Under the pieces are notes generated by a model. It had not been told where the DNA came from and did not search any database. It worked only from the letters and a program-made list of their open reading frames with translations. Of a stretch of DNA of 64,000 nucleotides, positions 1 through 64,000 are shown in pieces. The translations under genes and the position numbers were made by a program. Source of the stretch: Alphaproteobacteria bacterium. Its GTDB lineage: Bacteria; Pseudomonadota; Alphaproteobacteria; SMXP01. Position 1 is the first letter of the stretch. Every line of letters begins with the position of its first letter. Location of the stretch: positions 1 through 64,000 of the forward strand of contig JANQPV010000044.1 in NCBI GenBank assembly GCA_028285305.1. Reading direction: 5' to 3'.

Positions 1-96
1 TTCCAGGTGAAGTGGAATCCGGTTCACCGTCAGGAAACGCGCAAAACAAGGAATCTGGAGCCGTTTTGTGTTTCCGTCAAAACCAAAACGGCTCTA
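1..96. repeat. Structured intergenic palindromic repeat
   Basis: The first 96 bases can form two hairpins. GGTGAA at 6-11 pairs with TTCACC at 23-28, and GAGCCGTTTTG at 58-68 pairs perfectly with CAAAACGGCTC at 84-94, ending in CTCTAG. From memory this resembles intergenic palindromic repeats that are abundant in Hyphomicrobiales-type genomes. A shorter relative lies at 52112-52146 and a diverged one may lie at 55929-56005. The element may begin left of the window. Copy number in the genome is unknown from here. Confidence 0.6.
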
Positions 97-219
97 GTGG
101 TGGCGGCGTATTGTCTTCTGATTAGACTTTGATGGTATAGGAGCGGGGCTCTGGATTCTTCGAATGTCGCGTACCCGGACAGCCGGGCATTCGTGCCGAA
201 CGATCTGTGTTCGTTTGGC

Positions 220-240
220 CAATTGATACGGTATCAATTG
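220..240. repeat. Perfect 21-bp palindrome 3' of parA-like gene
   Basis: CAATTGATAC at 220-229 is followed by one G and then its exact reverse complement GTATCAATTG at 231-240. It sits 26 bases beyond the stop codon of the ParA-type gene. A related half-site, CCAATTGAATAC, occurs at 1042-1053, upstream of the start of the same gene. It could be a binding site (operator or partition-like centromere), or a terminator for something read on the plus strand, since ATTTTTAG follows it. FNR/CRP boxes use TTGAT-N4-ATCAA; the spacing here is N5, so that reading is unlikely. Confidence 0.5.
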
Positions 241-266
241 ATTTTTAGTTCCGGCACGAAATTACT

Positions 267-971
267 CTAAGCTACTTTCCTGAGCACTTCGCCGGCAAGG
301 AGCCTGATTTCGGCCGCTGCTAAGGACGATGGTGCGGCTTCGGTTACGCCCATACCGTGAAGCATACTGGCAGCAAACGCGATCCGGTTGCCCACATGGG
401 TGCGGGCAAGGGGCAAGTCCTCGGCCTTCAACTGCGCCATGAGTTCATCTGCCAGGCGTGCCCGCGGCGGGACCCGATTTAGGACGATGACGCAGGGCTT
501 GTCTTCTTCGGCGATCAGGGCGAGGGTTCCTTCGCTCGCCCAGATGTCCATCGGGCTCAATTGGGCGGGAACGACGACAAGATCAGATATCCGAATTGCC
601 TCGCGGGCCGCCGCCACCTCCGTGTGCGGAGGTGTATCGATGATGACGAAATCAGCGGCCCGATGTTCCGTCAAGAGATTGGGATTGCTCCGCCACTGGG
701 AGGCGGGCACAACGGTCAGATTCTCGTCCTTGCCTAGGCGGTCCTCGCGCACCCTGAACCAGTCCGACAGGCTTTCTTGGGGATCAAGGTCAATCAAAAG
801 GATGTTTTTGCGGGCTTTCGGAGGCTCGCTCATTCGGTAGTCCATGTCTTGCCGGAAGGAACGTCCGTGCTGTTCGGTTCCTAATCCGGCCCATGCAATC
901 GCCAAATGAGCCGCGATCGACGTCTTTCCGGCTCCGCCCTTCTGTTGCGCCACTGTAATGACTTTTGGCAT
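267..971 (-). CDS. Orphan ParA/MinD-type ATPase
   Basis: A 234-residue deviant-Walker-A ATPase of the ParA/MinD superfamily. The KGGAGKT loop at residues 11-17 carries both lysines expected for the sandwich dimer. Walker A' is LIDLDPQ at about 59-65, and the DTPPH motif is near the middle. Compared with usual ParA proteins there is an insertion of about 20 residues (roughly 32-54, polar and charged) between the first helix and the Walker A' strand. No parB lies beside it, so it is not the chromosomal parAB pair. Orphan ParA proteins position plasmids, protein complexes or pili; the cargo cannot be deduced. A palindrome (220-240) and a related half-site (1042-1053) flank the gene. Confidence 0.8.
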   Translation of the reverse strand: MPKVITVAQQKGGAGKTSIAAHLAIAWAGLGTEQHGRSFRQDMDYRMSEPPKARKNILLIDLDPQESLSDWFRVREDRLGKDENLTVVPASQWRSNPNLLTEHRAADFVIIDTPPHTEVAAAREAIRISDLVVVPAQLSPMDIWASEGTLALIAEEDKPCVIVLNRVPPRARLADELMAQLKAEDLPLARTHVGNRIAFAASMLHGMGVTEAAPSSLAAAEIRLLAGEVLRKVA

Positions 972-1146
972 ACCACTTCTCCTCCCGCGGTCGGCGTCTT
1001 ACCAAAATCAAACGCGAATCAAACATATGGTACGTTCATGACCAATTGAATACAATATGATGTGGGCAAGACCCAGCAAGACACACGCGAATACACAGTT
1101 TTGTGCAGGCCGCTGAGGGAGGCGCAGCGACCGTTGCGGATGCTTT

Positions 1147-2610
1147 CTAGTTCGCGGTGTCTTCGTGGGGGAGGGCGATTCGAAAGTGCGTGCCGGTTTC
1201 GTCGCTGCGGACCAGCCTCAGATCGCCGCCATGGGCCTCCATGAGTTCGTGGGAGATCGCAAGACCCAATCCGGTCCCGCCTTTCCGGAGGCTGCCTGAG
1301 AAGGCTTCAAAGAGGTATTCTCTCGCTTTTTCCGGGATGCCGGGCCCTGAGTCCTCTACATCTATGTAGACCCACGCTTGCGCGTCTTGAAGGTTTTGTT
1401 GTGCACTGATTTTTACGTAGTGCTTTCTGTCCGAACCGTCCGCCGCAATCGCTTGGGCTGAGTTTCTTGCGATGTTCATCAATGTACGGAACAGTTGATC
1501 ATTGTCAGCATAAACCATAAAATCTTCAGGGATTTCCGTACTCCAGTCGATCGTGGACTTGATCGTTGTGCTTACTTCCGTGATGACTTCGTCGACAAGC
1601 GGCGCCAGTTCGACAGACTGCTTGTTCGGAACGGACTCTTCTGCTTTGCCGTACTGGAGCGTTTGTTTGGCCAAGTCTACGGCGCGGTCGATAGACTGGA
1701 CAAATCGCGGAGCCATCTTTCGGATATTGGGATCGTCGCTGAGTTCTAGTCTGTCCGACAAAAGTTGTGCGCTTGCCAAGATGTTTCTCAGATCGTGATT
1801 GATCTTACTTACCGCCGTCCCCAAAGCGGCCAACCGTGACTTTTGTTGAAGCGATGCTCTGATGTCCCGTTGCATCGATGACAGTTGGTTTTCTGCTTCC
1901 CGAATTTCCAGAATGCTCGAGGAGGGCTTGATAATGCGTGTTGCATCTTGCGGTTTTGCGCTGAACGCGGTCATGTTCTCGCTGAGTTTCTTCATCGGCT
2001 TTACGAGCATGTGATGGAGCGCGAGGAAGACAAGAAGCCCCGTCAGTATAGAGATCGCCAGGGACAAATAGAAAATGTTTGTTGAATAGACCACCATCGC
2101 CTTGCGCAAAGGGCGCTCGTTTAGGATGATCTCGATCAACTCACCACCACTGTGTATTGGCGCTCCGCGTACCGCAATGACGCGGCCGGACGGAGCAAAC
2201 GTCGTGCTGAGAGCATCCATGATGAGGGACATCGCGTTGGCCTTGCGAAGGTCGAACATGGCGTCGGCCATCACCATGTCGTCGCCGCTTAGAACCAGAA
2301 CCCGTTTTTGATCCCGTCGTGTGGCGACTTGCAGGACGCCGGCATTGCGTAACAATTCGTCCTCTAACATTTGCGGTATTTCCCGCGTTTCGGTCGTGCG
2401 TAAGGCAAGGGTGGCGAGCTGCGCGTCGTCAAGTCGGTCGTTCAGCCAGTCTTGGCGGAATTTTGAAATCGAAGGCACGAAGATCAGAACTTCCGCCAAC
2501 ATGACAAAGATGATTGTCAAAATCAGTAACCGACCGGAAAGGCGCGATGGGTTCGGCAGAACTTTTGCCAGCCGATCTGCGGGGTGAGAATTTGGGTCGC
2601 TTGCAGACAT
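1147..2610 (-). CDS. Membrane sensor histidine kinase
   Basis: About 487 residues. One membrane segment lies near residues 27-47, then comes a periplasmic or extracytoplasmic sensing region of about 130 residues, and a second membrane segment (about 180-200) leads into a HAMP-like linker. The dimerisation and phosphoacceptor helix contains NHDLRN, with the histidine near residue 273. The ATPase domain has the N box (MNIARNSAQAI), the G1 box (DSGPGIP) and the G2 box (GGTGLGL). ATG at 2610 is preferred to the GTG at 2616; neither has a strong ribosome-binding site. No response regulator is adjacent, so its partner is encoded elsewhere. The ligand is unknown. The next gene on the same strand (2643-4082) may be co-transcribed with it. 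Confidence 0.88.
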   Translation of the reverse strand: MSASDPNSHPADRLAKVLPNPSRLSGRLLILTIIFVMLAEVLIFVPSISKFRQDWLNDRLDDAQLATLALRTTETREIPQMLEDELLRNAGVLQVATRRDQKRVLVLSGDDMVMADAMFDLRKANAMSLIMDALSTTFAPSGRVIAVRGAPIHSGGELIEIILNERPLRKAMVVYSTNIFYLSLAISILTGLLVFLALHHMLVKPMKKLSENMTAFSAKPQDATRIIKPSSSILEIREAENQLSSMQRDIRASLQQKSRLAALGTAVSKINHDLRNILASAQLLSDRLELSDDPNIRKMAPRFVQSIDRAVDLAKQTLQYGKAEESVPNKQSVELAPLVDEVITEVSTTIKSTIDWSTEIPEDFMVYADNDQLFRTLMNIARNSAQAIAADGSDRKHYVKISAQQNLQDAQAWVYIDVEDSGPGIPEKAREYLFEAFSGSLRKGGTGLGLAISHELMEAHGGDLRLVRSDETGTHFRIALPHEDTAN

Positions 2611-2642
2611 TGACACCGATATACCGAACTTTGGACCGCTTG

Positions 2643-4082
2643 TCAGCCAAAGCGGGAAAGGGCTTTGACAAGAAACCGCGTCCGGGCACTGAACAATAAA
2701 GGCGTGTAGTAGGAGCCTGCTGTCCGCTTCGAAATCTCCCCCAAAGTTGGGTAGGGCGCAATATACGTAGCCATTGCGCCAATTTTCATTTTTTGCTGGA
2801 TTGCGAGAATCCAGGGTTGGATGAGCTCTCCGGCGTGGGGGGCAACGATGCCCGCCCCCAGAATGCGGCCGTTGTTGAGCAATACCGCTTTGGCCAAGCC
2901 TTGTGTCTTTCGCTCCGCTTGGGCGCGGTCATTTTCTTTCAGGGGCCATGTGAGTGTTTTGACTTTGTTACCGTACTGTTCGCGGGCCTGAGCTTCTGTC
3001 AGGCCGACATTGGCCAATTCCGGATCCAGATAAGTGACCCAGGGAACCGCTGACAAGTCGACTTTCGAACCCCTTCGAAAGAGGGCGTTTCGAATGACAA
3101 TGCCGGCATGGTAACCGGCCACGTGGGTGAACTGATGACCACCCGCCACATCGCCGATGGCAAAAACCTTTTTGTTGGAGGTGCGTAGTTGAGCGTCAAC
3201 CGTAATGCCGCGCGGTGTTGCTTCAATGCCGGCGGCGTCTAGATTCAGACCTGCGGTGCTTGGACGGCGTCCGGCGGCAACGAGAAGATGTGAGCCGCTA
3301 ATTTTCTCGTTACCGGATGATCCGCTTACGGAGACAACAACTCCGCCGTCTGGCGATTTTTCTATTTTCTCGACGCTGGTTTGTTCTAGCAAGGTGACGC
3401 CTTCTTCTTCCATTGCCTGTATTGCAATTGCTGAAAGCTGGGGGTCGTCTTTGCTCAGTATGCGGGTGGCTTCTATGACTGTCACCGAGGCGCCTAGCCG
3501 TCGATGGGCCTGGGCCATCTCCATGCCGATTGGTCCGCCGCCGATAATGATAAGGTGATCCGGCAAAGTGCGGTTGGAAAAGAGCGTTTCATTGGTGAAA
3601 TAGGGTGTTTCCGTCAAACCCTCGATGGGTGGAGCGAAAGGGTGGGACCCGGTGGCGACGACAATGCGGCGGGCATGGATGACATGCGAGTCTGTTTCGA
3701 CGGTCTGTGGGCCGGCAAACTGCGCGTGTTCTCTAATCACTGTTACGCCCAGACCTTCAAAGCGTTCTTGGGAGTCAATGGGCGCGATTTCCGCGATTAC
3801 TTCGTGTACGTGATCATTGACGCGTTCAAAGTTGACCTCAGGTGTTTGAGGTGAAATGCCGAATTCGGCACCCGAGCTCATGGCGTAGGCGTGTTTTCCA
3901 GCCGCGATCAGTGCTTTCGACGGGACACAGCCATAGTTTAAGCAATCGCCCCCCATTTCACCTTTTTCGATGAGGGTAACGCTCGCACCCATTTGCGAGG
4001 CGCCGGCTGCAACGGATAATCCGCCGGAGCCTCCGCCGATGACACAGATGTCGCATCTGATGGCTGTTTTTGAAGTCATCAT
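2643..4082 (-). CDS. FAD-dependent disulfide oxidoreductase, MerA/Lpd-like
   Basis: About 479 residues of the pyridine nucleotide-disulfide oxidoreductase class I family. The N-terminus has the FAD-binding GGGSGG motif and the redox-active CLNYGCVPSK disulfide. A second Rossmann motif (IGGGPIGME) binds NAD(P)H, and the C-terminal dimerisation domain follows. It lacks the N-terminal metal-binding domain and the C-terminal vicinal cysteines of true mercuric reductases, so mercury reduction should not be assumed. The open frame extends to a TTG at 4094 that overlaps the upstream stop (TTGA); ATG at 4082 is preferred. It follows the TVP38-type membrane gene with essentially no gap, so the two are probably translated together. 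In other bacteria these two modules also occur together, sometimes as one protein. Confidence 0.85.
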   Translation of the reverse strand: MMTSKTAIRCDICVIGGGSGGLSVAAGASQMGASVTLIEKGEMGGDCLNYGCVPSKALIAAGKHAYAMSSGAEFGISPQTPEVNFERVNDHVHEVIAEIAPIDSQERFEGLGVTVIREHAQFAGPQTVETDSHVIHARRIVVATGSHPFAPPIEGLTETPYFTNETLFSNRTLPDHLIIIGGGPIGMEMAQAHRRLGASVTVIEATRILSKDDPQLSAIAIQAMEEEGVTLLEQTSVEKIEKSPDGGVVVSVSGSSGNEKISGSHLLVAAGRRPSTAGLNLDAAGIEATPRGITVDAQLRTSNKKVFAIGDVAGGHQFTHVAGYHAGIVIRNALFRRGSKVDLSAVPWVTYLDPELANVGLTEAQAREQYGNKVKTLTWPLKENDRAQAERKTQGLAKAVLLNNGRILGAGIVAPHAGELIQPWILAIQQKMKIGAMATYIAPYPTLGEISKRTAGSYYTPLLFSARTRFLVKALSRFG

Positions 4083-4090
4083 CGGGCAGA

Positions 4091-4870
4091 TCAACTCTCG
4101 GTTTGAGATCGGAACGCGTTGTAGACAACTGGAAGTATAGCCAAGATTGCCAAACCAATAATCGGCAGAAGGATTTGAGGCTCAAAAATGATGCCCAAGT
4201 TCGGGGATTCTCCGCGGTCGAAAATAGCGCCGAGGCCGTTTCCCACGCTCGCATAGACTAAGGACCCAGGAATGATGCCGAAAAAAGTTGCAAGCACATA
4301 GGTGCGCAATGGGACGCCGAGAAACGCGGGTACCAAATTTACGAGGAAGAACGGAAACGCAGGGATCAGGCGCAAGAACAGCATGTAATTGAAGGCATTC
4401 TTTTGAAACCCCGCTTCCATCTTTTTGACTGCGCCTCCCGCCTTTGACCGGAGATAGTCGCCCAACGCCGTTTTGGCCGCCAGGAAGACCAAGCTGGCGC
4501 CAATGGTGGCCGCCACAACGATATAGGCGCCTCCGATGAGCCAACCGAACAGAAAGCCACCGGTCAAAGACATTATTGCACCGCCTGGCAGAGAGAAGGC
4601 GACGACGAGAATATAAATCCCGACGAATGCTGCGGCCGCCAGGCCGGCATTTTGCGCGACCCAAGAGGAGAGCACCTCGCGGTTGTCTCGCAACGCCTCA
4701 AAGCTCAGATAGGCGCCGAGATCGAAGAAGAAAAATGCCGCCAATCCTGTAACAAGCACCAGGAGAGGCAAAGCACGCGTCAGTGAGAATTGGGCCGGAG
4801 CATTTGCAGCCGAACCCGCCTCGTCGTTGGCCGAATTCGCTTCGCCCAGTTCCTGTTTGATGTCGCTCAT
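4091..4870 (-). CDS. TVP38/TMEM64 (DedA-like) membrane protein
   Basis: A 259-residue polytopic inner-membrane protein. A charged N-terminal 30 residues precede about six hydrophobic segments. The central SNARE-associated/VTT domain (roughly residues 90-215) contains the glycine-rich GGAIMSLTGGFLFG stretch and the FPFFLVN re-entrant-like region typical of the family. Members are thought to handle lipids or small solutes, and the precise substrate is not known. An AGAGGG ribosome-binding site lies just before the ATG. The stop codon overlaps or abuts the start of the flavoprotein gene, pointing to a functional pair: a membrane module with a redox flavoenzyme. Confidence 0.85.
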   Translation of the reverse strand: MSDIKQELGEANSANDEAGSAANAPAQFSLTRALPLLVLVTGLAAFFFFDLGAYLSFEALRDNREVLSSWVAQNAGLAAAAFVGIYILVVAFSLPGGAIMSLTGGFLFGWLIGGAYIVVAATIGASLVFLAAKTALGDYLRSKAGGAVKKMEAGFQKNAFNYMLFLRLIPAFPFFLVNLVPAFLGVPLRTYVLATFFGIIPGSLVYASVGNGLGAIFDRGESPNLGIIFEPQILLPIIGLAILAILPVVYNAFRSQTES

Positions 4871-5019
4871 GAGAACCGCCCTCTTTAACTTCGGCTTCTC
4901 ACATATCAGCGCTCCCAGACAGCCGGAAGGGGCGGTCGTGTCTTTGTCACGTTGAATTGACGTTCTGTGTTCGTCCGCGAGAGGGTGTTCGCTGGCGGGA
5001 CGTCACGTCGTCTTTGACG

Positions 5020-5048
5020 TTGACGCGGCGCAGCGCAGGCGTTATTGA
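5020..5048 (+). promoter_or_regulatory. Candidate sigma-70-type promoter for rpmH
   Basis: TTGACG at 5020-5025, a 17-base spacer and TATTGA at 5043-5048 fit a housekeeping promoter. It leaves a leader of about 60 bases before the rpmH start, in the 245-base gap between two divergent transcription units. This rests on sequence pattern only. Confidence 0.35.
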
Positions 5049-5115
5049 CCAGCGCTTAGCCTTTTTGGGAGGTCCAGAAGACCTCGTCAGAGGCGAAACT
5101 GCTAGGAACATTCTC

Positions 5116-5250
5116 ATGAAACGGCCTTTTCAACCCAGTCGATTGGTTCGCAAACGCAGACATGGCTTCCGTTCGCGGCTTGCCACTCGAGCCGGCCGTG
5201 CCGTCCTTGCGCGTCGACGTTCAAAAGGGCGCAAGCGTCTTTCGGCCTGA
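5116..5250 (+). CDS. rpmH: 50S ribosomal protein bL34
   Basis: A 44-residue, extremely basic protein starting [19 protein letters not shown] and ending in RKRLSA, the full standard length of bL34. It is a structural component of the large ribosomal subunit that binds 23S rRNA. The start is the ATG at 5116, with AGGAA at 5104-5108 as ribosome-binding site; the same frame is open far upstream, so a longer call would be wrong. It heads the classic rpmH-rnpA-yidC order, with rnpA only 35 bases downstream. Confidence 0.97.
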
Positions 5251-5285
5251 CCCAAGGTGTCCGAAGATCGAGTTTATCGTTCGCG

Positions 5286-5642
5286 ATGAAAACTCTTAAG
5301 TCGCGAAGCGATTTTGTGCGTGCTTCCAGGTCGGGCCAGAAATGCATCAAAAAAAGTGTTGTTGTGCAACGGCGTGTCCACCAGCATGGGGGCGTCCGAG
5401 TAGGATTTACCGCGACAAAGAAGTTGGGTGGGGCGGTGGTGCGCAATCGCGTCAAACGGCGCTTGCGCAGTGCTTTTCGTGAGGTCTTTAAGCCGGTCGC
5501 CGGCGAAAGCTGCGACTATGTGCTGATTGGCCGCGCGCAAACCTCTGGATGTCGCTATGCCTCTTTACTTGACGATGTGAAATCGGCGCTGATAAACCTC
5601 CGGCAACTGCAGGCGCGGAATGCCCGAGGGAAGAAGAGATAG
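5286..5642 (+). CDS. rnpA: Ribonuclease P protein component
   Basis: 118 residues, basic. The central RNR motif is present (VVRNRVKRRLR, about residues 54-64), as is the N-terminal substrate-leader binding region. The protein is the cofactor of the RNase P ribozyme that trims the 5' end of pre-tRNAs. It is 35 bases downstream of rpmH and co-oriented, as in most bacteria. A yidD-like gene, often found between rnpA and yidC, is not seen in the following 181 bases. Confidence 0.96.
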   Translation: MKTLKSRSDFVRASRSGQKCIKKSVVVQRRVHQHGGVRVGFTATKKLGGAVVRNRVKRRLRSAFREVFKPVAGESCDYVLIGRAQTSGCRYASLLDDVKSALINLRQLQARNARGKKR

Positions 5643-5823
5643 TGTAGTGGTGTTTCCGCTTTGCACTGGAAGGTTGGGGCTTCACACAGTAATTCATTTA
5701 CAGATGCTTAATGGTCTCTGTGCCGAAAGACCCGCTAACGAACCTGTTTCTTTGGCATTCTTCTTACTAAATGACAGGATGCAATCGTTTCCTTGAAGCC
5801 TCTTCAAACAACTGGACGTAGCC

Positions 5824-7761
5824 ATGTCTGACGACCGCAATCTCATTTTGGCTCTGGTGCTTTGCACGCTCGTTATTGTGACGTGGCAGATCGTGTTTGG
5901 AGGACCCTCTCGCGAAGCCACGGTGGAGGGGCCAGAAGTTGCTGAAACCGTCGAGACCGTGTCCGGCGAGCCGGGGGATGTGCCTTTGCCGTCCGTAGAG
6001 TCCATCGAGAGACCTGGAACGGTTGGTGGTGCGATCCTTGAGCGAGAGGACGCGCTTCAACAAACTCGCCGTGTGCGCATTGAGTCCGATACCATTTCCG
6101 GGTCTCTTTCGCTGACCGGCGCGCGCATTGATGATGTCTTGCTCAAGAATTACCAGGAGACACTCGATCCCGACAGTCCCAACATCACCTTGCTTTCCCC
6201 TAAAGGAACAGCATTTCCTTACGTGGTCGATTTTGGCTGGTCCAAGGCCGGTGATGCGCAGATCGATTTGCCGACGCAAAAGACGATCTGGACCGTCGAG
6301 CAAGGTAACACTCTTACACCTTCTACTCCTCTAACGCTGGTTTGGGACAACGGAACAGGCGCCAAATTCCGCCGTACCTTTGAGCTCGACGATACGTACC
6401 TCTTCACGATTACGGATAGTGTGGAAGTGTACGGAAACTCAGCTTCTGTGATTTCATCCTATGCTCAAATTGCACGCTATGGCCGTCCACCGTCCCGTCC
6501 AATATTCATTCTGCATGAAGGTGCGGTCGGGTTCTTCAACGGCGGCTTCGAAAAGATCACTTACAAAAACTTGATCAAGGAAAAGCGGTCCCAACAATCG
6601 TCTACTGGCGGTTGGCTTGGAATTACCGACAAATATTGGCTGACCGCCCTTTTGCCGCTGCCAGACGCCCGTGTTGATGCGTCCTTTAACAATTATCCGG
6701 GTAAGGACGAGGGAACATTTACTGCCGAGTATCTGGGGACGGAGATGGCGGCCAATCCAGGTCAGACGGTTTCCTATACCCATCGGTTGTTTGCGGGCGC
6801 AAAGAAGGCGAGAGTCCTGAACGCGTATCGTGCCGCCGGCGTTGAGCGCTTCGACCTCGCCATCGATTGGGGAATGTTCTTCTTCCTGACGAAGCCCTTC
6901 TTTTATGCCCTTGATTTCTTTGCTGGGCTGATCGGCAATTTCGGTGTCGGAATTCTCTTGGTGACCGTTGCGATCAAGTTGGTCTTCTTTCCGCTCGCCA
7001 ATCAGTCTTATGCTGCGATGAGCAAGATGAAAAAGGTGCAGCCTGAGATGATGAAGATCAGGGAGCGGTATGCGGACGATCGCATGAAGCAAAATCAAGA
7101 GTTGATGGAGCTCTATAAGCGAGAGAAAGTGAACCCGCTTGCCGGATGCCTTCCCATCCTCATCCAGATCCCGGTCTTTTATGCCTTGTACAAAGTTCTC
7201 TACGTGACGATAGAGATGCGTCACGAACCGTTCTTTGGCTGGATTCAGGATCTTTCGGCAAAAGACCCAACGACGATCTTCAATTTGTTCGGATTGATAC
7301 CGTGGGCCCCCCCTGAATTTTTGATCATCGGTATCTGGCCATTGATTATGGGCTTTACGATGTACCTGCAAACGGCCTTGAATCCGGCGCCGACAGACCC
7401 GATCCAGGAAAAGGTCTTCCAGCTCATGCCCATCCTGTTCACGGTTTTGCTGGCAAGCTTTCCCGCGGGCTTGGTGATCTATTGGGCCTGGAACAACGCT
7501 TTGTCCATCTTACAGCAATATGTGATTATGAAACGGATGGGCGTCGAAGTTGATCTTGCCGAAAAGTTCAAGCTGCCCTCCTGGGTGTCTGAAAGAGTGT
7601 CGGGTTTGAAACCGAAGGTCCAAGAAAAGAGCACGGAAACTCTTAAAGATCAGCAGTCGGATAACCAGTCGGGCAATTCGTCCGAGGACAGCGGGAAAGA
7701 TTCCTTTCAAGGGAAGGGAGAGCAGTCTTCCGCTGCGAAGAAAGACGATGCCTCTGGTTAG
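5824..7761 (+). CDS. yidC: Membrane protein insertase YidC
   Basis: 645 residues, the long Gram-negative form. An N-terminal membrane anchor (about residues 7-25) is followed by a large periplasmic beta-supersandwich domain (about 60-340) and the conserved 60-kDa insertase core with five membrane segments (about 350-575). The tail of some 60 residues is very hydrophilic (Gln, Ser, Asp and Lys rich). It inserts membrane proteins alone or with SecYEG. It lies downstream of rpmH-rnpA and upstream of engB, the usual alphaproteobacterial order. A long antisense frame inside it is a shadow. Confidence 0.97.
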   Translation: MSDDRNLILALVLCTLVIVTWQIVFGGPSREATVEGPEVAETVETVSGEPGDVPLPSVESIERPGTVGGAILEREDALQQTRRVRIESDTISGSLSLTGARIDDVLLKNYQETLDPDSPNITLLSPKGTAFPYVVDFGWSKAGDAQIDLPTQKTIWTVEQGNTLTPSTPLTLVWDNGTGAKFRRTFELDDTYLFTITDSVEVYGNSASVISSYAQIARYGRPPSRPIFILHEGAVGFFNGGFEKITYKNLIKEKRSQQSSTGGWLGITDKYWLTALLPLPDARVDASFNNYPGKDEGTFTAEYLGTEMAANPGQTVSYTHRLFAGAKKARVLNAYRAAGVERFDLAIDWGMFFFLTKPFFYALDFFAGLIGNFGVGILLVTVAIKLVFFPLANQSYAAMSKMKKVQPEMMKIRERYADDRMKQNQELMELYKREKVNPLAGCLPILIQIPVFYALYKVLYVTIEMRHEPFFGWIQDLSAKDPTTIFNLFGLIPWAPPEFLIIGIWPLIMGFTMYLQTALNPAPTDPIQEKVFQLMPILFTVLLASFPAGLVIYWAWNNALSILQQYVIMKRMGVEVDLAEKFKLPSWVSERVSGLKPKVQEKSTETLKDQQSDNQSGNSSEDSGKDSFQGKGEQSSAAKKDDASG

Positions 7762-7790
7762 AGCCAACGCGTGTTGGAGCTTTTTTGCTC

Positions 7791-8447
7791 ATGTCAGATT
7801 CGTGCCAGGATCCGTCGCCTGTCGAGATTGAGGCGGCGAACAAGCTGTTTTCCCTCGACTGCCAATTTGTAAAAGGGGTTGTTTCATCGGACGAGCTTCC
7901 GCCACCGGACCGGCCTGAGGTCGCCTTTGCCGGACGGTCCAATGTGGGTAAGTCTAGCCTTCTTAACGCGGTGACAGGGCGACGGTCGATTGCGCGGACG
8001 TCCAACACGCCCGGGCGAACGCGGGAAATCAATTATTTCGATGTTGCGAGCCTCGTTTATTTGGTGGACTTGCCAGGTTACGGCTACGCCCGCGCTTCCA
8101 AGAGTCTGGTGCGAAAATGGACGTCGCTCGTTTACGACTATCTTCGTGGGCGCTCCAATCTTCGCCGGGCGTTCTTGCTGATCGATTCGCGCCGTGGGAT
8201 CATGGATGCTGATAAGGCGGTGATGGAAATGCTGGACGTGGCCGCTGTGTCCTATCAAGTTGTAATGACGAAGGCGGACAAGTTGCGGGCCGATGCGGTG
8301 GTTGACGCTGAACGCTCGATCTACAACCAGCTAAAGCCTCACATCGCGGCTCATCCAGAGATTCTTGTCACTTCGAGCGAGAAACACGTTGGAATTGAAA
8401 GCGTGCGTGTAGAAATCGCCTCTTTCGTTGAGGCAAAAGATCCTTGA
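7791..8447 (+). CDS. engB: Ribosome biogenesis GTPase EngB/YihA
   Basis: About 218 residues of the TrmE-Era-EngA-EngB-Septin GTPase family. The motifs are G1 GRSNVGKS, G2 region [13 protein letters not shown]3 DLPGYGYA and G4 TKADK. It is needed for assembly of the 50S subunit. ATG at 7791 is chosen with GGAG at 7776-7779 upstream; a TTG six bases earlier (7785) is an alternative and has tighter spacing to the same GGAG. It is 29 bases downstream of yidC and 34 bases upstream of argB, so all three are probably one transcript. Confidence 0.95.
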
Positions 8448-8481
8448 TAACGTCCTCGTTTCAAATGTGTTAGGGACCCGA

Positions 8482-9396
8482 ATGGGAAAGACTGAATCCG
8501 GCGACCTCAGCGCGGGACTCGCCACCGCAAAAACGCTTTCGGAGGCGCTCCCCTATATCCAGCGGTATGCGGGTGAGACCATCGTAATTAAGTATGGCGG
8601 TCACGCGATGGGAGACGACGAGCTTGCAAAGAGCTTTGCCCGTGACATCGTCCTCATAAAGCAACTCGGCGTAAATCCTGTCGTTGTCCATGGCGGCGGA
8701 CCACAGATCGCAGCAATGCTCGATCGCTTGGCGATTCAGACATCGTTCGTTGAAGGGCTGCGGGTGACAGATGCGCCAACCGTCGAGGTTGTTGAGATGG
8801 TCCTCGCAGGCAAAATCAATAAGCAGATTGTAACCGCGATCAATCAGGCCGGTGGACGAGCTGTTGGTTTGTCCGGCAAAGACGGCAATCTCATCACCGC
8901 GCAAAAGGTTCACAGAACAAAGAAAGATCCCGAATCAAATATCGAGCGTATTCTCGATTTGGGATTTGTTGGTGAACCCAAGCGAGTCGATCCCCAAGTG
9001 ATTGATACCATTCTTGATTCAGACCTCATCCCCGTGATTGCGCCGATCGGAACAAGCGAAAAGGGAGAAACCTACAACATTAACGCGGATACCGCGGCGG
9101 GGGCGATTGGATCGGCCGTCTTGGCGAAGCGCTTGATTTTGCTGACGGATGTTGCGGGTGTATTGGATCAAAATGGATCGCTTTTAACGGGATTGACGAC
9201 TCCGAAAGTCGGTGAGCTTATCGAGTCGGGTGTAATCCAGGGTGGTATGATCCCAAAAGTCGAAACGTGTACAAAAGCGATCAAGAACGGGGTCGAAGCC
9301 GCGGTCATCGTTGATGGTCGTGTTCCTCATGCGCTCCTTCTTGAGCTTTTTACTGAACACGGTGCGGGCACGCTAATTGGTCAATCCGGTAACTAA
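8482..9396 (+). CDS. argB: Acetylglutamate kinase
   Basis: 304 residues, amino-acid kinase family. It phosphorylates N-acetylglutamate in the second step of arginine synthesis. The nucleotide-binding KYGGHAMG motif and the substrate-binding HGGGPQI motif are both present, with the conserved C-terminal GAGTLI region. The frame is open from a TTG at 8428 inside engB, but ATG at 8482 with AGGGA at 8472-8476 fits the family length of about 300. A T-run begins just after the stop (9403 onward). Confidence 0.96.
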
Positions 9397-9450
9397 GTGT
9401 TGCCTTTTTTTTACAATAATTTCACAGTAGCTCGGGCCAAATAGGGATAT

Positions 9451-9477
9451 GAACGCAATTCTTCAAAGCTTGCGTTC
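9451..9477. repeat. Inverted repeat between argB and DUF1036-like gene
   Basis: GAACGCAA at 9451-9458 and TTGCGTTC at 9470-9477 are exact reverse complements around an 11-base loop. No T-run follows, so a regulator site or an RNA hairpin is as likely as a terminator. Confidence 0.35.
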
Positions 9478-9562
9478 TGCAACATTTGCCTTCGAGTTTG
9501 TATCGTAATTCGTTCAGAAAATAAGACGTGCACGAATATCGGGTTCAAGGGTGTCAGGGGAA

Positions 9563-10579
9563 ATGACAATTTCGCGAAGTGCGGTCGCGCTGGGACTGTT
9601 CCTGGCGTGTGGTCTCGTCAGTCCGGCCAATGCCGGGTACGAGCTATGTAATCATACCAGTTACGTATTGCGGTCTTCGATTGCCTACAAAGACAGCGGG
9701 GATTGGAAATCAAAGGGATGGTGGATTCTTCATCCAGGGAAATGCCGAACCGTCCTCGACAGAAGACTTCGCGGCAACGAATACTTTGCCTACGCTGAAT
9801 CTGTTCCAGGCCACAAAGGAGGACTTCGCTACTTTACCGGTGACCAGTCCTTTTGTGTTGGACAAGATGACTTCGAGCTCATCGGCAGAGGCGAGTGCGC
9901 CCAATCTGGACAGAAGTCCGTCGACTTCATTCAGGTCAGTGTGGCTAAGAACGGGTCGTCCAAAACGACTTTTTCCGAGGCGATTGAGCTTAAGGGAGAA
10001 AAGGCGGCGGTTGCAGGTGTGCAACGCCTGCTCATGGATATTGGATACGACCCCGGCCGTATTGATGGGTATCTAGGTCGTAAAACCCAGCGCGCTATCG
10101 CAACGTTCCGCAGGAAGCACGGTTTGCGTGTCAATAGTTTGGTGTCTGAGGATCTTGTTGAAAAGCTGGTCGATCAAGCCGCTTCAAAAGCTTCTCAGGA
10201 GGGTTACAACATATGTAACGAAACCAGCGAGAAAATGTGGACGGCGGTCGGCTTTAAGCATGAAAAGCAGTGGCAGTCGAAAGGGTGGTGGATGGTTGGG
10301 CCCGGCCAATGTACGCAGGTGATCAATCAAGCGCTGCCGTCGAATGAATTCTACGTCTATGCCGTGACAGATCGCGGCGCGACCGGCGAGGGCGAGGAGT
10401 TGGTTGTTGCCAGCGGCGAACATACCTTCTGCACCGCCGACGTATTGTTCGATATTCCGGATAAAGAAAAATGCGATGAACGAGGATTCGAAGAGTACGG
10501 ATTCCAAAAGGTTGAGACCGGAGGAGAGAAACTTTGGTCCCACAAGTTGACGCCCGCACAGTTGGCGGCGTCCAGGTAG
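9563..10579 (+). CDS. Secreted protein: two DUF1036-like units around a peptidoglycan-binding domain
   Basis: About 338 residues with an N-terminal signal peptide ending near NAG. Two related units follow: the first (about 25-120) begins YELCNHTSY and has WKSKGWW...PGKC; the second (about 210-320) begins YNICNETSE and has WQSKGWW...PGQC. Both match the DUF1036 pattern as I remember it, with paired cysteines that could form disulfides. Between them (about 150-205) is a peptidoglycan-binding type-1 module (QRLLMDIGYDPGRIDG ... AIATFRRKHGL). It is presumably a periplasmic or cell-wall-associated protein of unknown role. Starts: GTG at 9551 and ATG at 9563 are both possible; the ATG gives the cleaner signal peptide. 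It stands alone between argB and a minus-strand operon. Confidence 0.75.
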   Translation: MTISRSAVALGLFLACGLVSPANAGYELCNHTSYVLRSSIAYKDSGDWKSKGWWILHPGKCRTVLDRRLRGNEYFAYAESVPGHKGGLRYFTGDQSFCVGQDDFELIGRGECAQSGQKSVDFIQVSVAKNGSSKTTFSEAIELKGEKAAVAGVQRLLMDIGYDPGRIDGYLGRKTQRAIATFRRKHGLRVNSLVSEDLVEKLVDQAASKASQEGYNICNETSEKMWTAVGFKHEKQWQSKGWWMVGPGQCTQVINQALPSNEFYVYAVTDRGATGEGEELVVASGEHTFCTADVLFDIPDKEKCDERGFEEYGFQKVETGGEKLWSHKLTPAQLAASR

Positions 10580-10674
10580 CGCCAGGCTCTCTTAGTTCTC
10601 ACGAGTGAGATCGTTTATCGTGGCTCATGTCATCCGTCGATCAAGCGTAGAATAGGGTTCTGCTTGGAAACGCT

Positions 10675-11949
10675 TTAGCTTGATTTCGTGAAGTACTTGA
10701 GCTGCCATTCCATTTCTTCGTCTGTCATGGGAAAATCAATACCGTCGCGAGCCATCATCATTGAGTGAGGCGGTACTTGCACGAGAAGCGATTGGACTTT
10801 CAATGAAATGCGCATGGGTAATTCCGCCTTCCAAACGAGCGCGGTTATGGCTTTGCCATGCTTGGACGTCAAAATGCGTTGGACAACCGATTGCGGAGTC
10901 TTAGAAAGGCGAGCCAGGCATTCTACTACAAGGTCATAATCGTTCGCTTCGATTGCTTCTGCCACAAACTCGTCCGTGAGCGATCCAGTGCGTGCCGCCT
11001 TCTTGGCACGAGCCTTGGCGGTGCCACCGGGATGATTGTTTTCACTCGAAAGGCCTTCTTCGACTCGGATTCTCGATTGCACGCGTTCTTTGACATCAAG
11101 CAGTACGTGTTCAGGAATGTTATTCCGTTCACACAATTCCATAAGAAGGGAAGAAGCGACGAAACTTGCGACACGCCGCATCGCGCGTAAGGAAAGTCCC
11201 GGTCTGGCAACTAGGGGCTGATGCCAGGCCTCAATACCTGCTGCGTGATCCAAAATCTGATCTAGGGTGTCCTCGCGGATTTGCGCGTTGGGGTTTACCA
11301 ATAGATCGGCGATGGCAGGAATGTCCAAGGTCGCAACAATTTCTGCAGAGACATTCTCGCTTAGTCCGCTTCTTCGACTGACTGCGCGAAGGGCGTCGCT
11401 GGTTAGTCCGCCGGCGATGAGTTCAATCAAATCGGCATCAGACAAAAGAGGGGAGTACTCCAAAATTGGTGTGGAGACCACGTTCTCAAGGTCCCGTGCC
11501 AACTTTAGCGCGATGTCCTTGGGCAATTCGCTTGAATCTTTGAGCTCTTCTGACAAGATTTGCCGAACCCGGACAATTTGATCGTCGGCCAGCGATTGGA
11601 GGACTTCTTCCACTAAGGATTGCGTTCTCTCCGCATCCTCGGCTTTCAAATCAGGAACGAGGCGCGCTATTTTGTGTGCGAGTTCGATACGAACATATTC
11701 GCTTTCGTCGTTGGCGAGGATCAAGTCGGCTTGGATGGGTGTTGTGTGGTTGGCCGCTACAAGACTGCGCACGGCTATGTCCTGATCGGATGCCAAGAAG
11801 TAGAGCATTTCCGGGCGGACATCGGGTCTTTTTGCAAGCTGCTTTCGCAGTCTGGAATTCTCAGTTTGCAGAACATCACGAGCCTCTTCATACTCGAGGG
11901 CGTCGGGAAGCTTGTCTTTCTTGAATGCCCGAGAAAACCACTTCAGCAT
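10675..11949 (-). CDS. DUF2336 (HEAT-like) protein
   Basis: 424 residues, almost entirely helical, with repeated short helical pairs such as DQDIAVRSLVAANHTTP and DESEYVRIELAHKIARLV. This matches the DUF2336 family, which is largely restricted to Alphaproteobacteria. A basic linker rich in Lys, Ala and Arg (about residues 310-330) splits the protein. No enzyme motif is seen; a scaffolding or protein-interaction role is inferred. Its ATG shares one base with the stop of the upstream diguanylate cyclase gene (TGATG at 11947-11951), so the two are translationally coupled and probably work together in signalling. Confidence 0.8.
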   Translation of the reverse strand: MLKWFSRAFKKDKLPDALEYEEARDVLQTENSRLRKQLAKRPDVRPEMLYFLASDQDIAVRSLVAANHTTPIQADLILANDESEYVRIELAHKIARLVPDLKAEDAERTQSLVEEVLQSLADDQIVRVRQILSEELKDSSELPKDIALKLARDLENVVSTPILEYSPLLSDADLIELIAGGLTSDALRAVSRRSGLSENVSAEIVATLDIPAIADLLVNPNAQIREDTLDQILDHAAGIEAWHQPLVARPGLSLRAMRRVASFVASSLLMELCERNNIPEHVLLDVKERVQSRIRVEEGLSSENNHPGGTAKARAKKAARTGSLTDEFVAEAIEANDYDLVVECLARLSKTPQSVVQRILTSKHGKAITALVWKAELPMRISLKVQSLLVQVPPHSMMMARDGIDFPMTDEEMEWQLKYFTKSS

Positions 11950-13814
11950 CAGATAGCCTCAGGAGAAAGAGTTGATTTCTCTTCAGGTTCGGTGACTCGG
12001 TAGGTCCCTTTGCCCGCCGCTTTGGCTTGGTAAAGGGCAGCATCAGCGATCGTTGTGAGGTCTTCTACGGATGACACTCCGCCCGATAAGACAGGAGCGA
12101 CCCCGATGGATGCTTCGACGGGGACTGCGAGGCCTTGTTGTTTTTGTAGCTGCGCGATGAGCGATAGGATCTGTTGCGCTTTAATCTCTGCTCCCTCTTG
12201 ATCCGTCTCCTCCAACCAAACGCCGAATTCATCTCCGCCAAAGCGAACGGCAATGTCACTCGTGCGCAAGTTTTCTTGGAGGATCCGTGCAAGATTGCAA
12301 AGCACACGGTCGCCGGCTTGATGTCCGTACGTGTCATTGATCGTCTTGAAGTTATCAACGTCGATGTAGAGAAGAGCGCTTGGCCGATTGTGACGCCTGT
12401 GTTGTTGCAGACGGCGCGAGACTTCCTCTTCAAAACTCCGCCGGTTTAGGAGCTGGGTGAGCGGATCTTGACGGGATAGTTTGGTGAGCTGCAGTGTTTG
12501 GTTGGCTTGACCAACGGCGATTCCGATGGTCTGAGCTAGATCTGAAAAGAGTTCGCGCTGCTCTTTGGACCATGAGGCAGATGCCATCGGTTTGCTTACG
12601 CAAATCACGCCGTTCAACTTATCTTGGAACGATGTGGGAACGATCAGGTGTCGCCAGTTGTCGACCATAAGCTCAGAGCGCTCTTGGCCCTTGAGCAAGG
12701 ATCGAGCTGCGAAGGGAAGAAGACTGGAGATCATCTCTGAAGGTCGATAGTCTTCAGTCTGCAGATCACGCCATTGTTCTCCTTCTTGGATGGCGATGGT
12801 TTCCGCCGTGAGTTCTGCGCCAGAAGCCTGTGAACTCGGTTCAGCCAGAAATAGCAATCCATGTACTGCATCTAAGGAAGACGTGAGCGCGCGTGTGGCC
12901 TTCTCCAGCATCGCCGAAGGGTCTAAGGTTGAGGTTGTCGCTTCAAGCACTGCATGTATGGCATCTTTCCGTCTACGTGCCTCATCTAACTCGATCCGCT
13001 GAAGGACCAATTCGGTCACGTCTCTTCCGACACCGCGATTGCCAGTGTGGTGTCCATGTTCGTTGAAGAACGGCTTGCTCGCCATGGAATAATGACGAAC
13101 TTCGCCGTCTTTTGAGAGGAGACAGATCGGAACTTCACGCACTTCATGTGGCGATTGGAAAAGTTCGATTGCGGAGTTAAGTGCGTTTTCATCAACGACG
13201 AGGGTGGACAACGAACACCCGTTCAATTCCGACGAAGAATAGCCCAATGCGCCGCGGGGCCCGATATACGTAAACGAACCAGATTGATCAATTTCCCATG
13301 AAAAGTCTGCTGAGCATGAAACCAAATCCTTAAAGAGGCTGCGTGATGACGTTAAGGCTCGTGAAAGGTTTTGCTCAAACGTAACTTCGCGCGCGATCAG
13401 AATGGCGTCTCGTGCGCCTGCGTCCGCAGGCAATATAAAGATGTCGAAGGTTCTGCTGCTCGGGTCAACTTGGGTTATTTCGACCTTCACATCTTGAAAT
13501 TCATCTGCGTCGTTATCATCTATCGGGATGGAAAGCGTAACGCGGCACGAGGTAACCGTCCCGGTCGCATGACTTTCTTCAACCAACCCCAATAGTCTTG
13601 ATATCTCCTCCGATCCGGATAGTGCCGACCACAGTAATTTGCGGCCGGCCGCGTTGGCGGCCTTAATGTCGCCGTTGCTGTTTACCAAGGCAACGGGATC
13701 TTCTGAAGCCACTAGACACTGGGGATCGAGAGCGACAGGGGGTAAGAGTTGGCGGCCGTCGCGATCTGAATTGCCCGGTACAGCCTTTGCAAGTTTGCCG
13801 TCCTGTGTCCGCAT
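11949..13814 (-). CDS. PAS-GAF diguanylate cyclase
   Basis: About 621 residues, no membrane segment. Two PAS-like regions (about 35-140 and 150-275), a GAF-like region (about 290-440) and a C-terminal GGDEF domain (about 450-610) are seen. The active-site motif FGGDEF is intact. An RxxD inhibitory site (RTSD) sits exactly five residues before it, so cyclic di-GMP synthesis with product inhibition is expected. No EAL domain is present. The open frame begins at a TTG (13865) without a good ribosome-binding site; ATG at 13814, with GGAA just upstream, is preferred. A perfect CtrA box lies 125 bases upstream. Confidence 0.85.
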   Translation of the reverse strand: MRTQDGKLAKAVPGNSDRDGRQLLPPVALDPQCLVASEDPVALVNSNGDIKAANAAGRKLLWSALSGSEEISRLLGLVEESHATGTVTSCRVTLSIPIDDNDADEFQDVKVEITQVDPSSRTFDIFILPADAGARDAILIAREVTFEQNLSRALTSSRSLFKDLVSCSADFSWEIDQSGSFTYIGPRGALGYSSSELNGCSLSTLVVDENALNSAIELFQSPHEVREVPICLLSKDGEVRHYSMASKPFFNEHGHHTGNRGVGRDVTELVLQRIELDEARRRKDAIHAVLEATTSTLDPSAMLEKATRALTSSLDAVHGLLFLAEPSSQASGAELTAETIAIQEGEQWRDLQTEDYRPSEMISSLLPFAARSLLKGQERSELMVDNWRHLIVPTSFQDKLNGVICVSKPMASASWSKEQRELFSDLAQTIGIAVGQANQTLQLTKLSRQDPLTQLLNRRSFEEEVSRRLQQHRRHNRPSALLYIDVDNFKTINDTYGHQAGDRVLCNLARILQENLRTSDIAVRFGGDEFGVWLEETDQEGAEIKAQQILSLIAQLQKQQGLAVPVEASIGVAPVLSGGVSSVEDLTTIADAALYQAKAAGKGTYRVTEPEEKSTLSPEAI

Positions 13815-13938
13815 CGTTCCGATTTCTGCATTAAGGTCGGAAACAGGCCGTTTCCCGGCGGGCAAAGACAGTTCGATTCAGGGTGTCAATTCCGCCAAAT
13901 TTCCGACATCCACTGGAGAGAACATAGTCTAAGCCGCG

Positions 13939-13953
13939 TTAAAACCGCCTTAA
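13939..13953. promoter_or_regulatory. CtrA-type binding box
   Basis: TTAA at 13939-13942, seven bases, then TTAA at 13950-13953 give an exact match to the full CtrA site TTAA-N7-TTAA. It lies between the divergent starts of the diguanylate cyclase gene (13814, minus) and the HAD-type nucleotidase gene (13994, plus). CtrA is the alphaproteobacterial cell-cycle and motility regulator. The position suits either promoter. Confidence 0.55.
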
Positions 13954-13993
13954 ATCAAAGTGGATACAACGGTCACCGCGTGGAAGAGTAAAT

Positions 13994-14791
13994 ATGTTGA
14001 ACAAAGATAAAAATAATCACGCTCCTGCTGACTTGACCGAGGGGACACAAACAATCAGCACTTTGTCTTCAAAGGTCGATTTGACCCATATTGATACATG
14101 GGTCTTTGACCTGGACAATACGTTGTACTCCTGGGAACTGGACCTCTTCGCTCAAGTGGATCAAAAGATGGGCGAGTTCATCGGTCGACAGTTGCAGCTA
14201 CCATCCAAGCAAGCCAAAGCGCTTCAGAAGGAATATTATAGGACCTATGGCACCACGCTTCGGGGTCTCATGCTCAAGCATGGATTGGATCCGGAACCGT
14301 TTCTTGAGTATGTCCACAATATCGATCTGGGCTCTGTTGAGAAGGATCGTGAACTCAATGCTCTGCTCTCCGAATTGCCGGGACGAAAGCTTGTCTTTAC
14401 GAACGGATCCCTTGGTCACGCCGAGCGCGTAACGGCAGCACTCGGGATCGATCATCACTTCGAATCGATCTTTGACGTTTCCGCCGCCGGGTATGTTCCC
14501 AAGCATGAATCTGAAGTGTTCGATGACTTTTGCGAACATGCGGAACTCATTCCGCAATCGTCGGTGATGTTTGACGACATTTCTCTGAACCTCCTGCATC
14601 CACATGCCTCCGGAATGACTACAGTTCTGGTACGGACGGAAATTGACTGGAGCGCCCAGAGTGAATTGACCGATGGCAACGATCATATTCACCACGAAAC
14701 CGATGATCTCGTCGAGTTCCTTCGCCGGATCGAGCATTCGTTGTCGATTGCCCGCTCAGCCGCTGGCCCAGAGTGCGACGTCGAGGACTGA
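13994..14791 (+). CDS. HAD-family pyrimidine 5'-nucleotidase-like phosphatase
   Basis: 265 residues. HAD motif I is VFDLDNTLY (about residues 37-45) with both catalytic aspartates. Motif II is FTNGS, the motif III lysine lies near AAGYVPKH, and motif IV is MFDDIS. A helical cap domain occupies about 55-115. The DLDNTLY signature and cap type match the SDT1-like pyrimidine 5'-nucleotidase group often annotated next to dapD in Alphaproteobacteria. Substrate preference cannot be read from the sequence. The first 30 residues are polar and not part of the fold. It lies 79 bases upstream of dapD on the same strand. Confidence 0.85.
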   Translation: MLNKDKNNHAPADLTEGTQTISTLSSKVDLTHIDTWVFDLDNTLYSWELDLFAQVDQKMGEFIGRQLQLPSKQAKALQKEYYRTYGTTLRGLMLKHGLDPEPFLEYVHNIDLGSVEKDRELNALLSELPGRKLVFTNGSLGHAERVTAALGIDHHFESIFDVSAAGYVPKHESEVFDDFCEHAELIPQSSVMFDDISLNLLHPHASGMTTVLVRTEIDWSAQSELTDGNDHIHHETDDLVEFLRRIEHSLSIARSAAGPECDVED

Positions 14792-14869
14792 TCTTACCGT
14801 ATCTAAGCCGTTGACTTGGCGCGGCGAGGGAGTAAGCTCGCGGCTTCATTGGAACCACGGGGCCTGCAC

Positions 14870-15718
14870 ATGGATCTGTCGGAAGCGGAACCGCTCATCG
14901 AACATGCCTGGGAAAACCGGGATGACGTCAACGTGAATACGTCTGGCGACGTCAGAGAGGCGGTGGACACCGCGCTTAGCGCGTTGGATTCGGGTCAGGC
15001 GCGTGTGGCGGAAAAACTCGGATCAGACTGGCATGTCAATCAATGGCTCAAGAAAGCGGTTCTGCTGTCTTTTCGCTTGAACGATATGACCACAATTCCT
15101 GGAGGTCCCGGTGAACGGTCGCCGTGGTTCGACAAGGTTCCTTCCAAGTTTGAGGGATGGTCGGATCAAGACTTCAGGACAGCTTCATTTCGAGCCGTTC
15201 CGCACTGTGTGGTCCGGCGATCCGCCTATATCGCCCCCAATGTCGTCCTTATGCCGAGTTTCGTCAATCTAGGTGCCTATGTGGATGAAGGGACCATGGT
15301 CGACACATGGGCGACTGTTGGCTCTTGCGCGCAAATTGGAAAGAACTGCCATCTTTCGGGAGGGGTCGGTATCGGCGGGGTCTTGGAGCCACTGCAAGCC
15401 AATCCGGTCATCATAGAAGACAATTGTTTTGTCGGTGCGAGGTCGGAAGTTGCCGAAGGCGTCATTGTCCGTGAGGGATCTGTCTTGTCGATGGGAGTTT
15501 ATATTGGTGCTTCGACGAAGATTGTTGATCGGCAAACCGGTGAGATCTTTACTGGAGAAGTTCCCCCTTACTCGGTGGTCGTGGCAGGAAGCTTGCCTTC
15601 CGGCAAGACCTGGCAAGAGAATGCGCCGGCACCTAGCCTCTACTGCGCGGTAATCGTGAAACGTGTTGATGAGCGAACCCGCTCGAAGACATCCATTAAC
15701 GAGTTGTTGCGCGATTGA
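14870..15718 (+). CDS. dapD: Tetrahydrodipicolinate N-succinyltransferase
   Basis: 282 residues, the usual DapD length. A left-handed beta-helix of hexapeptide repeats fills the C-terminal half ([20 protein letters not shown], then [19 protein letters not shown]). It transfers a succinyl group from succinyl-CoA to tetrahydrodipicolinate in the lysine and diaminopimelate pathway. The frame is open from a TTG at 14816, but ATG at 14870 fits the family start. dapE, the next succinylase-branch step but one, follows 54 bases downstream. Confidence 0.96.
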
Positions 15719-15772
15719 CCTTGCGTTTACCTAAAAAGGGTATCCGATGCGCTTTAGTGACGATCGTGGTCT

Positions 15773-16930
15773 ATGAGCATTGTTGATCCCATTGAACTCT
15801 CTAAGCGGCTGATCCGCCATCCGAGTATTACACCTCGGGATGCAGGTGCGTTGGACACGTTGCAGTCCGAGTTGGAGGCTCTTGGGTTTGTGTGTACCCG
15901 TTTGCCCTTCGGCGAAGGTGCTGAACGGGTGGACAATCTCTACGCCCAGTTGGGTGATCAAGCGCCGAATTTCTGTTTTGCCGGGCACACGGATGTGGTG
16001 CCGCCCGGCGATGCTAAACAATGGACGAACGATCCGTTCGACCCCCAAGAGCGCGATGGCCGACTCTATGGCCGCGGTGCGGCTGATATGAAAGGGTCAA
16101 TAAGCGCATTTGTGTCCGCAACAGCTGATTTTGTTTCCCGATCTGAGGACTTGCCCGGATCGATCAGCCTCTTGATCACCGGCGATGAGGAGGGTGTGGC
16201 GATAAACGGGACACAAAAAGTCTTGGGATGGCTGAATGAGAAAGGTATCAAGATAGATCATTGCTTGGTGGGCGAACCAACAAATCCCGAACGTTTGGGG
16301 CAAATGATCAAAATTGGCCGCCGGGGAAGCCTCAATACGTGGCTCACAGTGCGCGGTACTCAAGGCCATATCGCCTATCCTCATCTTACAGATAATCCTA
16401 TCCCGAAGCTTCTTAAAATTCTTTCATCAGTACAAGCTCGTGAACTCGACCAGGGAAATGACTTTTTTCAGCCCTCTAATCTCGAGATCACAACGATCGA
16501 TGTTGGGAACTCAGCCACGAACGTCGTTCCCGAGTCCGCTTCTGCCCATTTCAACATTCGCTTCAACACCATCCACCAAGGCAAAGATCTTGAAGCCTGG
16601 ATTCGCGGTGTGTGTAATGACGTGCTGGGTGACGATCGCCAAAGCTACGATCTGGAGATTCAGATCAGCGGAGAAGCGTTTCTCACCGAGCCGAGTTTCT
16701 TTTCCCGCCTTATTCAAGATGCGGCTGAGGACGTCATGCATGTCCGCCCAGAACTGTCCACAACTGGTGGAACGTCCGATGCGCGGTTCATCAAGGATGT
16801 CTGTGATGTGGCCGAATTTGGCCTTGTGGGGCAAACCATGCACAAAATTGATGAGAATGTGCTCACTGCCGATATTCTGTCTCTCAAAGAAATCTATTTG
16901 AGGATCTTGGAGGGCTATTTCTCCCGGTGA
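15773..16930 (+). CDS. dapE: Succinyl-diaminopimelate desuccinylase
   Basis: 385 residues, M20 metallopeptidase family. The metal-ligand motifs are in order: GHTDVVPPGD, GRGAADMKG, GDEEG and the lid-domain HxAYP-type motif (GHIAYPH). It removes succinate from N-succinyl-L,L-diaminopimelate with two zinc ions. It is paired with dapD upstream. Its stop codon overlaps the GTG start of the next gene (GTGA at 16927-16930), so the small membrane protein downstream is translationally coupled to it. Confidence 0.96.
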   Translation: MSIVDPIELSKRLIRHPSITPRDAGALDTLQSELEALGFVCTRLPFGEGAERVDNLYAQLGDQAPNFCFAGHTDVVPPGDAKQWTNDPFDPQERDGRLYGRGAADMKGSISAFVSATADFVSRSEDLPGSISLLITGDEEGVAINGTQKVLGWLNEKGIKIDHCLVGEPTNPERLGQMIKIGRRGSLNTWLTVRGTQGHIAYPHLTDNPIPKLLKILSSVQARELDQGNDFFQPSNLEITTIDVGNSATNVVPESASAHFNIRFNTIHQGKDLEAWIRGVCNDVLGDDRQSYDLEIQISGEAFLTEPSFFSRLIQDAAEDVMHVRPELSTTGGTSDARFIKDVCDVAEFGLVGQTMHKIDENVLTADILSLKEIYLRILEGYFSR

Positions 16931-17541
16931 CTCTGACCCTTAGAGAATTCCTTGAAAGTATCGATGGCGTCTTTCGCCTAATCGTGCGCGATTCTGATGG
17001 GGTCCTCAACTTCAATCGGAGCGCAGAGGGGTTTTGGAACTCGTTTCTCGGTATGTTGATCGTATTGCCGATATACGCGTGGAGCGTCATCAATTATCCG
17101 GACTATATGCGTGATGTCATGGCGCAGACTGATGAGACGGCCATAGTTAGGATGGGCGGTGGGGAGGTCTTCCTCTTTGGTGTCCAATACATTCTGTCGT
17201 GGGTGATGTTTCCCCTCATCATGGCCCAACTCACCGAGGTGATGGGGGTCCGTGATCGCTATGCCGCCTATATCACCGTGCGCAATTGGGCGTCCGTCGT
17301 ATTTGTCCTCATGTTCGTTGCTGTGCCGCTGACCCTCTATAATCTTGGGTTCCTGAGTATTGAAGGCAGAGAATCCTTTCAGTGGTTGGCATTGTTCTTC
17401 CAGCTGTATTTCTTGTGGTATATCACGGTGCTGTTGCTTGAAGTCGACATGATCCAGGCGATGGGCGTGGTTGCGCTTGACATCTTCATCATTGTTGCGG
17501 TTGCTTTGGCGACGACACCCCGGCTCATTGAGACCACCTGA
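16927..17541 (+). CDS. Conserved membrane protein coupled to dapE
   Basis: 204 residues with five hydrophobic segments (about residues 37-57, 75-97, 115-138, 150-172 and 178-198) and a short cytoplasmic-looking N-terminus. It starts with GTG inside the dapE stop region (GTGA overlap). I do not recognise a named family with confidence; the layout is YIP1-like. A gene of this kind between dapE and truA is a common alphaproteobacterial arrangement as I remember it. No catalytic motif is visible. Confidence 0.75.
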   Translation: MTLTLREFLESIDGVFRLIVRDSDGVLNFNRSAEGFWNSFLGMLIVLPIYAWSVINYPDYMRDVMAQTDETAIVRMGGGEVFLFGVQYILSWVMFPLIMAQLTEVMGVRDRYAAYITVRNWASVVFVLMFVAVPLTLYNLGFLSIEGRESFQWLALFFQLYFLWYITVLLLEVDMIQAMGVVALDIFIIVAVALATTPRLIETT

Positions 17542-17579
17542 TTTCCGTGGTTCTGCGGTCCTACCATAATTTTGTATGC

Positions 17580-18329
17580 TTACGGATCATCCGGATAGAG
17601 GATCGCCTCTAGAGAAAGGCCGCGGGCAGGGGCCACGGGACCGCACGCCGATCGGTCTTTGGCCTCTAGCGCTTCTCTCACGTCTCCAGGATGCCACTTG
17701 CCTTCGCCGACCAGTTTGAGTGTCCCCGCAATTGAGCGAACCTGATGGTGCAAGAAGGATGGGGCTCGTACGCTGAGTTCGATCGCCGAGCCCCAACGCC
17801 GAACGCGCGCTTCGGTGAGTGTTTTGATGGGAGACTGGGCCTGGCATTCGGCCGCGCGAAACGTTGTGAAGTCGTGAGTGCCCTCCAGAAGGGAAGCGGC
17901 TTCAGACATTTGCTCCGCATCAAGAGGTACGGCGACGTGCCAATGGTGATGACGGTCGAGCGTGAGCGGTGCCCGCCGACTGTTGATAACGTACTTGTAG
18001 CGGCGCTCTATTGCGTCGAACCGGGCATGGAATTGATCGCTGGCTTGCCGAGCTTGCAAGATGGCGATTGGCGCCGGTTTCAGGTGGAAATTGATGGCAT
18101 CGCGGACCGTATCCGGAGAGAACTCTGTGTTCAGATCGAAGTGAGCGACTTGACCGCGTGCGTGCACTCCGGCATCCGTGCGCCCGGCCCCGTGGATCCG
18201 CACGTCATATCCAACGACTGCCTCAACTGCCGTTTCGATGCTTTCTTGAATGGATAGCCCGTTTTTCTGGCGTTGCCACCCAACAAAGCCCGTGCCGTCG
18301 TACTCCACTAAGATTTTATAACGGGGCAT
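17580..18329 (-). CDS. truA: tRNA pseudouridine(38-40) synthase
   Basis: 249 residues. The catalytic aspartate lies in GAGRTDAGVHA (about residues 47-57), and the N-terminal YKILVEYDGTGFVGWQ strand and the C-terminal RSIAGTLKLVGEG motif are intact. It isomerises U38-U40 in the tRNA anticodon arm. It is the last gene of def-fmt-truA, 14 bases after fmt, and ends 38 bases from the convergent membrane-protein gene. Confidence 0.96.
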   Translation of the reverse strand: MPRYKILVEYDGTGFVGWQRQKNGLSIQESIETAVEAVVGYDVRIHGAGRTDAGVHARGQVAHFDLNTEFSPDTVRDAINFHLKPAPIAILQARQASDQFHARFDAIERRYKYVINSRRAPLTLDRHHHWHVAVPLDAEQMSEAASLLEGTHDFTTFRAAECQAQSPIKTLTEARVRRWGSAIELSVRAPSFLHHQVRSIAGTLKLVGEGKWHPGDVREALEAKDRSACGPVAPARGLSLEAILYPDDP

Positions 18330-18343
18330 GGGCGGCGCTGTCG

Positions 18344-19279
18344 TCAGGCGAGACGGTCGCCGGGTTTCAGTTGTATTCCCTTCAGGAAGTCTTCGGCGGC
18401 CATGACCCTTTTTCCTTCTCTTTGAACTTCAAGAAGTTCCACGGCTCCGGTTCCGCAGGCGATGCGGAAGCCGCCTTCCAAAAGCGTTCCGGGCGGTCCG
18501 GACCCTTCGCCCCGCTGAGATCGTAATGCCTTTACGCGCACTGTTTTCTCACCGCCACGGATTTCGAACCAGGCGCCCGGAAACGGAGACAGGCCTCTGA
18601 TGTGCCAGTCGACTTTCTCGGCAGGTTGGGACCAATCGATGCGGGCTTCGTCCTTGCGAATCTTGTCCGCATACGTGACACCCTCGCTCGGTTGAGGCGT
18701 GGGCGCCAATAATCCGTTTTCAATCTGATCCAAGGTCCTCAGGACAAGGCGCGCCCCAATCTCCGCCATTTGGTCGTGCAATTCGCCGGACGTCATGGTC
18801 GGCGATATTTCAATCTCTTCTAAGAGGAGCATGTCTCCTGTATCCAGGCCCTCGTCCATCTGCATAATGGTTACACCGGTTGCGGTATCGCCGGCCATGA
18901 TTGCACGTTGAATGGGTGCCGCGCCGCGCCATCGCGGTAAGAGGGAACCGTGCACGTTCAAACAGCCGAAGCGAGGGGCTTCCAAGATCGCGTTCGGCAA
19001 TATCAATCCGTATGCGGCAACAATGGCCACGTCCAAATTTAGGGCTTTGAATGCTTCTTTATCTTTTGCATCCTTGAAGTTCTTGGGAGTTCGCACAGGG
19101 ATTGCCTGGGTCTGTGCAAACTCCTCTACCGGAGAGGGCTTGGGTGCTTTGCCTCGACCTGCGGGGCGGGGAGGCTGGGTGTAAACGCAAACGACCTCGT
19201 GACTAGACTGCGTGAGCGCACGGAACGTGGGGAGAGCAAAATGGGGCGTACCCATGAAGGCGAGGCGCAATCCCGTCAT
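18344..19279 (-). CDS. fmt: Methionyl-tRNA formyltransferase
   Basis: 311 residues. The formyltetrahydrofolate-binding N-terminal domain has LRLAFMGTPHFA and the conserved NVHGSLLPRWRGAAPIQRAI region with the catalytic Asn-His; a C-terminal OB-like domain binds tRNA. It formylates initiator Met-tRNA. It begins 7 bases after the stop of def, the usual co-transcribed partner that later removes the formyl group. Confidence 0.97.
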   Translation of the reverse strand: MTGLRLAFMGTPHFALPTFRALTQSSHEVVCVYTQPPRPAGRGKAPKPSPVEEFAQTQAIPVRTPKNFKDAKDKEAFKALNLDVAIVAAYGLILPNAILEAPRFGCLNVHGSLLPRWRGAAPIQRAIMAGDTATGVTIMQMDEGLDTGDMLLLEEIEISPTMTSGELHDQMAEIGARLVLRTLDQIENGLLAPTPQPSEGVTYADKIRKDEARIDWSQPAEKVDWHIRGLSPFPGAWFEIRGGEKTVRVKALRSQRGEGSGPPGTLLEGGFRIACGTGAVELLEVQREGKRVMAAEDFLKGIQLKPGDRLA

Positions 19280-19286
19280 GTCGCCC

Positions 19287-19805
19287 TCATGCGCTCGCAG
19301 AAAGCTTCTTTGCCTTCGTCAGTTTCTTCAGAATCATTTGACGCTTCAAGCGAGACAAATGATCAATAAACAAAATGCCTTCCAGATGATCCATTTCATG
19401 TTGGATGCAAACGGCCGTCATGCCTTCGGCGTCGAGCGTTTGTTGCGCTCCATTGTAGTCCAGGTAGTCGATACGTGCTTTAAGTGGGCGTTCTACTTCT
19501 TCGTAGAACTCCGGAACGGACAGGCAGCCTTCTTCGTAAGGCCCTTTGTCATCGGACGTCCACTTGATTTCGGGATTGACGAAATGAAGCGGCTGAGGTG
19601 GTTGTTCGTCATGGGACAGATCCATCACGATAACGCGTTTTGGCACGCCCACTTGAATGGCCGCTAAACCGATCCCCGGGGCCGCATACATAGTTTCCAG
19701 CATGTCGTCCATGAGCTTACGCAAGTCGTCGTCAACCTTAGAGACCGGCTCCGATCTTACTTTAAGCCGCGGGTCGGGTGCGGTGATGATTGGTAATACT
19801 GCCAT
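19287..19805 (-). CDS. def: Peptide deformylase
   Basis: 172 residues. All three deformylase motifs are present: [18 protein letters not shown] (metal cysteine) and [12 protein letters not shown] (two metal histidines and the catalytic Glu). It removes the formyl group from nascent proteins. ATG at 19805 ([12 protein letters not shown]) is chosen over a GTG at 19814 because it matches the family N-terminus and has GGACGG just upstream. First gene of def-fmt-truA. Confidence 0.96.
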
Positions 19806-19893
19806 ACCGTCCACATAAGTGAGGAGATTCCCAGCGTCAAGCGTGGGCCGAATCGCGTCATAATGGGCGTTTGTTTAGCGAGAGTTTTCAGCG

Positions 19894-21051
19894 ATGGCCG
19901 AGAATTTGATGGTTTCCCCGTACCTCATTATCGGCGGACTGTGTGTCATCAGTGTTGTCCTCGTGCTCGTCGTGGTTCAACTGCGATCGCAAAATTCCGC
20001 GCTCTTTGAGAAAGTTGAGGGAATCCAAGGAAATCTGCAAAATATAGCCAACGTCCAGATTGCGACAGGAGAGCGCCTACAATCCATAACGGAGAGCCAC
20101 GTCAGTGGCCAACTCTCGCTGGCCAACACGTTGGAGCAGCGACTGGAGCAGGTCAGCTTGCGCATGAACAGTTCGCTCAGCGAGACTGCGTCCAAGACGG
20201 CTGAATCCCTTGGGAAAATCAATACCCGGCTCTCGGTCATCGATAGCGCGCAGAAAAACATCACCGATCTTTCGGGGCAGGTCCTCACCCTGCAAGACGT
20301 CCTCGCCAACAAACAGGCGAGAGGCGCTTTTGGTGAAATACAGCTCAACGATATCGTGAAGTCGGCCTTACCGCCGTCAGCGTATGAATTCCAGGTCACG
20401 CTCAGCAACGGCAAGCGCGCCGATTGTTTGCTGCGTTTAGAGGACCCGCCTGGGCCCATGGTTATAGATGCGAAGTTTCCGCTTGAAGGATTTGCGGCTT
20501 ACAGGGATGCAAAGACGGACGCGGAAAAATCATCCGCCAGACGAGAATTCGCAAACGCGGTCGCGAAGCACGTCAAGGACATTTCTGCAAAGTATATTGT
20601 GCCTGGAGAGACAGCCGATTCAGCGCTCATGTTTTTGCCGTCGGAAGCTGTCTATGCCGAACTTCACGCGTCTTTCGTGGAGGTGGTGAAACGAAGTTAT
20701 GCCGCCCGGGTTTGGATCGTCTCTCCAACCACCATGATGGCGACTCTGAATACCATCCGCGCCGTTCTCAAGGACGTAAAGATGCGTGAGCAAGCCGGGG
20801 TTATTCAAGTTGAAGTGGGAAAGATGATGGAGGATGTTCGCCGTCTGCAGAAGCGCGTCGCCAATTTGCAGACCCACTATTCCCAGGTTGGTAAGGACCT
20901 CTCGGAAATAAATACGTCTACGGATAAAATCGTGGGACGGGCGGATAAGATCGAGGCCGTGAACTTGGAAGATGAAACCGTTGCCCCGCATCAAAGCGGA
21001 GCCGCCCATGACGTGCGGCGCAAACCGGAGCGGGGTCTTCCCCTCCAGTAA
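19894..21051 (+). CDS. rmuC: RmuC-family protein
   Basis: 385 residues. One membrane-spanning segment at about 10-30 is followed by a long coiled coil (about 35-140) and the nuclease-like RmuC core (FGEIQLNDIVKSALPPSAY ... VIDAKFPLEGF). The core holds the D...K pattern of PD-(D/E)XK-type folds. RmuC limits recombination at inverted repeats in E. coli; the biochemistry is unsettled. It is divergent from def and often neighbours it in Alphaproteobacteria. It ends 9 bases before the convergent PstS-like gene. Confidence 0.92.
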   Translation: MAENLMVSPYLIIGGLCVISVVLVLVVVQLRSQNSALFEKVEGIQGNLQNIANVQIATGERLQSITESHVSGQLSLANTLEQRLEQVSLRMNSSLSETASKTAESLGKINTRLSVIDSAQKNITDLSGQVLTLQDVLANKQARGAFGEIQLNDIVKSALPPSAYEFQVTLSNGKRADCLLRLEDPPGPMVIDAKFPLEGFAAYRDAKTDAEKSSARREFANAVAKHVKDISAKYIVPGETADSALMFLPSEAVYAELHASFVEVVKRSYAARVWIVSPTTMMATLNTIRAVLKDVKMREQAGVIQVEVGKMMEDVRRLQKRVANLQTHYSQVGKDLSEINTSTDKIVGRADKIEAVNLEDETVAPHQSGAAHDVRRKPERGLPLQ

Positions 21052-21060
21052 ATGCTCTGC

Positions 21061-22128
21061 TTACTGTTGTTCGCTGTCTTCCTCTTCTTCGCCGAACCCG
21101 CGGATGAGCGCAGTGTACACTTCCGCCCGGCCGCGCATGAGCCGTCTTTCGAAATCCGGTAAGGGCACAAGGCCAAGGTCGGCAAGATAGCCCTCCGGGC
21201 CGATTGCTTCTTCGCTCATATACTCCGTGAGTAATGCGTCCAGGCCACTGGCTATGGGACGATTTTGGTTTTTCACGTAGATATAGAGTGGCCGCGAGAG
21301 TTCGTAGGAACCATCGCTGATGGTTTCAATGGAAGGTGAAACACCTTCGATCTTGTTGGCTTCGATCAGATCCTCGTTGTTGTGTGCGTACGAAAAGCCA
21401 AAAATTCCGAACGCTTCTGGGTCATTCGCCAATTCTTTGATGATCAGGGTGTCATCCTCTCCCACGACAACAAACGGTCCATCTTCACGCATGGTCGTGC
21501 AGACGTCCTTGCGTTCCTCGGCGCTCAGAGCTGCGATCGCTTCGAACTCTTTGCAGCCTTCGGCGAGGGCAAGGTCCTGGAACGCTTCACGGGTTCCCGA
21601 TGTTGAAGGAGGCCCCATAACCCTAATTTTGATGTCGGGAAGCCGCCCATCGATTTCGGACCAGCGCGTGTACGGATTGTCTACAATCTTTCCGTCCACT
21701 TCGACTCTTTGAGCTAATGCCTGAAACAGTTGTGCCCGGGTGAAATCCGTATGGGTTGCCTTGATATTGTTGGCAACAACGATTCCATCGCTGCCAATCT
21801 TGAGCTCGGTGATACGAAACACGCCGTGGTCCTCGCACTCATCGAGTTCGTTTTGTTTTATGGCTCTGGATGCCCCTGTGATGTCGGGATGATCATCCCC
21901 AATGCCCGCGCAAAAAGCCTGGAAACCGCCACCAGTGCCGGTGCTCTCTACAACGGTCCAATAATCGGTCACGCTTTGATAGTTTTCTGTCACCCGCGCG
22001 GTGAACGGGAACACTGTTGAGGATCCAACGATTCGAACAAAATCACGTGCCTCGGCTGCGCTTGTGACAACTAGCAACAGGCTCAGAGCGCCAAGGGACC
22101 GTTTACCAAACATATCGATGTCCTTCAT
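21061..22128 (-). CDS. PstS-like periplasmic substrate-binding protein (no transporter genes adjacent)
   Basis: 355 residues. A signal peptide ends near residue 28 (TSAAEA). The phosphate-binding-protein signature regions are present: IVGSSTVFPFT, ESTGTGGGFQAFC, DITGASRAI and GPPSTSGTREAF. A negatively charged tail (EEEEDSEQQ) ends the protein. No pstC, pstA or pstB is near, and the gene is divergent from an ArsR-family regulator over a shared palindrome. Phosphate or a related oxyanion is the likely ligand; arsenate sensing or scavenging is only a guess from the neighbour. ATG at 22128 has a GTGGGAACTGGG stretch upstream; ATG at 22113 is an alternative. Confidence 0.8.
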   Translation of the reverse strand: MKDIDMFGKRSLGALSLLLVVTSAAEARDFVRIVGSSTVFPFTARVTENYQSVTDYWTVVESTGTGGGFQAFCAGIGDDHPDITGASRAIKQNELDECEDHGVFRITELKIGSDGIVVANNIKATHTDFTRAQLFQALAQRVEVDGKIVDNPYTRWSEIDGRLPDIKIRVMGPPSTSGTREAFQDLALAEGCKEFEAIAALSAEERKDVCTTMREDGPFVVVGEDDTLIIKELANDPEAFGIFGFSYAHNNEDLIEANKIEGVSPSIETISDGSYELSRPLYIYVKNQNRPIASGLDALLTEYMSEEAIGPEGYLADLGLVPLPDFERRLMRGRAEVYTALIRGFGEEEEDSEQQ

Positions 22129-22230
22129 TTGTACCCAGTTCCCACAACTAAGCGGCGGATCATGTCAGTTTTTTTTCAAATCTGATTGTTTTGGAGGCAA
22201 ATAGCTCTCATGTTTGGGGACACAAAAAGA

Positions 22231-22254
22231 ATATTTCAAATTAAATTGAAATAT
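22231..22254. promoter_or_regulatory. Palindromic operator between PstS-like gene and arsR-like gene
   Basis: ATATTTCAA at 22231-22239 and TTGAAATAT at 22246-22254 are perfect 9-base inverted repeats around a 6-base spacer. The site is 25 bases upstream of the regulator start and about 100 bases upstream of the divergent binding-protein start, as expected for an ArsR-family dimer controlling its own promoter and perhaps the other one. Confidence 0.55.
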
Positions 22255-22279
22255 CAATGGCTTAGGAGGGAAAACTCAG

Positions 22280-22585
22280 ATGAATGAAGAGGCCGCGATT
22301 CTGGCGTTGTCCGCCCTTTCGAATGTCACTCGGCTCCACGTATTTCGGTTTCTGATGAAAAGAGCACCCGAGGGAGTCGCGGCGGGAGACATATCGGATG
22401 TTATCGACATTGCCCCGTCCAACCTTTCGTTCCACTTGACACAGTTGGTGGATGCAAAGCTCGTTCAATCAGAAAAAAAGGGGCGGTACATCTATTATGC
22501 GCCCGATATCCCAAACGTGAAGGGCCTCATCGATTTCTTGACTGATGATTGCTGTAACGGACACCCTGAGATTTGCTTGGCTTGA
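22280..22585 (+). CDS. ArsR/SmtB-family transcriptional regulator
   Basis: 101 residues with a winged helix-turn-helix: ISDVIDIAPSNLSFHLTQLVDAKLVQSEKKGRYIYYAPD (about 38-76). The C-terminus carries a cysteine cluster, DDCCNGHPEIC, which resembles the metalloid-sensing tail seen in several alphaproteobacterial ArsR proteins. The recognition-helix ELCVCDL-type cysteines of E. coli-type ArsR are absent. AGGAGG lies at 22265-22270, about 10 bases before the ATG. No arsB, arsC or acr3 gene is near. It is divergent from the PstS-like gene and converges on recR, with a gap of only 6 bases. Confidence 0.88.
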   Translation: MNEEAAILALSALSNVTRLHVFRFLMKRAPEGVAAGDISDVIDIAPSNLSFHLTQLVDAKLVQSEKKGRYIYYAPDIPNVKGLIDFLTDDCCNGHPEICLA

Positions 22586-22591
22586 GGCCCC

Positions 22592-23203
22592 TCAGTCCGT
22601 GACCGGGCGCCGGGATTTCATGGCTGCAGCCAATGTACCGTCATCCAGATAGTTGAGCTCGCCGCCCATCGGGACCCCCTGGGCCAACCGTGTGACTGAG
22701 ACGGATTTGTCGCCGAGAAGATCCATGATGTAGTTCGCCGTAGTTTGGCCGTCGACAGTGGCATTCAGCGCAAGAATAACTTCGGGAACGTCTAGTTTCT
22801 CCACCCGCTCGATGAGAGAGCTTATATTCAGATCTTCCGGTCCAATTCCATCCATTGCGGATAAGGTGCCTCCGATGACGTGGTACCTGCCTTGATGAGC
22901 TCCCGCTCTTTCCAATGCCCAGAGATCTGAAACATCTTCCACAACACAAAGGGGCAAAGCCGCGCGGCTGGGATCTTGGCAGATGCCGCAAGGATTGGCT
23001 GTGTCGATGTTTCCGCACACAGAGCAAATGCCGACCTTTTCAATTGCAACCCCAAGCGCTTGCGCGAGAGGTTGCATCAGTGTTTCCTTTTTTTTGATGA
23101 GATGCAAAACAGCGCGGCGCGCTGATCTGGGGCCTAGACCGGGCAGTTTCGCGAACGCCTGGATGAGCCGCTCGATCTCCGGACCCCCTTGAGAATTTGG
23201 CAT
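22592..23203 (-). CDS. recR: Recombination protein RecR
   Basis: 203 residues. A helix-hairpin-helix region ([16 protein letters not shown]), a four-cysteine zinc finger (CSVCGN ... CGIC) and a Toprim domain starting LCVVEDVSD are in order, ending with the Walker-B-like region. It acts with RecF/RecO to load RecA at gaps. It is third in the conserved dnaX-ybaB-recR order, 20 bases after ybaB. Confidence 0.97.
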
Positions 23204-23223
23204 AGACTGACTTTTGCCGGGCC

Positions 23224-23547
23224 CTAAATTGGAAGCTTAAACCCAGGGGGGAGCGGAAGTCCGCCGGTGATTTGGCCCATTTTTTCTTCCATTTCGGCCT
23301 CCAGTTTGCGTTTGGCGTCGTTGTGAGCCGCAAGAATAAGGTCTTCTAGTACTTCCTTTTCTTCCGCATTCATGAGGCTGGGGTCGATCTTCAGTGCTTT
23401 CATCTCGCCTTTTCCCGAGAGTGCCAATGTGACCATTCCTGCGCCACTTGCTCCTTCGACTTGAAGTTCGCTCAGCTCGTTTTGCATGTCCTGCATTTTT
23501 GATTGCATCTCTTGGACTTGCTTCATCATTTTTCCGAGGTCTTTCAT
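23224..23547 (-). CDS. YbaB/EbfC nucleoid-associated protein
   Basis: 107 residues. The N-terminal helix is Met/Gln-rich ([16 protein letters not shown]), followed by the beta-sheet core containing [19 protein letters not shown] and a C-terminal helix ending [12 protein letters not shown]. The family forms tweezer-like DNA-binding dimers. It is placed between dnaX and recR as in most Proteobacteria. Confidence 0.95.
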
Positions 23548-23593
23548 GGGGCACCTTCAAGTTTTATCGTGTCGTGGATGTGTTTCTCGTTAT

Positions 23594-25408
23594 CTAATCG
23601 GAGAGGTCCGGATGGGCCGTGGTTTCTTGGTCCTCTTGCGAAACGTTGCGCAACTCCAGCTTTCGTATTCGAACGATTTGGGCATCGGGAAAGAGTTTCA
23701 GTGATTCCGCCACGACTGGATGCTGACTGAAATGCTCGCGTAAGCGATTGTCCTCTTCAATCTCTTTCTCGCGCAATGTGGCTTGCCCTTGTTCCGACGT
23801 GATCGCAACGGTCCATTCTTCACCGGTCAAGAAGTTCATTTTGTGATTAAGGCGACGTGCGAGATCTTTTGGAGCTCCCGGCGCCAATCTGATTTCAAGG
23901 CGGGGAGGATCGATGGACACGAAATGTACATGTGTTTCAACTTCGTTCAGCAACAAATAGTCTTTGTCAAGACGAAGAGCATCAGCGATGTCCGCAAATG
24001 AAGAGAAATTGGCGGTACCTTGCGGTTGCTCTTCTGGAATAGCAGCCTCAGAAATCGCCGCTTCCGAGACCGCGGCCATGGGGTTTGCGGGCCGAACCTC
24101 GTTTGTCTCATTCGGCGCCGGAGGCGCAGGTCTTTCGGCGCGTGTGGATGAAGGTGGTGGCGGAGAGGAGTTTGAAGCCGTCCGGTTTGTGCTTTTGACG
24201 GGCGCTGAGTCCGCCGTTCGGAGCCGCTTCACCAACTCTTCCGGAGAGGGCAGTGTTGCGGCGTGTGCGAAGCGAACGAGCAGCATTTCGAGTGCGGCGT
24301 GGGGGCGCGGTGCGTTTGCGCACTCTTCCACACCTTTCAACAAGATCTGCCATCCGTTTGACAAGGCACTTATATTCATCTTATCGGCCATTTCTCGACC
24401 GCGTTTTGCTTGTGACTGAGAGATGCCTGCTTCTTCGGCGTCTTTTCCGACGACTTTTACCCGTGTCAGCCAGTTCGTTAGATCGAGAAGGTCCCGCAAT
24501 ATCTCAAGTGGGTCGGCTCCCAGTTCGTACTGTTCGCGGACTTCTTTCAAGGCGGCGGCGGTTGACCCTTGGAAAAGACAATCCAACAAATCCAATACGC
24601 GCTCGCGATCGGCGAGGCCGAGCATGTCACGCACCAATTCTTCCGTAACCGGTGTTTTGGAGGCCGCCCCTTGAGCAATGGACTGGTCCAAAAGAGAAAG
24701 GGCGTCGCGTACGGAACCTTCGGAGGCCCGTGCAATGAGGCTAAGTGCCTCCTTTTCGACGGTCACATTTTCCGTTTTGCAGATGCCCGATAGGTGGTTC
24801 ACCATTGTGGCCGGGTCGACCCGCCTTAGATCGAAGCGCTGGCATCGCGAGAGAATCGTCACTGGGACTTTGCGAATCTCTGTCGTCGCGAAGATGAATT
24901 TTACATGAGACGGAGGTTCTTCGAGAATCTTGAGGAGTCCATTAAAGGCTGCTTTAGACAGCATATGGACTTCATCGATAATAAATACCTTGTACGGAGC
25001 AATGGCAGGTTTGAACTGGGCGCTGTCAATGATCTCGCGAATGTCATCGATGCCCGTTCGCGAAGCCGCATCCATTTCAAGGACATCCATGTGATTTCCC
25101 GCGAGGATGGTCTCGCAATTCGGCGAGGGCGGATCCAGCTTGATCGAGGGGCGGCTTTTGCCTTCGCTGTCCACAAAATTGAACGCGCGAGCCAGGAGCC
25201 GCGCCGTTGTGGTCTTACCCACGCCGCGCACACCGGTCAGCATGTAAGCGTGGGCGACACGGCCGGTTTCAAAGGCGGCCGAGAGAACTTTGACCATCGC
25301 TGTTTGTCCGATCAGGTCTTCGAACCTCTGAGGACGGTACTTGCGCGCGAGAACCCGGTAGCTCGCCTCGTCAGCGTCGGGGGAAGTAAGCGTGAAGTCT
25401 TGGTCCAT
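23594..25408 (-). CDS. dnaX: DNA polymerase III subunits gamma/tau
   Basis: 604 residues. The AAA+ clamp-loader ATPase has Walker A TGVRGVGKT (about 58-66), Walker B (IIDEVHML), the sensor-1 region and the SRC motif (LSRCQRFDL). A proline/serine/alanine-rich linker (about 440-500) leads to the tau-type C-terminal domain. The four-cysteine zinc module of most DnaX proteins is not visible; only one cysteine (PSPNC) lies in that stretch. The open frame reaches 25564 through the SRP RNA gene, so the start is set at ATG 25408 (MDQDFTLTSPDADEASYRVLARKYRPQ without its final residues matches the family). Confidence 0.94.
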   Translation of the reverse strand: MDQDFTLTSPDADEASYRVLARKYRPQRFEDLIGQTAMVKVLSAAFETGRVAHAYMLTGVRGVGKTTTARLLARAFNFVDSEGKSRPSIKLDPPSPNCETILAGNHMDVLEMDAASRTGIDDIREIIDSAQFKPAIAPYKVFIIDEVHMLSKAAFNGLLKILEEPPSHVKFIFATTEIRKVPVTILSRCQRFDLRRVDPATMVNHLSGICKTENVTVEKEALSLIARASEGSVRDALSLLDQSIAQGAASKTPVTEELVRDMLGLADRERVLDLLDCLFQGSTAAALKEVREQYELGADPLEILRDLLDLTNWLTRVKVVGKDAEEAGISQSQAKRGREMADKMNISALSNGWQILLKGVEECANAPRPHAALEMLLVRFAHAATLPSPEELVKRLRTADSAPVKSTNRTASNSSPPPPSSTRAERPAPPAPNETNEVRPANPMAAVSEAAISEAAIPEEQPQGTANFSSFADIADALRLDKDYLLLNEVETHVHFVSIDPPRLEIRLAPGAPKDLARRLNHKMNFLTGEEWTVAITSEQGQATLREKEIEEDNRLREHFSQHPVVAESLKLFPDAQIVRIRKLELRNVSQEDQETTAHPDLSD

Positions 25409-25461
25409 AAACTGGCGATGCGCGATAAAGGCCTTGAGCGAAGCGATAGGGGCGAAATTCA

Positions 25462-25558
25462 TAGGAGGCCGGACAACAACCCGAATCGAACTCGTTACGG
25501 CTGCTTCCTTCCGGACCTGACCGGGTTGGCGAGGGACGCGTCTGCCGCCGACCTCCCA
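25462..25558 (-). ncRNA. ffs: Signal recognition particle RNA (4.5S)
   Basis: Read on the minus strand, the segment has the SRP RNA hallmark GGTCAGGTCCGGAAGGAAGC followed by AGCC (25527-25504), forming the asymmetric-loop and GGAA-tetraloop hairpin bound by Ffh. The 5' GGGAGG and 3' CCTCC ends can pair to close the rod. Length about 97 nt is the short bacterial form without an Alu domain. Ends are estimated from the terminal pairing. It sits between dnaX and nudC, a common alphaproteobacterial location. Confidence 0.92.
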
Positions 25559-25707
25559 ACTCACTATATCCGATGCTATGGCGTTTAGCGCAAGGGGCGA
25601 GCGGGAAAAACTCTGAATTTGCGTCCGCGTTGCTCTCGGCGGGCTTCCGTGTCACTTTACCGGCCGTTTTAGGAAAGATACGAAGAAACTGCGGAAAAGC
25701 GACACTC

Positions 25708-26646
25708 ATGCCTATTCGAGTCAATCCCAATACTTTTGCAAACAATCCCCTGGACCGGGCATCCGATAAACGGCTTGATGATGGGTGGCTTGCGGCCCGT
25801 ATGCAGGATGCCGACAGTATGATCGTGCCCTTGTGGCAATTGAAGCCGCTGGTTCTGCCGCCAGAACGAGAGGGCGGCCTGTGCGATATAGGATGGCTAC
25901 GCAGCGGGATGATGGCGGCCCTGGTCAGTCCGAACACGGTGATTGTTTTGCTCGGGATCGACTCAAAAGATCGGGCGCGATTCGCTCTCGACATCTCTCA
26001 TTTTGCCGATCCCGCTAATGACGGGCCTCTCGCCGGCTTCGGAGACTTTGCAGAGATCCGCGAGATTGCGGGTTCCCTTCATGAGGAAGATGCCGCGATA
26101 CTGGCTCAAGCGAAGTCGATGATTGATTGGCACCGGCGCCATACGTTTTGCGCCAATTGCGGCGCGCGAACCGAATTGGCAGAAGCCGGTTACAAGCGTC
26201 AGTGTCCAGAGTGTGGTGCCGAGCATTTTCCGCGTACGGATCCAGTCGTTATTTCGTTGGTCGTCAAAGACGATAGGTGCCTTTTGGGCCGGGGGCCGCA
26301 CTTTCCGGAAAAGATGTTTTCTGCACTCGCGGGTTTTGTGGAGCCGGGGGAGAGTATCGAGGAGGCAGTCGCGCGGGAGGTGAAAGAAGAAGTGGGCATT
26401 GATGTGGGTGATGTGGAATACCATTCGACCCAGCCGTGGCCCTATCCCTCTTCGCTGATGATCGGATGTATTGCGGAGGCTGAGACCGAAGAAATCACAA
26501 TAGATGAAACAGAAATCGCAGACGCCCAGTGGTTCACGCGCGACGAGCTGAAAGCAGCCCTCAACGGCAATGCAGAGCGACTTTGGGTGCCGCCGCCCTT
26601 TGCGATTGCTCACCAACTCGTTAAGGCGTGGGCGGAGGAAACTTGA
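25708..26646 (+). CDS. nudC: NADH pyrophosphatase NudC
   Basis: 312 residues. A zinc ribbon (FCANCGARTEL ... QCPECGAEHFPRTDP) is followed by the Nudix box GFVEPGESIEEAVAREVKEE (then VGI), which matches GX5EX7REUXEEXGU. TQPWPYPSSLM immediately after is the NADH-specific motif. It hydrolyses NAD(H) and can act on NAD-capped RNA. ATG at 25708 is chosen; the frame is open from 25573 but the extra residues do not match the family. It converges on the copper ATPase gene. Confidence 0.95.
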   Translation: MPIRVNPNTFANNPLDRASDKRLDDGWLAARMQDADSMIVPLWQLKPLVLPPEREGGLCDIGWLRSGMMAALVSPNTVIVLLGIDSKDRARFALDISHFADPANDGPLAGFGDFAEIREIAGSLHEEDAAILAQAKSMIDWHRRHTFCANCGARTELAEAGYKRQCPECGAEHFPRTDPVVISLVVKDDRCLLGRGPHFPEKMFSALAGFVEPGESIEEAVAREVKEEVGIDVGDVEYHSTQPWPYPSSLMIGCIAEAETEEITIDETEIADAQWFTRDELKAALNGNAERLWVPPPFAIAHQLVKAWAEET

Positions 26647-26681
26647 GATTTCAATTCGTTAGAGCACTCCTCCGAACCATC

Positions 26682-28853
26682 CTACAGCTTTACCCCTCTT
26701 AGTCTGAGTGCGTTTGAGATAACGGAGACAGAGCTGGCCGACATGGCCGCAGCTGCGATCATGGGGCTGAGCAAGACACCCAAGATGGGATAGAGGACGC
26801 CCGCCGCGACCGGCACGCCCGCCGCATTGTAAATGAATGCGAAGAAAAGATTCTGGCGGATATTGTTCATCGTCGCTTTGCTCAAATGGCGTGCCCTTAC
26901 GATGCCGTCCAAGTTGCCTCGAACGAGTGTGATGGCCGCGCTTTCAATCGCGACGTCCGTTCCTGTGCCCATGGCAATACCCACCTGGGCTTGCGCGAGT
27001 GCGGGCGCGTCATTGATTCCATCTCCGGCCATGGCGACCACATGTCCATGCCGCTGAAGGCTCTCGATGACTTTGATTTTGTCCTGAGGAAGAACGTCGG
27101 CTTTGACTTCATTGATCCCAAGGCGATGGGCGACCGAGCGTGCCGTCGTTTCAGTATCGCCCGTCAGCATAATAATGCGCAGCCCGAGTTCGCGCAGAGC
27201 GTCCAGCGCAGCGGGGGTTGTTTCCTTTATGGGATCCGTGACGCCAACCAGTCCTGCTAACCTGCCGTTGACGGCCAAGTACGTGATCGTTTCTCCACGG
27301 GTCCGTCTCGTCTGCGCCCATCGCGCGGCGTCTTCGGTCACGGCCACATCCAAATCTTGTAAGAGTTTCGCGTTCCCAAAAGCGACTGCGTTGCCGCGAA
27401 CGGATCCGGTGACCCCTTTTCCCGTAATCGACTTGAAATCTTGGACATCGTCCAAGGTTAAGTCTTGACCTTTGGCAGCCTGCAAAAGAGCCGTTGCCAG
27501 GGGGTGCTCCGAACCGCGTTCCAAGCTTGCCGCCAACCGGAGAATCTCCTTCTCCTCCAGTTTCGCTACCGACATAAGGGCGGCCACGGTTGGCTTTCCC
27601 TCTGTCAGAGTCCCGGTCTTGTCAACGACAAGTGTATCCACTTTTTCCAGCGCTTCGAGTACCTCCGCATTTTTGATCAAGATGCCTGCCTGTGCTCCTC
27701 TTCCGACGCCTACCATGATCGACATGGGGGTCGCCAATCCGAGGGCGCACGGACACGCGATGATCAACACCGATACGGACGCGATGACTGCAAAGCTAAG
27801 TGATGGCGTTGGTCCCCATAGTAACCAACCGACAAACGACAACAAGGAGACGAGAATCACACCGGGAACGAAGTAGCTCGAAACCTTGTCTGCGATCCTT
27901 TGGATTGGCGCCCGGCTGCGCTGGGCCTCCGCAACCATATGGACAATCTGAGAAAGAACAGTTTCTTGACCCACACCGGTGGCTTCGATGATCATCGTAC
28001 CGGTGGTGTTTAGTGTTGCACCGACAACAGTGTCGCCTACGGATTTTTCGACGGGCATGGGCTCGCCGGTAATCATGGACTCGTTGACGGAAGAAGAGCC
28101 GTCCAAGACGATGCCGTCGACGGGGATCTTATCGCCAGGGCGAACCCTTAACCGCTCACCTTGCTGGACATCGCTCAGGGGGACTTCTTCTTCGTGGCCT
28201 TCATCCAACACGCGCAGCGCGGTAACGGGAGCGAGGTCAAGCAACGAACTCAGTGCCCGATTTGTGCCAGCGCGTGCGCGTAACTCCAAAACCTGTCCCA
28301 GAAGCACGAGAACGATAATAACTGAAGCGGCTTCGAAGTAGACGGGAACATGTCCGTGCGTGTCTTTCAATTCGTCCGGAAAGAGTCCGGGCACGGTGAC
28401 GGCGACGACGCTGTAAACGAATGCCGCTCCGGTTCCGAGCGCGATCAGCGAGAACATGTTCAAGCTTCGATTTTGCACCGATGACCAACCGCGCTCGAAA
28501 AACGGCCAGCCCGCCCAGATGACAACCGGTGTTGCAAACGCAAACTGAAGCCATCCAGAAATGCCGGGTGGAACAAGTGAATGCACACGGGAACCGAATA
28601 AGTGCCCTCCCATCTCCAGCAAAATGACGGGAACAGCGAACGCCAGCCCGATCCAAAACCGCCGGCTCATATCGTCGAGTTCAGACGTGTCGGCGTCTCC
28701 GACCCCCTCGACTTCCAAGCCCATGCCACACAAGGGGCAGGCGCCTGGTTCGGTTTGCCGGACCTCCGGATGCATCGGACACGTGTAAACGGCACCTAAG
28801 ACTTCGGGGTGTGTCCGATTAGGCTCAAGGGAGGGATTCGTGCTTTCCAGCAT
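26682..28853 (-). CDS. copA: Copper-translocating P-type ATPase with N-terminal CPMHP domain
   Basis: 723 residues, P1B-type ATPase. The usual ferredoxin-like HMA domain is replaced by a short heavy-metal-binding module ([20 protein letters not shown] at about 23-42). The core has membrane segments, the actuator TGEPMPVEK, the transport-site [11 protein letters not shown], the phosphorylation site DKTGTLT, the SEHPLA motif and [13 protein letters not shown] with this N-terminus fits Cu(I)/Ag(I) export. GGAACAA lies before the ATG. Its promoter region holds a CsoR-type palindrome (28902-28918). No chaperone or regulator gene is adjacent. Confidence 0.9.
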
Positions 28854-28901
28854 TTGTTCCGTGTAGAGTTTTGATTTTCGTTCTTCTTGAGCATATACTA
28901 T

Positions 28902-28918
28902 ATACCCCTATAGGGTAT
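28902..28918. promoter_or_regulatory. CsoR-type operator upstream of copA
   Basis: ATACCC at 28902-28907 and GGGTAT at 28913-28918 form a perfect inverted repeat inside TATACCCCTATAGGGTATTA. This is the A/T-flanked G-tract dyad typical of CsoR/RcnR-family operators, which are released by Cu(I). It lies 49 bases upstream of the copA ATG. No csoR-like gene is seen in the window. Confidence 0.6.
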
Positions 28919-29115
28919 TAGGTCAATGCGCTGTCGTATCGTGATCGCACAGCGCGTGCCAGGTACACTTTGCAGAGACGATTCGGAAGTTGCTTTCCTG
29001 ACACCACCATGAGTTTTCTTCGATTCTGGCCCGTCAACTCCACCGGTTGACGTGGAGCGGGGGATACGATCATAGTTCAGTTGGCAATGCGATTCATGAA
29101 CAAGCGCGGGGTGCA

Positions 29116-29946
29116 ATGATGGACGGTAAACGTATACTGATCACTGGCGGCAATAGTGGCATCGGCCTCGTGACTGCGAAAGAGCTGGCGAGCCAAGGTG
29201 CGGAAGTCGTGCTGGCGTGCCGGGACACGGACAAAACTCGGACGGCGCTCGGCGTCATCAATGAAGTCGCGAAGATCGAGGCGGTCAACTTACCGGTGGA
29301 CCTTGCAAGCCTCCGCGAAGTGCGCGTTTTGGCCGATCGTTTTCTTTCAACTTACGATCGGTTGGATGTGCTGATAAACAATGCGGGCCTGTTCCCGACA
29401 AAACAAAGTCTCACTGAGGACGGGTTTGAGATGCAGATGGGGGTCAATCACTTTGCGCAATTCCTGCTCACCCATCTTTTGCTCGACTGCCTGAAAGCCA
29501 GTGCGCCCGCCAGGATCGTCACGGTAACCTCCACGCTTCACAAGCGGGGCAAGCTCGATTTTGATTCGTTCAAGGGCGTTGAAAAATACAATGCGCAGAC
29601 GGCCTATAGCCAATCCAAGCTTGCGGTCTCTATGTTTGCGGTGGAGCTGGCCAAGCGTTTGGAAGGGACGGGCGTTACGTCCAACCATCTTCATCCGGGC
29701 GGAGTGGCGACCGATATCATTCGCGATCTGCCATGGATTCTGCGCAAGCTCATCGGCTTTGTTTTTATCTCTCCGGAAAAAGGAGCGGAGACCACGATCA
29801 TGCTTGCCTCGGACCCGGCTCTAGAAGGCGTCAATGGTCAGTATTATGATCAATGCAAAAAGGTCGAGCCATCGCCTCTGGTGAACGATGCAGCATTGCG
29901 GGAGAAGCTCTGGGACGTAAGTCTTGAGGCGGTAGGATTGAACTAG
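29116..29946 (+). CDS. Short-chain dehydrogenase/reductase, retinol-dehydrogenase-like
   Basis: 276 residues from ATG 29116 (GCGGGG lies just upstream; MM, so 29119 is also possible). The cofactor motif is TGGNSGIG, the structural NNAGLF follows, and the catalytic Ser (TVTSTLH) and YSQSK (Tyr, Lys) are intact. An Arg in the ACRDTDK loop suggests NADP(H). The substrate-binding part with HPGGVATDI resembles the WWOX/retinol dehydrogenase subgroup that is common in bacteria with unknown substrates. It stands alone, divergent from copA. Confidence 0.88.
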   Translation: MMDGKRILITGGNSGIGLVTAKELASQGAEVVLACRDTDKTRTALGVINEVAKIEAVNLPVDLASLREVRVLADRFLSTYDRLDVLINNAGLFPTKQSLTEDGFEMQMGVNHFAQFLLTHLLLDCLKASAPARIVTVTSTLHKRGKLDFDSFKGVEKYNAQTAYSQSKLAVSMFAVELAKRLEGTGVTSNHLHPGGVATDIIRDLPWILRKLIGFVFISPEKGAETTIMLASDPALEGVNGQYYDQCKKVEPSPLVNDAALREKLWDVSLEAVGLN

Positions 29947-30082
29947 GAATGGTCGCCTTGGCCGGGATGATGCCGACGCCAGAACACTTGCAATGCCGCT
30001 GGATGCGCCGACTCCCCGAGCAACCGGCTGATGCGCATATGATGCGTAGTCGGATTTATCGCTATGAATTGGTTGGCGAATT

Positions 30083-30967
30083 CTAAAGCGCCTCCAGTCT
30101 CTCCTTAAACTCACTCGCGAGCTTGAGGTGATCGCGTACATCGGTGTAGTCCAATCCGAGAGCCGTGAAGGTATAGTGTGTGGCCCCTTTTGCCTTCCAG
30201 CGTTTCGCCCCCTCCATGCATTCGTCCATGGTGATAACTGTGTCGCTGATGGCGGACGTGAAGCCGAAGAAGGCTTCGATGCCGATGTCCGAGGGTTTGC
30301 GTCCGGCCTTTTCCGCCGCTTCATAGAGAATGTCGAATTGTGGGCCGAGCATATCGGGGTCACCGATCGGCATCCAGCCGTCGCCCATCCGGCCCGTCCG
30401 TTCCGCCACCGCATTGGACATTCCGCCAAACCAAATTGGGATTGGTTGTTGGACCGGGCGCGGGTTGAGACCGCTCTCTGGGATCGTGTGATATTCGCCC
30501 TTGAATTCGAAGAGGCGATTGTTCCAAAGGCCGCGCATAACTTCGATCTGTTCTTCGCATACCTTACCGCGTCCCTTCCACGACATGCCAAGCGCGTCGA
30601 ATTCAATCTCTTGCCAGCCGACGCCTATCCCAAGCCGTAAGCGACCCTGGGATAGGAAGTCCGCCTGCGCGGCTTGTTTGGCGACGAGCACCGCTTGACG
30701 CTGGGGCAGGATGAGGATGGCGGTTCCCAATTGGATGGATTGGGTGTGCGCCGCTAAATAACCCATCGTAACAAACGGTTCCTGGAAGGCATCTTCGATC
30801 GTGTAAGGGGCAAAGACGTTTGGGTCTCCGCGTGGATCAATTTGCAAAACATGATCCGTTAGCTGAACGTAGTCAAAGCCCAGATCTTCGGCTCCCTGCG
30901 CAAAGTCTTTCAGCGCTACCGGATCGTTTCCGACCTCTTGGGCGGGAACCATGGTTCCGATTTTCAT
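30083..30967 (-). CDS. LLM-class (luciferase-like) flavin/F420-dependent oxidoreductase
   Basis: 294 residues, TIM-barrel luciferase-like fold. Seen are MKIGTMVPAQE at the start, DYVQLTDHVL, the RLRLGIGVGWQEIEFDALG stretch and PIPIWFGGMSNAVAERTGRMGDGW. The latter two blocks are characteristic of the probable F420-dependent TIGR03619-like group, although FMN use cannot be excluded. Substrate unknown. First of a minus-strand set facing the following PPOX gene (31013-31579), 45 bases apart. Confidence 0.85.
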   Translation of the reverse strand: MKIGTMVPAQEVGNDPVALKDFAQGAEDLGFDYVQLTDHVLQIDPRGDPNVFAPYTIEDAFQEPFVTMGYLAAHTQSIQLGTAILILPQRQAVLVAKQAAQADFLSQGRLRLGIGVGWQEIEFDALGMSWKGRGKVCEEQIEVMRGLWNNRLFEFKGEYHTIPESGLNPRPVQQPIPIWFGGMSNAVAERTGRMGDGWMPIGDPDMLGPQFDILYEAAEKAGRKPSDIGIEAFFGFTSAISDTVITMDECMEGAKRWKAKGATHYTFTALGLDYTDVRDHLKLASEFKERLEAL

Positions 30968-31012
30968 GATGCGTCCCTTTTGTATACTTTTGGGTTTTCT
31001 AAAGTCGATGCC

Positions 31013-31579
31013 CTAACTTCCAGATTTTGCCGCGTCCTGTTTAGCAAATTCCGCATAGGCCTGGGCCGTGCCTTGGGCCATCTTGTCGCCATCGAACGGG
31101 ATCGACATTTCTGGCGTGAACTCCAATACAATGCGCTCCGGCGTATCGAGGAAACGGACAAACATGTCCGGGTCCAGACCTGAGGTGAATTGATTGCCTT
31201 CGTCTTGCCGGCCTTCGGCGGCCATGCCTTGGGCGAGAAGATTGTACATCCAGTGTTTGGTTTCTTCGTCTTCGTGAATGACCGTGTGACCCTTATAGGT
31301 GACGCATTTGCCGCCACCCATGGGCGTGCCCTTGCTGGTGATCACGATGGATGAGCGTCCGTCGCGGGCGATCGCCTTAATTCGTACGCGCTCTTTTGTG
31401 GCCGTCATCCAGATCTTGCCCTTCGCGGGTACATAGGCAGTGATGACGCCGATCGGGTGACCGGCTTTGTTGGCCCAAATAAAGGTGCATTCGCCCGCTG
31501 TGTTCACGAGTTCTTGCTCGCGCTCCGGGTCTAGGCGGTATTGCTTTACGTCATCGTAGTTGGTGGCTTGTTCGGTCAT
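31013..31579 (-). CDS. Pyridoxamine 5'-phosphate oxidase-like flavoprotein
   Basis: 188 residues with a split-barrel FMN-binding fold: CTFIWANKAGHPIGVITAYVPAKGKIWMTATKERVRIKAIARDG is interrupted here only for reading and covers about residues 31-74. The pattern is the PPOX/F420-binding superfamily. A charged C-terminal helix ends the protein. It precedes the LLM oxidoreductase in the same direction, so they may act in one flavin or F420-linked reaction; this is inference. Confidence 0.78.
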   Translation of the reverse strand: MTEQATNYDDVKQYRLDPEREQELVNTAGECTFIWANKAGHPIGVITAYVPAKGKIWMTATKERVRIKAIARDGRSSIVITSKGTPMGGGKCVTYKGHTVIHEDEETKHWMYNLLAQGMAAEGRQDEGNQFTSGLDPDMFVRFLDTPERIVLEFTPEMSIPFDGDKMAQGTAQAYAEFAKQDAAKSGS

Positions 31580-31666
31580 TGCAGTCCCTCCGTTTGAAGG
31601 GCGATCATAGAGGGTCTGGCGAAAAACGCATGCTCTTTGTTTAGGGAGGCGGTGTCAGAGGGGCGC

Positions 31667-32080
31667 TCATCCAAACTGCAGTTTTTTGTTCCGCGCCTGA
31701 AAGAAAAACCAGATAGTGCCCATATACGCACCTAGGTGCAAAATTACGCCGACGATCGGGGCAAAGGGAACCGTTGCTTTTGCTAGAGGTTTTGCGGCCG
31801 CGTGCCATGCCAGGCTCGATCCTTCTTCAGATGCTCTGTCAGCGATGACTGCAGCAGCGGCGGCCATGTCAATTGTCGCGTTCATTGAGATCACGGTGAT
31901 CCACATGGCAAATGCGGAAAACAAAGTTAGAACAGTTATCATCATGGTGCGGTTTAATTGATGGGCAACGAGATAGCTTGCGGTCACCATGGCGAACACT
32001 AAAGTTATATAGTTCATCATCGTTGCGGAGCCCATGGCTACTCGCTCCATAAACATGTAGTCGAGCTCAAAGTCGGTCAT
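31667..32080 (-). CDS. Small four-helix membrane protein, unknown
   Basis: 137 residues with about four hydrophobic segments (about 18-40, 45-68, 95-120 and 112-130 merging) and a short N-terminal MTDFELDYMFMERV helix. I recognise no family. It is 86 bases downstream of the MAPEG gene in the same direction and 87 bases upstream of the PPOX gene. Confidence 0.65.
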   Translation of the reverse strand: MTDFELDYMFMERVAMGSATMMNYITLVFAMVTASYLVAHQLNRTMMITVLTLFSAFAMWITVISMNATIDMAAAAAVIADRASEEGSSLAWHAAAKPLAKATVPFAPIVGVILHLGAYMGTIWFFFQARNKKLQFG

Positions 32081-32166
32081 TGAAAGCTTCCTTCTCGTTA
32101 GGCGTCCGGCCGTGTGGGGCTATAAGAGTATGACCGATGTTTCATTCCTTGCCCATCATCCTCGCG

Positions 32167-32559
32167 TCACCCTGCTAATATGAGGGCGTAGGCCGCGTGG
32201 GAAACCAGCACCAACCACGTCGTGAAGGCGCCAACAGCGCGTCCGGCTCGGCGCCAAGGTTGGGCTTCCGTACTGTTTAGGCTGAATGCGTGAATGAGGC
32301 GGGCAATGACCAGAGCGGCCCCTGTTCCGTGGAGGTACGTGGAAGGGGCGCCGGAAGATTCCAGAAGAGCCATTGTAACAATCAGTATGGGGACGTACTC
32401 GATAAAGTTGCCGAAGACGCGAATTCGAGTTGCGAGGGTGCTGTCCTCGCCGTCTCCCCAGGGAGTGTTTAGTTTCAGACGCCGCATGGGAACGCGAATC
32501 GAAAGAACCGCCATGAGCAGTCCCAGAGTTCCGGCATAGAAAATTGTGATTGGAAACAT
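32167..32559 (-). CDS. MAPEG-family membrane protein
   Basis: 130 residues, four membrane segments. NFIEYVPILIVTMALLE followed later by ARLIHAFSLN is the MAPEG core (membrane-associated proteins in eicosanoid and glutathione metabolism), with the conserved Arg, Asn and Glu. Function is probably glutathione-dependent conjugation or peroxide reduction. The start is ATG 32559 because GAGGAA is placed 5-6 bases upstream; the ATG at 32571 has no ribosome-binding site. It is divergent from the TetR regulator over a palindromic site. Confidence 0.85.
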   Translation of the reverse strand: MFPITIFYAGTLGLLMAVLSIRVPMRRLKLNTPWGDGEDSTLATRIRVFGNFIEYVPILIVTMALLESSGAPSTYLHGTGAALVIARLIHAFSLNSTEAQPWRRAGRAVGAFTTWLVLVSHAAYALILAG

Positions 32560-32575
32560 GGCTTTCCTCATTTAT

Positions 32576-32602
32576 ATATGTTAATTATCATATTAAAATA
32601 TG
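32576..32602. promoter_or_regulatory. Palindromic operator between MAPEG and tetR-like genes
   Basis: CATATTAAAATATG at 32589-32602 is a perfect 14-base palindrome. An ATATG half-site at 32576-32580 pairs with CATAT at 32589-32593 across 8 bases, giving three half-sites in 27 bases. It lies between the divergent starts at 32559 and 32634, where a TetR-family repressor normally binds. Confidence 0.5.
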
Positions 32603-32633
32603 ATTGCATAAGCCTGTCAACTTTGGAGATTCC

Positions 32634-33227
32634 ATGCCCCTTTCAAAGGCACACAAAGCCGAAACCCGCGAAAAGATCATGGCGGCTGCCGGGCGTTTGT
32701 TTCGCCTGCGCGGTTATGAGGGTGTAGGGATCGATGCCATCATGGCGGAGGCGGGGCTGACCCGGGGCGGGTTCTACGCCCATTTTCAATCCAAGAAGGA
32801 CCTGTTTGCCGCGGTGCTGAGCGAAAATCACGACTTGGTGCGCAGGCTGAGGGAACGTAGCGGCGAAACGAAACGAGACCTTGCGTTTGAGGCGGTAGAC
32901 ATTCTCTCCGCCTATCTCGATCCCGCAAATTTCGCGAAAGTGGGACCGAACTGCACTCTGTCTTCATTGAATGTGGACGCTTCGCGTGCTTCTAAGGGCG
33001 CGCGCGATGGATTCACTCACTCCATAAAGGCGCTCAATAAAGAGATCTTGAGAGGCAAGAGCGCGTCTGAAGATGGGGCCTATGACGAGCGGGCTCTCGT
33101 GATTGCGGCGCTTGCGATCGGATGTTTGTCACTCGCCCGGGCGAGCAATGACCGGGCGCTTTCTCGAGCCGTTCTCAGGGCAGGCCAATCCCAAGTGACG
33201 GACTGGCTTATGCCGTCAAAAGATTAA
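32634..33227 (+). CDS. TetR/AcrR-family transcriptional regulator
   Basis: 197 residues. N-terminal TetR helix-turn-helix: TREKIMAAAGRLFRLRGYEG then IDAIMAEAGLTRGGFYAHFQSKKDLFAAVL (about 11-60). The C-terminal ligand domain is helical, with a cysteine (GPNCTLSSL). The start is ATG 32634 with GGAG at 32625-32628; a TTG at 32604 in the same frame is not needed. Likely represses itself and the divergent MAPEG gene. Its stop codon overlaps that of the convergent gene within TTAA at 33224-33227. Confidence 0.9.
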   Translation: MPLSKAHKAETREKIMAAAGRLFRLRGYEGVGIDAIMAEAGLTRGGFYAHFQSKKDLFAAVLSENHDLVRRLRERSGETKRDLAFEAVDILSAYLDPANFAKVGPNCTLSSLNVDASRASKGARDGFTHSIKALNKEILRGKSASEDGAYDERALVIAALAIGCLSLARASNDRALSRAVLRAGQSQVTDWLMPSKD

Positions 33228-33718
33228 TTGCTGCGGCAATTGCAGACGGACATCTGTCCTTGCGCGGTTGTCTTCCAACGTCCGGTCCACTTGGCATTGT
33301 CGTCTTTGCACACTTTTGGACACTTGGCCCGGGCATCGGCGTCATTCCAGATGGTGCCGGCGCTTACGTCGTAGGCCACATTTTCGACAATGATCCTGCG
33401 AGGCTGTCCGTCGGGGAAATACACGCCCAAGCAATTGTTTTTGGGGCCCGCCACGACCCAAGGATGGGACATATAGGTCTGCTGACTATACTCATGGCCT
33501 TCGCCGATATCGGCGTATTTCACGCGCTCGCCGTCATAATTGATCCAGAACAATTGGATGGGCCGGCTGGTGCGGTTTTCAACGATTATCTCGGTCGAAA
33601 ACTTGCCGTCACGAGCTTCCAGTAGTCCGGCGTCTTCGGACGGGCAGGCAGCGTGGAGCATTGTCGTGCTGGCTAGGATTGTCCATATCAGAGCGGCGGC
33701 TGAAGCTAGAGTTCTCAT
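33224..33718 (-). CDS. Secreted VHL-beta domain plus MVL-like (mannan-binding lectin) domain protein
   Basis: 164 residues with a signal peptide (about 1-23, ending LHA). Residues about 38-112 look like the beta domain of the von Hippel-Lindau protein: the order ENRTSRPIQLFWINYDGE, Y..IG.G, then YMSHPWVVAG parallels NRSPR, WLNFDGE, Y..L..G, SYRGHLW in the human protein. Residues about 119-161 (IWNDADARAKCPKVC ... KWTGRWKT ... MSVCNC) match the mannan-binding lectin MVL repeat (WNNDDAQ, CP, W.G.W, MSVC). Cysteines are plentiful, suiting an exported protein. Carbohydrate or hydroxyproline-like ligand binding is possible but unproved. It is followed downstream by the convergent tetR gene. Confidence 0.75.
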   Translation of the reverse strand: MRTLASAAALIWTILASTTMLHAACPSEDAGLLEARDGKFSTEIIVENRTSRPIQLFWINYDGERVKYADIGEGHEYSQQTYMSHPWVVAGPKNNCLGVYFPDGQPRRIIVENVAYDVSAGTIWNDADARAKCPKVCKDDNAKWTGRWKTTAQGQMSVCNCRSN

Positions 33719-33797
33719 ATTCCCCTCACAAGATCGCAGTGCATTGCGTGTTTTGTCGCGCCATCTAATGCAAGGACTCCTGACAAAGTATGAACAG

Positions 33798-34409
33798 CTA
33801 CTCCGCGCTGGGGCAAGGTGCGCCGGCGGCCTGCCACTTTAGAATAGAGTCTGTGGTCTCTGCGGCGGAATAGGGCGCGGCCTCACGGCCGGGGCCAGGG
33901 TCCCAACCCCAGTGCACGAGGGGATCGTGGGACACATGCTCGGCGACTTCTAGAATCGTGCGGCCGCCATTGCGTTCGGGATCTTTGATCTGCTCACAAA
34001 TCTCTTGCGAAGACTTATCGAACCACTGCATCTCGGCGGGGGCGAGAAGCCAGACCTCGTTACCGGGCGGGCCGTGGGGTGTGGGCGAGTTTTCCCTGCC
34101 GTGGCATGTGCCGCACTGAACGAACTCGATCCCAATCCGGGTCTCGCCGCCGGAGATAAACATGCCGTGCGGTCTGGTTTTGCCGTAGCTGGGGCCTGAC
34201 CACATGGGAATGCCGCTGTCGTCCACATGACAATTGGCGCAGCGCGGATGGGAAAAGACCTCGTGGATCTTCGCCCAATTTGCCAATCCGTCTTCCTGCG
34301 AAACCGATCCGGCTTCGAGCGGCGCCAAAGGCGCTTCTTCTTCTTCCGCCAACGCGTGTACAACGATGAAGGCGGTCAGCCCCGTCAGAGCAAAGATTAG
34401 TTTCTTCAT
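33798..34409 (-). CDS. Periplasmic diheme cytochrome c
   Basis: 203 residues with a signal peptide (about 1-21). Two CxxCH heme sites are present: CANCH (about residue 58) and CGTCH (about residue 99). Between them are conserved Pro-Met and His-Met stretches that could supply sixth ligands. No match to a specific named cytochrome. It begins 9 bases after the end of the molybdopterin subunit gene (34419-36662) on the same strand, so it is the probable electron acceptor of that oxidoreductase. Confidence 0.82.
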   Translation of the reverse strand: MKKLIFALTGLTAFIVVHALAEEEEAPLAPLEAGSVSQEDGLANWAKIHEVFSHPRCANCHVDDSGIPMWSGPSYGKTRPHGMFISGGETRIGIEFVQCGTCHGRENSPTPHGPPGNEVWLLAPAEMQWFDKSSQEICEQIKDPERNGGRTILEVAEHVSHDPLVHWGWDPGPGREAAPYSAAETTDSILKWQAAGAPCPSAE

Positions 34410-34418
34410 CTTGTCCCC

Positions 34419-36662
34419 CTAGACGAAGTCGATATGCTTGTTGAGCGGCAATTCTCTAATGCGTTTGCCGGTTGCCGCAAAGATGGCGTTGGCAAGGGCG
34501 GGCGCAGCGGGAGGCACGGCCGGCTCGCCGATGCCCCGCAAATCAGGCCCGTTGGTCAGTGCGCGCACTTCGATTTCGGGCGTCTGATAAAGCCGCATGC
34601 CCTCAAAAGCGTGGTAGTTGGTTTGCTCCGCCATTCCGTCGGCATAGGTGATTTCCGCGTTCATGGCGTGACCAAGGCCCCATATAATGCCGCCTTGCAT
34701 TTGCGCTTCGATGTTGACGGGGTCCAGCACTTTGCCCACCTCTGCTGCGCCGAACACTTTGTCGATCTTGATGCCCTGCGGCGTGTCGGTCACTTCGACC
34801 ACTTCAGCGGCGGCAACCCCGAACGAGAAGGTGAAGGCAACGCCGCGTCCGCGATTTTCGCCAAGAGCCGAGCCCCAGTTGGACATCTCTCCGACGGTCT
34901 CCAAAACTTTGCGTGACGGTTCATGCCAGCACAGGCGGATACGTTCTTCCAACGGGTCGGCGCCTGCGGCATGGATGAGTTCGTCGAGAAAGCAGTCATG
35001 GAAGAAGCCGTTGCCTGAGGCGCCGACGGAGCGCCAGGAACTGACGGGCACAAGAGGCGGCACCCGGTAGCCTGTCACCCGGTAGTTCGGAATACTGAAG
35101 GGTTGGTCCCAAGCGCCGGCGACGATCGTTACATCCGGGCCGGGCAGAGGAACCCCGTAGCGCTCGCCGAATTGAGAGGCGCTGACGGACGGATAGGCGA
35201 TCCCCAGATCGTAGGCGTCCACTTTCCCGTTCTTTACCGAACCGCGGCCTCGGGCCATTCCCATTGGGCGAGGAAAGTCATGGGTCATGTCTTCTTCGCG
35301 GCTCCAGGTCATTTTGATGGGCGCGCCTTGATGAGCCATCGCGAGTTGAACAGCCTGTTGAACATAGTCGTCTTCCAGGCGCCGACCGAAACTGCCGCCA
35401 CCGATCAGCACATGGACTTTGATGTTGTCCGCATCAAGACCGGTTAGCGAGGCAATGTTCTGAATCACAATGCCTGGGATCTGGGTGCCCGTCCAAATAT
35501 CAAGTTGCCCGTCCTTAAACTGAACGATTGTGTTCAAAGGTTCCAATGCCGCGTGGGCGAGATAGGGAACCTTGTACTCCGCTTCGATGAGGTCCGCGCC
35601 GTCGAGCGCGAGGGCTACGTCGCCTTCGTTGCGAAACTGACTGTCTTGACGCTCTTCGGTGAAGGAGGCCGCAGCCTCAGTCCACTGCTCATCGGATGTC
35701 GCCGGGTAGGGGGCGCTTCCCCAGTCACAGTCGATCGCATCGGCCGCTTTGAAGGCGCGCCACGTATTGTCTGCAAGAACGCCAACGCCGCCGTCGATTT
35801 CCACTACTTTGATCACACCGCGCATTTTCTCTGCGCTTGACGCATCGAACTTCTTGAGGCCGCCGCCGAAACGCGGGTTAGTGCGCACGGTGGCGAACAC
35901 CATGTCCGGCATGATGACGTCGATGCCATATTCCGCGGTCCCCGTTGACTTCTCAACAATGTCCAGACGGCGCATGTTTTTGCCGAGATACCGCCATTCG
36001 GACTCCGGTTTCAGTTTAACATTGCTGGGCGGTTCGATAAGGGCTGCCGCTTCGGCAAGCGATGTGTAGCTCAGCTCGTCACCGGACGGGGTTATGACCG
36101 CGCCGTCCTTGGTCTTGAGCTCCGCTTTGGCAATGCCCGATTGTTCCGCTGCCGCAGAGAGCAAAACGTCGCGAGCGACGGCACCTGCCATCCGCATGCG
36201 ATCAAAACCGTCTGGCACCGTAGTGGAGCCGCCGGTCATCTGCATGCCCATGAATTTGGACATGGCTGAGCCCAATCCTCTCAGAGCGGACGCGCCCAAA
36301 CCTTTGTCCCAAGCGGCGGCGGGGAAGCCTTCAGACGCGACGATGGCGTTGAAATAGGAAGGACTAGGCGGACCGGGGTCAACCCGGATGTCTTCCCAGG
36401 CGATGTCGAGTTCTTCGGCAACGAGCGCGGCTTGAATGGAATAGGCCCCCTGGCCTAGATCCGCCCTGGGAGTAATGATCGTGACGCCCGATTGATCGAT
36501 CTTGATGAAGGGATTGAGGGTTGTTTCGCCGTCGCCTAATATGTCCGTAAGCGGATTAGATACGGGCCGCTGATAGGCGTAATAGCCAAAAGCCACTCCG
36601 CCCGCGATGGCGGCTGAGCCGATAAGAAATGTCCGCCGTGCGATGGTCCCTATGCTAGCCAT
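34419..36662 (-). CDS. iorB: Molybdopterin subunit of isoquinoline-1-oxidoreductase-type enzyme
   Basis: 747 residues, xanthine dehydrogenase family (aldehyde oxidase a/b-hammerhead and MoCo domains). The N-terminus has a twin-arginine motif (ARRTFLIGSAAIAGG), so folded export with its iron-sulfur partner is likely. Later motifs include VLIGGGSFGRRLEDDYVQQA and the C-terminal GIGEPAVPPAAPALANAI, which match IorB-type large subunits. The start is ATG 36662 with a strong GAGGGGGG ribosome-binding site; the frame is open upstream through the iorA end. Substrate class: N-heteroaromatics or aldehydes; iorB is used by similarity. Confidence 0.85.
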   Translation of the reverse strand: MASIGTIARRTFLIGSAAIAGGVAFGYYAYQRPVSNPLTDILGDGETTLNPFIKIDQSGVTIITPRADLGQGAYSIQAALVAEELDIAWEDIRVDPGPPSPSYFNAIVASEGFPAAAWDKGLGASALRGLGSAMSKFMGMQMTGGSTTVPDGFDRMRMAGAVARDVLLSAAAEQSGIAKAELKTKDGAVITPSGDELSYTSLAEAAALIEPPSNVKLKPESEWRYLGKNMRRLDIVEKSTGTAEYGIDVIMPDMVFATVRTNPRFGGGLKKFDASSAEKMRGVIKVVEIDGGVGVLADNTWRAFKAADAIDCDWGSAPYPATSDEQWTEAAASFTEERQDSQFRNEGDVALALDGADLIEAEYKVPYLAHAALEPLNTIVQFKDGQLDIWTGTQIPGIVIQNIASLTGLDADNIKVHVLIGGGSFGRRLEDDYVQQAVQLAMAHQGAPIKMTWSREEDMTHDFPRPMGMARGRGSVKNGKVDAYDLGIAYPSVSASQFGERYGVPLPGPDVTIVAGAWDQPFSIPNYRVTGYRVPPLVPVSSWRSVGASGNGFFHDCFLDELIHAAGADPLEERIRLCWHEPSRKVLETVGEMSNWGSALGENRGRGVAFTFSFGVAAAEVVEVTDTPQGIKIDKVFGAAEVGKVLDPVNIEAQMQGGIIWGLGHAMNAEITYADGMAEQTNYHAFEGMRLYQTPEIEVRALTNGPDLRGIGEPAVPPAAPALANAIFAATGKRIRELPLNKHIDFV

Positions 36663-36664
36663 GA

Positions 36665-37123
36665 CTAAACCCCCCTCAGTTTGGCAGCCGCTGTTTTGAC
36701 TGCTTCGCGCACCCGCACATAAGTGCCGCAGCGGCACAAATTGGCCGATAAGGCCCGGTCGATGGCTTCATCGTCGGGATCGGGATTGACCTCGAGGAAA
36801 GCGGCGGCCGCCATAATCTGTCCGGACTGACAGTATCCGCATTGAGCAACTTGGTGTTCGATCCATGCCGCTTGCACCGCGTGGAGCGCATCGGGGGTGC
36901 CTAGGCCTTCGATGGTGGTTACTTCGCCGAAAACATCGCCCACAGGCATTGAGCAGGAGCGTATGGCCATGCCATCAATGTGGACCGTACAGGCCCCGCA
37001 CGCGGTAATGCCGCATCCATATTTTGGGCCTGTGATTCCCAGTTCGTCTCTCAGCACCCACAAGAGAGGCATGTCTTCCTCGACTTCGACCTCGTGCTCT
37101 TTCCCGTTGACCTTCAGTTGCAT
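36665..37123 (-). CDS. iorA: [2Fe-2S] subunit of isoquinoline-1-oxidoreductase-type enzyme
   Basis: 152 residues. The plant-type [2Fe-2S] cluster ligands are in [16 protein letters not shown] ... C, and the second cluster ligands in CGYCQSGQ ... CRCGTY. This is the small subunit of two-subunit molybdenum hydroxylases; the FAD subunit is absent, as in IorAB. Start ATG 37123 has GGGGAA 5-6 bases upstream and fits the family better than ATG 37144. Its stop is two bases before the large-subunit start, so both are translated together. Confidence 0.9.
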
Positions 37124-37232
37124 GTGATTCCCCGTCTCGTTCATCCGCCTTGACGACCTTCTTATACTAGGAAACGGGCGTCACGTCGCCTTGCATTGGT
37201 CTCACTATCAAAGATGTGATGGGCTCGGAAAG

Positions 37233-37255
37233 TATTGACATAGTCTATGTCAATA
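37233..37255. promoter_or_regulatory. Palindromic operator over the haloalkane dehalogenase promoter
   Basis: TATTGACATA at 37233-37242 and TATGTCAATA at 37246-37255 are exact inverted repeats around GTC. The left arm contains TTGACA (37235-37240), a consensus -35 hexamer, and a weak -10 (around 37258-37263) follows at about 17 bases. A dimeric repressor bound here would block RNA polymerase. Transcription would start near 37270, which supports translation from ATG 37298 instead of 37262. Confidence 0.6.
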
Positions 37256-37297
37256 GTGTAGATGCCCAATTTTGCTCCGCGCAATAGGACTGCTCGT

Positions 37298-38362
37298 ATG
37301 AAAGTCTTGAGGACTCCGGACAAATATTTTGCTGATCTCGCCGATTATCCGTTTGCGCCTCGTTACACCACTATAAAAGCGCATGACGGGAGCGACTTAC
37401 GCATCCATCATTTGGATGAGGGGCCAAAAGAAAGACCCATTGTCCTGTGCATGCATGGCCAGCCGGTTTGGAGTTACCTTTACCGGAAGATGATCCCGAT
37501 GTTGGTGGGTGAGGGGATGCGGGTTATTGCGCCCGATCTGGTGGGCTATGGTAAGTCCGATAAGCCTGCTGCCCGCGTGGATTACAGTTATCAGCGCCAG
37601 GTGGATTGGATGGGGGCTTGGCTCGAGTCCAACGATCTTTCAGGTTTGACGTTTTTTGGACAGGATTGGGGTGGGTTGATTGGCTTACGAATGGTTGCGG
37701 ATCATCCGGATCGTTTCGACCGAGTCATGATTTCGAACACGGGTCTGCCGCATAATCCTGATCTGCCCGATGAGGTGGTCAAACAAGTTGAGGAATTCAG
37801 AGCGAACGCAAAAACACCGACACTCCCGGAGATGGCTCGTGCTTTGCAAGGTGTGCCGGATTCGCAGGCGACCGCCTTCGCTCATTGGCAAAAATTTTGT
37901 TGGGAAACAGAGGATTTGCCCGTCGGATTCATGATGTCTATGGGCGTCGAAAACGACAACCCCGTGCTGAGGGCCGTCAAATTTCTGGCCTACAGATTGG
38001 GTGCGCCGATGCTGTTCGCCTCGCCGTTAGCAAAAGCCTATGCGGCCCCATTTCCGGATGCCAGCTATAAGATGGCGCCGAGAGCTATGCCCAGCCAGGT
38101 GCCGACGTTGCCGACGGACCCGTCTTTGGACGCGCAAGCCAAAGCTTGGGATTTCTTTTCGAACTTCGAAAAGCCTTTCTTGTGCGCTTTTGCCGATAAC
38201 GATCCTGTGACGAAGGGTATGGATGCAGAGTTCCTAGAACGGGTGCCCGGCGCCAAAGGCCAGCCCCATACAACGATTGAGGGCGGGGGTCATTTTGTGC
38301 AGGAGCTGGCGCCTGAGCGTGTGTCGAAGATCCTTGTCGACTTTGTTCGGTCGACCTCGTAA
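37298..38362 (+). CDS. Haloalkane dehalogenase, HLD-I-like alpha/beta hydrolase
   Basis: 354 residues. The oxyanion motif is HGQPVWSYLYR (about 53-63), the nucleophile Asp with the halide-binding Trp is in GQDWGG (D123, W124), the acid is in FADNDP (about 302) and the histidine is in GGGHF (about 332). This order and Trp next to the nucleophile match haloalkane dehalogenases of the DhlA-type subfamily, which replace halogen by hydroxyl. It is longer than usual (about 300), mainly in the cap region (about 160-260). A related alpha/beta hydrolase such as an epoxide hydrolase is less likely because of the GQDWGG signature. ATG 37298 has AGGA 8 bases upstream. Confidence 0.85.
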   Translation: MKVLRTPDKYFADLADYPFAPRYTTIKAHDGSDLRIHHLDEGPKERPIVLCMHGQPVWSYLYRKMIPMLVGEGMRVIAPDLVGYGKSDKPAARVDYSYQRQVDWMGAWLESNDLSGLTFFGQDWGGLIGLRMVADHPDRFDRVMISNTGLPHNPDLPDEVVKQVEEFRANAKTPTLPEMARALQGVPDSQATAFAHWQKFCWETEDLPVGFMMSMGVENDNPVLRAVKFLAYRLGAPMLFASPLAKAYAAPFPDASYKMAPRAMPSQVPTLPTDPSLDAQAKAWDFFSNFEKPFLCAFADNDPVTKGMDAEFLERVPGAKGQPHTTIEGGGHFVQELAPERVSKILVDFVRSTS

Positions 38363-38397
38363 TGCACTAGCTCAACTCGCTATTCCATGAGGTTTCC

Positions 38398-39516
38398 ATG
38401 ACCGCCATTACGCTTTACGGGACTCCGTTGTCGCTCTATTCGGGACGCCCGCGGAGTTATCTCATTAATGCGGGACTCGCCTACCGGGAAGTCACACCCA
38501 CGACAGTCCACTACAAAGATGTGGTGCTTCCGAAAGCGGGCGGACGGCAGGGGATGCCCACTCTTGAGACTGCGGACGGCGACGTCATTCGCGATGGGGC
38601 GGCCATTATTGATCACTATGAAGATCAATCTGGTCATACGTTTTCGCCCAAGGCACCGAAGCAACGCATCCTGAGCCGTCTTTTTGATGTTATCGGGGCG
38701 GAAGGTTTGCTACGCCCCGCTATGCATTACCGCTGGAATTTTCCTGACGAGAATCTCGCCTTTCTCAAATTTCACTTTCAATCCGTTATGCCACCGGTGC
38801 CCGAACGGGAGCAATATGCAGACAAGGCCATGGACCGCATGCGTGAGGCATGTATGGGCTTTGGGGCGGTCCCCGATACGTTTGAGTTGGTCGAAACGCT
38901 CTACGCGGAACTTTTAGAAAAGCTCGACGCCCATTTCGCTGTGCAGCCATACCTGCTGGGCGGACGACCGTGCATCGGCGATTTCGGCATGATAGCACCT
39001 TTTTACGGTCATCTGGGAAGAGATCCCAAACCACTTTCCCTCATGCAATCTCATGCAATTCGCTTGTTTCGGTGGGTGGAGCGCATGAACCGTCCGGAAC
39101 CCGACGTTGGCGAATTTGACGATCAGACGGGTGAGTATCTGTCAGATGATCAAATTCCTGACACCCTGGTGGAGTTACTGAAGCAACTCGCGACCGATTT
39201 TGTGCCGGAAACACGGGCGGCGGCCGATTGCATCAATACGTGGCTTGACCAACAGTCGGACCTGGCTCCCGGCACTGAGGTTGCACGGGGTGTTGGCATG
39301 GCTCAGTTCGAAGTCCGTGGCGTGACGATAAACGCGTTGGCCCAGCCCTACAGATTCTACTTGCTTAAGCGCGTGCAAGATGAATTCGAAGCTCTGGACG
39401 AAAATGCCAAAGAGAACGTGAGCGGTCTCCTTAACGCGTGTGGTATGGAGGACGTGCTCAATCTGAAGCTCACCCGTGAGATCGGCCGCGCGAACAATCT
39501 CGAAGTGTGGGTGTAG
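38398..39516 (+). CDS. Glutathione S-transferase-like protein
   Basis: 372 residues. The N-terminal 80 residues have the thioredoxin-like GST pattern (ITLYGTPLSLYSGRPRSYLINAGLAY, then GGRQGMPTLETADGDVIRDGAAIIDHYED). A long helical C-terminal region follows, about 150 residues longer than classic GSTs. A conserved GGRPCIGDFGMIAPFY stretch matches the GST helix with the Asp cap. It lies 35 bases after the dehalogenase gene and is probably co-transcribed; a role in conjugating or reducing halogenated compounds is inference. Confidence 0.8.
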   Translation: MTAITLYGTPLSLYSGRPRSYLINAGLAYREVTPTTVHYKDVVLPKAGGRQGMPTLETADGDVIRDGAAIIDHYEDQSGHTFSPKAPKQRILSRLFDVIGAEGLLRPAMHYRWNFPDENLAFLKFHFQSVMPPVPEREQYADKAMDRMREACMGFGAVPDTFELVETLYAELLEKLDAHFAVQPYLLGGRPCIGDFGMIAPFYGHLGRDPKPLSLMQSHAIRLFRWVERMNRPEPDVGEFDDQTGEYLSDDQIPDTLVELLKQLATDFVPETRAAADCINTWLDQQSDLAPGTEVARGVGMAQFEVRGVTINALAQPYRFYLLKRVQDEFEALDENAKENVSGLLNACGMEDVLNLKLTREIGRANNLEVWV

Positions 39517-39526
39517 TGTTTAAGAG

Positions 39527-40195
39527 ATGTTGAGGTTTTTGGGTGGCTTACTGACGGCCTTGATGCTTCTCTTTGGGGCAGGGTTTGTGGTCCTCTTCTT
39601 TTGGCCGCGTCCGCCGCTTATGACTGATCCGGCCATCCTCGCCGGGGACGGCAGCCTCTTAAACTATTGCGCACTTCCCGAATTAGACGGGAGCGGTAAG
39701 ACGGCCGCTGAGATTCCCAAAGGCAACACGCCGGGCTGCAGCTACTCGCATTTTCCGTTGCCGATCCTTGCGGATTGTACCGAGCCGCTTGCTGACGGTG
39801 CCGATGACATACGCGGTCTTTGGCAGGCGGTGAGGGGGAGTGGGCACGAAGGTCATGTGGAGCGGATTGAGCAATGTGGTCGCCGGACGGTCGTGACGAG
39901 CAGCGGCATCATTCATGATTCCGGACCGAACAGTACCGGCGGGGAAATGACCAACGATACCGAAGGCCGCGTTGTCTTCCGGATCGCGGGCAAGCCCTAT
40001 TGTCCGCGTACGTCGGCCAGTATGGTCTGGAACGAAGGCGTTTTGGACTTCCACGTCTTTGGTTGGGGGCCTGTTGTTGTGCGTCGCTATCGTGACGGTG
40101 AGCATTTGGTTTGGGAATATGCGGACGGGAGCGTCACACGGATGAAGCGGATTTGTACGTTGCCTGAGGAACACAAGTTTCCTAAGCCGCGCTAA
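39527..40195 (+). CDS. Membrane-anchored hypothetical protein
   Basis: 222 residues with one N-terminal membrane segment (about 5-27), then an extracytoplasmic region with six or more cysteines (for example NYCALPELDG, PGCSYSHFP, ADCTEPL). No family recognised. It begins 10 bases after the GST gene, so it probably belongs to the same dehalogenase-GST transcript. It ends 14 bases from the convergent pheA. Confidence 0.65.
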   Translation: MLRFLGGLLTALMLLFGAGFVVLFFWPRPPLMTDPAILAGDGSLLNYCALPELDGSGKTAAEIPKGNTPGCSYSHFPLPILADCTEPLADGADDIRGLWQAVRGSGHEGHVERIEQCGRRTVVTSSGIIHDSGPNSTGGEMTNDTEGRVVFRIAGKPYCPRTSASMVWNEGVLDFHVFGWGPVVVRRYRDGEHLVWEYADGSVTRMKRICTLPEEHKFPKPR

Positions 40196-40209
40196 CGCAT
40201 TATGGAGAG

Positions 40210-41094
40210 CTATACAAAGATATTCTCAGCCGCTCTTTTGCGGTAAGGATCGGCCTTGTAGGCGCCCAGAATTCTCATGTGCCGCGAAAAGAATTTGAGC
40301 TCTTCCAGGGCAAGGCGTACGTTGTGGTCTTCGGGATGCCCTTCAATGTCGGCATAAAACTGGGTAGCGAGGAATGTTCCCTCAAGCTGGTATGATTCAA
40401 GTTTGGTCATGTTCACGCCGTTGGTCGCAAATCCGCCGAGTGCTTTATAGAGGGCGGCCGGCACGTTCCTGACTTCGAAAACAAAACTGGTGATAATAGG
40501 AGCCCCATCACCGATTGAACTCGGGTCCGCGTCATTCGGTTCGTTCGCAAACAGAAGAAAACGTGTTGTGTTGTGGCCGGCATCCTCCATGGAGTCCTGT
40601 AGTATTTTTAGATTGTAGATCTCTGCTGCAAGGGACGATGCCAAAGCCCCTTTTGTGAGATTGTTTTCCTCCGCGACTATGCGGGCCGCTCCGGCCGTGT
40701 CCGCTGCTGCCAGGGGCTCAAGCCCGAGAGACCTCAAGGTTTCTCGGCATTGGCCGAGGGCTTGGGCATGGCTGGCGACTACTTTCAGCGTGTCTAAGCT
40801 GGCTTTTGGCGGGGCCAAAAGCTGATGGCTGATGCGCAAAAAATGTTCGCCTACAATGTAGAGATCGGACTCCGGTATTAAGTGGTGGATATCTGCAACT
40901 CGTCCGGCGACTGAATTCTCGACGGGGATCATCGCAAGGGCTGCCGAACCGTCTTCAACGGCCTTAAATGTGTCCTCGAATGTGGGACAGGGCAACGGCT
41001 GAAAGCCCGATTGGAATTCTAGGCACGCCAGATGAGAGTATGCGCCGGGCTCGCCTTGGAACGCGATGGTGCTCGGTTTGGAGGCGGAAGTCAT
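40210..41094 (-). CDS. pheA: Prephenate dehydratase
   Basis: 294 residues. The catalytic domain begins TIAFQGEPGAYSHLA and includes IPVENSVAGRV; the C-terminal ACT domain carries ALGGFATNGVNMTKLESY (the GALAL/ESRP-type phenylalanine site). It converts prephenate to phenylpyruvate. No chorismate mutase domain is fused. Its ATG overlaps the stop of kdsB (41091-41094), and this kdsB-pheA pair next to cycM is a typical alphaproteobacterial arrangement. Confidence 0.95.
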   Translation of the reverse strand: MTSASKPSTIAFQGEPGAYSHLACLEFQSGFQPLPCPTFEDTFKAVEDGSAALAMIPVENSVAGRVADIHHLIPESDLYIVGEHFLRISHQLLAPPKASLDTLKVVASHAQALGQCRETLRSLGLEPLAAADTAGAARIVAEENNLTKGALASSLAAEIYNLKILQDSMEDAGHNTTRFLLFANEPNDADPSSIGDGAPIITSFVFEVRNVPAALYKALGGFATNGVNMTKLESYQLEGTFLATQFYADIEGHPEDHNVRLALEELKFFSRHMRILGAYKADPYRKRAAENIFV

Positions 41095-41834
41095 TCTTGG
41101 TCCTCGGGTTGAAATTCTCGGCGCGCGCGTTCGAGATCGGCAGGCGTATCGACACCTACAGGGGCTTCGTTAACGATCAAGACGTCTATTTGCATTCCGT
41201 CTTCTAAGGCGCGCAATTGCTCCAACTTCTCGCGTTTCTCCAAGGCAGACGGGGGAAGAGCCACAAATCTGTCTAACGCTTCGCGTCGATAGGCGTAAAT
41301 TCCAATGTGATGATAAAGCGGACCGTCACCCCATGGCGCGGTCGCCCGTGTAAAGTAAAGAGCGCGAGCTGTTCTTGGGTCTTGTCCAAACGTCAGAACA
41401 GCCTTGGTGACGTTAGGGTCGGATTTCTCTTCTTCCAGCTGGATAGGCGCAGCAAGCGTGGAGATGTCGGTCGATTGAGTTCGCATATGACTTGAGAGCC
41501 TTCCAATCAGTTTCGGATCCAGCGTGGGCAAGTCTCCTTGCAAATTAATTATTGTTGAATACCGATGGGTTGGATCTGCTATTTCGAGTGCTGAATGAAC
41601 ACGGTCCGAACCGGATGGCAGATCAGGATCCGTTTTTACGGCTTCGCCCCCGGCAGTCAGAATTGCATCTACGATTTCAGCGTCGCCGGCGGCAACCAAG
41701 ACGTCTCCGCAATCAGCGGCAGTCGCTTGCTGCCAAACCCGGACAATCATCGGGACCCCGGCAATATCAGCGAGAGGCTTATTGGGTAGGCGCGTGGACG
41801 CGAGCCTTGCGGGAATCACGGTAAGGGTTCTCAT
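41091..41834 (-). CDS. kdsB: 3-deoxy-manno-octulosonate cytidylyltransferase
   Basis: 247 residues. The nucleotide-binding start VIPARLASTRLPNKPLADIAG and the conserved QGDLP (Asp for Mg) and HIGIYAYRREALDRF regions are present. It activates KDO with CTP for lipopolysaccharide. The open frame runs to 42002, but ATG 41834 matches the family start (MRTLTVIPAR). It overlaps pheA by four bases. Confidence 0.95.
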   Translation of the reverse strand: MRTLTVIPARLASTRLPNKPLADIAGVPMIVRVWQQATAADCGDVLVAAGDAEIVDAILTAGGEAVKTDPDLPSGSDRVHSALEIADPTHRYSTIINLQGDLPTLDPKLIGRLSSHMRTQSTDISTLAAPIQLEEEKSDPNVTKAVLTFGQDPRTARALYFTRATAPWGDGPLYHHIGIYAYRREALDRFVALPPSALEKREKLEQLRALEDGMQIDVLIVNEAPVGVDTPADLERARREFQPEDQE

Positions 41835-42037
41835 ATTAGTGTCTTTGCCAGGATTGCTGGTTGAAGGAAAGGGATTCGCAACGGCGGCGATATAGGCTTT
41901 GGTGCTGCGACTCATCGACGCCACCGGCCCAAAAACCAGAGATGAACGGGTGCAGGCGGTTGCGCAGAAGAATCTCTCTTTTATAAAACGGCGTCGAGTC
42001 ACTGCGCCGACGGGTCCAAGAAGGAGCGAACAGTCTC

Positions 42038-42649
42038 ATGGATAGCCTTTTGATGAACAAAATTTTTGGCGGAATTTTGGGCGCTTGGTTGTTGATGCTG
42101 GTGCTTTCCTATGTTGTTGGACCCAATATCTATGCTGCTCATGGCCCCGCCGAGGGTGAGCGCGCCTACATAATTGAGGTAGCAGACACGGCTGCCGGTG
42201 GTGCCGCAGAGCCCGAAGTCGATTTCGCCGTTCTGTTGGCAAGTGCCGATTTGGGCAGAGGCGAGCGGACGGCCAAAAAGTGTTTGCAGTGCCATACGTT
42301 TGAAAAGGGCGGGAAAAACGGGACCGGGCCCAATTTGTGGGATGTTGTCGGACGTCAACGGGGCACAATTCCTGGCTTCAATTATTCCTCCGTTTTGCCG
42401 GCCTCCGGAGGCGAATGGAGCTATGAGTCCCTTTCTGCCTTTCTAGAGAATCCGAAGGGCTACATAAGCGGGACCACAATGTCGTTTGCAGGTCTTCGCA
42501 AGCCTGAAGAACGGGCCAACATGATCGCCTATATGCGCGCTCAAAGTGATAACCCTCTGCCCTTACCGGCGCCGAGCGCTCCCCCTGCAGAACCTGTTGA
42601 GACGCCCCCAAATGCGCCCGAAGCAGAAGGCACGAGTTCGGGACAGTAA
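42038..42649 (+). CDS. Membrane-bound cytochrome c (CycM type)
   Basis: 203 residues. An N-terminal uncleaved membrane anchor (about 10-30) precedes a class I cytochrome c domain with CLQCH (about residue 82) and the axial Met in TTMSFAGLR. Members such as CycM link the bc1 complex to cytochrome oxidase. A proline-rich tail (LPLPAPSAPPAEP) follows. It has AAGGAG upstream of the ATG and is divergent from kdsB-pheA. Confidence 0.92.
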   Translation: MDSLLMNKIFGGILGAWLLMLVLSYVVGPNIYAAHGPAEGERAYIIEVADTAAGGAAEPEVDFAVLLASADLGRGERTAKKCLQCHTFEKGGKNGTGPNLWDVVGRQRGTIPGFNYSSVLPASGGEWSYESLSAFLENPKGYISGTTMSFAGLRKPEERANMIAYMRAQSDNPLPLPAPSAPPAEPVETPPNAPEAEGTSSGQ

Positions 42650-42666
42650 CCTGCCGAATACGATTT

Positions 42667-42690
42667 GCTCACGCATGTGTGTTTGTGAGC
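42667..42690. terminator. Hairpin downstream of cycM-like gene
   Basis: GCTCAC at 42667-42672 pairs with GTGAGC at 42685-42690 around a 12-base loop, 17 bases after the cytochrome stop. No T-run follows (GAAAAAACGG does), so termination is uncertain. Confidence 0.3.
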
Positions 42691-42750
42691 GAAAAAACGG
42701 TCATAGTTCTGCCCTGGAAGAGGGACTATCTAAAAGAAGTGAAATCCTAA

Positions 42751-42772
42751 CCGACATAGTAAACAATGTCGG
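42751..42772. repeat. Inverted repeat upstream of yejA-like fusion
   Basis: CCGACAT at 42751-42757 and ATGTCGG at 42766-42772 are exact inverted repeats around 8 bases, 49 bases before the GTG start. A regulator site or leader hairpin is possible; promoter elements are unclear. Confidence 0.4.
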
Positions 42773-42821
42773 GATGAGTCGTTTTGCGGCTCTTTGTGAG
42801 TAACCAGCTATAGGAAGAGTT

Positions 42822-45800
42822 GTGAGATCTGACACTGTTGTTACCGCCATATTCTCCTCTCGTTTCTCAGTCCCCTCTTTGTGTTTATTTGTCCTTTCCT
42901 TCGTTTGGATGGCGGTCATCGCGCCTACGGCGAATGGGCAGGTTCCATCGGGTGACAATCAAGCAGAAGTTACAATCCGCAAAAGCCACGGTCTCTCTCT
43001 GTTTGGCTCGCTCAAATACCCGGCCGACTTCGCACATTTTGATTATGTGAATCCAAATGCGCCGAAGGGTGGGACCGTGCGTCTCAGCACTGTGGGCAGC
43101 TTTGACAGTCTTAATCAGTTCACGATTGAGGGAAATCCTGCGACTGCTCTGGCGCTCATTTATGATCAGTTACTGATCGACTCGGCCGATGAGCCGGGCA
43201 GCGAGTACGGCCTGATTGCAGAAAGCGTCGAGGTGCCCTCGGACTATAGCTGGGCGACATTCCATCTGCGGGAAGAAGCGCGATGGCATGACGGCAAACC
43301 GGTTACTCCAGAAGACGTGATCTTCTCCTTGACCGCCCTGAAAGAAGGACTGCCTACGTTTCGCTTCTACTATGCCAACATTGTGGAGGCTCAAAAAGTT
43401 GGTGAGCGGAGTGTTAAGTTTATTTTTGACGAAAAGAATAACCGGGAACTCCCCCTTATTACGGGGCAATTGTACGTCTTGCCCAAGCACTATTGGGAAG
43501 GCATCGGTCAAGACGGTGAGCCGCGCAATATAAAGAACTCGACCCTAGAAAAACCGCTTGGCAGCGGTCCCTATAAGATCGGCAAAGTTGAGCCGGGCCG
43601 GTTCATCGAATACGAAAGGGTAAAGGATTATTGGGGGGCGGATCTTCCCGTTTCCCGCGGGCAAGACAACTTCGATGTTGTTCGTTATGAGTTCTTTTTT
43701 GACTCAACGATTGCTCTCGAAGCCTTTTTTGCGGGCCGCTATGATATTCGTGTAGAGAACAGTTCTAAGAACTGGGAAACACAGTACGAGAACAAGCCGG
43801 CCGTGCAAGAGGGCAAAGTCAAGCGGCTCACTATTCCTTCCGAATTGCCATCGGGGATGCAAGCCTTCTTCTTCAATACCCGAAAGGGCAAGTTCTCAGA
43901 TCGGCGCGTTCGCGAGGCTTTGGGTTTGGCGTTCGATTTTGAGTGGTCCAACAAGAATCTCTTCTTTGATCTGTATAATCGGACGAACAGTTACTTCGAC
44001 AATTCTGAACTTGCGGCCAAAGGATTGCCAGGCGAAGGAGAACTGGCCCTCTTAGAGCCGTACAGAGATCAACTTCCGGCGGAAGTCTTCGAGAAGGAGT
44101 TTAAAGCTCCGGTCAATGACGGGACGGGAAACATAAGGGCGAGTCTGCGAAGGGCCTTCGCCCTTCTCAAAGAGGCCGGCTGGGAGCTCAAAGACCAAAA
44201 GCTCACTCATTTGGCGACGAATGAAGTCATGACCATCGAATTCCTCCTACAGTCCGGAGGGGGCTTCGAACGGGTCGTTCAGCCGTATATCAGCAACTTG
44301 GAGCGCTTGGGCATTTCCGCCTCGATCCGGCCAGTGGATGATGCGCAGTATGTCAACAGACTGGATACATTCAATTTCGACATGGTGGTCAATACCGTCC
44401 GCCAATCTCTTTCGCCGGGAAATGAGCAGCGGGAATTTTGGGGTTCGGCAGCCGCAGACCGAGAAGGAAGCCGTAATGTGGCGGGGATCAAGAACCCCGT
44501 TATTGATGCGCTGATCGAAAAACTGATCTTTGCTGAGGATCGGGATGCGCTCATCACGGCGACAAAAGCTCTTGATCGGGTGCTTTTGTGGAATCATTAC
44601 GTGGTGCCTCAATGGTATAAGGCGGAAACCTGGGTTGGTGTTTGGGATCGTTTTGGACGTCCGGACAATCCTCCTCCCTACTCAACAAAGGTTCCTAAGA
44701 TTTGGTGGTCGAAAGAGGCGGAGGCCGCATCTGTCGTTCAGCCTGCTAAGAGCGCCAGTGTAGACGTTGCGGTTGGTGGGGCTCTACAGACAGATGAAAC
44801 GCTTGAAGAGACCAAGAATGTACACGGTCTTTCGACGTTCGGCGATCTAAAGTACCCACCTGACTTTGAGCACTTTGACTATGTTAATCCGGATGCCCCC
44901 AAAGGTGGCAAGCTTTCCGCCAAGGGGATCACCGCACAAAGTTCATTTGATAGTTTGAACGCCTACATTCTGAAGGGTGACCCTGCAGAAGGATTGATCC
45001 TTTCGTCTGCCGACGGAACGAGTCTCGTGTTTGACAGTCTTATGACTCGGGCCGGCGATGAGCCGGACTCTGTCTATGGGCTCGTCGCTTCGAGAGCCCG
45101 CATAGAGGCTGATGGGTCAGGTATTACGTTCTTCCTGCGGCCAGAGGCTCGTTTTCATGATGGCACGCCATTAACAGCGGAGGATGTGGCCTTTTCGTTT
45201 GCGGCCTTGAAAGAACAGGGAGATCCTCGGTACCGGCAGTCTTTGAGAGACGTAACAGCCGCTGAGGCTATATCGGAGCATGAGATCAGATATACGTTTG
45301 CCCCAGGCGGAGAATGGAGAGATTTGCCAATTGTCATCGCCGAGCTTCCGATCTTCTCGAAGGTGTATTATGCGACGCGAAAGTTTGACGAGACGACTCT
45401 CGAGCCGCCATTGGGGAGTGGACCCTATAAGGTTGGAACGTTCGCGGCCGGACGGTTCATTGAGTATGAGCGGGTGCCGGACTATTGGGCCAAGGATTTG
45501 CCGGTCAATGTCGGGCGATGGAATTTTGATACGCTACGGTACGAGTATTTCCGGGACCGGGAGATTGCGTTCGAGGCGTTTAAGTCCAATCAATATGACT
45601 TGCGCGAAGAGTTTACATCCAAAGTTTGGCAAACCCAATACGACTTTCCCGCTATCCAACGAGGCGACGTTCAGCGCCGGTCCCTTCCAGATGATACGCC
45701 TTCAGGTGTACAGGGATACTTTTTGAATACGCGGCGGCCGCACTTGTCGGATCCCCGAATCCGCGCCGCTCTTGATTTGGCGCATGATTTTGAGTGGACA

Positions 45801-46601
45801 AACAAGAACCTCTTTTACAATCTTTATGACCGTACCGAGAGCTTTTTCGAAGGCTCGAAAGAACTTATGGCGTCCGGCCCTGCCGAAGGGTTGGAGCGCG
45901 ATATCTTGCTCTCTTTCGGAGAACGATTGCCTGTAGGTTTGCTTGATGCCCCTTACGTCCCTCCCGTCACCGACGGTTCAGGCCGCAATCGTCTACAATT
46001 GAGGCTCGCCCGAGATGCTCTGTCGCAAGCAGACTTGTCCTTTGTGGAGGGTAAACTCACCGACAAAGAGGGTCAGCCTCTCGTTCTTGAGTTCCTAATG
46101 TTTGAGCCGTCCTTCGAGCGCGTCATTGCTCCGTTCAAAAAGAATCTCGAGTTGCTTGGTTTCACTGTCAACATGCGGCTCGTCGACTCTGCGCAGTACC
46201 AACGCCGGGTGGAGGACTTTGACTTCGATATCACCGTGCGCCGGTATTCTCAGCGTCTCACACCGGGCGTAGAATTGCGCAATTACTTCAGTTCCATCGC
46301 TGCTGGAACGAAGGGTTCGCTCAATCTCGCGGGGGTGAGGGATCCTTTGGTCGATGATCTTATTGAACGCGTCCTTGCCGCTCGGTCCAGAGAAGAGCTC
46401 AACGCGGCCAGCCGCGCTCTCGACCGGGTTCTGCGCTCAGGCCACTACTGGGTGTCTCATTGGTCCAAGGCGGCTCATCATATCGCTTATTGGGACAAGT
46501 ATGCCTGGCCTGAAACAAAGCCGAAATATCGGCGAGGCATTCTCGACACTTGGTGGGCCCAAGATGCCGACTCAAATTCCGCGGCAACAAGTAAAGATTA
46601 G
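42822..46601 (+). CDS. Tandem-fused double YejA-type peptide-binding protein
   Basis: 1259 residues, twice the length of a normal family-5 solute-binding protein of the YejA type. After one signal peptide (about 1-39, ending NGQ), unit 1 begins near residue 55 (HGLSLFGSLKYPADFAHF) and unit 2 near residue 668 (HGLSTFGDLKYPPDFEHF). Later landmarks repeat in order: LGSGPYKIGK/LGSGPYKVGT, FEWSNKNLFFDLYNRT/FEWTNKNLFYNLYDRT and the C-terminal WW. A short acidic linker of roughly 35 residues joins them. Only unit 1 has a signal, so both are exported as one chain. GTG start with AGGAAGAG upstream. Followed by yejB, yejE and yejF. Expected cargo: peptides or microcin-like molecules. Confidence 0.9.
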   Translation: MRSDTVVTAIFSSRFSVPSLCLFVLSFVWMAVIAPTANGQVPSGDNQAEVTIRKSHGLSLFGSLKYPADFAHFDYVNPNAPKGGTVRLSTVGSFDSLNQFTIEGNPATALALIYDQLLIDSADEPGSEYGLIAESVEVPSDYSWATFHLREEARWHDGKPVTPEDVIFSLTALKEGLPTFRFYYANIVEAQKVGERSVKFIFDEKNNRELPLITGQLYVLPKHYWEGIGQDGEPRNIKNSTLEKPLGSGPYKIGKVEPGRFIEYERVKDYWGADLPVSRGQDNFDVVRYEFFFDSTIALEAFFAGRYDIRVENSSKNWETQYENKPAVQEGKVKRLTIPSELPSGMQAFFFNTRKGKFSDRRVREALGLAFDFEWSNKNLFFDLYNRTNSYFDNSELAAKGLPGEGELALLEPYRDQLPAEVFEKEFKAPVNDGTGNIRASLRRAFALLKEAGWELKDQKLTHLATNEVMTIEFLLQSGGGFERVVQPYISNLERLGISASIRPVDDAQYVNRLDTFNFDMVVNTVRQSLSPGNEQREFWGSAAADREGSRNVAGIKNPVIDALIEKLIFAEDRDALITATKALDRVLLWNHYVVPQWYKAETWVGVWDRFGRPDNPPPYSTKVPKIWWSKEAEAASVVQPAKSASVDVAVGGALQTDETLEETKNVHGLSTFGDLKYPPDFEHFDYVNPDAPKGGKLSAKGITAQSSFDSLNAYILKGDPAEGLILSSADGTSLVFDSLMTRAGDEPDSVYGLVASRARIEADGSGITFFLRPEARFHDGTPLTAEDVAFSFAALKEQGDPRYRQSLRDVTAAEAISEHEIRYTFAPGGEWRDLPIVIAELPIFSKVYYATRKFDETTLEPPLGSGPYKVGTFAAGRFIEYERVPDYWAKDLPVNVGRWNFDTLRYEYFRDREIAFEAFKSNQYDLREEFTSKVWQTQYDFPAIQRGDVQRRSLPDDTPSGVQGYFLNTRRPHLSDPRIRAALDLAHDFEWTNKNLFYNLYDRTESFFEGSKELMASGPAEGLERDILLSFGERLPVGLLDAPYVPPVTDGSGRNRLQLRLARDALSQADLSFVEGKLTDKEGQPLVLEFLMFEPSFERVIAPFKKNLELLGFTVNMRLVDSAQYQRRVEDFDFDITVRRYSQRLTPGVELRNYFSSIAAGTKGSLNLAGVRDPLVDDLIERVLAARSREELNAASRALDRVLRSGHYWVSHWSKAAHHIAYWDKYAWPETKPKYRRGILDTWWAQDADSNSAATSKD

Positions 46602-46610
46602 CGTTCCCGG

Positions 46611-47723
46611 ATGACCGATTACATCATCAGGCGATTGCTCCTTATGATTCCGACCTTGTTCGGGATCATGCTGATTGGCTTCATTGTCGTTCAGTTGGCG
46701 CCTGGCGGGCCTATCGAGAAAATCATTGCACAGATCCAAGGCACTGATGTCTCCGCAGCAACCCGGGCCGGCGGCTCGGCGACCGGTGACTTCGGAGCGG
46801 GAGCTCAGACGACGTTTCAGGTCGATACGTCCGTGAACAGCCGATATCGTGGCGCCCAGGGCCTGGACCCTGAATTCATCAAGGAGCTTGAAAAGCAGTT
46901 CGGGTTCGACAAGCCGGTCCACGAGCGGTTCTTCTTGATGGTGTGGAATTACATGCGTTTTGATTTTGGTGAAAGCTATTTCCGCGACGTCAAAGTGATC
47001 GATCTTATCCTTGAGAAGATGCCCGTTTCCATCTCTCTGGGTTTGTGGAGCACCCTTTTGGTCTATTTGATTTCCATACCGCTTGGTATCCGCAAGGCAA
47101 TGACCGATGGGCAACCTTTCGATATCTGGACCAGCAGCGTCATTGTGGTCGCCTATGCGATTCCGGGATTTCTTCTTGCGGTCTTTCTGATCGTCATATT
47201 TGCTGGAGGCTCATATTTCCAATGGTTTCCATTGCGCGGGATCGTTTCGGAGAATTGGTCCGAGATGAATTTCTTCCAGCAGGTGGCTGACTATTTTTGG
47301 CATCTCATTTTACCGCTGATCGCCTATACGATTGGCTTGTTCGCCACAACGACGATGTTGACGAAGAATTCGTTCCTCGACGAAATCAACAAACAATATG
47401 TCATGACGGCGCGCGCGAAGGGACTGGAAGAGAACAGAGTTTTGTATGGTCACGTTTTCCGCAACGCCATGCTCATCATCGTCTCAGGATTTCCCGCCGC
47501 CTTTGTTGCGATTTTCTTCACAGGCTCGCTCCTTATAGAAACGATCTTCTCGTTAGATGGTTTGGGTCTCTTGGGTTTTGAGTCCATTCTCAACCGGGAC
47601 TACGCGGTTGTGTTCGGCACGCTCTATATCTTCTCCTTGATCGCGTTGGTCGTAAAACTAATCTCAGATCTCGTCTACATGCTCATCGATCCAAGGATCG
47701 ATTTTGAGTCCAGGGCCTTTTAG
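46611..47723 (+). CDS. yejB: Peptide ABC transporter permease YejB
   Basis: 370 residues, six membrane segments. The N-terminal segment (RRLLLMIPTLFGIMLIGF) and the EAA-type loop (ARAKGLEENRVLYGHVFRNA) match the DppB/YejB permease family. It includes the periplasmic insertion of about 70 residues that is typical of YejB. It starts 9 bases after the binding-protein stop. Confidence 0.93.
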   Translation: MTDYIIRRLLLMIPTLFGIMLIGFIVVQLAPGGPIEKIIAQIQGTDVSAATRAGGSATGDFGAGAQTTFQVDTSVNSRYRGAQGLDPEFIKELEKQFGFDKPVHERFFLMVWNYMRFDFGESYFRDVKVIDLILEKMPVSISLGLWSTLLVYLISIPLGIRKAMTDGQPFDIWTSSVIVVAYAIPGFLLAVFLIVIFAGGSYFQWFPLRGIVSENWSEMNFFQQVADYFWHLILPLIAYTIGLFATTTMLTKNSFLDEINKQYVMTARAKGLEENRVLYGHVFRNAMLIIVSGFPAAFVAIFFTGSLLIETIFSLDGLGLLGFESILNRDYAVVFGTLYIFSLIALVVKLISDLVYMLIDPRIDFESRAF

Positions 47724-47732
47724 GAGAACATC

Positions 47733-48803
47733 GTGGCGAGCTTTTTCAAAACACAGAAAGGTTTGTTGCCGCGCGTTGAGCTGAGTCCCATCAACGAGCG
47801 CCGTTGGAGCAACTTTAAAAAGAACCGGCGCGGCTATTGGTCTCTTTGGCTTTTCCTTGTTCTTTTTGTTTTGAGTCTGTTTGCAGAGTTTATTGCCAAC
47901 GACAAGCCCATTATCCTTTCCTATGAGGGGGATCTCCACTTCCCGATCTTTGTCGAGTATTCGGAACAGTATTTTGGCGGCGATTTTCCTACAGAGGCTG
48001 ACTACCGGGATCCGTTTGTTGAGGATTTGATCAAAGAAGGTGACGGCTGGATGGTCTGGCCGATCATTCGATATGGATACGATACGATCAATCGTAATAC
48101 GCCAACGCCGGTGCCGTCGCCGCCCACCTCTGAAAACTGGTTGGGTACGGATGACCAAGGACGCGATGTGGTGGCGAGGGTCATTTATGGCTTTCGCATC
48201 TCAATTCTATTCGGTTTGACGCTGACCATTCTGTCTTCAATAGTGGGGGTGACGGCGGGAGCGATACAGGGTTATTTTGGCGGGTGGACAGATCTTCTGT
48301 TTCAACGGTTTATCGAGATCTGGACGAGCATACCGACCCTTTATCTAATCATTATCGTCGCAGCCGTCATTGAACCTAGTTTTTGGGTGCTTTTGGGGAT
48401 CCTGTTGCTGCTGAACTGGGCGGATTTGGTGGGAGTTGTGCGTGCCGAGTTCTTGCGCGCTCGTAACTTTCAATATGTGCAGGCGGCACGTGCGCTGGGG
48501 GTCGGGGATACTGTGATCATGTATCGACACATCTTGCCGAACGCGATCGTCGCGACCATTACGCTGATGCCCTTTATCCTCAACGGGTCAATTACAGCGC
48601 TGACGTCCCTCGATTTCCTCGGCCTTGGTTTGCCTCCCGGTTCGCCTTCGCTGGGTGAGCTCTTAAAGCAGGGAAAGGCGAACCTCCACGCCCCTTGGCT
48701 CGGGATCTCTGCCTTCTTCTCGATTGCCGTCATGCTCAGCTTGCTGGTGTTCATCGGTGAGGCGGTTCGTGATGCGTTTGACCCCCGCAAGGTCTTGGCA
48801 TGA
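47733..48803 (+). CDS. yejE: Peptide ABC transporter permease YejE
   Basis: 356 residues, DppC/YejE family: a single N-terminal membrane segment, a periplasmic region (about 50-130) and five more segments with the EAA loop (ARALGVGDTVIMYRHILPNA). GTG start at 47733 with AGGAGA at 47722-47727. The stop overlaps the yejF start (ATGA at 48800-48803). Confidence 0.93.
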   Translation: MASFFKTQKGLLPRVELSPINERRWSNFKKNRRGYWSLWLFLVLFVLSLFAEFIANDKPIILSYEGDLHFPIFVEYSEQYFGGDFPTEADYRDPFVEDLIKEGDGWMVWPIIRYGYDTINRNTPTPVPSPPTSENWLGTDDQGRDVVARVIYGFRISILFGLTLTILSSIVGVTAGAIQGYFGGWTDLLFQRFIEIWTSIPTLYLIIIVAAVIEPSFWVLLGILLLLNWADLVGVVRAEFLRARNFQYVQAARALGVGDTVIMYRHILPNAIVATITLMPFILNGSITALTSLDFLGLGLPPGSPSLGELLKQGKANLHAPWLGISAFFSIAVMLSLLVFIGEAVRDAFDPRKVLA

Positions 48804-50422
48804 GGGAGCCTCTTCTCGACGTTAAAGATCTGAGTGTCTCGTTTAGCTCGGGCGGACGCACGATCGAAGCGGTAAGGAATGTGTCCTTCCATATCCACAA
48901 GGGAGAAATCTTAGCCCTGGTAGGGGAGTCGGGTTCCGGCAAATCGGTGAGCGCACTCTCTGTCCTTCGCTTGCTGCCCTATCCTGCAGCGAGCCATCCG
49001 TCCGGAGAGATTTTGTTCGACGGTGAGAATCTCATGGAGGCAAACGAAAAGCAACTTCGCCAAGTACGCGGAAACCGCATTTCGATGATCTTCCAAGAGC
49101 CTATGAATGCGCTTAATCCTCTGCACAAAGTGGAAAGACAGATCGGCGAAATCCTTCAGATCCATAAAGGTTTGACGGCTGAGGACGCGCACTCAGAAAC
49201 CTTGGAGCTTTTAAAGAAGGTTGGCATTCAAGACCCCGAACAAAAAATGAAGTCCTATCCGCATCAGTTGTCGGGTGGACAAAGGCAAAGGGTGATTATT
49301 GCCATGGCGCTCGCCAATCGGCCCGATCTCTTAATTGCAGATGAGCCTACGACGGCGCTTGATGTTACTGTTCAGGCCCAGATTCTGGAGCTCTTGAAGG
49401 AATTGCAGAAAGAATTTGGCATGGCGGTGCTATTCATCACCCATGACCTGGCTGTTGTTCGAAAGTATGCAAACCGCGTTTGTGTGATGACTCAAGGTGA
49501 GATTGTGGAAAGGGGGGACACAGACGAAATATTTACGGCACCGCAGCACAGTTACACCCAGCATCTGTTGCATGCGGCACCCAAAGGAGAGCCGCGACCC
49601 GTTCCGGTTCAAGCTGCGAAGGTGATTTCCGCGAACGATCTGCGTGTTTGGTTTCCGATCAAACGCGGCGTTCTACGCCGGACCGTGGATCATGTCCGAG
49701 CTGTGAATGATGTCTCACTGCAATTGCGGGCGGGAGAAACACTCGGAATTGTTGGCGAGTCGGGGTCCGGCAAGACTACTTTGGGTCTTGCTCTCTTGCG
49801 TCTCCTGTCAAGCACAGGATCCATAGATTTCAACTCCGTCAATATCAGTAATCTGACAAATAAGCAGATGCGGCCCTTAAGGCAAGACCTACAGATCGTT
49901 TTTCAAGATCCGTTCGGTTCGCTTAGTCCGCGTATGTCGGTTGGCTCCATCATTTCAGAAGGGTTGCGTCTTCACAAGCTTTTGCCTGACGACCGAGCAG
50001 AGCGCCGGGCCCTGATAGAGACGGCGCTGCAAGAAGTTGGGTTGGAAGGCGAAAGCCAAGACAGGTTTCCGCACGAATTTTCCGGTGGCCAGCGCCAGCG
50101 GATCGCAATCGCCCGGGCGATCGCGTTGAAACCAAAATTCATCATGCTCGATGAGCCGACCAGCGCTTTGGATATGTCGGTCCAGGCGCAAATTGTAGAC
50201 CTTTTGAGGGACCTGCAAGTGCAGTATGAGCTTTCCTATCTGTTCATTAGTCACGACCTCAAAGTCGTGCGGGCGATGGCTCATAATATCATTGTGTTGA
50301 AAGACGGCTTTGTGGTTGAAAGCGGGACGGCCGATCAAATCTACAACTCGCCCCAGACTGACTACACCAAAGCGCTTATGAAATCGGCATTTGACCTGGA
50401 AACGCTGCCGGGTGCTGCTTGA
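48800..50422 (+). CDS. yejF: Peptide ABC transporter ATPase YejF
   Basis: 540 residues with two ATP-binding cassettes in one chain, as in YejF. Each has Walker A (GESGSGKS and GESGSGKT), the signature (LSGGQRQRV and FSGGQRQRI) and Walker B (LIADEPT and IMLDEPT). It powers the permease pair and is translationally coupled to yejE by a four-base overlap. It is the last gene of the operon. Confidence 0.94.
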
Positions 50423-50580
50423 GACCGCTTGATTTGTCAACGAGGATTTTTGAGACGCCCGGCTGCGCGTTTGAAGCCAGCGTTTGCATCCCGTAGGCTT
50501 GGACTTCACGCAGTAACTCCGATTTAACGGTAAAGGCTCTATCCTTCGTTTTTGAGGCCACAACCGGGATTTCTTCACGA

Positions 50581-50973
50581 ATGCCCATCAGCCGCGAACA
50601 AGCTCTCCGCAATGCGGATGAAGTGATCGATACGATCAAAGAAAATTACGACCAGCAGCTGTTGGCGAGTGCCACTGAATTTCTGGAACTCGTGAAAAAA
50701 GGCCAGCTCGATTTGGCGACTGCGGCCGTTCACAATATTGCCAGTGAGGCAGCTACCTTTGAATGGATCGCGGTGAGCGAAACTGCGGAAAAAATCAGGG
50801 ACGTCTTGGAAGCGGAGGGTTTAGATAGGAAACAGCGCCTGGCTTTGTTGGGTGCGCACTCTCTTGTTCTTTTGGTGAACTCCAAAATGAAAACGCATTC
50901 AGAAAAGACCAAGGTGTTGCTGCAGGAGTTTGAAAACGCATTTGTGTCGGTAGCGGGCGCTGCGGCAGCCTAA
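50581..50973 (+). CDS. Small helical Hpt-like protein
   Basis: 130 residues, all helical, no membrane segment. The stretch AAVHNIASEAATFEWIAVSE (about residues 48-67) resembles the phosphotransfer helix of Hpt proteins (H-x-I-K-G-x-A-x-x-F), with H51 as candidate acceptor, but A54 replaces the usual Lys and S55 the usual Gly. The next gene, 15 bases downstream, is a stand-alone receiver protein, the natural partner of an Hpt. The assignment is by pattern only; a scaffold that lost activity is possible. Confidence 0.55.
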   Translation: MPISREQALRNADEVIDTIKENYDQQLLASATEFLELVKKGQLDLATAAVHNIASEAATFEWIAVSETAEKIRDVLEAEGLDRKQRLALLGAHSLVLLVNSKMKTHSEKTKVLLQEFENAFVSVAGAAAA

Positions 50974-50987
50974 TTGAGGGGTTCACA

Positions 50988-51518
50988 TTGACACAGCCGA
51001 CCGCCGATTTCAGCGAATGCACCGCTATCGTTCTTGATGATAGCGGACTGATGCTTGAGTTGTTCAAGAGTGTGTTAAAGGCGTTTGCTTTCCGGGAGGT
51101 CAGGACGTACTCGGACGTGAACTTGGCCCTTCAGGATCTCGAAAAGAACTACTATAGTTGCCTGGTAACCGATTGGCTGATGTATCCCGTGAATGGACTG
51201 GAGATCACTCGCAAAATCCGTCATGGGATTTGGGGGCGCGATCGGGAGATTCCCATCGTAATGTGTTCGGGCTATACGGACATGAAACACATTCGGGAAG
51301 GGCTCGAAAGCGGAGTCAGTGAGATCTTGTCAAAGCCCGTCACTCCCGCCTCGATCTATGACAAAGTCTATCAGGCGATATTTTGCCCGCGGCCATTTGT
51401 TGAAACCGAGACCTATGTGGGACCTGAGTTACGGATTGATTTGAGTGCTCTCGGTGAAAAGCCGAAACGCCACGCCGTCCAGAAACCCGAAGATGACGAT
51501 GGTCTGGCGCTAATCTAG
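50988..51518 (+). CDS. Stand-alone receiver-domain response regulator
   Basis: 176 residues. The acidic pair D17-D18 (VLDDSG), phosphoacceptor D62 (VTDWLM), the conserved Ser (about 94, MCSGYTD) and K116 (LSKPV) are intact. After the receiver comes an extension of about 45 residues with FVETETYVGPELR, similar to the YFGPDRR-type tails of alphaproteobacterial single-domain regulators. No DNA-binding or enzymatic output domain. It starts with TTG: GAGGGG at 50976-50981 is correctly spaced and the next ATG would delete the acidic pocket. Coupled to the Hpt-like gene upstream. Confidence 0.85.
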   Translation: MTQPTADFSECTAIVLDDSGLMLELFKSVLKAFAFREVRTYSDVNLALQDLEKNYYSCLVTDWLMYPVNGLEITRKIRHGIWGRDREIPIVMCSGYTDMKHIREGLESGVSEILSKPVTPASIYDKVYQAIFCPRPFVETETYVGPELRIDLSALGEKPKRHAVQKPEDDDGLALI

Positions 51519-51533
51519 CTGGGACCTCACCTT

Positions 51534-51878
51534 CTAAATGTCCGCGGTGTGGTTGGTTATCAGATCCGCAAATTCACTCAAATAGACCGATCCACGGACC
51601 GTCCTTGAAACCAGTACATTTCTCTTATCTTCTGGATCGCGAATGCGCTTAAGCAGGCCCATCTGTCCCATCGTGTCGAGGGCACGGGTGATCGCTGGTT
51701 TGGTCACACCCAGCTTTTCAGAGAGGCTTTTTACTGTGTGAGGAGGGGGCGCCAGGTATACTGTCAGCAGGATTGCCATTTGGCGTGCGGAAAGATCGGG
51801 AGACTCACTCCGCACCGACTCCAACACCACATTGTGCCACATGGACAACGCTTCGAACGGTTTCAATTCCACATGCAT
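51534..51878 (-). CDS. MarR-family transcriptional regulator
   Basis: About 114 residues with the MarR winged helix: SARQMAILLTVYLAPPPHTV, then LSEKLGVTKPAITRALDTMGQMGLLKRI and the wing DPEDKRNVLVSRT. The N-terminal dimer helix is short. ATG 51878 is chosen (TTG at 51881 also possible). It converges on the receiver gene, 15 bases apart. A hairpin or half-site region lies upstream (51953-51968). Confidence 0.85.
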   Translation of the reverse strand: MHVELKPFEALSMWHNVVLESVRSESPDLSARQMAILLTVYLAPPPHTVKSLSEKLGVTKPAITRALDTMGQMGLLKRIRDPEDKRNVLVSRTVRGSVYLSEFADLITNHTADI

Positions 51879-51952
51879 CAACCGCGAGGTACTCCTATTC
51901 CTTATAGGGACTTCCCATGATCTTGGAAGGCACGATTTGGTCCAACCTATCA

Positions 51953-51968
51953 GCGAACAGTTGTTCGC
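51953..51968. promoter_or_regulatory. Palindrome upstream of marR-like gene
   Basis: GCGAAC at 51953-51958 and GTTCGC at 51963-51968 flank AGTT. The perfect 6-base arms lie 75 bases upstream of the MarR-family start and could be its operator. Confidence 0.4.
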
Positions 51969-52014
51969 ACTACCGATGCAGTGATGCGAATCATATTTGC
52001 GCCGAACACGAACA

Positions 52015-52049
52015 AACTTACCAAATGTTTACCTTTTGGCAAGTTTTTT
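52015..52049 (+). terminator. Stem-loop followed by T-run in a gene-free gap
   Basis: AACTTACCAAA at 52015-52025 pairs with TTTGGCAAGTT at 52035-52045 with one G-T-type mismatch, and TTTTTT (52044-52049) follows on the plus strand. This has the form of a factor-independent terminator, yet no plus-strand gene ends nearby, so it may terminate a small RNA or be a binding site. The rest of 51879-52142 holds nothing recognisable apart from the 51953-51968 palindrome and the repeat at 52112. Confidence 0.35.
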
Positions 52050-52111
52050 CCGGAAATGAAGTGATTCGAAATCCTGTCGGTAGTTTTTGTGCCGCGTCAA
52101 GAGTAAATTCT

Positions 52112-52146
52112 CTAGAGCGTTTTTATCAAATCCAGAACGGCTCTAG
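52112..52146. repeat. Short palindromic repeat related to the one at 1-96
   Basis: CTAGAGCGTT at 52112-52121 and AACGGCTCTAG at 52136-52146 form an imperfect inverted repeat. The right arm is the same as that of the 58-94 hairpin at the window start (CGGCTCTAG). Its outer end supplies the stop codon (TAG at 52143-52145, minus strand) of the aminopeptidase gene. Confidence 0.5.
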
Positions 52147-53579
52147 GTGAAGCGCGACTGCAAGTACTGGAACAGAGCTCTGATCGCTTGTGCTTCGCCG
52201 CCGACGGCCTGGCCAGGCTTGGACTTCAAGTTCCAAGCATAGATGTCGAAGTGCGCCCAGGTTGTCACGTTGGAGATAAACCTCTTCAGGAACAACGCTG
52301 CGGTAATGGAACCGGCCATCGGTGCATCTGCGATATGATTGACATCGGCGACCTTGGAGTCGAGCCAGCTCTCATAGCCCGGCCATAATGGCATGCGCCA
52401 GAGAGGATCTGCCACTTGGTTCGAAGCCTTTGCGAGAGCGCCCGAAAATTCGTCATCATCCGAATAAAAAGGCGGAAGGTCAGGCCCCAGTGCCGTGCGT
52501 GCGGCGCCGGTCAGTGTGGCCATATCGATCAGGACTTCAGAACCAACTTCGCACGCGTACGACAAGGCATCTGCCAAAATGAGTCGTCCCTCGGCGTCGG
52601 TGTTGCCGATCTCCACACTTTGTCCCGAACGGCTCACGATCACGTCTCCAGGCCGGAATGCCGAAGCCGAGATCGAGTTCTCGACAATGGGTACCAACGT
52701 TCTGAGACGCACTGGAAGGCGTGCTGACATGATCAAATGCGAGAGTCCCAAGACATGGGCAGCACCTCCCATGTCCTTCTTCATCAGGGTCATGGAATTG
52801 CCCGGTTTGAGATTTAGTCCTCCGCTGTCGAAGCAAACGCCTTTTCCAACCAATGTCACGGTTGGATGCGATTCTTCTCCCCAGGTGAGTTCGACCAACC
52901 GGGGCGCTTGAGCTGCCGCACGCCCGACTGTGTGGATAAGCGGGAAATTGCTTGTCAAAAGGTCGTCGCCTACGATGGAGCAAACATCTGCTTTGTGGCT
53001 TGAGGCAATTTGGCGGCAGGCTGTTTCGAGTGCAATGGGCCCCATCGCATTTGCCGGCATATTGACCAGGTCTCTTACGAAGAAGACGGCTTCGATTAGT
53101 CGCTGCACCTGTGACGGTTCCGCGCCTCTTGGAAAGTCTAGACGCGGTCTATCGGTCTGTTGGTCGGCGTTTTTGAATGCATCAAAGCCATAAGAGCCGT
53201 TTGCCCATCCCAAACACGCGAGCACCGGATCAATTTCAAATTCCTCAAGCTCGTTTAGCTTGTATTGCCCAACGGGCAGAGACTTGACCAGAGCTCCGAG
53301 TGCGAATGGATTTGATCTGAAATAGTCTGCCGGATCGGGCCCCAGGCCGAAGCCGACTTCTTTGATCTGCCCTTCTGGGTTGGGTATTCGAACGATTTGG
53401 CCGCGTGTCCCCTTAAAGCGTTCCGACTTGAGCCAAGATTGTGCTGCTGGGGTTTGATCTTTTTGCCAAGAGTCCAGGGAATTCGAACTCAGGGGCGTAA
53501 TCGGAACGCTCGGCTGGTCCCGAGTGGTGTTGAAGATCGCATCGAGGCCGCGTTCTGGTAGAGGCGTAAGTGTCAGCAT
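52143..53579 (-). CDS. Leucyl aminopeptidase (M17 family)
   Basis: 478 residues. Catalytic metal-binding motifs: GKGVCFDSGGLNLKP (about 255-269), KKDMGGAAHVLG and the family signature NTDAEGRLILADAL. The last metal and catalytic residues (Lys, Asp, Arg, Glu) are intact. It hydrolyses N-terminal residues from peptides. The N-terminal domain differs from PepA and resembles the PepB-like alphaproteobacterial type. The stop codon lies within a repeat element. Confidence 0.92.
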   Translation of the reverse strand: MLTLTPLPERGLDAIFNTTRDQPSVPITPLSSNSLDSWQKDQTPAAQSWLKSERFKGTRGQIVRIPNPEGQIKEVGFGLGPDPADYFRSNPFALGALVKSLPVGQYKLNELEEFEIDPVLACLGWANGSYGFDAFKNADQQTDRPRLDFPRGAEPSQVQRLIEAVFFVRDLVNMPANAMGPIALETACRQIASSHKADVCSIVGDDLLTSNFPLIHTVGRAAAQAPRLVELTWGEESHPTVTLVGKGVCFDSGGLNLKPGNSMTLMKKDMGGAAHVLGLSHLIMSARLPVRLRTLVPIVENSISASAFRPGDVIVSRSGQSVEIGNTDAEGRLILADALSYACEVGSEVLIDMATLTGAARTALGPDLPPFYSDDDEFSGALAKASNQVADPLWRMPLWPGYESWLDSKVADVNHIADAPMAGSITAALFLKRFISNVTTWAHFDIYAWNLKSKPGQAVGGEAQAIRALFQYLQSRFT

Positions 53580-53734
53580 TTACCTAAGGATGCGTTCCTC
53601 TCTCTGATACTTTGGTGTCTCAATGCCGCACTCTCGGCTGGCCCGCCGCCGGACCTTTCTCACGATCTCCTGATTTGTCATGATTGGCAAGAGGATATCG
53701 CGGAGTTTCCGTTCTTGTGAGTTCTGCGGATGGT

Positions 53735-54895
53735 TTATTCAATGTCCGCGTTTGCCTCTGCCTCAGTGAGGTCCGGGGTCAGGAGACCGAGCTCGCCGTA
53801 ATATTGCTCCGCTCCCGGATGTAGAGCTACGGGAAGGTTGTGGACCGCGTTTTCCAACCGGATGTTTGTTCCTTGAGGGTGGCTGGAATCCAGAATCTCG
53901 CGATTATCTTCGTGCCAAAGCGCCTTCGTGATCTCATAGACCCGCTCGTGCGAAACGCTTGCGTGTGCAATCCAAATTGCATCTACTTGGATGGTCCCTA
54001 TGCCGTCCAACTGGGCATAAACGGCGTTTGGCAAGGGTTCAAAACGAAATGCCGACATGTTCAGAGGGCCGAATTGATCCTCTCTGAGCGGAATGAGTTT
54101 CGCGGTCCCGTTTCCAACGACCTCGGCGATCAGGTCGATCGGTGGTCCCCCTACAAAGAAGAACGCGTCCAGATCTCCGGCCTGCATCTCTTGAATCGAT
54201 TGTGAAAGGTTTAGAAACTTGATCTCGGCAGGCGGTGCCGGCAACTCCGCCGCCTCTAGGAGCAGGGAGGCAATGGTTTGACTGCCGGAGCCGGATTGAC
54301 CAATTGAGACCCTTTTCCCTGCGAGATCACTGACGTCTTCGACTTCGTCCGTGTTGAGAGCGACCAAATGCACGATCTCTGGATAGAGACGGGCGATGAC
54401 TCTAAAGACATTGTCGCCCGCAAGCCTCTCGAACGGTGGTACACCCGTGGCGGCGGCCTCCAGGACATCCGCTTGGACCAAGGCCGAGGCCACCTTTCCG
54501 TCGTATACCGCCTGAATGTTGCGGGCGGAGCCATCGGATGTTTGCGCGACGGCGATCAGACCTTCAGGTCCGCACCGCTCAGATGCCAGACAGCGAATGG
54601 CTTGAGGTGGGTGAGAGATAATTGTCGCTAGTCCGTTGCCAATCGAGAAATAAGTACCGGAATGGGAGCCGGTCGCTATTTTGAAAAGGAGAGGTTCTGA
54701 GGGTACGCCAACAGGAACCAATTCGATTTCTGGCTTTGGTTGGGGAATGGGCTGCGCTTGCGTCGGCGAAAGCCATGCCGCAGCGATTATCACCAACCAA
54801 AGAGAGGTGAGAACCACATTCCGGCTCGCGTGTCGATCCCTCATGATAAAGATATACTTCGTTCCCCTCGTTTTCGCGGGGGGTGATGCGCTCAT
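53735..54895 (-). CDS. TAXI-family TRAP-type substrate-binding protein
   Basis: 386 residues from ATG 54895, or 369 from ATG 54844, which would put the signal peptide (about 9-30, ending TQAQ) at the N-terminus. The TAXI signature region is FKIATGSHSGTYFSIGNGLA. Later, VSIGQSGSGSQTIASLLLEAA and DAFFFVGGPPID match the family. TAXI proteins deliver substrates to fused TRAP permeases, but no permease is nearby. The shorter start has a cleaner signal peptide, while the longer has a better-spaced ribosome-binding site. Confidence 0.82.
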   Translation of the reverse strand: MSASPPAKTRGTKYIFIMRDRHASRNVVLTSLWLVIIAAAWLSPTQAQPIPQPKPEIELVPVGVPSEPLLFKIATGSHSGTYFSIGNGLATIISHPPQAIRCLASERCGPEGLIAVAQTSDGSARNIQAVYDGKVASALVQADVLEAAATGVPPFERLAGDNVFRVIARLYPEIVHLVALNTDEVEDVSDLAGKRVSIGQSGSGSQTIASLLLEAAELPAPPAEIKFLNLSQSIQEMQAGDLDAFFFVGGPPIDLIAEVVGNGTAKLIPLREDQFGPLNMSAFRFEPLPNAVYAQLDGIGTIQVDAIWIAHASVSHERVYEITKALWHEDNREILDSSHPQGTNIRLENAVHNLPVALHPGAEQYYGELGLLTPDLTEAEANADIE

Positions 54896-55109
54896 TCGGA
54901 GGCATTTTCCTGTCTAGAGTTCATAGCTTAAGTTTCGTCCGCGACCCAGTCCCAGTTGCGACAAAGGTACGATTAACGCTTTGTTGATGTGTTCAAGACA
55001 CACTTGCCCCAAAATGGGAAAGCCCAACACGGTGCGTGCGTTAGATCCCAAAACCTTCTCGGCCCATTCATTATGGCTGGTGTGAACAACAATTTCGGAA
55101 ATGTGTAGA

Positions 55110-55901
55110 ATGAAAGAACCAAAATTGGATCGTGTAGTGAGGGCAGGTGTGATTGGCGCGGTCGTTCTTTCGCTGGCTGCCTGCAATTCTATGGGCGAAA
55201 AAGGGGATCCTGCGGCGGGTCCTGAACGCCAATCCATGAAATTGGATCCGAACTCGGACAATCCTTTAACGCTCGCCGCGTACTGGGGCGAGAAGTACGA
55301 AAAGAATCCCAATGATACCGAAGCTGCGCTCAATTATGGTCAGAACCTGAGATATATCGGTCGACACAAAAAGGCGGTCAGCGTCTTGGCGGGTGCGCTT
55401 GTCATCGTGCCGAAGAACCCGGAGCTGCTTGCTGAATACGGTAAGGCGTTAACGGAAACCAATCGATTGGAAGAGGGACTGGATTATCTGAGGAGGGCGG
55501 ACGCGCTTCAGCCTGGCGATTGGAAAATCCTATCGGCTCAGGGCGTGACTTTGGACAAGCTCAGTCGCCATGGGGAGGCTCAACGCTATTACGAAAGTGC
55601 TTTGTCAGTGTCTCCTGACAATCCCACGATCCTGAACAATTACGCATTGTCGGAAGCCGAGAATGGACGAATCGAGGCCGCTGAGAATCTCTTGCGGCGG
55701 GCGGTGCAACAACCGTCCGCAACAGCTCAGATGCGTCAAAACTTGGCTTTGATTTTGGGTCTACAAGGAAAATTCGAAGACGCAAGGAAGTATGCTTCGC
55801 TCGATCTTCCTCCGGATTTGGTGAACGAAAACATGGAAGCGCTCAAAATGATGGTTAACGAACCGTCTCCTTGGGAAGCGCTCAAAGAGCTGGATCACTA
55901 G
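55110..55901 (+). CDS. tadD: Lipoprotein with TPR repeats, TadD-like
   Basis: 263 residues with a lipobox (LSLAAC near residue 27). TPR-type helical pairs fill about 55-230, starting near NDTEAALNYGQNLRYIGRHKKAV and including PELLAEYGKALTETNRLEEGLDYLRRAD (split here for length). The family is TadD, an outer-membrane-associated factor in Flp pilus assembly. The ATG at 55110 is used since the ATG at 55101 has no room for a ribosome-binding site. It faces the tad operon from the opposite strand. Confidence 0.8.
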   Translation: MKEPKLDRVVRAGVIGAVVLSLAACNSMGEKGDPAAGPERQSMKLDPNSDNPLTLAAYWGEKYEKNPNDTEAALNYGQNLRYIGRHKKAVSVLAGALVIVPKNPELLAEYGKALTETNRLEEGLDYLRRADALQPGDWKILSAQGVTLDKLSRHGEAQRYYESALSVSPDNPTILNNYALSEAENGRIEAAENLLRRAVQQPSATAQMRQNLALILGLQGKFEDARKYASLDLPPDLVNENMEALKMMVNEPSPWEALKELDH

Positions 55902-56217
55902 GTCCTCGCTTCTTCAAAACGACAATCTTTAGAGTGTCCAGCAGCTTATTGAGTGCCGTGGTGCACGGCGATCCTCCATCCTATGTAACTCTTTGGACGG
56001 CTCTATAGCTGGCCATACCGAAGGTGATGGGTACGGGCTTTAGTGATAAACTCTTGCATTCGGTGATGACGCCTTGTGGCTCTGAAGGGGAGGGCAGGTG
56101 GCACGACTTGCCGTTCAGCTGTTCGGATACCATCAGGGAGCCAGTCTCCGTACACCGCCGATACTCTTTCGGTCAGCTGCACATGGCTAAGAATTTGGTG
56201 ACCAGCGTTTTGGAGGC
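55902..56217. other. 316-base gap between tadD and tadC
   Basis: Contains a hairpin, GCCGTG at 55955-55960 with CACGGC at 55964-55969. Around it TAGAGTGTCCA (55930-55940) and TGGACGGCTCTA (55994-56005) are nearly inverted repeats, suggesting a diverged relative of the palindromic repeats at 58-94 and 52112-52146. A 65-codon frame (56024-56221, plus) overlaps tadC and lacks features of a gene. Nothing else is recognised. Both flanking genes converge here, so it is a terminator region. Confidence 0.5.
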
Positions 56218-57183
56218 TTAGAACGTCTGCATCACTTGGATAATGGCGGGGCCCAAGATCACCACAAACAACACCGGCAGAAAGAACACGATCATCGGGA
56301 CCGTAAGCTGTGCCGGAAGCGCTGCGGCCTTCTTCTCGGCTTCTGCCATCCGCATATCGCGATTTTCTTGGGCCATGACGCGAAGCGCCGTTCCCAACCG
56401 CGTTCCATAGCGCTCGGCCTGGACAAGGGACGTTCCAACTGCCTTTACGCCAGGCAATCCAGTACGTATGCCGATGTTTTCGAAGGCCTGACGGCGCTCC
56501 TGGAGGTAGCTGAGTTCGGCGGTCGTTAAGCTGAGTTCTTCGGCCAATTCGATCGACTGAGATCCGATCTCTTCTGCGACTTTATTGAATGCCGCTTCGA
56601 TCGACATGCCGGCTTCTACGCAGATCAAAAGCAGGTCCAAAGCATCCGGGAACGCCTCACTGATCGACTGTTGGCGTTTTTGGATAAGATTTGTAATGAA
56701 CAAATTTGGGAAGTAGAAACCCAAATAGGCTGCACCCAAACAGATAGCAGCTTTCACCGTATCCGGCTGATCGATCACGTTTAACACGAACAAATAGATG
56801 ATTGCAGCAAACAGCATGATGATGGGCGTAACGACCCGAAAGAACAGGAATGTGATCAGAGGCTTTTCGCCGCGAAAACCAGCCTGGGTCAATTTGAGCT
56901 TCGTTTTCTCATTCGACAAGGCCTCGCGCAGGTTGAGCTTGGTAACGAGGTTCGCCATGTAAGTTGCTGGGGTCGAGCGCAGATTCCCACGCCCGCTGAG
57001 CAACTCTTCGCGTTGTTTAGCCTTCAATCGTTCGCGCTCGCGCGCCACCGAGTCCAGCCGTGACGCCAACCGATCCGATCGCAAATAGGGGTAGCCCAGC
57101 GTTATGATGGTCGCAAAAACGGCGACTGCGGTGATGCCGGAAACGACAATTTGGGGGTCGAGGATGAGAAAAAGAAAGTCCAT
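56218..57183 (-). CDS. tadC: Tad pilus inner-membrane protein TadC
   Basis: 321 residues, type II secretion F-family fold. Membrane segments lie near 10-30, 120-150, 153-170 and 295-315 with the GspF helical domain between (SEAFPDALDLLLICVEAGMSIEAAFNKVAEEI, shortened: residues about 185-216). It anchors the ATPase in the pilus assembly platform together with TadB. It is 26 bases after tadB and ends the operon. Confidence 0.93.
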   Translation of the reverse strand: MDFLFLILDPQIVVSGITAVAVFATIITLGYPYLRSDRLASRLDSVARERERLKAKQREELLSGRGNLRSTPATYMANLVTKLNLREALSNEKTKLKLTQAGFRGEKPLITFLFFRVVTPIIMLFAAIIYLFVLNVIDQPDTVKAAICLGAAYLGFYFPNLFITNLIQKRQQSISEAFPDALDLLLICVEAGMSIEAAFNKVAEEIGSQSIELAEELSLTTAELSYLQERRQAFENIGIRTGLPGVKAVGTSLVQAERYGTRLGTALRVMAQENRDMRMAEAEKKAAALPAQLTVPMIVFFLPVLFVVILGPAIIQVMQTF

Positions 57184-57209
57184 GGTCTGTCGCGATCTTG
57201 TTCGGTGGC

Positions 57210-58208
57210 CTAAATCTTGAAATTCATCATCTTCTTCATGATGATGACTCCCATCAGCATCCAGATCGCGCCGCCGGCGATCATGAGATTTCCCAACCGT
57301 TCAGTAAAAAGAATGTTCATGTAGTCTGGAGACGTGAGATAGACCATGATCATCACACCGGGCGGCAAGCTGCCGATGATGCCGGCGGAAGCCTTTGCTT
57401 CTGCCGACATGGCTTTGATCTTCGCCTTCAATTTCTTTCTTCCACGCAGCACCTCGGAAAGATTTCTTAAGGCTTCCGATAGGTTACCGCCCGTCTTTGA
57501 CTGGATCGACAATACGATGGAAAAGAAGTTCAACTCTGGAACGGGAATGCGTGTGTGCATGCTCTGGAGCGCTTGTTCGATCGGTACGCCGACTTTCCCA
57601 GCCTCAACCAGACGTGCGAATTCCGGGCCGACCGGGGCGGGCGCCTCCTGAGAGATCAAGTTCAAACAATCGTTCAAGGGTAAGCCTGCCTCGACACCGC
57701 GAACAATCACGTCAATGGAGTTCGGAAATTCGGTCAAAAAAGCGCGTTGGCGCTGGCGGGCCAAATAGCCAATCACCCAGCGCGGGATTCCGAAGGTTGC
57801 GGCAAAGGCCACGGCCACGGTCAAAAGCAAATTGGAAAAGAGAACGAATATTACCACGCTGAATAGCACCCCGACAAAGACCGAAATCAGCCAAAAGTTC
57901 GAAGGCGTGAGTGACAATCCGGCCCGCTGCAACTGGGTTTGCAGGGTGATGTTCTTCTTGGCTTCTTGCTGCTGCTCTTCGATTTTTTTGATGGTTTCTT
58001 CGACTTGGCGGCGGCGCTCTTTTGTCTTGTCCAGCGGATTTGCTTTGGTCGGCGCGTTGCCCGCATCTGCGCGAGCCACGCCTTTAAGGCGTTTGTTGGT
58101 CCGTTCCTGACGTTCTAGAGAAGGAGAGAAAAAGGCAAAGCCGACCGCAATGATGCTGGCGATCATCGTGATTGATGCAACAATGGCAATGATAACGGTT
58201 TGCGACAT
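57210..58208 (-). CDS. tadB: Tad pilus inner-membrane protein TadB
   Basis: 332 residues. An N-terminal membrane segment (about 5-28), a charged coiled coil (KKIEEQQQEAKK near 80), two central segments and the GspF domain (FPNSIDVIVRGVEAGLPL) followed by a C-terminal membrane pair. Platform partner of TadC. It follows cpaF after 28 bases. Confidence 0.93.
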   Translation of the reverse strand: MSQTVIIAIVASITMIASIIAVGFAFFSPSLERQERTNKRLKGVARADAGNAPTKANPLDKTKERRRQVEETIKKIEEQQQEAKKNITLQTQLQRAGLSLTPSNFWLISVFVGVLFSVVIFVLFSNLLLTVAVAFAATFGIPRWVIGYLARQRQRAFLTEFPNSIDVIVRGVEAGLPLNDCLNLISQEAPAPVGPEFARLVEAGKVGVPIEQALQSMHTRIPVPELNFFSIVLSIQSKTGGNLSEALRNLSEVLRGRKKLKAKIKAMSAEAKASAGIIGSLPPGVMIMVYLTSPDYMNILFTERLGNLMIAGGAIWMLMGVIIMKKMMNFKI

Positions 58209-58236
58209 GTACGGTTACTCTTGGTTACGCGAAGCG

Positions 58237-59694
58237 TTAGGCCTCCGCTTTTTCGAGGGCCAAGGCGAGTTTCTTATGCAGCCCGTAATAGCGGGCGCGA
58301 TCCCAAAACTTTGGACGAGCGATGCCTGTTGAACGATGCTTTCCGAGCACGCGACCCGACTCATCATCCCCATCAATGTCGTAAATGAAGAGGTCTTGGG
58401 TGATGATGACATCACCTTCCATCCCGATCACTTCGGTGACATTCGTAATGCGGCGAGAGCCATCGCGAAGACGGGCCGCCTGGATGATCACGTCGATGGA
58501 TCCAACGATCATTTCCCGAATGGTTTTAGAGGGTAGATTATAGCCACCCATGGTGATCATGCTCTCCACACGGCTGAGTGCTTCACGCGGTGAGTTGGCG
58601 TGGAGTGTGCCCATTGAGCCGTCGTGGCCGGTGTTCATTGCCTGGAGCAAGTCGAAGGCTTCCGGTCCGCGAACCTCGCCCACGATGATCCGCTCGGGAC
58701 GCATCCGCAGACAGTTCTTGACCAGATCGCGCATCGTCACTTCGCCTTGTCCTTCCAGGTTTGGTGGACGCGTTTCCAGACGCACAACATGGGGCTGTTG
58801 CAATTGTAGCTCGGCGGCGTCCTCGGCGGTGATGACGCGTTCGTCTTCTTCTATGAAGCCGGTCAAGCAGTTGAGCAAGGTCGTCTTACCCGAACCTGTA
58901 CCGCCAGAGATCAGGACATTACATCTGCAGGCTCCAATGACCTCCAACACTTCAGCCCCTTCCGGAGAGATGGAGCCGAAATTGACAAGGTCCGACATTT
59001 TGAGCTTGTCTTTTTTAAATTTCCGGATGGTCAGTGTCGGACCATCTAGGGCCAATGGGGGCGCAATGACGTTGACGCGGCTGCCATCTTGCAGACGGGC
59101 GTCACAAATGGGGCTCGATTCATCGACGCGGCGGCCTACTTGGCTCACAATCCGCTGACAGATGTTCATCAATTGGGCGTTATCGCGGAACCGGGTTTTC
59201 GTCAGTTGAATCCGGCCGGCGACTTCGATAAAGACTCGATTGGCGCCGTTGACCATGATGTCCGCGATGTCGTCCCTGGCCAAAAGCGGTTCCAGCGGGC
59301 CGTAGCCCAGGACGTCATTGCAAATGTCTTGGAGAAGATCTTCTTGTTCGGAGATACTCATCACGACATTTTTGATCGCGATGATTTCGTTTACGATGTC
59401 TCTGATTTCTTCGCGGGCGGACTCGGGGTCAAGCTGCGCGAGTTGGGCCAGATTGATCGTATCGATCAGTGTATTGAAGATCGTGGTCTTGATCTCATAG
59501 TAGTCTTCGGAGCGTTCTTCCGCTTCTTTGGGAGCGGGCGCGGTTTCCGGCGAAACGGGAGTTGGAGCCGTTTTGGCAGGTTCACTCGCGCGTGCGTCCG
59601 CTCCGCCTGCCGGTCCGGTTGGTGCCGGGCTTGGCTTTTGCGCGGCGCCTTGATCTATCTTCGGCGCCTCCCCTGTTCCACGCTTTCCGAACAT
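58237..59694 (-). CDS. cpaF: Tad pilus assembly ATPase CpaF/TadA
   Basis: 485 residues of the secretion ATPase superfamily. The N-terminal 70 residues are a proline/alanine/serine-rich stretch, then comes the N-terminal domain (about 80-190). The core has Walker A (SGGTGSGKTTLLNCL), the Asp box, Walker B (ERIIVGEVRG) and the His box (MGTLHANSPREAL). It drives Flp pilus extension and, in some species, retraction. The start is 3 bases after the cpaE stop. Confidence 0.96.
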   Translation of the reverse strand: MFGKRGTGEAPKIDQGAAQKPSPAPTGPAGGADARASEPAKTAPTPVSPETAPAPKEAEERSEDYYEIKTTIFNTLIDTINLAQLAQLDPESAREEIRDIVNEIIAIKNVVMSISEQEDLLQDICNDVLGYGPLEPLLARDDIADIMVNGANRVFIEVAGRIQLTKTRFRDNAQLMNICQRIVSQVGRRVDESSPICDARLQDGSRVNVIAPPLALDGPTLTIRKFKKDKLKMSDLVNFGSISPEGAEVLEVIGACRCNVLISGGTGSGKTTLLNCLTGFIEEDERVITAEDAAELQLQQPHVVRLETRPPNLEGQGEVTMRDLVKNCLRMRPERIIVGEVRGPEAFDLLQAMNTGHDGSMGTLHANSPREALSRVESMITMGGYNLPSKTIREMIVGSIDVIIQAARLRDGSRRITNVTEVIGMEGDVIITQDLFIYDIDGDDESGRVLGKHRSTGIARPKFWDRARYYGLHKKLALALEKAEA

Positions 59695-59697
59695 CTA

Positions 59698-61161
59698 TTA
59701 GGCACTCCGCTTTTGGAACTTCAAGAAATCGAAGATAGAAGACTTGCGTCTCTTTGTGGGTTCGCGGCCGCTGATGACCGACGCAAGCTCGGTGAGCACT
59801 TTAGCGGCTTCTGCTTTTGGTTCTACTTCTTCGAGCATTTGGCCGTTATTGGCTGCTGTGCCGAACAATTCCGCATCGAACGGAACAAGAAATGACGGTG
59901 CAATCCCGACCGCCTCTGCGAAGTCCCGATCGGAGATTTCGATCTTTTTGGACAGCCCGACCTTGTTCAGAACCAAGTGTGGTGCCGGGTCATTGGGGCG
60001 CGCCACTTTGAGCAACTCAAACAGGTTCATGGTGTTGCGCAGGCTAGAAAGCTCAGGTGTTGCAACGAGTACTATTTCATCCGCGGAGAGAAGAACGGAT
60101 TTGCTCCAGCCCGTCCATTGATGGGGCAGGTCGATGATGACATAGGGCATCGATTTACGGACAACATCGAGGACCGTTTCATAAGAAATCGGATCGAGGT
60201 CGAGTGTCCGGTCGAGCAGACTCGGTGCAGCCAATAGACTTAAGCGGGACGTGCAGCGAACGAGAAGGCGCTCCAAAAGCACATCATCCACTCGTTCCGG
60301 AGACAACAAAGCGTCGGCAACGCCTTGCACCGGGTCCTGATTGAAGTTCAGGCTTGCGGTTCCGAAAGGCAAGTCTAAGTCTGTGACCGCTGTTCCCTCT
60401 TCAAACTTTTCAGCCAAGAGCCAGCCCACATTATGTGCGAGCGTGCTTGCTCCCACGCCGCCTTTGGTACCCATAAAGACGATCGTACGGCCAATGGTAG
60501 AGGCTTCCGGATCTGAGTAGAGCGAGGCAATTGTCTCGATAACCTGGATCGGGTTAAGCGGTGCGACCAGGTATTCGCTGACACCTTGGCGGATGAACTC
60601 GCGATAGATCTTTACGTCGTTTGCGCGTCCGACAACGATCACTTTCGTACCTGGGTCACAAACTTCTGCGAGGCGGGCCAATTCGTCAAAGATCGACTCG
60701 TCGTCTTTTTCGGATTCGACGATAACAAGATTGGGTGTTGAAGTTTCTTTGAAATAGTCGACCGCGCCGACAATGCCACCCATTTGGACGGTGACGTGGG
60801 CTTTGCTCAAGCGCCGGTCGTTCGCCGCCTTTTGAATAACCGCTCCCGTTTGGGGAGAGGCGCAGAAGGCTTGAATGCTGATGCGGGGGATCGGTGCGAT
60901 ATCGACGCCTTTCGATTGGTTCGTATCGGCACCCTCTTCATCTGCGGTGAGTTCGCTTATGGCCTCTTCCGCAACTTGGTCTCCCTGAAGGGCGGCTTCA
61001 GCTGCAGCCTCATCGACATAAGCCGGCTTAGGGGCTGCTTCGCTTGGCTGGCCGGTCTCAGTCGCCGCACCGTCGCCAGCGTCCGTGCTCGGATTGCTGT
61101 CCGGCCCCTTCGCCGAGTCTGTATTCGGCTGATACGCTTGTTCACCTAGCGGATTATTCAT
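59698..61161 (-). CDS. cpaE: Tad pilus localization protein CpaE/TadZ
   Basis: 487 residues. A long polar N-terminus of about 95 residues (Glu/Ala/Pro-rich) precedes an atypical receiver-like domain (about 100-225) and a ParA/MinD-type ATPase domain (MGTKGGVGASTLAHNVGW, with the deviant Walker A). It positions the Tad machine at a pole. ATG 61161 is preferred to GTG 61173 since GGTGGAAA is just upstream of it. Confidence 0.94.
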   Translation of the reverse strand: MNNPLGEQAYQPNTDSAKGPDSNPSTDAGDGAATETGQPSEAAPKPAYVDEAAAEAALQGDQVAEEAISELTADEEGADTNQSKGVDIAPIPRISIQAFCASPQTGAVIQKAANDRRLSKAHVTVQMGGIVGAVDYFKETSTPNLVIVESEKDDESIFDELARLAEVCDPGTKVIVVGRANDVKIYREFIRQGVSEYLVAPLNPIQVIETIASLYSDPEASTIGRTIVFMGTKGGVGASTLAHNVGWLLAEKFEEGTAVTDLDLPFGTASLNFNQDPVQGVADALLSPERVDDVLLERLLVRCTSRLSLLAAPSLLDRTLDLDPISYETVLDVVRKSMPYVIIDLPHQWTGWSKSVLLSADEIVLVATPELSSLRNTMNLFELLKVARPNDPAPHLVLNKVGLSKKIEISDRDFAEAVGIAPSFLVPFDAELFGTAANNGQMLEEVEPKAEAAKVLTELASVISGREPTKRRKSSIFDFLKFQKRSA

Positions 61162-61201
61162 TGTTTCCACCACTTTTTTTATGTGTTACGCTTTTCTAAT
61201 T

Positions 61202-61882
61202 CTACTCGTCACCGATCGCGTCGCTGATAGCGCCTGATTCTTCATCCGTGCGTTCCGTTCCCGATGACTCGCCTTCGCGGTACTTTTCGAGGACAGTTGT
61301 GCGACGTTGAACATCGGAAGGTGTCATGCCCCGGGGCGCAATGAGATCATGCGGATCTTCAAGTACGGCCGCCAGGTTGTTCTGTGTCGCGCAACCATGG
61401 TTGGGGTGCGGAAGGTTCCGCGGAGAAAAGCCCAGATTCTTGGACCAATCGCCGCACTCTTTCGTTGATGCAACATAATGTGTGAAGCGCAGAATGATGG
61501 GTGCTACCGCGCCATCGGCTGACCCGTCATAAGCGCCGGTTTGCAGGTATTTTTCCGTAAGGCCCAATTGTGCAAGGTTGCGCTTCACGTCCTCAGCGAC
61601 CTTGCTCGCGGCAAATGCGTTGCCGGACTGCATGGGCATATCGATGTTTACAAAACCGTGTCCCTTCATTCTGTAAAGGGAGGCAAACTCGTTGATCCGA
61701 TAGCGGTCTTCGGCCGTCAATTGTGTTTGTCCGGGTTCTACCGCAATATGGAGCGTTGCGTCTTCTGCGGAGACTTCAATCGGATGACGTTCTTGTACGG
61801 AAAGAGCCCGCTCTTCGCCATTCAGAACTGGCATGCACGCACCGAGCGTCAAGAGCATGCTAATGGTGAGAAAACGTTTCAT
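61202..61882 (-). CDS. cpaD: Tad pilus lipoprotein CpaD
   Basis: 226 residues. The lipobox is LTLGAC (Cys about residue 16). The body contains an OmpA-like-half region with the CpaD signature VAEDVKRNLAQLG and the C-terminal NLGFSPRNLPHPNHGCATQNNLAA (in part). It works beside the CpaC secretin in the outer membrane. It is between cpaC and cpaE, the standard order. Confidence 0.92.
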   Translation of the reverse strand: MKRFLTISMLLTLGACMPVLNGEERALSVQERHPIEVSAEDATLHIAVEPGQTQLTAEDRYRINEFASLYRMKGHGFVNIDMPMQSGNAFAASKVAEDVKRNLAQLGLTEKYLQTGAYDGSADGAVAPIILRFTHYVASTKECGDWSKNLGFSPRNLPHPNHGCATQNNLAAVLEDPHDLIAPRGMTPSDVQRRTTVLEKYREGESSGTERTDEESGAISDAIGDE

Positions 61883-61944
61883 CTGTTCGTTACTCCGTTA
61901 TGAAATCGATATGCGCCTTGCGCTATCTGTTTCCAATTATTCTC

Positions 61945-63390
61945 TTACTGAACGATATATCCGTGGGGCCCACGCAGCTTTCGGTTCGGAAGCTCTCTTC
62001 CTTTGCCGTATACTGAATTCAGGCGCCCAAAGAGAATGGTGTCGGCATCGCTGGGCGGAAGGTGTCCATCAAGCGGTGTCGCCAACTGCTTTTCGTTCAC
62101 AGGACCCGCCAAATACGGTGTGACGATGATGACGAGTTCCGTTTGGTTGGTCGCAAAGTCCCGGCTTTTCGCCAAGGCTCCGATCACCGGCATGTCCTTG
62201 ACGCCCGGAATGCCGTCAATGTTCTGTTTTGTGCTGTCCGAGAGAAGTCCGGCCATAACGATGCTGCCGCCGCTTGGCAATTCCACGGTCGATTCTGCCC
62301 GGCGGACCGTCAGACCAGGAATGGTCGTTCCAGGAACCACGACGACGTTTCCATCACCGTCGGTGGTGACACCTTGGTTGAAGACAAATTGGTCTTCGGA
62401 CGAGAGTTCGCTGACCTCAGTCGAGATCCTCAGTGAAATCCGGCCTTCGTCGAGCACGACAGGCGTGAAGCCAAGACCGACACCAAAGGGTTTGAATTCC
62501 AGGGTTATGTTGCCGTCCCGGTCTCTGGAGACAGGAACCGGAAACTCACCGCCCGCGAGGAAGTTGGCGCTCTCACCAGAAATCGCCGTCAGATTTGGTT
62601 CTGCCAGAGTGCGAATGATACCGGCCCGCTCGAACGCGCGCACTGCAGCGTCCGGATCGTTGCCTTCGTTGGAGTTCAAGTCAAAGAAGCCGATCTGGTT
62701 CGGGCTGAGGGGGTTACCTTCGATTGAGAAGGGGTTGCGTGATTGAGGGTTAAAGACGAATTCACCGGCTTCGATCACGGCGTCAAAGTCTACACCGATC
62801 TGTTTGGCGACCTGGCGCTGCATTTCGACAATGCGAACCTTCAGGAGAACCTGTTCTCCGCTTTCGATTGCCAACATCGTTAGGACTTGGTCGGGGCTCC
62901 CCACGAAGCGAGCAGCCAGCTCGCGGGCACGGTCGGCCAGCATTGCGTTGCGTACGGACCCGGTTAAAACGATGTTATCGTTAATGGCCTCTACACCGAT
63001 CCGGCTGTCCGGAATGAATTTGTCGATCATCCCTTCCAAGGCGGCAAGGTCTCGTTCGACGCGAATCTCGAGGTTGAGTATCTGATTGCCGGCGGCATCA
63101 AAGAAGAAGGCGTTTGCCTGACCGACTTGATTACCCATCAAGTATGTGCGCCGGGGCGTACGGATGACGGCGTCAACAATGTCGGGCTCCGACACCAGCA
63201 CATCTTTCGCGTCCGCGGGCAAGTCGATGATGACCGCTTTGTTGAGCGGCAGGACAATCGCCCGTGAAGGAACGCCGGACTCCGTCGGCTTGACTTCGAG
63301 CTTGGGCGCAGACGTTCCTGGAGCACCTGCAGTTAGTCCGATCCATACCAAAGGCAGTATGAGGACGGAAAGTGTTTTGCGACTGAACAT
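61945..63390 (-). CDS. cpaC: Tad pilus outer-membrane secretin CpaC/RcpA
   Basis: 481 residues. Signal peptide (about 1-27), an N-terminal pilus/BON region (PLNKAVIIDLPADAKDV; then LTGSVRNAMLADRARELA) and the secretin domain with VALRISTEV-like and VPVIGALAKSRDF landmarks. The gate motif VELPSGGSIVMAGLLSD is intact. It forms the channel for the Flp pilus. The start overlaps the cpaB stop (TAATG at 63388-63392). Confidence 0.95.
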   Translation of the reverse strand: MFSRKTLSVLILPLVWIGLTAGAPGTSAPKLEVKPTESGVPSRAIVLPLNKAVIIDLPADAKDVLVSEPDIVDAVIRTPRRTYLMGNQVGQANAFFFDAAGNQILNLEIRVERDLAALEGMIDKFIPDSRIGVEAINDNIVLTGSVRNAMLADRARELAARFVGSPDQVLTMLAIESGEQVLLKVRIVEMQRQVAKQIGVDFDAVIEAGEFVFNPQSRNPFSIEGNPLSPNQIGFFDLNSNEGNDPDAAVRAFERAGIIRTLAEPNLTAISGESANFLAGGEFPVPVSRDRDGNITLEFKPFGVGLGFTPVVLDEGRISLRISTEVSELSSEDQFVFNQGVTTDGDGNVVVVPGTTIPGLTVRRAESTVELPSGGSIVMAGLLSDSTKQNIDGIPGVKDMPVIGALAKSRDFATNQTELVIIVTPYLAGPVNEKQLATPLDGHLPPSDADTILFGRLNSVYGKGRELPNRKLRGPHGYIVQ

Positions 63391-64000
63391 TATTTTGCGT
63401 TCTCCACAAAGACGTTATAAGTGGCGCCGTAGCGATGAATACGGACGGTTGCTGAATCGCTCGCTAACTCACCTTCTTCTTCTTCAGATGAGTTAGCTTG
63501 CGGGCTGGAGTCAGAAAGACTGCGCAAGGAAAGTGTGATTTCACCGGCCACTTCCGCTTCTGCGAGCTTCTCAGCTTGCTTTGGCGAGAGTTCAAGTGTG
63601 GCGGTGCTACCCACAACGACCCGTTCACCGTCTTCGGATTGTTCGTAGGTTTGGTCGATGGCCAGAATTCGAATATTCTCAAGGATTGTTTCCGCAGACT
63701 GGAATTCCTCGCCCGTTAAAGTCGTTTGTGTGCGTGTGGAAATAACGTCAACGCGGTCATCGGGAAGAATGAAGCCTCCCGCGCCTGTTTCTGGAGAAAT
63801 CTCCGTTGATACCGCACGTTTTCCTTCAGTGATCATGACCGCCATAAAGCCGCGGTTGTCGGATTCGACGACCTTCTCTTCCGTTACGGGTTCCCCGCTT
63901 TTGGTCGTGATGCGGACCATAGCACCTAAATAGTCCTCAATGGCTTCCGGGTTGGACTTTTCCTTGATGAAGGCTTTGTGTAGTCCTTCTTCCGGCCAGT
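63390..64000 (-). CDS. cpaB: Tad pilus assembly protein CpaB/RcpC (partial)
   Basis: The window edge cuts the gene: the frame stays open from 63390 to the end at 64000, so the N-terminus (signal and first SAF part) is missing. About 203 codons are seen, from WPEEGLHKAFIKEKS onward. The C-terminal part has RVDVISTRTQTTLTGEEF and TATLELSPKQAEKLAEAE, the RcpC/CpaB type. A polar Ser/Glu stretch (SSEEEEGELASDS) is near the end. It helps pilus assembly at the outer membrane. The stop overlaps the secretin start. Confidence 0.93.
   Translation of the reverse strand, partial: WPEEGLHKAFIKEKSNPEAIEDYLGAMVRITTKSGEPVTEEKVVESDNRGFMAVMITEGKRAVSTEISPETGAGGFILPDDRVDVISTRTQTTLTGEEFQSAETILENIRILAIDQTYEQSEDGERVVVGSTATLELSPKQAEKLAEAEVAGEITLSLRSLSDSSPQANSSEEEEGELASDSATVRIHRYGATYNVFVENAK

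Follow-up and report, generated by a model that had tools for sequence, protein, structure and literature searches.

The gene at positions 33224 to 33718 of the window, by which we mean the whole 64,000-nucleotide stretch of DNA that was analysed, almost certainly encodes an exported protein in which a VHL-type beta domain is joined to a single MVL lectin unit. We consider the best explanation to be an exported, disulphide-stabilised binding protein of two modules, perhaps for hydroxyproline-bearing glycoproteins, and give this reading a probability of roughly 0.5 on the strength of sequence comparisons and a low-confidence structure model. Both modules are known from bacteria and it is the combination that is new. 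The features on which the argument draws are as follows.

33224..33718, minus strand: gene for the VHL-MVL protein, 164 amino acids plus stop codon (Pfam domains, homologues)
33647..33718, minus strand: signal-peptide-like N-terminus, residues 1-24, with a positive start, a hydrophobic stretch and LHA-A (by eye; homologues share the layout)
33644..33646, minus strand: Cys25, present in all 20 bacterial VHL domains compared; presumably forms a disulphide with Cys96
33452..33607, minus strand: VHL beta domain core, residues 38-89 (Pfam), with the pocket equivalents W58, Y68, T81, H85 and W87
33431..33433, minus strand: Cys96, likewise present in all 20 bacterial VHL domains; the human VHL equivalent is Gln132
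33236..33340, minus strand: single MVL unit, residues 127-161, of the four-cysteine type (C133, C137, C159, C161) (Pfam, structure comparison)

A gene for a probably exported VHL-MVL protein

A sequence-only reading of the window had placed an open reading frame for a 164-residue exported protein at this position without giving a strand; the frame is present and lies on the minus strand. It is preceded by a ribosome-binding-site-like GAGGGG (GAGGGGAAT) 5' of the ATG start codon, and the GC content at its first, second and third codon positions is 53, 48 and 66%. A chance reading frame is unlikely because homologues keep the full-length protein at 37-40% identity. The N-terminus resembles a signal peptide when read by eye, in support of the proposed export; the product would be placed outside the cytoplasm. 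Each of the motifs on which the two domain assignments had been based (NRTSRP, FWINYDGE, Y..IG.G, SHPW, WNDADAR, CP, WTGRW and MSVCNC) was found, and a Pfam HMM search bore out both assignments above the curated cut-offs. The VHL family (PF01847) matched residues 38-89 with an E-value of 8e-8 and 32.6 bits (cut-off 21), covering 52 of the 82 profile positions, and the MVL family (PF12151) matched residues 127-161 with an E-value of 3e-11 and 43.6 bits (cut-off 25). At the level of PDB sequences the match to human VHL was weak (E about 0.017), while the MVL lectin 1zhq was found with an E-value of 3e-12 and gave two matches, since it contains two units. In the whole genome this protein is the sole VHL match and the sole MVL match, and NCBIfam holds no family for it that our search could find.

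The structure model is consistent with both folds but alone would not prove a VHL fold. AlphaFold, run with a four-row alignment, returned a mean pLDDT of 58 and a pTM of 0.47, with the VHL part predicted best (about 67-77), and arranged the chain as approximately seven strands, then a helix and two more strands. The sequence-only reading had expected a beta-sandwich followed by an MVL-type unit. The second of these was recovered, since VIA-align of model residues 118-164 placed 1zhq first among the chains compared (Z 5.1, 2.1 A, 46 residues). For the sandwich the outcome was mixed: the best 50 Foldseek rows were all human VHL (E 1.3e-3 to 1.3e-2; no MVL chain was among these 50), but the model's pLDDT is modest and, for residues 41-113, the VIA-align Z of 3.8-4.0 for VHL was level with that of T-cell receptor and unrelated immunoglobulin-like chains.

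The VHL half retains most residues of a hydroxyproline pocket

The VHL half is the more informative of the two, as hydroxyproline-pocket residues are kept besides the probable fold. An alignment with 19 other bacterial VHL domains and human VHL extends to about residue 112. The protein probably has the beta-sandwich in common with the beta domain of human VHL (pVHL, PF01847), and differs from it in its predicted export, in carrying an extra invariant cysteine pair, Cys25 and Cys96, which would form a disulphide, and in having no alpha domain behind the beta domain. An MVL unit follows instead, and no Elongin C-binding alpha domain appeared in the Pfam search, so that a ubiquitin-ligase role is not implied.

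The hydroxyproline site of human VHL is formed by Trp88, Tyr98, His110, Ser111, His115 and Trp117, of which Ser111 and His115 bond the hydroxyl group and Tyr98 the carbonyl group of hydroxyproline, while His110 acts through its backbone (PMC9528729). The aligned residues of the window protein are W58, Y68, Q80, T81, H85 and W87, so that all five side-chain positions are matched, with Thr for Ser111, and Gln stands in place of His110. Among the 20 bacterial domains, position 111 is Ser or Thr in every case, W88 and H115 are each kept in 18, and W117 is kept in 18 and replaced by Phe in the other two; Y98, the carbonyl contact, is kept in 12 and lost in 8. Over 79 columns of these 20 domains, the mean conservation of the five positions exceeded that of random position sets (permutation, p about 2e-4), as it did when the draw was limited to aromatic, His and Ser columns (p 1.7e-3), although the profile that collected the domains had been made from fusion proteins with the pocket, which favours pocket columns. 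Leaving out the fusions and near-duplicates gave p 7e-4 for the 14 remaining rows, a step that only lessens the profile bias, and the rows are also related to each other. The ten flanking positions that form the HIF-peptide subsites are not conserved in the window protein or the other bacterial domains in this way, their conservation being average (permutation, p 0.57). A conserved pocket with unconserved HIF subsites is the pattern that would be expected if the pocket were in use, though not for HIF. This conservation across aligned bacterial VHL domains is new here.

The same alignment also feeds the most serious competing explanation, namely that the VHL-type domain is a stable, disulphide-bonded beta-sandwich scaffold in which the conserved Trp, His and Thr residues belong to the fold core and bind no hydroxyproline, the work being left to the MVL unit or other surfaces. 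We regard this as a real possibility that falls short of an even chance. The non-pocket residues N78, G93 and D/N90 are conserved about as strongly as the pocket, and Gly93, Asn78 and the two cysteines at least equal it, so part of the conservation signal may be structural; Y98 is variable, and searches of the genome for collagen and PF13640 families showed no hydroxyproline source of the cell's own. Set against the scaffold are two related VHL domains (L030 and L031) in which W88, Y98 and H115 have all gone while the cysteines, G93, N78 and D90 remain, from which the fold seems able to stand without the pocket, albeit on the evidence of one lineage only. Both of these domains (from genomes G479 and G362, respectively) sit within a protein whose N-terminal part is zinc-peptidase-like and carries an HEGAH motif.

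VHL-type domains also occur on their own in small proteins with signal-like N-termini, on plasmids of the cyanobacteria Nostoc sp. C057 and Calothrix sp. NIES-4101 and in genomes G124, G227 and G273, as well as within or on the C-terminal side of larger proteins, and beside an MliC domain. The two cyanobacterial proteins are 46-53% identical to the VHL half of the window protein and share its cysteines and pocket; unlike the window protein, they stop after the VHL domain and have no MVL unit. The gene from Nostoc sp. C057 (L021:4971-5330), a strain with the hornwort Phaeoceros given as its source, adjoins an integrase gene. A hypothetical protein of Litorilituus sediminis is likewise described as bacterial, predicted to be secreted and endowed with a VHL beta domain, and no MVL unit appears in the available part of that report (PMC9002001). 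The same paper proposes tumour suppression for the protein, which nothing in the present results supports.

The MVL half departs from the tandem lectins

The C-terminal half shares with the Microcystis viridis lectin MVL (PF12151; 1zhq, 1zhs) a unit with the motifs W-N/S..DA, W/F-T-G-x-W and MSV. The lectin has two tandem units per chain, and the window protein has only one, which is placed behind a VHL domain and a signal-like N-terminus, carries four cysteines and has an Arg at the conserved Gln of the QW motif. A second cysteine pair (C..C and CxC) is found in most of the single MVL units in our set, while tandem units have one pair. This conserved Gln and the first conserved Trp of the unit are presumably residues that contact sugar in the lectin. 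At the Gln position the four fusion proteins, each with one MVL unit, have R, E, E and L, compared with Q or H in tandem MVL proteins, and one of the four also lacks the first conserved Trp of the unit.

These departures bear on what the unit may bind. A glycan is the likely ligand, but the replaced Gln makes a specificity for mannan or oligomannose doubtful, and we think it rather improbable that the N-glycan core or mannan is the ligand. The MVL assignment of the sequence-only reading therefore holds, whereas its label of a high-mannose lectin is not safe, given the replaced Gln and the one unit in place of a tandem pair. For similar reasons it seems unlikely that the whole protein is simply a lectin or adhesin for mannan or N-glycans, with an MVL unit that binds oligomannose in the manner of the Microcystis lectin and a VHL part that is a spacer: the MVL match is indeed the stronger of the two, but the exchange of Gln and the missing Trp of one fusion speak against it.

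In other proteins MVL units occur as tandem pairs or singly after other protein types. A secreted-looking carbon-nitrogen hydrolase of the nitrilase type (L003:1486-2631, genome G047) and a thiaminase-I-type protein (L007:259-1677, genome G249) each carry a single unit at their C-terminal end, and from these two the MVL unit looks as if it were a general add-on binding module. Three alphaproteobacterial secreted-looking proteins (L034, L035 and L043, of genomes G543, G568 and G672) have two near-identical MVL units, close to the layout of the cyanobacterial lectin, and each adjoins a conserved open reading frame that starts MA(Q/E)..AVFL(E/Q)G.LFRHI.VMSL.

The fusion is rare but recurs

That each domain occurs elsewhere in bacteria had been stated in the sequence-only reading and proved correct, since both were found separately in other proteins. 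The pairing, which it had singled out, is rare but not unique to the window protein, as at least three more genes exist in another alphaproteobacterial genus. Among 385 sampled genomes of the class, 8 had an MVL match, 6 a VHL match and 3 both (G000, G126 and G229), and in these three the domains lie in one open reading frame, in four genes in total, two of which are in G126. The three other genes come from two alphaproteobacterial metagenome-assembled genomes (MAGs) from coral skeleton, IP29b_bin.162 and PL25b_bin.64, the sample names referring to skeletons of the corals Isopora palifera and Porites lutea (PMC9868349). In our collection the order of G126 consists of just these two genomes. 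The products of the three genes have the same domain order, share 37-40% identity with the window protein and score above both Pfam cut-offs, with 39-43 bits for VHL.

Co-occurrence is not always fusion, as one genome of the phylum sample (G672) carries VHL and MVL in separate genes. No MVL unit was found in the four relatives of the window's genome within its family. A single-sequence scan of genome contigs with the VHL-MVL protein gave no match, an alignment-based scan matched only the three coral MAG loci, and searches of phages and IMG/VR found no relatives. In a tree of VHL domains the fusions formed one group in 30% of bootstrap trees, a resolution too poor to tell one fusion event from several. 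Our search of the literature, outside which most subscription journals lay, found no report of the VHL-MVL pairing or of pocket conservation in bacteria.

The gene neighbourhood gives no function

Upstream of the VHL-MVL gene, on the same strand, lie genes for a [2Fe-2S] protein and a molybdopterin oxidoreductase (34419-37144) and a cytochrome-like open reading frame (33798-34409, minus strand) that ends 79 bases before the VHL-MVL gene. The cytochrome-like product has two CxxCH motifs, its gene stands behind the two-gene molybdenum hydroxylase set, and it had no match in Pfam or NCBIfam. On the other side, a gene for a TetR regulator converges on the VHL-MVL gene, and the stop codons of both overlap. 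The neighbours of the other three fusion genes encode a serine hydrolase, an alcohol dehydrogenase, a methyltransferase and an epimerase; we looked for a neighbourhood that the window gene has in common with these three and found none, so context gives no function. It is accordingly very improbable that the product is a periplasmic accessory protein of co-transcribed molybdenum hydroxylase genes (a two-subunit oxidoreductase with a c-type-cytochrome-like protein), which the shared strand and the 79-base spacing would favour but against which the unrelated neighbours of the other fusions count.

A proposed two-module binding protein and its possible ligands

A surface or periplasmic recognition role, as had been proposed from the sequence, is the natural reading of two such domains behind an export signal, and we judge binding or recognition to be probable; the high-mannose specificity that came with this proposal is doubtful. 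The occurrence of both domains elsewhere as add-on modules, or as small separate proteins with a signal-like N-terminus, counts in favour of this role. In the exported two-module binding protein that we favour, secretion would bring the chain outside the cytoplasm, where a disulphide would hold it. The N-terminal beta sandwich would present an aromatic pocket resembling that in which human VHL holds 4-hydroxyproline, the C-terminal unit would offer a cleft of the sugar-binding type, and the two modules may cooperate in holding a ligand outside the cell, such as a glycoprotein, belonging to another organism or to the cell surface, that contains hydroxyproline or is otherwise modified. A hydroxyproline-type ligand is the most specific hypothesis for the VHL half, though a tentative one that we hold to be less probable than its alternatives taken together.

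We also considered a hydroxyproline substrate made by the cell itself, an idea that searches for collagen and PF13640 families did not support. No match to a collagen family was found in the genome and the only PF13640 protein found is a dioxygenase of the YbiX/PKHD type, so that such a ligand would have to come from outside. A bolder and quite unlikely extension is that exported bacterial VHL-type domains in general are hydroxyproline-binding modules and that the VHL-MVL protein, with its two sites, reads hydroxyproline-bearing N-glycoproteins of the collagen, extensin or arabinogalactan type from animal or algal partners. The coral-skeleton origin of the MAGs with the other fusions (PMC9868349) is compatible with an interaction with eukaryotes without demonstrating one.

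Were the two-site reader real, the pocket of an oxygen-sensor receptor would exist outside any HIF or ubiquitin pathway. If the pocket does bind hydroxyproline, the domain could be used as it stands as a small reagent for the affinity capture of hydroxyproline glycoproteins, the part of the VHL oxygen-sensing system that does the recognising would exist independently of ubiquitin ligation, and bacteria would export readers of a modification that is typical of animal and plant extracellular matrices.
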